A DNA stretch of 35,854 nt from Ignavibacteriales bacterium (lineage in GTDB: Bacteria > Bacteroidota > Ignavibacteria > UBA10030 > UBA8401): assembly GCA_026390635.1 (NCBI GenBank), contig JAPLFO010000139.1:124227-160080 (forward strand), in the 5' to 3' direction. Position 1 is the first letter of the stretch. Each line of letters begins with the position of its first letter. The notes below the pieces were generated by a model. The model saw nothing but the letters and a program-made list of their open reading frames with translations, had not been told where the DNA came from and did no database searches. A program made the position numbers and the translations under genes. Below are positions 1-35,854 of the stretch, piece by piece.

Positions 1-1
1 T

Positions 2-1066
2 AATTATATTCTTTTCTTTACAGACAAAGGAAAGTGCTACTGGCTGAAGGTCTTCGAGGTTCCCGAAGGCGGCCGCACGTCCAAAGGCAAGGCGATCGTC
101 AATTTAATCGCGAAGGATCCCGGAGAGAATATCACCGCGTTTCTGAGTGTGAAGGAATTCGACGATCAGCACTTCGTCTTTATGGTCACCGAGCAGGGAC
201 AGATGAAGAAAACGACGCTGTCGGAATTCAGCAATCCGCGGCGCAGCGGCATCGGAGCGATTTCGCTCGACAAGCACGATCTCTTATGCGATGTCAAGTT
301 GACCGACGGAACGCATGAGATTGTGATCGGAACTCATGAGGGTATCGCAATCCGCTTTCCCGAGAGCGAGGTGCGCAGTATGGGACGAGGCGCATCAGGC
401 GTTCGCGCCATCAGACTCGAAAAGGGAGACAAAGTTATCGGTGCGGTGACACTGAAGCAGCTTCGCACAACCATTCTCGTTGCCACAGAACATGGCTTCG
501 GCAAACGCTCGGACCTGGGCGAATATCGCGTCAGCCACCGAGGCGGCAAAGGCATTGCAACACTGCGCGCGACAGAAAAGACCGGCAAAATGATGGCGAT
601 CAAGCAAGTGCAGGATTCGGACGACATCGTCGTGGTGACGACCGGCGGGATGGTGATTCGGCAGCACGCAAACGAAGTACGGGTATCCGGCAGAAATACA
701 TCCGGCGTTCGACTGATCCGGCTCGATTCCGGAGACAGGGTGGCGGCAATCGCTGTTGTGACGTCGGAGGATGAAGAGGACAAAGCCTTGGAGCAAGCCG
801 AAAAGCCGAAGCCAAATGGCACGACAGACCAGGACGACATCATATCGGGTAAAAAAAAAACTCTGAAGAACGTGATCTCTGAACCGCCGGCCGCACCGGC
901 GGCAAAAGCTCCGGAAGCGAAAAAAGCAGAAGCCAAAAACGTTCCGGCTGAAAAACCAACGGCGAAAAAAACAGAGAAAAAACCGGTAGCGAAGAAGAAA
1001 ACTGAACCCCCCATAGCAAAAAAGGCGGAGAAGAAGAAAGCAAAGCCCATTAAGAAAAAGCGGTAA
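2..1066 (+). CDS. gyrA: DNA gyrase subunit A, C-terminal part (5' end outside window)
   Basis: Type II topoisomerase subunit; the piece here is the C-terminal beta-pinwheel that wraps DNA. The reading frame is already open at base 2 (NYILFFTDKGKCYWLKV...), before the first Met at 149, so the gene enters from the left. Blade-like repeats recur: NPRRSGIGAISL, SMGRGASGVRAI, SHRGGKGIATL (GyrA-box-like) and SGRNTSGVRLI, and the order matches GyrA rather than ParC. From about base 775 the conserved domain gives way to an acidic linker and then about 70 residues rich in Lys, Ala, Pro and Glu, ending KKKR. Such a histone-H1-like basic tail is not standard for GyrA; E. coli GyrA has an acidic tail. 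Identification is firm; the function of the tail is unknown. Confidence 0.95.
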   Translation, partial: NYILFFTDKGKCYWLKVFEVPEGGRTSKGKAIVNLIAKDPGENITAFLSVKEFDDQHFVFMVTEQGQMKKTTLSEFSNPRRSGIGAISLDKHDLLCDVKLTDGTHEIVIGTHEGIAIRFPESEVRSMGRGASGVRAIRLEKGDKVIGAVTLKQLRTTILVATEHGFGKRSDLGEYRVSHRGGKGIATLRATEKTGKMMAIKQVQDSDDIVVVTTGGMVIRQHANEVRVSGRNTSGVRLIRLDSGDRVAAIAVVTSEDEEDKALEQAEKPKPNGTTDQDDIISGKKKTLKNVISEPPAAPAAKAPEAKKAEAKNVPAEKPTAKKTEKKPVAKKKTEPPIAKKAEKKKAKPIKKKR

Positions 1067-1135
1067 TATTGTGTTTGATTGAATGTTGCATTGCTCTTTG
1101 GTACATTACATGCCCACCCTTTTCACGAGGAACAT

Positions 1136-3955
1136 ATGGAGCGACTCCGCCATTTCAGCTTGCATATAATTTCTCTCACACTCTGCGCGGCTCTGGCCGG
1201 TGCACAGCCGGAAAATATCCGGTTGTCTGATACCCTTCCCGTTGATGTCAAGGTCATACGGGGGGCATTTTCCAACGGCCTTCACTATTTTATCAGGCAG
1301 AATCAAAAGCCCGAACACCGCGCGGAATTGCGTCTGGTGGTGAAAGCTGGATCGGTTCTGGAAGATGAGAACCAGCAGGGCTTGGCACATTTTGTCGAGC
1401 ACATGGCATTCAATGGAACGAAGAATTTTCCAAAACAGGATCTGGTGAATTTTCTGGAATCGACCGGCGTACGGTTCGGCCCGGAGTTGAACGCATATAC
1501 GAGCTTTGACGAAACGGTCTATATGCTGCAGGTGCCAACTGATACGCTGTCGACACTCAAACGCGGCTTTCAGGTTCTAGAAGACTGGGCATCTGCGATA
1601 AGTTTTGATGACGTCGAGATCGACAAGGAACGCGGTGTTGTCGGTGAAGAATGGCGTCTTGGACGCGGTGCGTATGAACGCGTTGCAAATAAACAATATC
1701 CCATCCTGTTCTACCACTCGCAATATGCCAACCGCCTGCCGATCGGAAAGAAGGAAGTGATCGACACGGCTTCGCACCCGGCGCTGAAAAAATTCTATAA
1801 GGACTGGTACCGGCCGGATCTGATGGCGGTGATCGCTGTCGGCGATTTTGATGTGCCGATGATCGAAGCGCTCATCAAACATCATTTTGCCGGTCTGAAA
1901 AATCCCAAGAAACCGCGGCCGCGTACGGAGTTTACACTGTCCGATCACGATAACGTTCTGATCTCGGTGGAAACCGACAAAGAATATCCGACCGCTTCCA
2001 TTTCTGTCTTCTTTAAGCGAAAGGACGTTGCCGAACGGACGGTGGGTGATTACCGGCATGGTTTGCTCAGCCGGCTGTACGACGGAATATTGAACGATCG
2101 ATTTGAAGAGAAAATTACCAAACCAAATCCTCCTTACATTTATGCGTACGCGGGCGACCAGGGATTTGTGGGCGACAAGCGGGCGTACGTGCTGGGTGCC
2201 AGCGTCCGTGAGAACGGATTTCGCGAAGGACTGACCGCGCTGCTGACCGAAGCGGAACGCGTCGCGGAGCATGGATTCACTGCGACGGAACTGGAGCGCC
2301 AGAAGAAGACGCTGCTGCGGAGCTACGAATCGTCGTTCAATGAACGAACCAAGCATGAATCGCGATCATATGTTGAAGAATATACCAGACACGTCCTGAA
2401 GCATGAATCCATTCCGGGTATCGAATATGAGTACGAGCTTGCCAAGAAGTATGTGGATGGCGCTACACTTGCGGAAGTGAATGCACTGACCAAAGAACGC
2501 ATCACGAAAAACAACCGCGTCATCACTGTCGCCGGACCGCAGAAAGAGGGTGTTCAGCTTCCATCGAAGAGCGATGTCGAAACAATGCTGTCCGATGTAC
2601 TGGCGGCAAAGACATCCGCGTACGAGGATGCAGCCGTTGCTCAAACGCTGCTGACATCGCTGCCGTCGCCGGGAAAAATTGTGTCCGAGAAGAAGATTGG
2701 ATCTGTCGGTACTGTTGAATGGACATTGTCCAACGGGGCGAAGGTGCTGGCGAAGGCGACCGATTTTAAAAATGATCAGGTGCTCTTCGGAGCGTTCAGT
2801 CCGGGAGGAACGACGCTTATTCCGGAAAATGATTATATGTCGGCCTCCACCGCCACACAGCTTGTCGGCGTGAGCGGGGTCGGTGATCTTGATATGGTGG
2901 CGCTGGGAAAATTTCTTGCCGGCCGCGTGGTCAATGTATCGCCGTATATCGGCGACCTCTATGAAGGATTCAACGGAAGTTGTTCGCCAAAAGACCTCGA
3001 CATGCTCTGCCAACTGGTGCGGGCGTATGTAACAGTGCCCCGGAAGGATTCTGTTGCTTTTGCATCGACCATGACACGTATCAAGGCATATCTGCAGAAC
3101 AGAAGCGCGAGCCCGGAGGCCGCGCTCAGCGATACAATCCAGGTGACCATGTCGCAGTATCATCACCGTGCGCGTCCCGTAACGCCGCAATTGTTCGACG
3201 AAGTGGATATGAACAAAGCGTTCTCTTTCTATCGCGAACGATTTGCGGATCTGGGTGACTTTACCTTTGTGTTTGTGGGCGCTTTTTCGATGGATACGCT
3301 GAAAACATGTGTCGAAAAATATATCGCCAATCTTCCAACGATGCGCCGTATGGAAACGTGGCGGGACGTTGGTGTTCGTGCGCCCGAAGGAAAAATTGAA
3401 AAGAGCGTCTTTAAAGGAATCGAGCCGAAAGCATCCGTCCGGATGATGATCACCGCTCCATTGGAATACACTACCCGCAACCGGTTCGACCTCAACACAC
3501 TGATGGAGGTGCTGCAGATCAAGTTGCGCGAAGTGGTGCTGGAGGAGAAAAGCGGGACGTACGGCATCAGCGCAAGTGCGTCTCCCGTGCACTATCCCGT
3601 CTCTCAGGCGCGTATTTCGATCAGCTTCGGCTGCGCTCCCGAGCGCGTGGACGAGCTGGTGCAGACCGTGCTTCAACAGTTGGACAGCGTAAAAATTGCT
3701 CCGATGTCGGAATTGTATGTGACAAAGACGAGAGAAATGCAACGCCGCTCTCTCGAGGTGGGATTGAAGATGAACGAAACCTGGCTGAGCATGCTTCAGA
3801 ATTATTATCAGAACGGTGAAGACGTTGGCCTTTTCCCCCAGCGCATGGCGTGGATCGACGGCATTACGGCTGCCGATATCCAGAAAACTGCCCAGCGTTA
3901 TTTTGACATGAAGAACTTTGTAAAAGTGGTGCTCTATCCGGAAAAGAAAAATTAG
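1136..3955 (+). CDS. Secreted M16 family zinc metallopeptidase (PqqL/pitrilysin-like)
   Basis: About 939 residues, the size of two-half M16 proteases, which cleave peptides inside a clam-shell chamber. The zinc motif HFVEH (HXXEH) lies at residues 85-89 and the third ligand is probably Glu165 in DKERGVVGEEW. The second M16 half (from about residue 560) lacks the motif, as is usual. I chose ATG 1136 over the in-frame TTG at 1079: it has GAGGAA just upstream and gives a good signal peptide (MERLRHFSLHIISLTLCAALAGA), so the enzyme acts in the periplasm or at the outer membrane. It starts 70 bases after gyrA; no terminator is visible between them. The substrate cannot be told from sequence. Confidence 0.93.
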   Translation: MERLRHFSLHIISLTLCAALAGAQPENIRLSDTLPVDVKVIRGAFSNGLHYFIRQNQKPEHRAELRLVVKAGSVLEDENQQGLAHFVEHMAFNGTKNFPKQDLVNFLESTGVRFGPELNAYTSFDETVYMLQVPTDTLSTLKRGFQVLEDWASAISFDDVEIDKERGVVGEEWRLGRGAYERVANKQYPILFYHSQYANRLPIGKKEVIDTASHPALKKFYKDWYRPDLMAVIAVGDFDVPMIEALIKHHFAGLKNPKKPRPRTEFTLSDHDNVLISVETDKEYPTASISVFFKRKDVAERTVGDYRHGLLSRLYDGILNDRFEEKITKPNPPYIYAYAGDQGFVGDKRAYVLGASVRENGFREGLTALLTEAERVAEHGFTATELERQKKTLLRSYESSFNERTKHESRSYVEEYTRHVLKHESIPGIEYEYELAKKYVDGATLAEVNALTKERITKNNRVITVAGPQKEGVQLPSKSDVETMLSDVLAAKTSAYEDAAVAQTLLTSLPSPGKIVSEKKIGSVGTVEWTLSNGAKVLAKATDFKNDQVLFGAFSPGGTTLIPENDYMSASTATQLVGVSGVGDLDMVALGKFLAGRVVNVSPYIGDLYEGFNGSCSPKDLDMLCQLVRAYVTVPRKDSVAFASTMTRIKAYLQNRSASPEAALSDTIQVTMSQYHHRARPVTPQLFDEVDMNKAFSFYRERFADLGDFTFVFVGAFSMDTLKTCVEKYIANLPTMRRMETWRDVGVRAPEGKIEKSVFKGIEPKASVRMMITAPLEYTTRNRFDLNTLMEVLQIKLREVVLEEKSGTYGISASASPVHYPVSQARISISFGCAPERVDELVQTVLQQLDSVKIAPMSELYVTKTREMQRRSLEVGLKMNETWLSMLQNYYQNGEDVGLFPQRMAWIDGITAADIQKTAQRYFDMKNFVKVVLYPEKKN

Positions 3956-4048
3956 CGAGGATACCGCGCGGCAGCCTCTTGAGAGATCTTCACAACCATT
4001 GCTTTGGAAGAGGTTGAGCGTCCGTGAAGAAAAATGACAAAGAATCTA

Positions 4049-4106
4049 CTCTGTGTTCTCATCTTTTGCTCTGTGCCCTCTGTGGCAAATCTATTTTCTA
4101 ACTGTC
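4049..4106 (+). repeat. Dispersed CTCTGTG repeat, copy 1
   Basis: Reads CTCTGTGTTCTC, then GCTCTGTGCCCTCTGTGGCA, then an AT-rich tail and CGCAGAGCAATTG. Related copies are at 8443-8480, 13079-13116, 25229-25256 and 25340-25452. This copy lies in the spacer before the lipoprotein gene at 4153, in sense orientation to it. Confidence 0.75.
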
Positions 4107-4152
4107 CGCAGAGCAATTGCGAATACTGTTCATATTCTCAGAAGGAGGTACA

Positions 4153-4614
4153 ATGAAGCAACTCACTGCGCTCCTGTTGTTGACCTCCGGCATGCTGCTG
4201 GCCGGATGTTCCACCCTGACGCTGACGCCGGTCGACTATGCATGGCCGATTGAAATCAGACCGGAAACCGATGTGCACGGATTTCTGCGCGACGATCGGA
4301 CGGGGTTGGCGTTCAACGTCAAGCCGCTGATGTTCGCCGAAACTGCTGATTCAAGCAAAGTGGGGGGGATTTCCTTCCGAATCATTCGTGATGCAGAAGG
4401 ATATTATTATGTTGTTGCGCCGAAATTCAAAAACGTGTACGTGTTTGCCGGTGCCGAAGGCGCCTTGAAATTGAAACTGGCAATCCCGGTCTCACAAACC
4501 GGTCTTGTGTCCCCGGCACTCAATCAACGAACATCCTTCATTCAACTGGTCAACGGCAAGGACAAGCCGCTCATACTTACGAAGAACGGCATACAGGAAG
4601 GAGAGAAAAAATGA
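4153..4614 (+). CDS. Small lipoprotein upstream of MCE transport genes
   Basis: 153 residues. The N-terminus MKQLTALLLLTSGMLLAGC is a lipoprotein signal with lipobox LAGC, Cys19 being the lipidated residue. The start at 4153 is fixed by AGAAGGAGG six bases upstream; the longer in-frame start at 4117 has no such site. The mature part is predicted beta-rich and matches no family I recognise. Its stop overlaps the start of the next gene (ATGA at 4611-4614), so the two are translationally coupled. Position just ahead of mlaE/mlaF/mlaD-like genes suggests an envelope role linked to that transporter; this is inference from context only. Confidence 0.82.
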   Translation: MKQLTALLLLTSGMLLAGCSTLTLTPVDYAWPIEIRPETDVHGFLRDDRTGLAFNVKPLMFAETADSSKVGGISFRIIRDAEGYYYVVAPKFKNVYVFAGAEGALKLKLAIPVSQTGLVSPALNQRTSFIQLVNGKDKPLILTKNGIQEGEKK

Positions 4615-5888
4615 AACGAGTAGCATGGATCGTCCTGACATCCCTTCTCTGGTTCGTGATGGCCACGGCACAGGATTCGGATTTTGAAATCAAGCAAAGC
4701 TTTGAAAAAAAGGTCAAAACATTGACGGAAAAAATCAAAACAGCGCAGACGGTGCAGGACTGCGCGGATATTCAGGCGGGAATCACAGAGCTTGAAAAAG
4801 AATTTGCGCCGCAGAGAGCGCTGTTGGACAAGGCATTCGTCGATCAAAACATGCAGACGCAGTTGGATAACGTGCGAGGGAACCTCCTTCTGAATCAGAC
4901 CAAGCTTGGAATTATTCAGGATCAGGTTGCAAAAATCGCCGTCTTGGAGACGCAGGTGCGGGAATTGTCCGTTCGGCTGGATTCACTCGAGAATAAAAAT
5001 GCATCGTTGCTGAACGAAGCGCAGACACTGCTCAAAGAAGCACAGACCCTGCGCGCTGCCCATTCTCAGGACGTCAAAGCAATCGCGCAACTCAACGATG
5101 TCATCGCAAAATTGAAGGAAGGTATCGTCGAACGCGACCGGATGATTTTTGCAATGGTGGACAGCATTTTCCTGCAGTATGATAAAGACAAGAACGTTGA
5201 CGGAATCAAAGATGCGTCCAAGACGCGCTTGGGCGTGCACCTGGAGCGCAACAATCTTCTTTCCCGCGTCCGGAGTTCCATCGACCACAACATGCAGTTT
5301 CTTGCCGTGACCACATTGAATGGCCGGGACATGGTGGCGCTGGGGGCGGAGCAGCAGAAATTCGCCAACCAGTGGAAAGGCCTTGGCCCGAAGCTGGCAG
5401 CAATCTATGCGGACAAGAGCGATCGGAAGAAGGATCTCGCTGCCATCGATACGATGCTGGCCGCATGGAAATCTACCGTGGACAAAGCGATGTGGAAAGC
5501 GTTGAACGAGCTCTTCCTTGCGCATTCACTTCCCGTGCAGCGCTTCTCCGATGGTACGGAATTCGTCAACGGTATCAACATGTTCCTTGACGACGAAATC
5601 AAGAATGTCTTCAAGCGGACCGAAGGCGACCGGCAAAAAACGTATGAGCAGTTCGCTGATTCTCTCTGGAACAAAGATTTCGGAAATGTCTGGCTGCCGA
5701 TGTTGAAAGAAAAAGGACTGGTCTCCGAAACTCAAATCAGCGGGATGCATGCAAAGATGGAACAATGGCGCGCATCGATCAAGCCATCCAATCAGTGGTT
5801 GATGATCGTGATCGCAGCGATCGTGCTGGTGATCATGGCGGTAATTTTCATACGTATGCGAAAACCGTCGGCAGCGGCAGCGGCGTAA
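4611..5888 (+). CDS. Exported coiled-coil protein with C-terminal membrane anchor
   Basis: 425 residues: signal peptide (MKRVAWIVLTSLLWFVMATAQ), a long charged heptad-like region at about 25-185 (KIAVLETQVRELSVRLDSLE and LNEAQTLLKEAQTLRAAH), a helical domain at about 190-385, then one strong hydrophobic helix near 397-416 (WLMIVIAAIVLVIMAVIFI) followed by Arg/Lys and a poly-Ala end. It is therefore likely anchored in the inner membrane with its bulk in the periplasm. GGAAGGAG precedes the start, which overlaps the lipoprotein stop. It may be an accessory or bridging component of the MCE system encoded 75 bases downstream. No family recognised. Confidence 0.85.
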   Translation: MKRVAWIVLTSLLWFVMATAQDSDFEIKQSFEKKVKTLTEKIKTAQTVQDCADIQAGITELEKEFAPQRALLDKAFVDQNMQTQLDNVRGNLLLNQTKLGIIQDQVAKIAVLETQVRELSVRLDSLENKNASLLNEAQTLLKEAQTLRAAHSQDVKAIAQLNDVIAKLKEGIVERDRMIFAMVDSIFLQYDKDKNVDGIKDASKTRLGVHLERNNLLSRVRSSIDHNMQFLAVTTLNGRDMVALGAEQQKFANQWKGLGPKLAAIYADKSDRKKDLAAIDTMLAAWKSTVDKAMWKALNELFLAHSLPVQRFSDGTEFVNGINMFLDDEIKNVFKRTEGDRQKTYEQFADSLWNKDFGNVWLPMLKEKGLVSETQISGMHAKMEQWRASIKPSNQWLMIVIAAIVLVIMAVIFIRMRKPSAAAAA

Positions 5889-5900
5889 GCGTATGCCAGG

Positions 5901-5931
5901 CATGCCGCCGCAGCACATACGTGGCGGCATG
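5901..5931 (+). other. Hairpin between coiled-coil gene and mlaE-like gene
   Basis: Perfect 9-bp inverted repeat CATGCCGCC / GGCGGCATG with a 13-nt loop, in the 75-base gap before the permease gene. There is no T-run after it, so it is not a classical terminator. It could protect an mRNA end or set differential expression between the accessory genes and the transporter. Confidence 0.5.
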
Positions 5932-5963
5932 ATCGCCGCAGGATATCCATAACAGAACAGGCA

Positions 5964-6758
5964 ATGACAACACAATCCACAGGATACGCTTTTCCGTTCT
6001 TCTCCACCATTGGCCGGCGCGGCGAAGCATTTTTCACGCATTTGGGGAAGTATTGTTCCCTCATGTGGTGGATGGTGAAAAATCTTTCGAATGCCCGCGA
6101 ATATTCCGGCAACATCGCGCAGCAAATGGTGCTGATCGGCAATAACTCCATGCTGATTGTGGTGTTCGTTGCCACGTTCGTCGGCATGGTGACATCGGTA
6201 CAATCCGCCTATCAACTCTATGCGTGGATACCCCGCACAGTGGTGGGCAGCCTGGTCATCAAATCCGTGCTGCTGGAATTGACGCCCCTTCTCACGGCGC
6301 TGGTGCTTGCCGGCAAGGTCGGGGCTACCATCACGGCCGAATTGGGTTCGATGCGTGTGTCGGAACAGGTGGACGCGCTTGAAGCGCTTGCCTTCGATTC
6401 CATTTCATTTCTTATCACGCCGCGGATTCTCGCGGGTATTATCATGTTTCCAATTCTTGTGGTGTTCGGTGATGTGATGGCGGTGCTCGGCGGATTGTTC
6501 GGAGCGGTGACCATCTCGCACATTTCAGCCGCCGCATTCATTTCCGGCATGAAGAGTTCGTTTGAAGTGTGGGATGGGGTGTTTGGCATCATCAAAGCGA
6601 CTTTTTTCGGATTTACCATTACATCGATCGCTTGCTATCAGGGATATTTTGTCGAAGGCGGTTCAGAAGGTGTCGGCAAAGCAACCATGGGCACCGTTGT
6701 CCTGACATGCCTTGCGGTGGTGGTGATGGATTTTGTTCTTGCATCTATATTGCTATGA
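5964..6758 (+). CDS. MlaE-family ABC transporter permease (MCE lipid transport)
   Basis: 264 residues with several membrane segments. The pattern is that of MlaE/YrbE permeases: an N-terminal amphipathic stretch, the segment VVVFVATFVGMVTSVQSAYQ, the conserved LTALVLAGKVGATITAELGS region with MRVSEQVDALEAL (about residues 110-140), and a hydrophobic C-terminal half. In this family the permease works with an MlaF ATPase and an MlaD-type MCE protein to move phospholipids or other hydrophobic molecules between inner and outer membrane. The stop overlaps the start of the ATPase gene by ATGA, so the two are coupled. The local Shine-Dalgarno is weak. Confidence 0.94.
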   Translation: MTTQSTGYAFPFFSTIGRRGEAFFTHLGKYCSLMWWMVKNLSNAREYSGNIAQQMVLIGNNSMLIVVFVATFVGMVTSVQSAYQLYAWIPRTVVGSLVIKSVLLELTPLLTALVLAGKVGATITAELGSMRVSEQVDALEALAFDSISFLITPRILAGIIMFPILVVFGDVMAVLGGLFGAVTISHISAAAFISGMKSSFEVWDGVFGIIKATFFGFTITSIACYQGYFVEGGSEGVGKATMGTVVLTCLAVVVMDFVLASILL

Positions 6759-7504
6759 TCCTTATCGAAAATATCTGGAAGCAATTCAGCGGCAAGCAAG
6801 TGCACCGCGGCATCTCGTTTGATGTGCGCGAAAAAGAAACGCTCGTCGTTCTCGGCAAGAGCGGCGGCGGGAAAAGTGTGTTGCTGAAAATGGTCATCGG
6901 GCTGATCAAGCCCGATGCCGGGCGGATTCTGGTGGACGGCAAGAATGTGGTGGAGATGACCTATCCGGAGCTTCGCGCGCTGCGGTTCAAGTTCGGATTT
7001 CTTTTTCAGGGGGCGGCGCTGTTCGACTCGATGACCGTTGGCGAAAACATTGCCCTGTCGCTCCGCCGCCACGCGGATTTTGCCCATGGAGAAATCCGCG
7101 ACCGCATCGACTATGCCCTCCACATCGTCGGTCTGGACAATGTTCAGCACGTCATGCCGTCATCGCTGAGCGGCGGGATGAAGAAGCGCGTCGGGCTTGC
7201 GCGCTCCATCGCCCTGACGCCACGCTATATGCTCTATGATGAGCCGACCACGGGATTGGATGTTGCCACAGCCGACGGCATCAATTTGCTGATCAACGAG
7301 CTCCGTTCATCACTCGGCGTGACGTCCATCGTGGTGACGCATGACATTCACAGTGCATTTGTCGTCGGCGACCGGTTTGCCGTTCTTGAAAAAGGCGAAA
7401 CCCTGATGACCGGAACCAGGGAAGAAATTCAAAACAGCGATAACGAAGAAGTGCGAAAATACATCAACAGTTCGATTTCACCGTCAGAGTCGGGGCACGC
7501 ATGA
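6755..7504 (+). CDS. MlaF-family ABC transporter ATP-binding protein
   Basis: 249 residues, a single ABC ATPase domain. Walker A is GKSGGGKS (34-41), Q-loop FLFQGAALF near 82-90, signature LSGGM (138-142), Walker B YMLYDEP (158-164), and the switch histidine in VVTHD. The QGAALFDSMTVGEN stretch is typical of the MlaF/Mkl branch. Start 6755 is chosen over upstream in-frame starts because it overlaps the permease stop (ATGA) and begins exactly at the family N-terminus (MILIENIWKQF). Its own stop overlaps the next gene's ATG in the same way, so permease, ATPase and MCE protein form one coupled unit. Confidence 0.95.
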   Translation: MILIENIWKQFSGKQVHRGISFDVREKETLVVLGKSGGGKSVLLKMVIGLIKPDAGRILVDGKNVVEMTYPELRALRFKFGFLFQGAALFDSMTVGENIALSLRRHADFAHGEIRDRIDYALHIVGLDNVQHVMPSSLSGGMKKRVGLARSIALTPRYMLYDEPTTGLDVATADGINLLINELRSSLGVTSIVVTHDIHSAFVVGDRFAVLEKGETLMTGTREEIQNSDNEEVRKYINSSISPSESGHA

Positions 7505-8412
7505 AACTGAGTAATGAAGCGCGTCTAGGAATCATCATTTTTTTTGCGGCGCTGCTGTTTGTCAGCGGCATCATTTACCTGCGGGGCATCAACCTGCAGA
7601 AGAAAGAATATTCGCTGACGATTTTCTACGACAACGTCAATGGTCTGGCGGAAGGAAGTGCAATCACCGTCGCGGGATTGACCATCGGACGCGTTGAGTC
7701 CATGCGTCTTGCCGGCACATCAATTGCCGTGGAAGTGTCGATTCAAAACAAGGTGCATCTGTCACGCGACTCAAAAGCTCTGATCAAAAGCTCCAGCATC
7801 ATGGGCGGCAAATTGATCGCCATTGTGCCCGGAGTACAGCCGCAGACAATGCAGGATGGCGATACGCTGACAGGCGCCTACGAAGCAGATCTGACGGAAC
7901 TGACGTCAACGCTGGCGCCGATTTCCTCCAATGTGCTCGGTATTCTGGAGCGCGTCAATACAACCTTCGACGAGAAAACACGGAATAACATTCAGACTAT
8001 TCTGGCAGATTTCAGCAAAACCTCCATGGGATTGAATCAGATCGTTCAAGTGGAAGGCCAGAAGCTCGATTATGCAATCGGAAACTTCGCGGTCTTTTCG
8101 TCAAATCTTGCCCGCTTTGCCATCAGTCTGGATTCTATTGCGTTGTCGCAGAAAGCGAATCTGGATACGAGCATGACAACAATCCGCACGGTGACCTACC
8201 GTCTGCGCGAAGCATCTGAAAATCTAAAAACAACCACAGCCTCCCTGGACGCCGTGATCGGGCGGATTGAACGCGGCGAAGGTACGCTTGGCCGGTTGAT
8301 CAAAGATCCTCGCATGTACGACCACATCGACAGTGCGGCGATCAATATGAATTTGCTATTCAAGGACATCCGCGAGAATCCGTCAAAGTATGTGAAGATC
8401 AGCGTCTTCTAA
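7501..8412 (+). CDS. MlaD-like MCE domain protein
   Basis: 303 residues: one N-terminal membrane helix (about 8-27), an MCE domain (about 37-113, with LTIFYDNVNGLAEGSAITVAG and SSSIMGGKLIAIVPG), and a long helical C-terminal part of about 180 residues that includes IERGEGTLGRLIKDPRMYD, a motif often seen in this family. MCE proteins form hexameric rings that carry lipids from the outer membrane side to the MlaE/MlaF core. A single MCE domain with a long helical tail suits a ring with a needle or barrel extension. It overlaps the ATPase gene by ATGA and ends the coupled unit. Confidence 0.94.
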   Translation: MKLSNEARLGIIIFFAALLFVSGIIYLRGINLQKKEYSLTIFYDNVNGLAEGSAITVAGLTIGRVESMRLAGTSIAVEVSIQNKVHLSRDSKALIKSSSIMGGKLIAIVPGVQPQTMQDGDTLTGAYEADLTELTSTLAPISSNVLGILERVNTTFDEKTRNNIQTILADFSKTSMGLNQIVQVEGQKLDYAIGNFAVFSSNLARFAISLDSIALSQKANLDTSMTTIRTVTYRLREASENLKTTTASLDAVIGRIERGEGTLGRLIKDPRMYDHIDSAAINMNLLFKDIRENPSKYVKISVF

Positions 8413-8442
8413 AGGAAAAAGGTAAAACGCAAAAAATAAAGT

Positions 8443-8480
8443 TCTCTGTGTTCTCTGTGGCAAAAATGTTTCTGAGCAGT
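8443..8480 (+). repeat. Dispersed CTCTGTG repeat, copy 2
   Basis: TTCTCTGTGTTCTCTGTGGC followed by AAAAATGTTTCTGAGCAGTT. It shares the GGCAAA and (C)TGAGCAGTT tail with the copy at 25340-25452. It sits in the 155-base spacer before the MDR oxidoreductase gene, in sense orientation to it. Confidence 0.75.
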
Positions 8481-8567
8481 TGATCTCTCAACAATGTGTT
8501 GCGACAATCCAGCCAACTCTGCGCGGCAGTTCTGTGATGTGATTTTTCACAAATGGATTAATCACCA

Positions 8568-9572
8568 ATGAAGGCAATCGTCCTCCGGTCCACCGGCGGA
8601 CCGGAAACTCTTGCTCTTGAAGAAATGCCGGAGCCCGTACCCGGCGTGGGCGAAGTCGTTGTACGCTTAAAGGCGGCGGCACTCAATCATCGCGATGCCT
8701 GGATACGCATGGGAAAATACGCGGGCATCGTTCTTCCGATTATACCCGGTTCGGACGGTGCCGGAGTCATTTCTGCTGCCGGATCCGGCGTGGATGCCTC
8801 GCTTATCGGACACGAGATTGTGATCAATCCGGCGTTGGAGTGGGGCGCGTCCGCACGGTGCCAGGGAGATCAATTCCGGATACTGGGGCTGCCGGACAAC
8901 GGAACGTATGCCGAGTATGTCACGGTGCCCGCAAGGAATATCATACCGAAGCCGAAATGGCTTTCGTTTGACGAAGCAGCGGCGATTCCGCTGGCAGGAG
9001 TGACCGCTTATCGCGCCGTGGTAACGCGTGCGCAGGTGAAGGAAGGCGACACGGTTGTCATTACAGGCATCGGCGGCGGCGTGGCGACGTTTGCATTATT
9101 GATGGCAAAACAGAGGGGGGCGCGTGTTTTTGTCACATCGGGGAGTGAGGAAAAAATTGAACGTGCATTGACTCTCGGTGCGGATGGCGGGGCGACTTAC
9201 AAAGACGAGAACTGGGTAAAACTACTGACCGCGAAAGCCGGGTGCGTGGATGTGGTGATCGACGGTGCCGGCGGCACATCCTTCGATGCGGCATTGGATC
9301 TTCTCTCACCTGGCGGGAGAATTGCGATCTACGGCGCAACGCTGGGACCGGTGCATGAATTGCAGGTGCGCAGAATATTTTGGAAACAACTGACGGTGCT
9401 CGGTTCAACGATGGGATCGCCGGAGGATTTCGAGAACATGATCGCGCTGTTCGGAAAAGACGGTCTTCGACCGGTGATCGATTCCGTCTACCCGCTGGAA
9501 CGGGCGGCAGAAGCGCATCGGCGGATGGACCTTCAGGAACAATTCGGAAAAATCGTCCTTGCCATCGCGTGA
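8568..9572 (+). CDS. Zinc-independent MDR oxidoreductase (quinone reductase-like)
   Basis: 334 residues, medium-chain dehydrogenase/reductase fold: GroES-like N-terminal half (MKAIVLRSTGGPETLALEEM, ALNHRDAWIR, PGSDGAGVI) and a Rossmann half with the cofactor loop TGIGGGVA (166-173) and DVVIDGAGG. The cysteine that binds catalytic zinc in alcohol dehydrogenases is replaced (GSDGAG), as in zinc-free quinone oxidoreductases that reduce quinones or enones with NAD(P)H. The exact substrate is unknown. No good ribosome site precedes the ATG, but the start matches the family N-terminus. Upstream lies a CTCTGTG repeat; downstream, 133 bases to rho. Confidence 0.9.
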   Translation: MKAIVLRSTGGPETLALEEMPEPVPGVGEVVVRLKAAALNHRDAWIRMGKYAGIVLPIIPGSDGAGVISAAGSGVDASLIGHEIVINPALEWGASARCQGDQFRILGLPDNGTYAEYVTVPARNIIPKPKWLSFDEAAAIPLAGVTAYRAVVTRAQVKEGDTVVITGIGGGVATFALLMAKQRGARVFVTSGSEEKIERALTLGADGGATYKDENWVKLLTAKAGCVDVVIDGAGGTSFDAALDLLSPGGRIAIYGATLGPVHELQVRRIFWKQLTVLGSTMGSPEDFENMIALFGKDGLRPVIDSVYPLERAAEAHRRMDLQEQFGKIVLAIA

Positions 9573-9705
9573 TACAATGCTCCGGAAAGAAATCTGCAAA
9601 AGCATCCCGTGCCGCGCATATGAGATGCTTGGCCGAGTAAGTACGAAGTGTCCTATTAAACACAGCAATTGTTACTCACTTATTTCATTCCATAAAGTAT
9701 AACAC

Positions 9706-10794
9706 ATGCAATTTTCAGGTATTCTTGAACTCGATCCCAAGCAACACGGGTTTATCAGACAACTCTCCACAACCGTTATCGAGAGCAAGGAAGATGTTAT
9801 CATTCCGGCTGCGCTGATCGAGCAGCACAAGCTTCGTGAGGGAGTATTCCTCGAAGGGTCCGCCACAGCGGCGCCGAAAGGTCCGCCCGTGGCAGATTCC
9901 ATTTCAACCGTGGCCGGCCTTCCTCCGGCAGAATGGAAAACGATAAAAGAGTTTTCCCGTCACGCGGCAGTTTCGCCGCATGAGCTGATCCGTCTCGAGG
10001 GGCCGAAGAACGGAAATCCGATGCGCATCATCGACCTGTTCTGTCCGGTCGGAAAAGGACAGCGTGCGCTGATCGTCTCACCGCCCAAGGCGGGAAAAAC
10101 CATTCTCATGGGCCAGATCGCGCATGCTATCAGCGCCAACCATCCGGATATTGAACTGCTGGTGCTTCTCATTGACGAACGCCCGGAAGAGGTGACGGAC
10201 TTGAAGCGTTCAATCAAGGGCGAGGTGTTTGCAAGTTCCAATGACAGCGACAAGGGGCGGCATGTACGCCTGGCGCAGCTGGTTCTTGAATACGCAAAGC
10301 GCAAGGTTGAAATCGGGAAAGATGTCGTCATTCTTCTTGATTCACTGACGCGGCTGGGACGGGCATTCAACAGCAATCAAAAAGGAAGCGGCCGCACATT
10401 GTCAGGGGGCGTGGATATCCGCGCACTGGAAATTCCAAAACGAATTTTCGGCGCTGCCCGAAAGTGTGAAGACAGCGGATCGCTCACCATTATTGCCACT
10501 GCGCTGGTCGACACGAATTCCAGGATGGATGAATTGATCTTTCAGGAATTCAAGGGAACGGGCAATATGGAGCTTGTGCTCGATCGTGATCTTGCAAACG
10601 AAAGAATCTTTCCATCCGTCAACTTGATGGCATCGGGTACACGGCGGGAGGAACTGCTTTTCGGTGCGGCCGTCGGAGAACATCAGGCCTTGCGGCGATC
10701 GTTGTCCAAACAGGGACCGCGCGATGCGATGCTGAGCGTACTGAAATTGACGCGGCAGTTTCCGTCAAACGAAAAACTACTGTCGAAGTTTTGA
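9706..10794 (+). CDS. rho: Transcription termination factor Rho, short form
   Basis: 362 residues (E. coli Rho has 419). Present: the cold-shock-like primary RNA site (GILELDPKQHGFIRQL, with HGFIR where E. coli has FGFLR), Walker A PPKAGKT (126-132), LLIDERPEEVTDLKR, Walker B VVILLDS (about 207-213) and the secondary-site loop GSGRTLSGGVDIRALEIPKR. The usual N-terminal Rho_N helical bundle of about 45 residues is missing: the protein begins directly at the RNA-binding fold, and no in-frame coding extension is visible upstream. Hexameric RNA helicase that ends untranslated transcripts. It could be the only Rho or a second, shorter paralogue. A strong intrinsic terminator follows at 10934-10963. 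Confidence 0.95.
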   Translation: MQFSGILELDPKQHGFIRQLSTTVIESKEDVIIPAALIEQHKLREGVFLEGSATAAPKGPPVADSISTVAGLPPAEWKTIKEFSRHAAVSPHELIRLEGPKNGNPMRIIDLFCPVGKGQRALIVSPPKAGKTILMGQIAHAISANHPDIELLVLLIDERPEEVTDLKRSIKGEVFASSNDSDKGRHVRLAQLVLEYAKRKVEIGKDVVILLDSLTRLGRAFNSNQKGSGRTLSGGVDIRALEIPKRIFGAARKCEDSGSLTIIATALVDTNSRMDELIFQEFKGTGNMELVLDRDLANERIFPSVNLMASGTRREELLFGAAVGEHQALRRSLSKQGPRDAMLSVLKLTRQFPSNEKLLSKF

Positions 10795-10848
10795 TGCTTT
10801 GACTTCCTTGGCGAGCGACGCCCCGGAGTCGCGACCATGGATTTGACG

Positions 10849-10870
10849 GATCGAGAGCATAGTCTCGATC
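10849..10870 (+). other. Hairpin in rho 3' untranslated region
   Basis: Perfect 8-bp inverted repeat GATCGAGA / TCTCGATC with a 6-nt loop, 55 bases after the rho stop and ahead of the terminator. No T-run follows. It may protect the mRNA 3' end. Confidence 0.45.
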
Positions 10871-10933
10871 TACAGTGCGATCAATTGCCGGACGAGGTTT
10901 TTCGACCAGATTTCTGAATCTTGTACATCGCAG

Positions 10934-10963
10934 ACCGTAGATCGAAATTGTTCTACGGTTTTT
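10934..10963 (+). terminator. Intrinsic terminator of rho
   Basis: 8-bp stem ACCGTAGA / TCTACGGT (10934-10941 and 10952-10959) with a 10-nt loop, running straight into five T. It lies between rho and the Nudix gene, only 13 bases before the latter's start, so some read-through or an overlapping promoter must supply the Nudix transcript. Confidence 0.8.
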
Positions 10964-10975
10964 ATATTGCATGAA

Positions 10976-11560
10976 ATGAACATCAGCAAAGAACATATTC
11001 AATCAAGTCTTCAACAACGGCAACGGAAGACCATAACCGATTCGGTGTACCGCCGCTCTGCGGTGCTGCTGCCGATTCTTATCGTGGACGGAATTCCGTC
11101 TCTGTTGTTCACCAAGCGGACGGAGACCGTTGAAACCCACAAAGGTCAGATTTCATTTCCCGGAGGAACTGAAGACGACGGTGACGGATCTCCGGCCGGA
11201 ACAGCGTTGCGCGAGGCACAGGAAGAAATCGGCTTGCCGTCAGAAATGGTTGACGTCCTGGGGATGTTGGACGACATTCAGACACCGACCGGCTTCATCA
11301 TTACTCCGGTCGTTGGATGGATTGAAGAAAGCGTTACGCTGCAGCTGAATCACGGGGAAGTGGCGGAATGTTTCTCTGTACCGCTGGAGCATTTTACCGA
11401 CACGGTGCGCCGGAGTTCCCGCCTCCTGGAGCGGAACGGCGTTTCAATTGAAGTGTATTTCTATGATGTGTGGAAAGAACCGGTGTGGGGAGCGACCGCC
11501 TTTTGTGTGAAGCAGCTGATGGATAGTATAACGTCCGGCCATCATGACTCCATTCGGTGA
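10976..11560 (+). CDS. CoA pyrophosphatase-type Nudix hydrolase
   Basis: 194 residues. The Nudix box runs through GGTEDDGDGSPAGTALREAQ and EEIGL (about 63-86), with the catalytic REXXEEXG core intact. The preceding LLFTKRTETVETHKGQISFP is the extra motif typical of the NudL/YeaB branch, which hydrolyses coenzyme A and its derivatives to 3',5'-ADP and phosphopantetheine. I took ATG 10976; a TTG three codons upstream is also in frame, and there is no clear ribosome site. The gene ends 26 bases from the convergent membrane-protein gene. Confidence 0.88.
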   Translation: MNISKEHIQSSLQQRQRKTITDSVYRRSAVLLPILIVDGIPSLLFTKRTETVETHKGQISFPGGTEDDGDGSPAGTALREAQEEIGLPSEMVDVLGMLDDIQTPTGFIITPVVGWIEESVTLQLNHGEVAECFSVPLEHFTDTVRRSSRLLERNGVSIEVYFYDVWKEPVWGATAFCVKQLMDSITSGHHDSIR

Positions 11561-11586
11561 CCGCGGAGATATTGTTCGACGTGGAG

Positions 11587-12219
11587 TTATGATTCGCAGG
11601 AACAATGATGAGTGCTGTGTGCCGCTTTTTCAAAGCACTCCTTCCCCTCGGTAAATGATAGATACGCCAATCCGAGAGTTCCAATTGCGTCAACATATGC
11701 AAATCCTGTCGCTTCGTACATCGCGCTGGAAATCAAAAGAACGATCGACATAGAGATGCAGATTTTCGTACACCGTGCATCCGCCAGAATGGCATCTGAG
11801 TGAAGGCCGGTTCCTGCGATGCGCTTGCCCTCGATGAGCGCCAGCATAACCACGACAGAAATTGCAGCAATGATCACACCCCACCACGTTGTCTCCGGCT
11901 TGTGTCCCGTCCAGAAATTGTAGGCGCTGCCCGCCGTTAATCCTGCGACCAGCACGTAGAAGGAAGTCCCCGTTATACGCAGCGCCGTCTTCTCAAACAC
12001 ATCCCGATCGCCGCGCGGATCGCGGCGCATCCGCATTGTCATATGCAGAATGCCCAATCCGGAAACCGCTTCGATGAAACTGTCCACACCAAAACCAAAC
12101 AGCGCCAGGCTTTCGTCGCCATAGCCAAAGTACGTCGCGACAAATCCTTCTGCAATATTATAGACAATGGTGAAAATGGCGAGAGCCGCCGCGAGACGAA
12201 GAAGTTGAGAATGCGTCAT
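11587..12219 (-). CDS. CDF-like cation transporter, membrane domain only
   Basis: 210 residues with about five to six membrane helices. FGFGVDSFIEAVSGLG and LHSDAILADARCTKICISMS resemble the paired metal-binding helices of cation diffusion facilitators (the HxxxD / DxxxD pattern), and DAIGTLGLAYLSFTEG resembles the last helix. The cytoplasmic C-terminal ferredoxin-like domain of full CDFs is missing; the protein instead ends in a Cys/His tail (HSTHHCSCES) that could bind metal. It probably moves a divalent metal ion, but specificity cannot be told. It follows the acyltransferase gene by 64 bases on the same strand. Confidence 0.7.
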   Translation of the reverse strand: MTHSQLLRLAAALAIFTIVYNIAEGFVATYFGYGDESLALFGFGVDSFIEAVSGLGILHMTMRMRRDPRGDRDVFEKTALRITGTSFYVLVAGLTAGSAYNFWTGHKPETTWWGVIIAAISVVVMLALIEGKRIAGTGLHSDAILADARCTKICISMSIVLLISSAMYEATGFAYVDAIGTLGLAYLSFTEGKECFEKAAHSTHHCSCES

Positions 12220-12283
12220 ACGCTATGGAACGGTTTTGGGGCTATGGCGGTTCCGGCCACCGGGAGTTCTGTGGGGAAGAGAG

Positions 12284-13051
12284 TCATACTCTCTCCGCGA
12301 GAGCATCCACGGATGACGAGTCAGTCTGGCGCCATTCCGCAACCTGCTGTACGATCATCTGCCGCACTTTGTCCCGCAGTACCGCCACATCTTCCAGCGT
12401 ACATGACGCCGTTTCAACCGGCGGAAGAACCTTGATCCGGATGGTCAGAGGGGGACCGAATTTCCAGCTTTTCTTCGGAAGACAATCGAATGATCCATCG
12501 AGTGCGACAGGCAGGATGGCCGCCTTTGCTTTTATTGCCAATTGGAATGCCCCGTCGGCGAAACGCTGCACGCGTCCATCCATCGAGCGCGTACCCTCGG
12601 GAAAAAACATCACAGAGCAATGCTGTTCCAGGTATTTGAGGGCGTGAATGAATGCCACGGCGCTCTTCCGGCGGTCGCCGCGCTCCACCGGTATGTCCCC
12701 CGACAGCTTCATCATCCATCCGATAATCGGCAGACGGAACAACTCCGCTTTGCCGAGCCACTTCATTTCCCACGGTAAATGCGAGACGATGGGAATATCC
12801 GCCATGGATTGATGATTGGAGACGACGACGTAGGGCCTGCGTGGATTTTCAATTTTTTCGCCGCTCACTTCGATGTGCCACGACGGATTGGCTTTTGCCA
12901 GTGCGATGCCGACAGTTCTGAATAGCCGTCCGGTGCGATAGCGGACAGGATCGCGCTCAAAGAGCCGCGATACGGCAAGCAACGGAAGCCATGCAACAAT
13001 AATGACGGCGGAAGCAAACCAGATCCAGATGGATCGGAGCGAATTCCACAT
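12284..13051 (-). CDS. plsC: 1-acyl-sn-glycerol-3-phosphate acyltransferase (PlsC family)
   Basis: 255 residues. N-terminal membrane helix (about 10-30), acyltransferase motif NHQSMAD (HX4D: His80, Asp85), and FPEGTRS (150-156), which binds the glycerol phosphate. It adds the second acyl chain to make phosphatidic acid at the inner membrane. ATG 13051 is chosen over the longer open frame from 13132 because GGAGG lies 8 bases ahead of it and the extra 27 residues are translated from a CTCTGTG repeat. Adjacent to a CDF-like gene downstream and a VWA gene upstream; no functional link is obvious. Confidence 0.92.
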   Translation of the reverse strand: MWNSLRSIWIWFASAVIIVAWLPLLAVSRLFERDPVRYRTGRLFRTVGIALAKANPSWHIEVSGEKIENPRRPYVVVSNHQSMADIPIVSHLPWEMKWLGKAELFRLPIIGWMMKLSGDIPVERGDRRKSAVAFIHALKYLEQHCSVMFFPEGTRSMDGRVQRFADGAFQLAIKAKAAILPVALDGSFDCLPKKSWKFGPPLTIRIKVLPPVETASCTLEDVAVLRDKVRQMIVQQVAEWRQTDSSSVDALAERV

Positions 13052-13078
13052 ATCGCAATCCTCCGGTGTATAAGAATG

Positions 13079-13116
13079 TTTTTGCCACAGAGAACACAGA
13101 GTGCACAGAGAAAATA
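13079..13116 (-). repeat. Dispersed CTCTGTG repeat, copy 3
   Basis: On the minus strand reads TTCTCTGTGCACTCTGTGTT then CTCTGTGGCAAAAAC. It forms part of the 84-base spacer between the VWA gene and plsC and ends 27 bases before the plsC start, in sense orientation. Confidence 0.75.
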
Positions 13117-13135
13117 TTTCCGGGGATGACACTGT

Positions 13136-15295
13136 CTATAACATTCCGCTTCTTTTTCGGATGATCCATTCCGTGCCGAACAGAAGCACGATCAATGACA
13201 AAACGAGAGGCATGTTCCAGAGTTCGTATTCGTGCACAGAAAGACGTTGCTCGGATTTCATGAATGGCCGCGACGCCAGATCGCGAAGCAGCGCGGAAAA
13301 TCCGCCGGCATCGGCATACGCTCCACCGGAGACGGCCGCCATTTGCTGCAGCAGTGTATTATTCATCCTTGTGTCATTGAACTCCGCCGATTGTTCGCCC
13401 ACAGAGAAACGTCCGGTCGAAGATCCTGTTTTTGTTCCCTTCAGGGTTGCGACGCCGCTGTAACGAAAATTGCCTTCGGGGAGCATATCAACGACTCCCT
13501 CGTAGCGTCCGCCGCCGAACGGACGAATTGTTGCCTGGAACTTTCGTCCGGATGCAATATGCTCAATATCCAACTGGATGTCGGCATTGTCCAGCGGCTG
13601 ATAGCTTTGATTGTACGCTTCAATTGAAAACGCTGCATTGTCTCCACTCGAAAAATATTCTGCGGCGGGCTGGATGCGCAGCGTTGAACCGTTTTCACGC
13701 GTTACGAGCCACCGGATAAGAGTTGAAATCCATTTGTCAAAAAATGCATCATTGTCCGCCCCTGCCAGCAATCGCCAGCGGTACAGACCATAGCCGAGAA
13801 CGGCGAATGATTTTGCCTGACCAATGCTGCGAAGCGCAATCAAAGGTGCAGCGATCGGGACGTTCTGAATGCGCCACGTTGCAAGCACCAACGCCTCTGG
13901 TTTGGGAGTAAATCCGGTCACGGGAGCGTACAGCGGAGGAAATTTTTCCCATGCGCCGAATTCGGCCCCGTCCGTAAGGAGCTGGTGCTGCATCATTGTC
14001 TTGGGAATGTTGGTGAAGACAGTCTGCTCCGCCATCTGCACCATGGGAATGGTAACGGGAAGAAGGCGCTCCATCAATTTCAGTTTCTGATAGTCTATTG
14101 TTCTGCTCAGGACAAGGAAGAGCGGAAGAGAGCGATCCGCGGCATTCTGCAAAAGGGAGGAAATCATCGGCGGCGGCGTGGGGCCGGAAGGAAATCCTGC
14201 AAGAAGAAGGCATTCTGTTTCAGCCAATGCCGTGGCAAAAGTCGCTGCTGTTCCCGGCTGCGCGCGCAGCGATCCGTCGGGCTGCTGCACAAAGAGAGAC
14301 GACTCAATATTTGCATCATGATGCAGCGCCTGCTCGAGCGCGGAAATGTCTGCGGACGGAGCGCCCGCCAGCAGCAAAAGTTTCATTCTATTCTTTAGAA
14401 CGCGGACAATGACAGAGCGGGAGTTGTTTTTCGTTGTCACTTCGCCATCGAGGGGCGCAACATGCACGGTGTACTTTCGTAGGCCCTCATCCATCGGCGT
14501 GAAAGAAAAATGCACCGTCTGATCGGCAGAGCTTCCACTGGAATCCGAGAGAAGCAATGGTTCGGAAACGATTGTTTTTCCTTCTTCAAGCAGCTGAACG
14601 GCGACAATTTTCTTCCGGAAGCCGGATGAGCGGATCGTCACATCCATGGGAACGGCGGACTTGAGATAGGCGATGGAGTTTGTATTGATGGATGCAACGG
14701 AAATGTCTTTTTGTTCGGAAGAATCACCGATGCTGACGGTGAACACCGGAATGCGCGAACGCTCGGCGCCGGTGACGGGGTTTCCCCCGACGTTATAGTT
14801 CCCGTCCGATAGCAGAAGGACGGCGGACGTGTGCTCCTCTGGACGTCTTTTCAGGGACTCGAGCGCTCCGGCAATATCAGTCGCCGTTCCGGTACATTGA
14901 AGCAAATCCGGCTGCAGCGGCTGCACTTTCGGCGTAATGGAGAAGAATCGGATATCAGCGGATGCCGAAAGCTGAGTGAGAGCTGGATTCTTCAATAGCG
15001 AGCGGAGCGTTTGTTCCCGGTTTCCTGCTGCGTCGGTCAGTGTCATGCTTAGAGAATTATCCACCATTACCGCTACAACGGGGCGTTCAGTGACGGTTCG
15101 CCGGATGGTCAGCAGTGGCTCACAGATGGCGAGAATGAGCAGCATCAATCCGACGGCGCGCAGCGCGACGAGTATCGCTCGCCGCGCGGATGAGACCGGC
15201 GGAACTGTGATGCGATACATAAACAGTGAAAATCCGATTCCCGCCAGCATTGCGGGAAGGACGAGGTACCATGGGATGGGAAATGCAATCGACAT
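13136..15295 (-). CDS. Membrane VWA-domain protein (BatA-like)
   Basis: 719 residues: two N-terminal membrane helices (about 9-28 and 40-62), a von Willebrand A domain with MIDAS motif DNSLS (79-83) and LLLSDGNYNVGG, Ig-like beta regions, a central alpha/beta segment (about 305-400, LLLLAGAPSADISALEQAL) resembling the class-I glutamine-amidotransferase-like fold of related proteins, and a C-terminal membrane helix (LVLSLIVLLFGTEWII). Such proteins work with MoxR ATPases as chaperone-like or cell-envelope systems. A moxR gene lies two genes upstream on the same strand, but with a subtilase gene between and a terminator-like hairpin at 15485-15512, so co-transcription is uncertain. Confidence 0.85.
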   Translation of the reverse strand: MSIAFPIPWYLVLPAMLAGIGFSLFMYRITVPPVSSARRAILVALRAVGLMLLILAICEPLLTIRRTVTERPVVAVMVDNSLSMTLTDAAGNREQTLRSLLKNPALTQLSASADIRFFSITPKVQPLQPDLLQCTGTATDIAGALESLKRRPEEHTSAVLLLSDGNYNVGGNPVTGAERSRIPVFTVSIGDSSEQKDISVASINTNSIAYLKSAVPMDVTIRSSGFRKKIVAVQLLEEGKTIVSEPLLLSDSSGSSADQTVHFSFTPMDEGLRKYTVHVAPLDGEVTTKNNSRSVIVRVLKNRMKLLLLAGAPSADISALEQALHHDANIESSLFVQQPDGSLRAQPGTAATFATALAETECLLLAGFPSGPTPPPMISSLLQNAADRSLPLFLVLSRTIDYQKLKLMERLLPVTIPMVQMAEQTVFTNIPKTMMQHQLLTDGAEFGAWEKFPPLYAPVTGFTPKPEALVLATWRIQNVPIAAPLIALRSIGQAKSFAVLGYGLYRWRLLAGADNDAFFDKWISTLIRWLVTRENGSTLRIQPAAEYFSSGDNAAFSIEAYNQSYQPLDNADIQLDIEHIASGRKFQATIRPFGGGRYEGVVDMLPEGNFRYSGVATLKGTKTGSSTGRFSVGEQSAEFNDTRMNNTLLQQMAAVSGGAYADAGGFSALLRDLASRPFMKSEQRLSVHEYELWNMPLVLSLIVLLFGTEWIIRKRSGML

Positions 15296-15396
15296 ACATC
15301 AACTTACCGTTTTTTTGATAGAGAGTAAATTGAAAAGAGGCGGACCAATCGTCGACCGTTCCTCTACTTCCTGCGCCGAGCTTCGTCGAAGCGCGC

Positions 15397-15484
15397 TCGG
15401 GAACCGTCCCTCGGCTTCGCTCGGGAACCGTCCCTCGGCTTCGCTCGGGAACCGTCCCTCGGCTTCGCTCGGGAACCGTCCCTA
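15397..15484. repeat. 24-bp tandem repeat, 3.6 copies
   Basis: Three perfect units (15397-15420, 15421-15444, 15445-15468) and a partial fourth (15469-15484). Each contains TCGGGAACCGTCCC and CGGCTTCGC, so it can fold on itself. The period is a multiple of 3, which creates a spurious plus-strand GNRPSASL peptide repeat. It lies between the VWA gene and the subtilase gene. Confidence 0.95.
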
Positions 15485-15512
15485 CAAAAAAACACCGCTG
15501 ATGTCAGCGGTG
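15485..15512 (-). terminator. Probable intrinsic terminator of the subtilase gene
   Basis: 8-bp stem CACCGCTG / CAGCGGTG with loop ATGT; on the minus strand it is followed by seven T (A-run 15486-15492). It lies 120 bases past the subtilase stop. Confidence 0.75.
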
Positions 15513-15562
15513 CCGTGGATCTTTCTAGAATCTATCTTTCTTTCCTGCTTCTGGGGGCGAGA

Positions 15563-15598
15563 TTGCTTCGGTCGCTTCGCTCTCTCGCAATGACCATC
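15563..15598. repeat. Palindromic intergenic repeat (GATTGCTTCGG...CGCAATGAC type)
   Basis: GCGAGATTGCTTCGGTCGC then TTCGCTCTCTCGCAATGACC. It can fold on itself (GCGAGA / TCTCGC). I have seen very similar intergenic sequences in many unrelated bacterial genomes; that is recollection, not a search. Confidence 0.6.
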
Positions 15599-15632
15599 TG
15601 TTTTTGAGATGCCTTCTATATTGCTGCGGATT

Positions 15633-17678
15633 TTATTTTACCAGCACCATGGAGCGCACAGCGGTGAATGTTCCCGCAGTCAGCCGATAGAAATAAATTC
15701 CGGAGGAACATGTCGAGCCATCGAATGATACAGACTGTAGTCCGGCGAATTGTGTTTCGTCGACAAGAACCGCTACCCGTTGACCGAGAGCATTGAAGAC
15801 TTCCAGACGGACGGGAAGCGTCATCGGGAGTGAGTAGGAAATAGAAGTTCCCGGATTGAACGGATTGGGATAGTTCTGATGCAGTTCAAATTGAACCGGT
15901 GCCGTCAGTTTTCTGACAATATCGGTTGCGGCATTGAAGAGGAACGAATTTGCCGGAGCGTTATACGGCGCCGTACGGCGTTTGTTTGCCGCATCGAGAG
16001 CTGAAATATAGAAATGTGTTTTCGGCTGAACGATCGATGGGGGAAGGACTGCTGTATATCTTCCAGAATTGGTTCCAGGGTCAACCACCGCCGTCAGCGT
16101 CATCGGCACAGATGCATAGGGAAGCGCATCGACGTTTGTGCAGTAGAACAGCTTGGTCGAATCCTTCGCAATCAGCGATTTCGAAATAACAAAAACACTT
16201 ACCGCCACTTGCGAGTCGGACTGCGTCACTATTTCCGGATCGGTGCTGAGCACCATGCCGTGATACAGCATTGCTTCATACGTGTTGACAATTCCCCAGC
16301 CGATCGTGTTGTTGGGCGAGGCTTTATTGCTGGCGGTATTGCGCAGCGCGTCGCGCACCTGAACGGGAGTAAGTTCCGGATGCGCAGAAAGCACCAGCGC
16401 CGCCGCGCCCGCCACCAGCGGGGTGGAGAGCGACGTTCCCTGCGAGTAACTGTATCCCGTTGGCTGGACTGTTGCGCCCCATGTCGAAACTCCCTGGGCG
16501 ACGACGTCGGGCTTAGTGCGTCCATCGCTGGTCGGGCCGAGGGAACTGAAATATCCGATGACTCCTGTGGAGGAAACCGCGCCGACAGAGAGTATGCTGT
16601 CTGCATCGGCAGGAGCGGTCAGGTGGAAGCCCCAGGCGGCATTTGAGCCTTCATTTCCCATTGCGTTGACAACAACCACGCCGCGTCGCGCGGCCATTGC
16701 TGCAGCTTTCGATGTGGCAGCTGTTCGGCCATTCATGTCGGCATAAGCATAATTACCTATGCCGCCGTCAAAATCGCTGTATCCCAATGAACTACTGACA
16801 ACGTCAACGCCGTACGATTCTTCCCACTCAATTCCCACCACCCAATTGTCTTCTTCGGCTCTTGTTTCGGTCGGAACGTACTCTGTCTTTGCAAGAATAA
16901 ACTGTGCACCGAACGCCGGGCTGACGAGCATGCCTTCTTTGTATCCCCCAACAACGGACATTGTTGTGGTTCCATGCGCGTCCTGGTTTGAAGCATCGTA
17001 CGGTGTCTTTACGTCCTCATTGGCAGTGATCGTATCGTTCTGAATGAAATCGTATTCACGAAGGACGTTCATGTTCTTCGTCGATTCATTCACCCGCCAG
17101 CGAAATCCGGAATCAAGCATTCCGACCAGGATGCCCCGTCCGGTGATGCGCACATTATGAACATCCGGCACGCGAATCTGCGTCACCTGTGTCAGTGAAT
17201 TTCCATAACTGTGAAGGGCATCCTGTGCTTCACCCGTTTTTTCGACAGGTGAATGGTCTTCCGGAAGTGTGCGGCGGAGAAATGTGCGCACCGGTTCAAC
17301 AGCCCGCACGGAGGGTAACGAAACGATTTCTTTTCGCTGTGCATCCGTCAGATATGCCGTTGCAGCATTAAGCCAGCGCGACATATTTTCGATCTTGATA
17401 CCGCGACCGGATAGTTGACTCAGATAGGCAGGAGCCACAGGAAGATCTTCAACGGACACAATGCTTGGCGATGACAATACCTTGGCGCGGCGGGCGATCG
17501 CGCGTTCAGAAAGTCCGGCGGCAGCGGCTTGCTGCTGCTGTGTCATTCCTTTGGCAAGAAGAGAGTGCTCACTCTGTGCCTTGTCGCGGAAGTAGATCCA
17601 GTATTTTTGAGGCTGTTCTGCGTGCATCAAAAGCGTGCAGCAGAACAAGAGGCACATGGCGGATGATAATCTGTTCAT
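15633..17678 (-). CDS. Secreted S8 subtilase with T9SS sorting domain
   Basis: 681 residues. Signal peptide (MNRLSSAMCLLFCCTLLMHA), a propeptide-like region to about 165, then a subtilisin catalytic domain with Asp189 (GMLDSGF), His235 (DAHGTTTM), oxyanion Asn342 (NAMGNEGS) and nucleophile Ser416 (GTSLSTPLVAG); all catalytic residues are present. The last 87 residues are a type A T9SS C-terminal sorting domain (NYPNPFNPGTSISYSLP, LEVFNALGQRVAVLVD, GIYFYRLTAG), so the enzyme is probably exported across the outer membrane and attached or released. It lies between moxR (63 bases upstream) and the VWA gene, with its own terminator downstream. Confidence 0.94.
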   Translation of the reverse strand: MNRLSSAMCLLFCCTLLMHAEQPQKYWIYFRDKAQSEHSLLAKGMTQQQQAAAAGLSERAIARRAKVLSSPSIVSVEDLPVAPAYLSQLSGRGIKIENMSRWLNAATAYLTDAQRKEIVSLPSVRAVEPVRTFLRRTLPEDHSPVEKTGEAQDALHSYGNSLTQVTQIRVPDVHNVRITGRGILVGMLDSGFRWRVNESTKNMNVLREYDFIQNDTITANEDVKTPYDASNQDAHGTTTMSVVGGYKEGMLVSPAFGAQFILAKTEYVPTETRAEEDNWVVGIEWEESYGVDVVSSSLGYSDFDGGIGNYAYADMNGRTAATSKAAAMAARRGVVVVNAMGNEGSNAAWGFHLTAPADADSILSVGAVSSTGVIGYFSSLGPTSDGRTKPDVVAQGVSTWGATVQPTGYSYSQGTSLSTPLVAGAAALVLSAHPELTPVQVRDALRNTASNKASPNNTIGWGIVNTYEAMLYHGMVLSTDPEIVTQSDSQVAVSVFVISKSLIAKDSTKLFYCTNVDALPYASVPMTLTAVVDPGTNSGRYTAVLPPSIVQPKTHFYISALDAANKRRTAPYNAPANSFLFNAATDIVRKLTAPVQFELHQNYPNPFNPGTSISYSLPMTLPVRLEVFNALGQRVAVLVDETQFAGLQSVSFDGSTCSSGIYFYRLTAGTFTAVRSMVLVK

Positions 17679-17741
17679 AGAAGTCTCATGGAGAAATAAT
17701 TGCTTCGCTTTTGTTGAGATCTTGTGTGTCCGAAAATACGA

Positions 17742-18728
17742 TTACACGGCAAGTAATTTTTCAACAATCGCCAATGCGGTAACGCCGTCCGCCTCGGCAT
17801 TAAAATTCGGAATAATGCGATGCCGGAGTACCGGCACGGCCATTGCTTTCACATCATCGATGTCCGGCGTGAAGCGACCGGAAAGAACAGCGCGCGTTTT
17901 TGCTCCGAGAATTAAATACTGCGAAGCGCGCGGGCCGGCGCCCCATGTCAGCCAATCCTTGATGAACTGGGGTGCCCGCTCATGTTTTGGTCGCGTCTTT
18001 GCCGCCAGTTCGACTGCAAAATGTACAAGAGAATCCGATACCGGTACACGGCGTACCAAATCCTGGTATGCAACAATATCCTTCGCGGCGATAACGTGCC
18101 GAAGTATTGGTGCATACGGGCTGGTTGTTGATTTCACAATTTCGACTTCTTCAGCAAAGGAAGGATAGTCCAGCCACAAGTTCAACATGAAGCGATCCAA
18201 TTGTGCCTCGGGAAGCGGGTAGGTTCCTTCCTGCTCGATCGGGTTTTGTGTGGCGAGGACAAAAAACGGTTCCGTCAGCGTGTAGGTCTGTCCGGCGGCC
18301 GTGACATGATGTTCCTGCATTGCCTCCAGAAGTGCGGCCTGCGTTTTGGGTGGCGTGCGGTTGATTTCGTCGGCAAGTACCATGTTGGCAAACACGGGAC
18401 CCTTCACGAATTTGAAATTCTTCTGGCCTGTAGAATGATTCTCTTCTATGATTTCCGTGCCGCTGATATCGCTCGGCATCAGATCCGGTGTGAACTGGAT
18501 GCGACTGAAGGAGAGATCGAGCGCGTCTGCCAGCGTCTTGATCAGAAGTGTTTTTGCGAGGCCGGGAACACCGACCAACAAGCAATGTCCCCGCGAGAGA
18601 AGCGAGATAAGCAGTTGATCGATGACGGCTTCCTGGCCGATAATAACTTTGCCGATTTCCTGCTTGATTGCCTTGTAGTCTGCGGTGAGCTTGTGTACCG
18701 CGTCGACGTCATTGAAATCTTTTGCCAC
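17742..18728 (-). CDS. MoxR-family AAA+ ATPase
   Basis: 328 residues. Walker A GVPGLAKT (53-60), Walker B VLADEINR (117-124), ATQNPIEQEGTYPLPEAQLD (sensor 1 and the typical MoxR stretch) and the C-terminal lid. MoxR ATPases act as chaperones that activate partner proteins, usually with VWA and DUF58 proteins encoded alongside. Here the next minus-strand genes are a subtilase and a membrane VWA protein; no DUF58 gene is present. Stop to next start is 63 bases. An AT-rich stretch (18760-18780) just upstream of the gene may hold the promoter. Confidence 0.94.
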   Translation of the reverse strand: MAKDFNDVDAVHKLTADYKAIKQEIGKVIIGQEAVIDQLLISLLSRGHCLLVGVPGLAKTLLIKTLADALDLSFSRIQFTPDLMPSDISGTEIIEENHSTGQKNFKFVKGPVFANMVLADEINRTPPKTQAALLEAMQEHHVTAAGQTYTLTEPFFVLATQNPIEQEGTYPLPEAQLDRFMLNLWLDYPSFAEEVEIVKSTTSPYAPILRHVIAAKDIVAYQDLVRRVPVSDSLVHFAVELAAKTRPKHERAPQFIKDWLTWGAGPRASQYLILGAKTRAVLSGRFTPDIDDVKAMAVPVLRHRIIPNFNAEADGVTALAIVEKLLAV

Positions 18729-18851
18729 GACAGTATTCTGAGTGTGGAGAAATGAAATACAGTAGTATATAGTATAACAAAAATCCCGGACTTTTTCTCC
18801 CCAGGCTGCCGCTTCGCAGATCGGCGATCATATCTCCAGCAGACATCAAAA

Positions 18852-18909
18852 CCCCCGGGAAAAGCCCCCTGAACGCGCAGTTTCGAATGGGTTGCCGCTC
18901 GCCCGGGGG
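18852..18909. repeat. GC-rich inverted repeat in the moxR / aldo-keto reductase spacer
   Basis: CCCCCGGG (18852-18859) and CCCGGGGG (18902-18909) are complementary arms separated by 42 bases. First of three palindromic structures in this 377-base intergenic region. Confidence 0.55.
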
Positions 18910-18943
18910 GCGCTTGTCTGTTGATGCCCTAGGACAGTGGGTC

Positions 18944-18971
18944 GCAGGAACGGACACCCGTCCGTTCCTGC
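18944..18971. repeat. Strong 12-bp hairpin
   Basis: Perfect arms GCAGGAACGGAC / GTCCGTTCCTGC with loop ACCC. No T-run on either side. Located between divergent genes. Confidence 0.7.
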
Positions 18972-18996
18972 AGATCGGCCAATAGAAAAATGCAGA

Positions 18997-19014
18997 TGCG
19001 AACGCCCGTTCGCA
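18997..19014. repeat. 7-bp hairpin
   Basis: Arms TGCGAAC / GTTCGCA with loop GCCC, 25 bases after the 12-bp hairpin and about 90 bases before the aldo/keto reductase start. Confidence 0.6.
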
Positions 19015-19105
19015 CGCACCCATTGTCCGGAATAGCGATTCTCCTTTTTTTTTGGTACACTTTTATGCAATACATAAGGATTTTCATCAAAGGAGGATCT
19101 GCAGC

Positions 19106-20314
19106 ATGCCCAACGTTACACGCCGACTTTTCATTCGCACATCCGCCGTCGGGATGGGAGCCGCTATGCTGGCATCAGCCGCACCGGCTTCACTTCGCTC
19201 CGCAATTGCCCAGGATCAGAAACCGTCTAAAAAATTGATCACCAGAAAACTTGGAAAAACCGGCATAGATCTTCCCATTGTCAGCATGGGAGTGATGCGG
19301 GCGGACAATCCGGGTCTGGTGAAGGCTGCGCTCGAAACTGGTATGGTCCATCTCGATACTGCGCACGGCTATCAAAAAGGAAAGAACGAGGAAATGCTGG
19401 GAGAAGTCCTGAAAGCATATCCGCGGGATTCTTTTGTGATTGGCACGAAAATTACGCCGGAGGATCGGGAGAAAAAAGTATCTGATGCCGACGCAGGGAC
19501 GATCAAGGCCGCATTTCTGGCAAAACTCGACCTCAGCCTGCAGCGGCTTCAGATGAAGTATGTAGATATCCTTTATCTGCATGGAGCGGCTTCACGGGAT
19601 GCCGTGCTCTCTGCGCCGTACATCGAGGCGTTGAAAGAAGCAAAAGCCTCCGGCAAAGCAAAGCACATCGGCGTTTCGACGCACAAGAACGAACCCGAGG
19701 TAATTCAGGCGGCGATCGATAGCGGGGTGTATGAAGTTGTCCTGACGTCTCTCAACTTCAAACAAGACCACTATCAGGAGATGAAAAAAGCTATCGCCTC
19801 CGCCGCGAAAGCCGGCATTGGGATCGTTGCCATGAAGACAATGGCGGGCGGCTATCTGGACAAGGAGCGAAAGAAACCGGTGAACTGCAAAGCCGCGCTG
19901 AAGTTCGTCCTGCAGGATGAAAATGTTACCACATCCATTCCCGGTATCACAACGTTTGAGCATCTTGCCGAAAACGCCGCAGTCAACGAAGAGCTGACGA
20001 TGACAGGCGATGAAAAAGAATCGCTTTCACTGGGCAAGTTGGAAGGCGGACTCTATTGTCAGGGCTGCGAACAGTGCTCTGCCAACTGTAAGAAAGGACT
20101 CCCGATTCCGGAAATCATGCGGGCGTACATGTACGCCTACGGATACGCCAATGCCGCAATGGGACACGAATTGCTGGCGGAACTGGATCTCGGTAGCAAT
20201 CCCTGCGGCGATTGCGGCCGATGCACGGCTGTTTGCAGTAAGGGATTTGCGGTATCGGAAAAGATCGCGGACATTTCCCGGTTGGTTGATGTGCCATATG
20301 AATTTATCGGTTGA
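19106..20314 (+). CDS. Tat-exported aldo/keto reductase with two Cys4 (Fe-S type) clusters
   Basis: 402 residues. The N-terminus TRRLFIRTSAVGMGAAML is a twin-arginine signal (Arg6, Arg7), implying folding and cofactor loading before export. Aldo/keto reductase barrel follows, with the tetrad Asp84, Tyr89, Lys115 and His159. The C-terminal extension carries CQGCEQCSANC (Cys318, 321, 324, 328) and CGDCGRCTAVC (Cys367, 370, 373, 377), both CX2CX2CX3C, as in 4Fe-4S ferredoxin-like clusters. It may pass electrons between NAD(P)H or a redox partner and an unknown carbonyl substrate in the periplasm. Start 19106 is set by AGGAGG nine bases upstream and the Tat motif. Confidence 0.92.
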   Translation: MPNVTRRLFIRTSAVGMGAAMLASAAPASLRSAIAQDQKPSKKLITRKLGKTGIDLPIVSMGVMRADNPGLVKAALETGMVHLDTAHGYQKGKNEEMLGEVLKAYPRDSFVIGTKITPEDREKKVSDADAGTIKAAFLAKLDLSLQRLQMKYVDILYLHGAASRDAVLSAPYIEALKEAKASGKAKHIGVSTHKNEPEVIQAAIDSGVYEVVLTSLNFKQDHYQEMKKAIASAAKAGIGIVAMKTMAGGYLDKERKKPVNCKAALKFVLQDENVTTSIPGITTFEHLAENAAVNEELTMTGDEKESLSLGKLEGGLYCQGCEQCSANCKKGLPIPEIMRAYMYAYGYANAAMGHELLAELDLGSNPCGDCGRCTAVCSKGFAVSEKIADISRLVDVPYEFIG

Positions 20315-20343
20315 GTAATCATTAACTGTATCGGGACTATCGG

Positions 20344-21192
20344 ATGAAAAAAGCGTTTCTGATGCTGCTGTTGTTTCCGTTTCTTGCCGCGGCGCTGCCG
20401 CTGCAGCGCGATATCTTTCCGCCTGTCAAAGGCTGGCAGTCGCATAAAGACGACATGGTGTACACCCAGGATAATCTTTTCGATCTGATTGATGGAGCGG
20501 CAGAAGTTCTTCTCAGCTATGGTTTTGTCGATCTCCACGTGACGGAATATCGGAAGGATGGAGTCCAGCCGGTGCGGGTCGAGCTGTACAAACACTCATC
20601 GTCGCTCAACGCGTTCGGCATGTACTCGGCGGAACGCAAGCCCGAATATTCGTTCATCGATATTGGGACGCAGGGCTACATCGAAGACGGCGTTCTGAAT
20701 TTCTTTGTCGGCATCTATTATGTGAAAATCTCCACCGATGAACCGAAGGAATCCGGCCGCGGGACGATGACACTGATTGCCGGGGCGGTGGCCGATTTTC
20801 TGCGGCAAGCAAAAGGATTTCCACCGACGCTCAGTCTTTTTCCGCAGAAAAATAAGACGGCAAATTCCGAAGGATATGTTGCGGAGAGTTTTCTGGGATA
20901 TAAATTCATTCACTCCGCCTATACGGCGAGCTACGAAGACACTGCAAAGATTCAACTGTTCATCATCCCCTGCGATACGCCGCCGGCAGCACAGACGATG
21001 CTCGCAACTGCGTTGAAGCAATTCAATGCCGATACGGCGGTACATCAGGCGGGCGGAACATTTTCCGTCACCGATCAGCATAACGGACCGATCTATTTCC
21101 TGCTGAAGGGATCGATCCTCAGCGGCGTCGTGCATTGCAGCGACGCAGTAAAGGCGGAGGAGTATCTAAGGCTACTGGAAAAGACACTGTAG
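20344..21192 (+). CDS. Secreted DUF6599-like protein
   Basis: 282 residues with a signal peptide (MKKAFLMLLLFPFLAAALP). The segment DNLFDLIDGAAEVLLSYGFV is close to the NGAAE-YGF hallmark that I associate with DUF6599, and VELYKHSSSLNAFGMYSAER also fits; function of that family is unknown. It starts 29 bases after the Tat aldo/keto reductase on the same strand, with no terminator between, so they are probably co-transcribed and may act together in the periplasm. The gene ends 37 bases from the convergent lipoprotein gene. The DUF name is from memory. Confidence 0.8.
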   Translation: MKKAFLMLLLFPFLAAALPLQRDIFPPVKGWQSHKDDMVYTQDNLFDLIDGAAEVLLSYGFVDLHVTEYRKDGVQPVRVELYKHSSSLNAFGMYSAERKPEYSFIDIGTQGYIEDGVLNFFVGIYYVKISTDEPKESGRGTMTLIAGAVADFLRQAKGFPPTLSLFPQKNKTANSEGYVAESFLGYKFIHSAYTASYEDTAKIQLFIIPCDTPPAAQTMLATALKQFNADTAVHQAGGTFSVTDQHNGPIYFLLKGSILSGVVHCSDAVKAEEYLRLLEKTL

Positions 21193-21229
21193 TGAATATG
21201 TATGAGTGTTTCATACGGCTGTTCCGGAG

Positions 21230-21955
21230 CTATGGTGTCGCTTCATAAATTTCGCAGCTTTGATCGGGAAAGGCGATCAGTTCGCACGGATCCTCCGCGA
21301 TTGCAGATCCGGCATACGGGTAGATATAGCATGATGAAAAAGTCAGATCTGGCGGATAGATGATCCCTGTTTGATTGAAGAGCCGGACGCTCGCCTGAAC
21401 GCGGTATGCCTGCCGGGCGAAAAAAAATCGCACGGACGGTCCTGCGTAACAAAAATTTTGGTAGTATTTATGATCATCCCTCTTTCGCGCCGCATTGAAC
21501 GCCGGATTATACGGCAGCCAGGTGCTGTCGTCCATCTTCAGGTTCCAGGAGTAGTAGAGCGTGATTGAATCGCCGGATGCCAGCGTGATCATGCCCGTTG
21601 TAGGTTCGTACTGACGAGCACCCTTAATATTGCTCACGTCCAGTTTATCCGTCCTCGTTTTGACAATATTCCCGGTGAGTTCAAGAGGAATAAGCCATTC
21701 AATCCGGATGGTTCCCGCAATCGCTGCCCGCGCCTGTATCACCTCGTCCGAATTATTGCGAACGACAAGCAAAATGTTATATGCATTTTCCGTCCGGGAA
21801 TACGAATAGTGCCACGCCAGTCTTGCACTCAATAAGTTGCTGGGATCATTACGGTCGGGGAGTGTTTCATCACAGGAAGAGAAGAAAAAGGATGGAAGTG
21901 TCGCCAAGCATATTGAGAGAAGCAATCTTGACCGTGACCGGATGAAAGTGATCAT
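21230..21955 (-). CDS. Lipoprotein, paralogue of the gene at 26941-27645
   Basis: About 241 residues from Met at 21955 (in-frame starts at 21970 and 21991 are possible). Basic n-region, hydrophobic core and lipobox-like FSSC (Cys28). The mature protein starts DETLPDRNDPS; the paralogue has DEVLPARNDPS. Both also share a run of hydrophobic beta strands, an IEWLI motif, YYxWNLK-DDST, a QAYRV segment and FSSCYIYPY near the end. No known family recognised. Probably an outer-membrane or periplasmic lipoprotein of a surface complex encoded with the TonB-dependent receptor. The upstream spacer is occupied by a MITE-like element. Confidence 0.8.
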   Translation of the reverse strand: MITFIRSRSRLLLSICLATLPSFFFSSCDETLPDRNDPSNLLSARLAWHYSYSRTENAYNILLVVRNNSDEVIQARAAIAGTIRIEWLIPLELTGNIVKTRTDKLDVSNIKGARQYEPTTGMITLASGDSITLYYSWNLKMDDSTWLPYNPAFNAARKRDDHKYYQNFCYAGPSVRFFFARQAYRVQASVRLFNQTGIIYPPDLTFSSCYIYPYAGSAIAEDPCELIAFPDQSCEIYEATP

Positions 21956-22008
21956 TACTGGCTTTCCCATATTATCATGACGGTACGACAAAAGACTATT
22001 TCAATGCA

Positions 22009-22576
22009 ATGTTGTCCAAAATAATCCGGGAATATAGGAATACAGACCTCGTGAGCGCAGAATTGATGTTTTTTTTGCGAGCATTGATATAATATTTTGC
22101 TTTCTAAAAGCATGCAAAAGCGTCATTTCTTTTGTCTTGAAACAAAAGAAATGACGAAAGAAAAATTCAAGACTGACGAAAAATATGGGCAAAACGGCGG
22201 CTCACTTCGCTGCATGGTTCGACTTCGTCGCGGAGTTTACCCCGTGCAACGGGGCTCCCTTGCTCACCATGACGTGTTGCCTCACCCCGAGCAAGTCCGG
22301 CAAGAGCCGGACGCGCCGAGGGGACTGTGCGGCCGCTTCGTTCGCCTTGTTTTGCTTCCATATTTTTCGCAGGTCAATAGCAAATTATTGCAGAAAGCAG
22401 ACCGGAGCGCCGGAGGCGCGCCATATTTGTAGCAGAGCGTCTTCTCACAGATTCAATCAATTCTCGTTGCGAAATGGGGGTGACGTTTAACATAGGAGAA
22501 GCACCGTAGATAATTGCGACTATTTAAGACTTCAAGTCCGACGCATTTCATTTGATAGTTATTTTGGACAAGTCAG
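22009..22576. mobile_element. MITE-like element with terminal inverted repeats and flanking direct repeats
   Basis: Inverted repeats TTGTCCAAAATAA (22012-22024) and TTATTTTGGACAA (22559-22571) bracket about 560 bp without a credible gene. Just outside are 11-bp direct repeats ATTTCAATGCA (21998-22008 and 22577-22587), which look like a target-site duplication. Inside, in order: a 14-bp hairpin (22122-22155), a region with CCCCGT/ACGGGG, a CACCCCGAGC...CGAGGGG palindrome (22272-22320) and a GGAGCGCCGGAGGCGCG palindrome near 22405. The left ~190 bp recur at 27739-27946. No transposase gene, so it would move with help in trans. Confidence 0.65.
22122..22173 (+). repeat. 14-bp hairpin with loop complementary to downstream sequence
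   Basis: Perfect arms GTCATTTCTTTTGT / ACAAAAGAAATGAC (22122-22135, 22142-22155), loop CTTGAA. The loop is complementary to TTCAAG at 22166-22171, and GTCTTGAA (22134-22141) pairs fully with TTCAAGAC (22166-22173). Two exclusive folds or a pseudoknot are possible. The same sequence is conserved without change in the copy at 27739-27832. Confidence 0.75.
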
Positions 22577-22645
22577 ATTTCAATGCAGAAGCAAACAAAA
22601 ACCCAAAAACCTAAAAAACTTCTCAGCGATTCCGATACCTCCAGT

Positions 22646-24142
22646 CTAGAATTCGGCACTTAAACCGACACGAACCCTGCGGAGATCATAATAGGCGCTG
22701 GGATCTTCCAGTTCCCCGCCGATTCGTCCATTGGAATCGATCCATTTGACGTTCTTGGTATTTAAAAGATTCCGGATATCGGCATAAGCGGTGACGGCGG
22801 CCTTTTCTCCGAGCAGAAAGATTCGCGATAATTTCAGATTTACAAATACCACATCCTTCATCCGGTAGTTGTTCGGAACGAAGTCTTTTGTCGAATCCAG
22901 CGGCGTGAAGCCGTCGCGTGTCGGGAAGTAGGTGTACGGCTTGGCCGAATTATACCAGAGGACAAAATTTGCAACCACATCGTACGGCAGCTTCCCTTCG
23001 ATGTCGAGCTTTATGGAATGACGCTGATCCCAGCTGAGGGGGAATGTTTTTGCTTTGATCGGGAACCCCCACTGTGCCTGATTTACCGCTTGGTTTGCGG
23101 TTTCACTCATTCCCTCGGTCACTATATAAGTGTAGGAAATGCTCCCGGAAAGTTTTTCATCGCGTTCCCGGCTCAGGACAAACTCAATTCCCGACGCCTC
23201 GGCTTCCGCATTGTTCACATAAGTGGCAAATCCGTAGTCGCCGGCAAACTTGCTGTCGAACGCTACCAGTGTTTTGGAATCGATCTGATTCTTCGCATTC
23301 TTCTTGAAATAGGTGATCGATCCGACAAAGTTTTCGTTGATGGCGTGTTTATAGCCCAATTCCCACGCAATGGTCCGCTCCGGTTCCAGATCGGGATTTC
23401 CCGCCAGCACGCTCCTCGATCCGGATTGAATCTGCGCCGGCGTTATTCCCGAATAGAGATAGTCGAACAGGGGGAACTGGAAATAATATCCGAAGTTTAC
23501 ATAGAACATGCCATCAGGCCCGGTCGGAGCGGCGAATGCTATGCGCGGACTGAACTGCTGCTTGACAGTGACTTTTTTCAATCCGGTGTAATGTTCCACA
23601 AACTCCGACGGATTGCTGAGCGACGGAATGTACTCCACTGCGGGGCGTTCCGCTCGCGGATCCATAAAATCCCAGCGCACGCCGAGACTCAGAATGGAAC
23701 CGTCGCGGGAGAATTGAATCTTGTCCTGAAGAAATGCGCTTCCCATGCGGGGAAAATATTCATACAGGCTGCTGTAGTTGAGCAGCGGAGCATTCTCCAC
23801 CGTTTTGCCGAAGTAGGTGCGCTGCGGTTCAAACTTCACAAGGTCGGAAATGATGTCGTATTGCGAAATCTCGAATCCGGCTTTGAACAGATGAATCTTA
23901 TCCACCTGCGAGGTGTAGTCGCCTTTGACGGTGTACACTTCCTGCTGTATCTTTGCCCACCAGTTTTTGGTTCCGTCGACGATATAGCGGAGAAAAATGT
24001 CGTATCGGTACGGAGTGACGATCATATCCGATTTCATTCCTGCTCCGACCTGATTCCGCAGATAATATCTACTCAGACCGAGAGAGAAAGATGAGCTGTT
24101 CGAGAGCGTCTGCGTGAATGTCAGCGCGGTGCGGATGGACAT
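22646..24142 (-). CDS. TonB-dependent receptor, C-terminal beta-barrel part (downstream of amber codon)
   Basis: About 498 residues from the first Met after the stop, but the frame is open for 21 more codons back to TAG 24206-24208 and is the same frame as the upstream fragment. Long amphipathic strands with aromatic girdles (NFGYYFQFPLFDYLYSGI, FVGSITYFKKNAKNQIDSKT, LSGSISYTYIVTEGMSETAN), a TonB-box-style C-terminus RVRVGLSAEF ending in Phe as outer-membrane barrels do. Alone it lacks signal peptide and plug, so it can only work if the stop is read through or is a sequence error. The Met at 24142 has no evident ribosome site. Confidence 0.88.
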   Translation of the reverse strand: MSIRTALTFTQTLSNSSSFSLGLSRYYLRNQVGAGMKSDMIVTPYRYDIFLRYIVDGTKNWWAKIQQEVYTVKGDYTSQVDKIHLFKAGFEISQYDIISDLVKFEPQRTYFGKTVENAPLLNYSSLYEYFPRMGSAFLQDKIQFSRDGSILSLGVRWDFMDPRAERPAVEYIPSLSNPSEFVEHYTGLKKVTVKQQFSPRIAFAAPTGPDGMFYVNFGYYFQFPLFDYLYSGITPAQIQSGSRSVLAGNPDLEPERTIAWELGYKHAINENFVGSITYFKKNAKNQIDSKTLVAFDSKFAGDYGFATYVNNAEAEASGIEFVLSRERDEKLSGSISYTYIVTEGMSETANQAVNQAQWGFPIKAKTFPLSWDQRHSIKLDIEGKLPYDVVANFVLWYNSAKPYTYFPTRDGFTPLDSTKDFVPNNYRMKDVVFVNLKLSRIFLLGEKAAVTAYADIRNLLNTKNVKWIDSNGRIGGELEDPSAYYDLRRVRVGLSAEF

Positions 24143-24205
24143 TTGTGACCGCTTCGGAAGTCCGTCCAGATTATAGCGCCAGCTGAATTCATAGTCACGC
24201 CATTG

Positions 24206-24208
24206 CTA
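24206..24208 (-). other. In-frame amber stop splitting the TonB-dependent receptor
   Basis: Minus strand ...ATC TAC ACG TTG TAG CAA TGG CGT GAC TAT GAA..., giving IYTL*QWRDYE. Both sides are receptor-like and in the same frame, so a single C-to-T change of CAG would produce this. No indel is needed. Confidence 0.92.
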
Positions 24209-25183
24209 CAACGTGTAGATTGCCTGAAGACTCAGGCGTGTGGTCGACGTCGCATAATAGTCGGCTTTCGTGACGCCGGAAAGTTCTTTGCTGCTGGGTG
24301 AGGGGAAGAAGTTCTGCATATCCTGCCACCACCGGGTATTGCTCAGGCGCACAGTTGTAGCGGTCATATAAAAGAGCGAATTGCGGACAATCGGTCCGCT
24401 GGCGGTCAATTCCAGTTCGTTCAGCTGATCGGTCTGTTTCACCCATTTGGAAGGGATCCAGTTGTCTTTTTCAAACCTCGCATTGAATCGGTGCTCGTTC
24501 TCTCCGGTGCGCGTAATAACATTGACAATCGCGGACATCGCGTTCCCGTATTCAGCGTCAAAACCGCCGGTCATAATCGTTATACCGCCGATAGCGCTCT
24601 TCGGCAATTCGCTTCCCAGACCGCCGGAAATGTAATCCTGTACCGGCATTCCGTCGATAAGATAGAGCACTTCATTCGTTTTGCCGCCGCGCACATTTCC
24701 CTCCATCGTAACGCCGGGCTGCAGCGAAAGAATATCGAGAAAATTTGTGACCGGCATTCTTTCCAGTTTGATTTCTCCGATGGAGTAGGCGGTTGACGGC
24801 TGGTCCTTTTGAATAAGCGGTTTCTGCGCGGTGACTTCCACGCCCTGCATCTGGACGGTGGAAGCTTCCAGCAGGACTTCGATCCGCGTGCGAAGATCGG
24901 CAAGCACGGTCACTTTTTTCATTGTGATCGTTTTGTAGCCGACGTAGCTGAATTTTACATTGTACGTGCCGGCGGGAATATTGTTCAACTGATACAGGCC
25001 GTCGATATCGGTCACACAGCCCATCATTGTGCCGATAAGCTGAATGCTGACGGCGGGCAATGGTTCCTTTGTGCTCTTATCGAGAACTCTTCCGTCGATG
25101 ATACCGACAGTGCCGGCAATTCCGCAATGAACCAGAAAAAGCAGCAAAGTGAACTGCCGCCACAGTCGATGATAGTTCGGCAT
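24206..25183 (-). CDS. TonB-dependent receptor, N-terminal part (signal, regulatory domain, plug)
   Basis: About 325 residues to the amber stop. ATG 25183 follows AAGGAAAGG and gives a signal peptide (RLWRQFTLLLFLVHCGIAG); the upstream TTG at 25201 is less likely. Then a carboxypeptidase-regulatory-like domain (about 27-110: IDGRVLDKSTKEPLPAVSIQ, DGLYQLNNIPAGTYNVKFSY) and a plug domain (about 120-235: SLQPGVTMEGNVRGGKTNEV, YLIDGMPVQD, GFDAEYGNAMSAIVNVITRT). This is the layout of SusC/CirA-like receptors that take up large substrates using TonB energy. No SusD partner is nearby. With the downstream piece the whole protein would be about 845 residues, a normal length. Confidence 0.9.
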   Translation of the reverse strand: MPNYHRLWRQFTLLLFLVHCGIAGTVGIIDGRVLDKSTKEPLPAVSIQLIGTMMGCVTDIDGLYQLNNIPAGTYNVKFSYVGYKTITMKKVTVLADLRTRIEVLLEASTVQMQGVEVTAQKPLIQKDQPSTAYSIGEIKLERMPVTNFLDILSLQPGVTMEGNVRGGKTNEVLYLIDGMPVQDYISGGLGSELPKSAIGGITIMTGGFDAEYGNAMSAIVNVITRTGENEHRFNARFEKDNWIPSKWVKQTDQLNELELTASGPIVRNSLFYMTATTVRLSNTRWWQDMQNFFPSPSSKELSGVTKADYYATSTTRLSLQAIYTL

Positions 25184-25228
25184 GAAAAACCTTTCCTTCA
25201 AATCAAGGTAAATACTCAGCGTTAAAAG

Positions 25229-25256
25229 CTTTGGCCACAGAACACAGAGAATTTGC
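25229..25256 (-). repeat. Dispersed CTCTGTG repeat, copy 4
   Basis: Minus strand reads TTCTCTGTGTTCTGTGGCCA, then AAGCTTTTAACGCTGAG. It ends about 46 bases before the receptor start at 25183, in sense orientation. Confidence 0.7.
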
Positions 25257-25339
25257 TGTAAAATCGTTCAAAGCATTGCAGCATCTCGAAAAGTTTGCAC
25301 GAACTCGAATGTTCCTGGAGAAAAATAGCAAATGGTCTT

Positions 25340-25452
25340 CTCTGTGTTCTCATCTTTTGCTCTGTGCGTCACCCCGAGCTGGGACTCGCGAAGCGAGGAC
25401 GCGTCGAGGGGCTCTGCGGCAAATCTTTTTCTATTCTGCACGCTGAGCAGTT
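25340..25452 (+). repeat. Dispersed CTCTGTG repeat, copy 5, interrupted by a second palindrome
   Basis: The first 27 bases (25340-25366) are identical to copy 1 (4049-4075). Then 45 bases (25367-25411, CGTCACCCCGAGC...CGTCGAGGGG) replace the two bases CC of copy 1, after which CTCTGCGGCAAATC resumes the copy 1 sequence and ends in CGCTGAGCAGTT. Confidence 0.75.
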
Positions 25453-25487
25453 ATAAATCGGGACTTCTGAAAAACTATTTCACACTC

Positions 25488-25575
25488 GTCATTCTGAGCG
25501 AAGCGAAGAATCCATTTATTGTTTTCAGGTCATAATGATGGATTCTTCGCCCCGTTTCACGGCGCTCAGAATGAC
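25488..25575. repeat. Bipartite palindrome (GTCATTCTGAGCG / CGCTCAGAATGAC)
   Basis: Two nested perfect 13-bp stems: GTCATTCTGAGCG (25488-25500) with CGCTCAGAATGAC (25563-25575), and GCGAAGAATCCAT (25503-25515) with ATGGATTCTTCGC (25538-25550), 22-nt apical loop. It lies between the Ig-like lipoprotein stop and the receptor start and could end transcription or stabilise mRNA. The GTCATTCTGAGCGAAGCGAA motif is familiar to me from many bacterial genomes (recollection). Confidence 0.8.
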
Positions 25576-25620
25576 AATCCTTGAAGTCTTTTTTAGATAT
25601 CTCAAATCAAATCTCAAAGC

Positions 25621-26919
25621 TTAGGGAACAATATACTCTTCGTTTGTGAGCAGCCTATCGCCGTTCGCAAAGCTGATCAAGATACGATAATAATAGTGAT
25701 TGTATATCCCCTGTACGACGGTGGTGTCCGCAAACGACGTGACGCTCTGATCTGTGATTGTCGCGAGGACCGGACTGGTTTTAGTCAGATTTGGAACACT
25801 GTCGCGCAGTACCTGGTAACTCTGAAAACTTGCGTCGGGTGTTGATGTCCATTGGATGGAAGGAGCATTAGAGATCATCCATATCGGACTGAGCGCAACG
25901 GTTGTATACGCTCGTAATGTGAATACTGCAGGAGCAGAGCCCTTTGAAGCGTCCACGTACAACCGCACACGATAGTCGCCGGTAGTATGGCCGAAGACAA
26001 AAGGAATCATGAACCGCATCGGAACCACCGAAGAATCTTTCAACCCGCGTCCCCAAAGGGATCCTCCGTCCGGCAATTCGCTCACCGGGTCAAATCGCAA
26101 CACATAATTGCCGTATTTGTCTTTTGCGCAGACGGTCAGCGGCTCTGTCCGGGTGTCAATAAATCCGGCCTGATTGTCGCCCGCATAGGCATAGATCGAC
26201 GCCGGCGGCGCAGGGACAACCCGGGCGGTCAGGTTTATAGGCGAAGAGGATGAGCCGTCAACAGTGATTTCGCTCTGTGTATATGTGCCGGCAACAGTAT
26301 CCATCCTCCAGTAATTGGTTACGGTGCCACTGGTGTCGGTAACAAGAGTTGATTGAGCGAAAAAGGACTTACCGCTCGTCACTCTGAACTTGACGTTTGC
26401 TCCGGGAGACGGATTGTTGAACTGATCCAGGACAAGTACTTTGAGAGGAAACAAAGTGCCGGCGGTCAGATCTCTGTCGGGATACATGAGCAGGCGGAAA
26501 TCTGTCGCCAAGCCGCCCAGGGATTTGAGCCTGAAGACAACGGGCGATCCTTTAATCCCTTGATAGACAGCCTGCACAACAATCGAATCTGACTTTGATC
26601 CATAGATGAAATACGCCCGGGCAATGCCGTTGTTGTCAGTTGTCACGAGGGACTTTGTGAATTCGGCACTTCCTTTCACCAGGACAAATTCGACATACAG
26701 ACCCTTGGATGGTTTATTGCCGGTGGTAAAAACTCTCACAGCCAGGGGCGAAGAAGCTTTTGTTCCGCAGATGCCGGATTGAAGATTGCCGGAATACATT
26801 TCCATTCTGTCCGGGGGCTCCAGACCGGTGCCGATGGGCGAACTTCTATCCATGCAATGGAAGGAAGAGGATGTAACGACGGCGAGAGTCAAGAGCAACG
26901 CTGTATATCGGATATTCAT
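25621..26919 (-). CDS. Lipoprotein with Ig-like (Big_1 type) domains
   Basis: 432 residues. N-terminus MNIRYTALLLTLAVVTSSSFHC, Cys22 probably lipidated, although FHC is a poor lipobox. Two tandem bacterial Ig-like domains follow (about 50-145 and 150-245): GLYVEFVLVKGSAEFTKSLV...TTDNNGIARAYFIYG and LVLDQFNNPSPGANVKFRVT...TDTSGTVTNYWRMD, the alternation typical of Big_1/invasin-like repeats. The C-terminal part (about 345-432) looks like a fibronectin-type segment (SIQWTSTPDASFQSYQVLRD). Probably a surface adhesion or scaffold protein. It starts 21 bases after the paralogous lipoprotein stop, so the two are likely co-transcribed. Confidence 0.82.
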   Translation of the reverse strand: MNIRYTALLLTLAVVTSSSFHCMDRSSPIGTGLEPPDRMEMYSGNLQSGICGTKASSPLAVRVFTTGNKPSKGLYVEFVLVKGSAEFTKSLVTTDNNGIARAYFIYGSKSDSIVVQAVYQGIKGSPVVFRLKSLGGLATDFRLLMYPDRDLTAGTLFPLKVLVLDQFNNPSPGANVKFRVTSGKSFFAQSTLVTDTSGTVTNYWRMDTVAGTYTQSEITVDGSSSSPINLTARVVPAPPASIYAYAGDNQAGFIDTRTEPLTVCAKDKYGNYVLRFDPVSELPDGGSLWGRGLKDSSVVPMRFMIPFVFGHTTGDYRVRLYVDASKGSAPAVFTLRAYTTVALSPIWMISNAPSIQWTSTPDASFQSYQVLRDSVPNLTKTSPVLATITDQSVTSFADTTVVQGIYNHYYYRILISFANGDRLLTNEEYIVP

Positions 26920-26940
26920 GAGTCGGCCGGTCAGATTACT

Positions 26941-27645
26941 TTATGGAAGACTATAGTATAGTTCGCATGAGCGCTGCGGATCGCGGACTATTTCACACGA
27001 TCCGTATGGATCAACATATGGATATATGTAACAACTCGAAAATTTCATTTCCGGGGCGTGCATGTGTGCCGTCTGCTCAAATAGGCGCACATATCCGCTG
27101 ACCCTGTATGCCTGCGGGCAGAAAAACCACCGGCTGACCGAAGCAGGAACGCCGTTCACCCATACCGTGGCCTGGCAATTGTATTTTCTGGAGCCATTGA
27201 ATGCCGGCTGCATATAGATTGTTGTGCTGTCATCCGTTTTCAGGTTCCAGTAGTACCATAACGTCACGGAAGCGCCGGAGGGGATCGTCAAAATGCCTTT
27301 CGATCCATCGTAGAGCGGCGATCCGTTCAGGTTTGCATTAGTCAGCTTCGCGGTGCGTATCGTAGAGATTTCTCCGATCAGCATCCGGTCGATCAGCCAT
27401 TCGATCGTCAGTTCTCCGTCAATAGCGGCCTTAGCCTGAATTGCTTCGGAGTAGTTGTTCTTTAATATGAATTTGATGATGTATCCGTTGTTCGATCTGG
27501 AGAAATCGTACACCCAGGAAAGGCTGGTAGTGAAAAGCTGCGACGGATCATTGCGGGCCGGCAAAACTTCATCACATGAGAAAATCGACAATAGCGAAAG
27601 CATGAAGGCAGCCAGAAAGCAAACAACGCCGACATTTCTTTTCAT
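26941..27645 (-). CDS. Lipoprotein, paralogue of the gene at 21230-21955
   Basis: 234 residues from ATG 27645: MKRNVGVVCFLAAFMLSLLSIFSC gives a good lipoprotein signal with Cys24 lipidated. Mature sequence begins DEVLPARNDPSQLF and shares IEWLI, YYWNLKTDDST, QAYRV and KFSSCYIYPY with its paralogue 5 kb away. The open frame runs 63 codons further upstream (to 27834) only because it passes through the hairpin repeat; the added residues (HFFCLETKEMTKEKFKT) are repeat translation and are excluded. First gene of a minus-strand run with the Ig-like lipoprotein (21-base gap). Function unknown; no family recognised. Confidence 0.8.
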   Translation of the reverse strand: MKRNVGVVCFLAAFMLSLLSIFSCDEVLPARNDPSQLFTTSLSWVYDFSRSNNGYIIKFILKNNYSEAIQAKAAIDGELTIEWLIDRMLIGEISTIRTAKLTNANLNGSPLYDGSKGILTIPSGASVTLWYYWNLKTDDSTTIYMQPAFNGSRKYNCQATVWVNGVPASVSRWFFCPQAYRVSGYVRLFEQTAHMHAPEMKFSSCYIYPYVDPYGSCEIVRDPQRSCELYYSLP

Positions 27646-27738
27646 TGATCTGTTATCGGACGAAGAACTTGCCGGCAAATGGCTATCTCGGTTTATTGCA
27701 CAATCATCCATAGAAACCTTGTATTTGTAGGGTCGCAC

Positions 27739-27946
27739 TTGCCCATATTTTTCGTCAGTCTTGAATTTTTCTTTCGTCATTTCTTTTGTTTCAAGACAAA
27801 AGAAATGACACTTTTGCGTGCTTTTAGAGAGCACAATAATAGATCAATGCTCAAATAACAGGGCATACTCCTATGACTCTCAAAGAATTCGTCAATTCTA
27901 TGCGTATAGGCCTGTATTCCTTTGTTCCAAAATTATTTTGGACAGT
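27739..27946 (-). mobile_element. Second, truncated copy of the MITE-like element
   Basis: Minus-strand copy of the left ~190 bp of the element at 22009. From TCTAAAAGCA to ATGGGCAA (27739-27832) it has only 2 differences in about 90 bases, including the whole hairpin. Further out the match is looser but keeps GGAATACAG, AGAATTGA, GCATTGAT and the terminal TGTCCAAAATAA (27933-27944 on the plus strand as TTATTTTGGACA). The other terminus and the flanking direct repeat are missing. It covers the 5' leader of the lipoprotein gene at 27645. Confidence 0.65.
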
Positions 27947-28002
27947 TGTGATGTAGAGAATTCTACTAACTCTCACTGCCGCGGAAAAGTTCGCGATGTG
28001 CT

Positions 28003-29118
28003 CTATTCGTCTGGAAATGCTGCCGGCGGAGGCTGTTCGCGAAAGACCGCGAAAAACCAGTGACGCAAATGAAATAACATGACACCCAGGAGAGCGCCGG
28101 CCGTATTGCTCAAGACGTCCATGATACTGGAGTAGCGTCCGGGCAGATACGCCTGTACCAATTCGATGAACAGACTGATGAAGAAGCCGAGTGCGGCCGC
28201 TTCAAGAGCGAGGCGAAGCACACTGCGGCGTTTCCGGTCGACGATTGCTCCGAAGCAAAATCCAAGCGGGAGAAAGAGCAAAATATTGGCAACAATATCC
28301 TGCACCGATATGCGCTCTTTGAAAAATGCCCGGGGGCTTTCGACCAGCACTGTTCGCCGTGCAGGAGCGTACGGGCGCGGAATAAACAATGCTGTTGTGG
28401 AATCCCGTCCCACGGAAAGGATGCGATCGTGTTCCGCCGATTGAAATGTGAATAGAAGAGCGGGCGAATGGATGCGCATCAGCAGTTCGGGATCGCGGAA
28501 AGAGAAGCCCGGAAGGCTTTCATCAAAAAACGCGAGCGTATAGACAACACCGGTCCATCCCGAATATCCATTAGGGTCGCTTCCAAGAACGAGCGGGTGG
28601 GATGTATTCCAACCGGAGAGATTAATGTGTCCCGTTCTTCGCTCAGCCCGCTTCACACCGTCAACATAGGCGCGGAGAAACTCGCCGTCGTATTCGATAC
28701 CGCACCAGATCTTGATATTGCGCCGCACGGCGTTCTCGATCACAAGAGTGCACCTGTCTGCGCCAGGCGCCCCTCCAAGACGAAAAGCGAGCGTCGATCC
28801 GTATTGGAAGAGCGAAAAATTAACTTCGCCACTGTTGGCTGCATTGCTGAGCAAGGTAGTGCTGTAGGAGCGAACTGAAATGCCGGGTGTGTAGTGGACG
28901 AGGATCGTGAATTGCGTCAGGTTCCGGCAGGTCGCCGGCAGGGAATCGGTGTATATTATAGAGGGCGGAGTAAGATAAACACCTCCGCCAGGCAATAGAA
29001 CGGCTTCGTTCTCCTGAAAGAATGTAAATGGCAATAGTGTCAACAGCAGAATCAGACAGAGAAAGCCCGAAAACAGATAGCCGGCATAGCGCTCGGCAAT
29101 ATTGAGTATCAATTCCAT
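28003..29118 (-). CDS. VanZ-family membrane protein with LamG-like domain
   Basis: 371 residues. N-terminal membrane helix (about 14-34), then a 200-residue extracytoplasmic insert with a concanavalin/LamG-like pattern (FTILVHYTPG, IWCGIEYDGEFLRAYVDGVK, LVLGSDPNGYSGWTGVVYTL), then three or four membrane helices with VanZ motifs DIVANILLFLPLGFCFG and SLFIELVQAYLPGRYSSIMD plus VLSNTAGALLGVM. VanZ-like proteins have an ill-defined envelope role (teicoplanin resistance in VanZ itself). The inserted lectin-like domain suggests sugar or polysaccharide recognition; this is inference. It is divergent from the TPR gene. Confidence 0.88.
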   Translation of the reverse strand: MELILNIAERYAGYLFSGFLCLILLLTLLPFTFFQENEAVLLPGGGVYLTPPSIIYTDSLPATCRNLTQFTILVHYTPGISVRSYSTTLLSNAANSGEVNFSLFQYGSTLAFRLGGAPGADRCTLVIENAVRRNIKIWCGIEYDGEFLRAYVDGVKRAERRTGHINLSGWNTSHPLVLGSDPNGYSGWTGVVYTLAFFDESLPGFSFRDPELLMRIHSPALLFTFQSAEHDRILSVGRDSTTALFIPRPYAPARRTVLVESPRAFFKERISVQDIVANILLFLPLGFCFGAIVDRKRRSVLRLALEAAALGFFISLFIELVQAYLPGRYSSIMDVLSNTAGALLGVMLFHLRHWFFAVFREQPPPAAFPDE

Positions 29119-29195
29119 GATAAATAGTACTCATTTTGAGATAGAAAGGAAAGGTATCGCGTGCACGGCGGAACACTTCCGGGACGATGCAACAT

Positions 29196-29224
29196 TTGCG
29201 AAATCATTTCTGAATTGCTATACT
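29196..29224 (+). promoter_or_regulatory. Probable sigma70-type promoter of the TPR gene
   Basis: TTGCGA (29196-29201), 17-base spacer, TATACT (29219-29224). It would give a leader of about 135 bases before the ATG at 29367. Similarity to consensus is 4/6 and 5/6. Confidence 0.55.
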
Positions 29225-29366
29225 GCAATGTTCATAAACGGCGATAAAACGGGAAAAAATCTTGAGATGTGATCCATCGCAGCCGCAGATTCTGTACTCA
29301 ATGAGCCGAGTCAACAGAAACCATCGCCTCGCCCTCTCTATATATAATATGCAAAGGAAAAATCCT

Positions 29367-30137
29367 ATGAAGCATTTGCTTATCTCCATGATCTTTGTTG
29401 CAGCAATTGTCTCGATGGCGCCCGGCCAGGGCAATCCCTCATCGGCGCTGATTGCAGAGGGAGACAATTATGCGGAGAAGGTGTTTGACAACCCAAAAGC
29501 GCTTGCCAGCTATGAAAAAGCGCTGAAGTCCGATCCGAACAATGTCGAAATACTCTGGCGTATCAGCCGTTCGTACGTTGATATCGGCGAACATCTGCCC
29601 GCGGGAACCAAGGAAGAAAAAGCCAAGCAGATGGACTATTATCAGAAAGCGACCGAGTATGCCAACAAAGCAATCGCGGCAAACGGGAGCAGTTCAATGG
29701 CATATACACGGCGGGCCATTTCCAACGGACGTGTCGCGCTCTTCAAGGGAATCTGGGATGCGCTCGATCTTGTGAAGCAGGTGAAGGCGGATTGTGAGAA
29801 GGCAATCGAGTTGGACAAAGCAAATGCTGCCGCACATTACGTTCTGGCACGCACGCACTACAAGGTATGCGAAAAGCCGAAAATGGTCCGCTGGCCGCTC
29901 GGACTCAGCTGGGGCAATCTGGATGACTCCCGTTCGCATTTTGAAAAAGCGATCGAATTGCGCCCCGGCTTCATCATGTATCGTCTGGATGCGGCGCGTA
30001 TGTACGTGGAAATAGATGAATATGGTCTTGCCCGTGAACAATTGACGAAGATTCAAACCCTTGCCACCGAGGACGAAGACGACAATCAGTTCCGCAAGGA
30101 GGCAAAAGAATTGTTCGAGCAGATAAAAAATAAGTAG
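29367..30137 (+). CDS. Exported TPR-repeat protein
   Basis: 256 residues. The start at 29367 (after AAAGGA) gives a signal peptide MKHLLISMIFVAAIVSMAPGQG; in-frame upstream Mets at 29262 and 29349 are less convincing. Tetratricopeptide-like helical pairs follow: NPKALASYEKALKSDPNNVE, YYQKATEYANKAIAANGSSS, DCEKAIELDKANAAAHYVLA and SHFEKAIELRPGFIMYRLDA. The overall layout recalls the regulator-of-microtubule-dynamics-like TPR family found in bacteria and mitochondria, but that is a weak impression. Likely a periplasmic protein-interaction scaffold. A hairpin with T-run follows at 30161-30232. Confidence 0.87.
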   Translation: MKHLLISMIFVAAIVSMAPGQGNPSSALIAEGDNYAEKVFDNPKALASYEKALKSDPNNVEILWRISRSYVDIGEHLPAGTKEEKAKQMDYYQKATEYANKAIAANGSSSMAYTRRAISNGRVALFKGIWDALDLVKQVKADCEKAIELDKANAAAHYVLARTHYKVCEKPKMVRWPLGLSWGNLDDSRSHFEKAIELRPGFIMYRLDAARMYVEIDEYGLAREQLTKIQTLATEDEDDNQFRKEAKELFEQIKNK

Positions 30138-30160
30138 TCCGACGCAAGAAGAAAGAATCT

Positions 30161-30232
30161 CACGCAGAGACGCGGAGGGCGCGAAGAAAAGCTGACCATT
30201 GTCACCAGCTTTCGCGTTTTCCGCGTTTTTGT
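30161..30232 (+). terminator. Repeat-derived hairpin and probable terminator after the TPR gene
   Basis: Complex stem: CGCGGA / TCCGCG, CGCG / CGCG and AAAGCTG / CAGCTTT around a loop near 30197-30207, followed by TTTTT (30226-30230). The left arm begins CACGCAGAGACGCGGAGG, a dispersed intergenic repeat type I recall from many genomes. It starts 24 bases after the TPR stop. Confidence 0.6.
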
Positions 30233-30259
30233 GTGGAAGAGTCTACCCCCGTCATTTCC

Positions 30260-30397
30260 AATCCTCCCTATGAAAATATAATTCCTCCGCGGCCAAGCAT
30301 CGTACGATTTGAGATAATCAATTTGCCGGGTCAACGGATTGCAGTCAGGAAAAATACCAATATAGCCCCACCAATTCTGCACTGGACAGACCACTAG
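30260..30397 (+). pseudogene. Relic of a T9SS C-terminal sorting domain
   Basis: Frame from 30260 to TAG 30395-30397 reads NPPYENIIPPRPSIVRFEII then NLPGQRIAVRKNTN and ILHWTD. Compare the canonical pattern NPFNP-T-I-FSLP...V-LE(I/V)FN-LGQ-(V/I)AVL...(H)-VxWDG: P-P-x-SIVRFEIINLPGQRIAV is a clear match, followed by a decayed remainder. There is no start codon, no upstream protein and no ribosome site. It shows that a secreted-protein gene once stood here. Confidence 0.7.
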
Positions 30398-30547
30398 AAA
30401 TCTGGACGAAAAGTCCAGCCACCCCGAAGAATGCTTCGCAAAAGACTCCAAAGCACCAAGGTCATGTTTTTCAAGCTCTTTTCTTCGTGTCTTGGAGAGT
30501 TGGCGGCAAATGCCAGATTTTCGACCATGCTTCTGGCAGGTCTTTGC

Positions 30548-30574
30548 GTCAAGCGATTACATTCGTGTCAAGCG
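30548..30574 (+). promoter_or_regulatory. Direct repeat upstream of the caspase promoter
   Basis: GTCAAGCG at 30548-30555 and again at 30567-30574, 19-base period, ending 14 bases before the -35 box. Each is preceded by G(C/T) and followed by a C-ATTC-like tail. It looks like a tandem activator site; the regulator is unknown. Confidence 0.4.
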
Positions 30575-30588
30575 CCATTCGGGAATTC

Positions 30589-30617
30589 TTGACATTCCTG
30601 CAATTTTGTGGTATCCT
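30589..30617 (+). promoter_or_regulatory. Near-consensus sigma70-type promoter of the caspase operon
   Basis: TTGACA (30589-30594, perfect -35), 17-base spacer, TATCCT (30612-30617, 4/6 -10 box). Leader of about 155 bases before the ATG at 30779. Confidence 0.7.
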
Positions 30618-30778
30618 TACCTCGTTCCCCTGTCGCTCACAGCTCTTGACGCGATATTTCTCTCCTCTTCTTCCGGTTTGTGTCTTTCCATATCGCTGAG
30701 TCAGTCGTGTGGGCGAAGTAGTTCTCTTTGATTCTGCTTTACCGATTACGGTGTTCTTTCTTAGGCTCCGGAGGGCTT

Positions 30779-32695
30779 ATGAAGAAATCACTTTCTCTTT
30801 TCTTCCTTTCTCTTCTTTTTTTCCCCGCATTTCTGATCGCACAGCCGAGTCGCGGATTTGTCAACAAAGGCAGCACCGCCACTGATGAAATCACTCCCGG
30901 ACAATACTTTGCTCTCATTATTGGTGTTGACAAGTACGCCGATCCCGCGATCAATTCTCTCGAGCAGCCGGTCAAAGATGCAATCCGCCTGGAACGGATG
31001 ATCAAGTCGAACTACAACTTTCGTGAGGAGAATATTTCGTTTCTGGAAAACCCAACGCGGGAAGATCTCCTCGCGGTCTTCGAAAGACTCTCCACGCAGC
31101 TTGGCCCTGAAGATAATCTCCTTATTTTTTACGCTGGTCACGGATATTGGGATCAGGATAATGGCCAAGGATACTGGCTTCCTGCCGATGCCAGGAAAAG
31201 CAATCGATCACGATGGGTTTCCAATGCTGATCTTCGCGATTTTGTACGCGGACTGAAAACAAAACACACGTTATTAATTTCCGATGCCTGTTTCAGCGGT
31301 GGAATCTTCAGAACCCGATCTGCCTTCGATGATGCTTCGGCCGCAATCTCGGAATTGTACCGTAATCCAAGCCGGAAGGCGATGACAAGCGGAGCGATGA
31401 AAGAAGTTCCCGACAAAAGTGTCTTCATCGACTATCTCGTGAGAAAATTGGAAGAGAATAATGATCCCTTTCTTCCATCCCAGCGCCTGTTTGCGTCATT
31501 GCTCGAACCGGTAATCAACAATTCGACGGTCAAACAGACTCCGCAATTTGGGACCATTATGGAAACCGGCGATGAGGGGGGCGATTTCATTTTCTACAAA
31601 CCATCCGCGATTAAGAACGCCAATACGCTTGTCATCGCCTCCAATGTCGAGGATGCGGAGGTCTTTCTCAATGGAAAATACCTGGGGAAAGCCAACCCCC
31701 TGTGGAAGGAGCCCAAGATAACGGCCGGCAAGAATATCCTCGAAGTCAAAAAGGAGGGGTATGTGTCTCTCAAAAAAGAGATTGACATGCCGACTCGGGG
31801 AGAATATGCCGTGAATGTTGAACTTGAAGCTCATCATTTTGCGGATTTGTCGATCGAGATCAATCAAACGAACGCCGCTATCTATATCGATGGAACAATG
31901 ATCGGCACTACGAACAAGAACAGTCAACGCATTTCCAGTCGTGATCTCCCCTGGGGTGACCATACGATTGAAGTCGAAGCGAGTGGATTCAAGAATTACC
32001 AGCAAAAAATCACGTTGAAAGAGCACAAAGAATATCCGCTTTTTGTGAATTTGAAACAGAGTTCAGCCACGCTTGCGCTGCGCGGTAAAGTTCCATCGAG
32101 AGTGTTCCTGAACAATGCTTTCGTCGGCAATGCACCGGCTGCTGCGCTGGACGTTCCCGCGGGGCTGCATGACCTGAAATTGTCACAACCCGGATATGAA
32201 GATTTCGAACAGGAAATTTCCGTTGTTGCTGACAAGCAGTATACAATCAACTACAATCTCGTGCAAAAGACAGCATCCTCTTCTTTCACTCGATCACTTG
32301 TTTTTCCCGGGCGTGGTCAGTTCTACCAGGGACGCGCGTTGGCGGGATGGTTCTACATGACGGTGTTCGTGGGGGTTGCCGGTGCCGTGGCATATTGTCA
32401 AAACGACTTGAACGAGAAGACGCTGGCGTACAACAATGCGTACGATGCCTACAACAAAGCGGATCAATCGTCTTGGCACGCGCGCAAGTCAGAATTGGAT
32501 CTGGCAGATTCCCGGCTGACAACGGCGACAGATCTGCGCAACTATGCCGCCATTGGCGTTATCGGTGTCTATCTTCTCAATGTTGTGGACGTAGTGCTCT
32601 TTGCACCGGAATGGAAATCGCCGACGCTTCTTGAGATATCGTACCAGCCCGCACATCGTGGCATGGTGAATTGTACCGCATCAATCAACTTTTAA
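30779..32695 (+). CDS. Exported caspase (peptidase C14) - PEGA - DUF5683-like protein
   Basis: 638 residues. Signal peptide MKKSLSLFFLSLLFFPAFLIAQ; start 30779 follows GGAGGG. Residues about 40-275 form a caspase/metacaspase domain with catalytic His121 (FYAGHGYW) and Cys171 (ISDACFSGG). Three PEGA repeats follow (about 282-350, 354-427, 428-496; e.g. AEVFLNGKYLGKANPLWKEP, AAIYIDGTMIGTTNKNSQ, SRVFLNNAFVGNAPA). The C-terminal part (about 503-638) has SLVFPGRGQFYQGRALAGW and two hydrophobic helices, resembling DUF5683. Both active-site residues are intact. It is probably anchored at the envelope with its protease and PEGA modules in the periplasm. Eleven bases separate it from the next lipoprotein gene. 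Confidence 0.93.
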   Translation: MKKSLSLFFLSLLFFPAFLIAQPSRGFVNKGSTATDEITPGQYFALIIGVDKYADPAINSLEQPVKDAIRLERMIKSNYNFREENISFLENPTREDLLAVFERLSTQLGPEDNLLIFYAGHGYWDQDNGQGYWLPADARKSNRSRWVSNADLRDFVRGLKTKHTLLISDACFSGGIFRTRSAFDDASAAISELYRNPSRKAMTSGAMKEVPDKSVFIDYLVRKLEENNDPFLPSQRLFASLLEPVINNSTVKQTPQFGTIMETGDEGGDFIFYKPSAIKNANTLVIASNVEDAEVFLNGKYLGKANPLWKEPKITAGKNILEVKKEGYVSLKKEIDMPTRGEYAVNVELEAHHFADLSIEINQTNAAIYIDGTMIGTTNKNSQRISSRDLPWGDHTIEVEASGFKNYQQKITLKEHKEYPLFVNLKQSSATLALRGKVPSRVFLNNAFVGNAPAAALDVPAGLHDLKLSQPGYEDFEQEISVVADKQYTINYNLVQKTASSSFTRSLVFPGRGQFYQGRALAGWFYMTVFVGVAGAVAYCQNDLNEKTLAYNNAYDAYNKADQSSWHARKSELDLADSRLTTATDLRNYAAIGVIGVYLLNVVDVVLFAPEWKSPTLLEISYQPAHRGMVNCTASINF

Positions 32696-32706
32696 CATCA
32701 TACGAC

Positions 32707-33549
32707 ATGAAACGGTCTGTCTTCATTTTTCCATTCGGTGTTGCGCTGCTTCTTGCACTCGCATCCGGTTGTGAACAGAAGAAGGGAGCCATCACCGATA
32801 TCGCAAATCCCTTCGATACTACAACATCTGCCTATGTCTGGCCGGTGACGACTCTTATTGAAGGTCCGGCTGATAACGGTACGATTCACTCTCCTAGTGT
32901 GACCTTTCGCTGGTCGGGGACAGAGCATGTGATTCGCTATGAAATATCGATGAATTCCGGAGCATGGGCATCGACCACCGCAACGACGGTCACCTATGAC
33001 GATCTGGATGAGGGGACGTATACGATAGCAATCCGTTCCATTCGCGACGACAACGTTGTCGAAACAAATCCGCCCCGAAGAACATTTATTGTGGATGCAG
33101 TGACAGCCGAGAACTCCGTCCTGTTTTATCCGCGAAAAAATAGGACGACGGCGCTGAATGCTGTTTCCACGTATGCCATTCGATGTGAAAATTTCAAGAA
33201 TGTTGCCGGGCTCCAATTGACGCTCCAATTCGATCCGGCGCAGATCGACATCACAGATGCGAAGAATCTCAACGGATCCATTTTTCAAAAGAGCGGCATG
33301 AGCGCAAGCGTGTTGCTCGGCACTAGCGGGCCGGGAAAGAACATCATCAACATCGTCGCCCTGCCGGCGAGCAAGGCAATCCCGTTCGGAGTCTCCGGCT
33401 CCGATTTATTATTAACCCTCTCCGTGAAGCCGAAAGCGAAAGGACAGATTCCGATCGCGATTCTTGCAACTGAAACAATCATGCGGGATTCTACAAATGC
33501 GGTTCTGAAAAACGGTCAGATGGTGAATGGGTTGATTGAGGTTCAGTAG
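32707..33549 (+). CDS. Lipoprotein with cohesin-like domain
   Basis: 280 residues from ATG 32707. Lipobox LASGC (Cys22). Residues about 50-140 look like a fibronectin/Ig-type domain (PADNGTIHSPSVTFRWSG, YTIAIRSIRDDNVVETNPPR). Residues about 150-280 resemble a cohesin fold: VSTYAIRCENFKNVAGLQLT, LQFDPAQIDI and LLLTLSVKPKAKGQIPIAIL. Cohesin-like domains bind dockerin-type partners, but no dockerin is visible in this window. It sits 11 bases after the caspase stop, so it is almost certainly co-transcribed and may be its partner or substrate presenter. No terminator is visible in the 190 bases that follow. Confidence 0.83.
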   Translation: MKRSVFIFPFGVALLLALASGCEQKKGAITDIANPFDTTTSAYVWPVTTLIEGPADNGTIHSPSVTFRWSGTEHVIRYEISMNSGAWASTTATTVTYDDLDEGTYTIAIRSIRDDNVVETNPPRRTFIVDAVTAENSVLFYPRKNRTTALNAVSTYAIRCENFKNVAGLQLTLQFDPAQIDITDAKNLNGSIFQKSGMSASVLLGTSGPGKNIINIVALPASKAIPFGVSGSDLLLTLSVKPKAKGQIPIAILATETIMRDSTNAVLKNGQMVNGLIEVQ

Positions 33550-33739
33550 ATAGAAAGTCTGCTTGATATTGAGTTGCAGTCATCATGTCTCTATGAAGGC
33601 CACAGAAAAGACAGAAGAGTATTGCTCGTCCAGGTTGCAGCGGAGCAGGAACACAGCTCAATAGGATGAAATCGGTGCTATCATGAATACTTCGCGCCCG
33701 GTGATTCAATTCCTCCAAAATGTATGCGATAGGGTCTTT

Positions 33740-34384
33740 ATGATCCGAAAACCGAAAAAGGCATTTCAGTTCGATTGGCTGATCGTTGTATGTCTCTTAC
33801 TGCCCCTGTCGATGAATGAAGTATATGCAACCGCGTATTATGTAAACGCAGTGACCGGCAGCAATACCGGCGGCAGCGGGACTCAATCGGCGCCATGGAA
33901 GACGATCACGTATGCGTTGAATCAAATCAGTGGTACAGGACAAACACTGTACGTGGCGGCCGGGACGTACAACACAGCTCTGGGCGAGACATTCCCGATT
34001 GTTGCAAAGGATGGTGTTTCGCTGATCGGAGCCGGCATGGACGTCAGCATCATTGATGCCGGCAATACGAATATCGTGTTGCGATGTGCCGGCATTGTTG
34101 ATCCAACGACGAGAATTGAAGGCCTCACCATCCAGGGAGGGAGAATAAGTTCGACATCATCCTCCGGAGGTACGGGTATCTACATTTCTGCCGGCTCTGC
34201 ATTGACGATAGCGAACAATAAGATCACCGGGAACACAAATTATTCGGGTGGTAAGGGTGGCGGTATGTTCATAACGAATTCTTCGCCATTGATTGTGAAC
34301 AACCTGATCACCGGAAACAGTCCGGGTACATTTGGAGATGTGCGTCTCCCACGATACAGGGAAATCGGATTGAGAGCAACGTGA
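33740..34384 (+). CDS. Parallel beta-helix surface protein, N-terminal part before frameshift
   Basis: From ATG 33740 (AGGG upstream; 33683 is an alternative): MIRKPKKAFQFDWLIVVCLL...NEVYA signal peptide, then TAYYVNAVTGSNTGGSGTQS, a DUF1565-like start of a right-handed parallel beta-helix with GGTGIYISAGSALTIANNKI and NNLITGN rungs. The frame ends in a non-homologous tail (VRLPRYREIGLRAT) because of an apparent 1-base loss near 34336-34341. In the next frame the DNA continues with ASPTIQGNRIESNVSYGCGV, a proper rung. It is a fragment of one gene reaching the window's end. Secreted adhesin or polysaccharide-binding protein; substrate unknown. Confidence 0.8.
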   Translation: MIRKPKKAFQFDWLIVVCLLLPLSMNEVYATAYYVNAVTGSNTGGSGTQSAPWKTITYALNQISGTGQTLYVAAGTYNTALGETFPIVAKDGVSLIGAGMDVSIIDAGNTNIVLRCAGIVDPTTRIEGLTIQGGRISSTSSSGGTGIYISAGSALTIANNKITGNTNYSGGKGGGMFITNSSPLIVNNLITGNSPGTFGDVRLPRYREIGLRAT

Positions 34385-34694
34385 GTTATGGCTGCGGCGT
34401 GTATGTGGACGGACAGTTGAGTTTGCCGCGGATACTTAACAACATTATTGCCAAGAACATGGAAGGAGGAATTGCATGTATTGGATGGTCAAAGGCGAGA
34501 ATTATCAACAATACGATCTCTGATAATACGCTGGATGGGATTGTCATTTCATATGCATGGCCTGATTCGATTATCAACAACATCATTTCGTTGAATTCGG
34601 GCTACGGAATCAAAGAAGCTGCGGCGACGAGCGATCCGGGAAAGGTATGGTACAATCTGTTCTACTCGAACGGATCGGGAGTTTATTATGATGA
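33836..34694 (+). repeat. Beta-helix repeat unit 1 (partner 35034-35854)
   Basis: Long direct repeat, near identical to 35034-35854 over most of its length. It is 859 bases against 821 in unit 2; the 38-base difference lies in one place, after TTTGGAGATG (about 34340-34378), so the rest is collinear. Confidence 0.9.
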
Positions 34695-34800
34695 GCGACG
34701 AGCGATCCGGGAAAGGTATGGTACAATCTGTTCTACTCGAACGGATCGGGAGTTTATTATGATGAAGGGACAACGGACTACTACACCTCTGCAACAATGA
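34381..34800 (+). CDS. Parallel beta-helix surface protein, middle fragment
   Basis: Second piece of the same gene, in a different frame. Homologous sequence begins before the formal GTG at 34381, at about 34342 (ASPTIQGNRIESN). Helix rungs run through ILNNIIAKNMEGGIACI, ARIINNTISDNTLDGI and SIINNIISLNSGYGI to KVWYNLFYSNGSGVYYDE at about 34696. After that an exact 71-base duplication shifts the frame and gives a nonsense tail (RRAIRERYGTICST). Not a free-standing gene; no ribosome site of its own. Confidence 0.7.
   Translation: MSYGCGVYVDGQLSLPRILNNIIAKNMEGGIACIGWSKARIINNTISDNTLDGIVISYAWPDSIINNIISLNSGYGIKEAAATSDPGKVWYNLFYSNGSGVYYDERRAIRERYGTICSTRTDREFIMMKGQRTTTPLQQ
34624..34765 (+). repeat. 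Exact 71-bp tandem duplication
   Basis: 34624-34694 and 34695-34765 are identical, from GCGACGAGCGATCC to TTTATTATGATGA. The last 71 bases of the window (35784-35854) are a third identical copy, at the matching place of unit 2. 71 is not a multiple of 3, so it shifts the frame. Confidence 0.97.
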
Positions 34801-35854
34801 ACAGCGGAGTAGCCGAGTGCAAGAACAACCTGGATGGCGATCCGTTGTTTGTAGACAAGGTGAACGGTGACTACCATCTCCGTTCCGGTTCTCCTGGGAT
34901 TGATGCCGGCGATCCGACTTTCGGCTATAGCAGTGAACCGACACCAAACGGCGGCAGAATCGAAATAGGTGCCTATGGCAACACTGCGGAAGCCACGAAG
35001 AGTGGCGGCGGCGGATTGCCGAATCTGACAAACTATTATGTAAATGCATTAACCGGAAGCAATAGCAGCGGTAGCGGGGCTCAATCAACTCCATGGAAGA
35101 CGATCACCTATGCCTTGAGTCAAATTACCGGATCAGGGCACACATTGTTTGTCGCTGCAGGGACCTATAATACAACCCTGGGCGAGACATTCCCCATTGT
35201 TGCGAAGGATGGTGTTTCGCTGATCGGAGCCGGCATGGACGTCAGCATCATTGATGCCGGCAATACGAATATCGTGTTGCGATGTGCCGGCATCGTTGAT
35301 CCGACGACGAGAATTGAAGGCCTCACCATCCAGGGAGGGAGCCTAGGCGCGACGCCATCATTGGGAGGTACAGGTATCTACATTTCTGCCGGCTCTTCAT
35401 TGACGATAGCGAACAATAAGATCACCGGGAACACAAATTATTCGGGTGGTAAGGGTGGCGGTATGTTCATAACGAATTCTTCGCCATTGATTGTGAACAA
35501 CCTGATCACCGGAAACAGTCCGGGTACATTTGGAGATGACGTGAGTTACGGCAGTGGTATGTATGTCGACGGATCAACGAGTTCACCACGGATACTGAGC
35601 AACGTTATTACAAGGAATAAGGAAGGAGGAATTGAGTGTGCCGGATCATCGAAGGCGAGAATTATCAACAATACGATCTCTGATAATACGCTGGATGGGA
35701 TTATCATTTCATTTGCATGGCCTGATTCGATTATCAACAACATCATTTCGTTGAATTCGGGCTACGGAATCAAAGAAGCTGCGGCGACGAGCGATCCGGG
35801 AAAGGTATGGTACAATCTGTTCTACTCGAACGGATCGGGAGTTTATTATGATGA
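34797..35854 (+). CDS. Parallel beta-helix surface protein, C-terminal fragment running off the window
   Basis: Third frame of the same gene; homologous coding begins at 34695 just after the duplication, and the first ATG is at 34797 (TMNSGVAECKNNLDGDPLF). It reads FVDKVNGDYHLRSGSPGIDA, DAGDPTFG and GGRIEIGAYGNTAEATKSGGG, a typical end of a beta-helix module, and then a full second module from NYYVNALTGSNSSGSGAQST at 35034. No stop before the window edge. Removing the 71-base copy and restoring one base near 34340 would join all three parts into one frame from 33740. Confidence 0.8.
   Translation, partial: MNSGVAECKNNLDGDPLFVDKVNGDYHLRSGSPGIDAGDPTFGYSSEPTPNGGRIEIGAYGNTAEATKSGGGGLPNLTNYYVNALTGSNSSGSGAQSTPWKTITYALSQITGSGHTLFVAAGTYNTTLGETFPIVAKDGVSLIGAGMDVSIIDAGNTNIVLRCAGIVDPTTRIEGLTIQGGSLGATPSLGGTGIYISAGSSLTIANNKITGNTNYSGGKGGGMFITNSSPLIVNNLITGNSPGTFGDDVSYGSGMYVDGSTSSPRILSNVITRNKEGGIECAGSSKARIINNTISDNTLDGIIISFAWPDSIINNIISLNSGYGIKEAAATSDPGKVWYNLFYSNGSGVYYD
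35034..35854 (+). repeat. Beta-helix repeat unit 2
   Basis: Direct repeat of 33836-34694. Several stretches are identical over more than 80 bases, for example from GATCGGAGCCGGCATGGACG onward. It lacks the 39-base rung segment present in unit 1 and stays in frame. Confidence 0.9.

Follow-up and report, generated by a model that had tools for sequence, protein, structure and literature searches.

An IS4-family MITE and the structured module within it in an Ignavibacteriales genome

The window analysed here, 35,854 nucleotides of contig JAPLFO010000139.1 from an Ignavibacteriales assembly (GCA_026390635.1), contains a short interval enclosed by inverted ends and direct repeats. The locus raises the question of what kind of element this is, how it reached its site and what its interior consists of. 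We hold with little reservation that positions 22007-22576 represent an IS4-family, IS4Sa-like MITE, presumably moved in trans, and that its interior is mostly an independent pseudoknotted passenger module captured at least twice.

Ends, target duplication and copies of the element

The exact 13-bp inverted ends of the original prediction are present at 22012-22024 and 22559-22571, and an 11-bp direct repeat does occur at 21998-22008 and 22577-22587; neither the exact 13-mer nor the exact 11-mer has a further occurrence in the 36-kb window. Comparison with other copies set the element at 22007-22576 (570 bp), with imperfect inverted ends of 18 bp that reach 5 bases further out than the exact 13-bp core. 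In the window element the left terminal inverted repeat is CAATGTTGTCCAAAATAA (22007-22024, + strand; family form CACTGCTGTCCAAAATAA), and the right one, at 22559-22576 on the - strand, is CTGACTTGTCCAAAATAA, the complement of the window sequence at these positions. All own-genome copies, when aligned, gave the left-end consensus CACTG(C/T)TGTCCAAAATAA and the right-end consensus CAGACTTGTCCAAAATAA, read inward, which is also the family form of the right end.

The conserved bases beyond the 13 in the aligned copies showed that the duplication is the 9-mer ATTTCAATG, whose left (21998-22006) and right (22577-22585) copies are identical in 9/9 positions. The 11-bp repeat thus consists of the 9-bp duplication and CA, the dinucleotide with which the element begins and which the flank happens to repeat, and as a target duplication of 11 bp it was rejected. 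This was based on 21 elements from the own genome and related genomes: when their flanks were compared under assumed duplication lengths of 4 to 14, the mean identity peaked at 9 with 0.80, and every other length gave 0.22-0.33. Perfect 9/9 flanks were found in 9 of the 21 elements and at least 7/9 in 16 of them, a level reached by 0.2% of random pairs. Such duplications occur in MITEs of several genera; in the flank comparison a clear one was not found at the L113 IS or at L081, L096, L116 and L119.

The own-genome assembly (3.98 Mb, 202 contigs) gave 48 BLAST matches to the element, part of which cover just internal repeats. When the end motif was searched with one mismatch allowed, 29 matches were obtained compared to 3 for the reversed control, and inspection of the contexts left about 21 true element ends. 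Six complete copies, the window element and five others, have 7-9 of 9 flank bases identical; a seventh, L002, has both ends and no recognisable flank duplication. Many copies are situated at the ends of contigs, where a repeat that breaks the assembly is expected to lie. A plasmid search found no copies of the element.

With its 570 bp the element is below about 1 kb and lacks a transposase gene. It contains only two ORFs, of 101-111 aa, which overlie hairpins, and no plausible gene, in agreement with the original prediction; the latter overlooked the separate structured repeat that fills most of the interior. The left subterminal region (22025-22110, + strand) is common to other copies of the own genome.

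The predicted partial copy beside a paralogous gene is real. It lies at 27739-27950 on the - strand and extends from the left end CACAACTGTCCAAAATAA through the first hairpin (P1) of the module, its right part being missing, so that the left end and about 190 bp are left. The adjacent gene product and that of the neighbour of the main copy (26941-27834 and 21230-21991, both on the - strand) are paralogous, 44% identical, without a Pfam match, and lie on either side of a TonB locus. The listed GTG start of 26941-27834 is inside the truncated copy, and the true start is therefore probably downstream. The TonB-dependent receptor (22646-25201, - strand) is split into two ORFs, with the barrel in 22646-24142 and the carboxypeptidase-like and plug domains in 24206-25201, as a result of a frameshift, a fission or an assembly error.

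An IS4-family partner in sister genomes

The 18-bp end was searched in 150 relatives. End pairs 1367-1370 bp apart were found in three genomes (G002, G020 and G016), where they bound the IS elements L111, L112 and L113, which have the same asymmetric ends as the window element. The named records with the IS are uncultured Ignavibacteriae MAGs, sisters of the genome under study. Each IS contains one ORF of 391-428 aa; DUF4372 and DDE_Tnp_1 domains were recognised in the two of the three that were scanned, with matches to PF14294, PF01609 and NF033592, the last one ("IS4 family transposase") with 261-263 bits where the cut-off is 115. The transposase shows the spacing D66D103E and the Y(2)R(3)E(6)K (YREK) motif, YKDRWQIEIFFKTIK. 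Perfect 9-bp duplications, AGTATGGAT and AAGTGGTCT, flank the IS elements of G002 and G020 (L104/L111 and L105/L112), and none flanks L113. The ends common to these DUF4372 and DDE transposase-bearing elements and to the window element identify the latter as an IS4-family MITE, a kind already known.

According to the published definition of the IS4 family (PMC2266710), the family is characterised by the Y(2)R(3)E(6)K motif, a D(60-110)D(100-150)E spacing and a duplication of about 10 bp, and the IS4Sa subgroup (Table 1 therein) by ends CA------T, duplications of 8-10 bp, a length of 1150-1750 bp and the presence of YREK. The IS ends CATTGCTGT and CAGACTTGT fit the CA------T pattern, and the start with CA and T at position 9, the duplication length, the YREK motif, the IS length and the single transposase ORF are all those of IS4Sa, the window element differing in its lack of a transposase. 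The placement as IS4Sa-like, which follows ends, duplication length and motif, appears a good fit. Thus a name can be given to the ends for which the original prediction knew no family. Its proposal of a non-autonomous transposon with target duplication was borne out by the many other copies with the same bounds and 9-bp duplications, and the transposase with the same ends that it suggested looking for was found in the sister genomes.

No transposase of this IS4 type was found in the window's own assembly, which speaks against the MITE reading; considering the 202 contigs and the many copies at contig ends, it may have been lost or left unassembled. Among 26 genomes checked, most of them with the end motif, these ends accompany only the transposases of 70-100% identity (G002, G016, G020). 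They are missing from the more distant IS4 transposases that the same genomes contain, and for this reason those of G011, G043 and G078 were rejected as partners. MITEs with the same ends and an unrelated interior were observed in G043 (loci L096, L114, L116), in whose assembly the cognate transposase was not found.

By analogy with the IS4 family, transposition would be of the cut-and-paste type. A full-length IS would supply the IS4-type DDE transposase in trans, and this enzyme would recognise the 18-bp ends, excise the element and insert it at a target whose strands are cut 9 bp apart, from which the 9-bp duplication would result.

A rival reading is a decayed full IS4 element, reduced by an internal deletion in place and not transposing as a MITE. 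Such deletions do happen, since a 520-bp copy in G104 has kept only the N-terminus of the transposase; it is a deletion derivative and likely an intermediate of MITE formation, although its flanks are without a clear duplication. The window element, however, contains no transposase remnant, and several own-genome copies, inserted at different sites and flanked by different 9-bp duplications, agree in interior and bounds, which already refutes in-place decay for the family and makes this explanation extremely improbable. Against the MITE reading stands that the own-genome MITEs and the IS have in common only the ends and a left subterminal region that aligns weakly; for other MITEs this region gave E=5e-8 (L111 against L124) and E=3e-5 (L112 against L060). 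Most of the MITE interior is an independent dispersed module that does not derive from the IS.

Fold and distribution of the structured module

The module, or core, of the window element occupies 22121-22375 (+ strand, as are all its parts). The 5' arm of the P1 hairpin (22121-22135) pairs with 22142-22156 and encloses the loop CTTGAA (22136-22141), which is complementary to the pseudoknot strand TTCAAG (22166-22171) beyond an A-rich linker; the 3' strand of the closing stem, CCATATTTTTCGCAGGTC (22358-22375), ends with AGGTC and forms the 3' boundary. The copies examined have one architecture in common. A P1 hairpin of 10-15 bp closes the 6-nt loop CTTGAx; it is followed by an A-rich linker, by the strand xTCAAG complementary to the loop, and by G(A/G)C-TG-stem ... 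stem-AG-G(T/C)C, whose apical region differs in length and sequence between copies. A further GC-rich palindromic repeat is located in the apical part at 22259-22322; a dozen or so partial copies of it are dispersed elsewhere in the genome, and it occurs in the apical loop of some cores only, being absent from those of L011 and L019. Another GC palindrome, GACCGGAGCGCCGGAGGCGCGCCATATTTGTAGC, follows at 22400-22433 (+ strand), and a similar motif was also seen in contig C41 of the own genome, there not within a MITE.

Covariation demonstrated that the module folds into an H-type pseudoknot with a long closing stem. The pseudoknot is paired in 29/29 copies, its variable pair being C-G, T-A or A-T, while P3 and the distal part of P1 vary in a compensatory manner, the paired cells in these 29 copies exceeding those in 300/300 shuffles. 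In alignment A2, 96.2% of the cells were paired, compared to 88.1% in shuffles and 43-56% when the strands were slid, and 8 pairs were changed on both sides, which occurred in 0/500 shuffles; relatedness inflates such scores, and the slid controls retain it. The MITEs of G002 and G016 have the loop AAGGGG and the strand CCCCTT, and contain the module in the orientation opposite to that in the window, which supports both the pairing and an independent capture. Since the two MITE lineages carry the module in opposite orientations, it would have been captured more than once; MITEs would take it up and then spread it as a passenger.

A non-Watson-Crick T.G/G.A step is conserved at the base of the closing stem. 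Simple inverted repetition does not explain it, which favours recognition of a folded strand, and this strand would more likely be RNA. A known RNA family was rejected as the identity of the core, as no Rfam family matches it, the curated threshold not being reached even in permissive scans. In the pistol ribozyme, the loop of a hairpin pairs with a strand past an A-rich linker, and the neighbouring stem has an internal loop. The topology of the core is similar and serves as a lead only, pistol being among the families that gave no match.

When 22115-22375 alone was searched in 294 genomes of the class, matches were obtained in 15 genomes belonging to several families. No convincing IS4 end pair was found on the copies examined in twelve genomes outside G053 and the own genome (G000), and the own-genome contig C41 likewise contains the module without these ends. 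With a covariance model of P1 and the linker (R1), matches at E<=1e-4 were obtained in 72/395 genomes of the phylum. Among 29 loci inspected, CTTGAx and xTCAAG could be read as complements, in the sense expected, at 25, and AGGTC or AGGCC forms the end of many. The module therefore occurs phylum-wide and mostly without IS4 ends.

This distribution could indicate that what is dispersed is in the first place the structured module, moving as an RNA or hairpin element by its own mechanism, and that for most copies the IS4-like ends are an accidental addition. However, for the window element and five other own-genome copies the repeat boundary is the 18-bp end next to the 9-bp duplication, and a recognisable module is missing from several MITEs that have the same ends (in G137 as well as in G043). 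The matching ends and duplications of the other copies already disfavour such an origin for the window copy, for which it seems to us very unlikely, and the IS4-family MITE with a captured module is preferred.

Core copies form clusters (L203 5398-6397, L205, L206 and L208), either as tandem arrays (G400) or as one copy per intergenic gap. In G111, G583 and G379 the clusters are located in surface-polysaccharide loci, that of G583 beside a NusG-like gene. Integron cassette arrays (attC) were considered for the clustered cores and rejected, since in G400 the copies are duplicated in tandem and enclose no gene, and the genes of the other clusters belong to ordinary surface-polysaccharide or SusD/glycoside hydrolase loci. 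Near a core copy of G175, CRISPR-like direct repeats of 36 bp with a spacing of about 72 bp were observed (L138 65-389), with a weak Rfam match only. The plasmid search found no copies of the L140 core.

Two gammaproteobacterial records, from Aeromonas caviae and Pseudoalteromonas (L160 591-800 and L161 595-800), show the same succession of hairpin, A-rich linker, loop complement and closing stem in a different sequence; the likeness of layout was judged by eye and is a lead only. The general look of the module is familiar from other bacterial genomes. In the open-access literature no relevant paper with the end or core sequences was found, nor one on structured repeats of this kind, although absence from Rfam and from the papers searched is no proof that the module was never noted elsewhere.

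Relation to known elements and significance

Bacterial MITEs with IS-type ends are known from other families. MITECca01 derives from the IS982-family element ISCca4 (PMC9769881) and QMITE2 is a MITE of Coxiella burnetii (PMC10969869). The window element resembles them in the IS-type ends, the target duplication (QMITE2), the lack of a gene, the many copies and the strong secondary structure, but it belongs to another IS family and its interior, instead of an IS remnant, consists of a separate structured module found throughout the phylum. Porphyromonas gingivalis, of the wider Bacteroidota group, also has MITEs with internal repeats, BrickBuilt among them; these have IS5-like ends and tandem repeats (PMC4596501), the element described here differing by its IS4 ends and pseudoknotted module.

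For a MITE family of the poorly studied Ignavibacteriae the parent could thus be named as IS4 and IS4Sa-like, and an autonomous partner was shown. The more important point is the widespread pseudoknotted module, which lies outside all Rfam families and was apparently taken up independently by two MITE lineages. The chances are about even that this core is an undescribed mobile structured element of the whole phylum, possibly of a wider group, and probably an RNA, having an H-type pseudoknot, an A-rich linker, a long closing stem, the conserved T.G/G.A step and fixed ends, which would multiply by a mechanism of its own, form arrays, several of them in surface-polysaccharide loci, and also hitch-hike in IS4 MITEs. 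The covariation model makes the RNA and mobility reading testable in cultured relatives. Should the module prove to be an RNA that moves by means of its own, it would represent a new kind of small bacterial mobile element.
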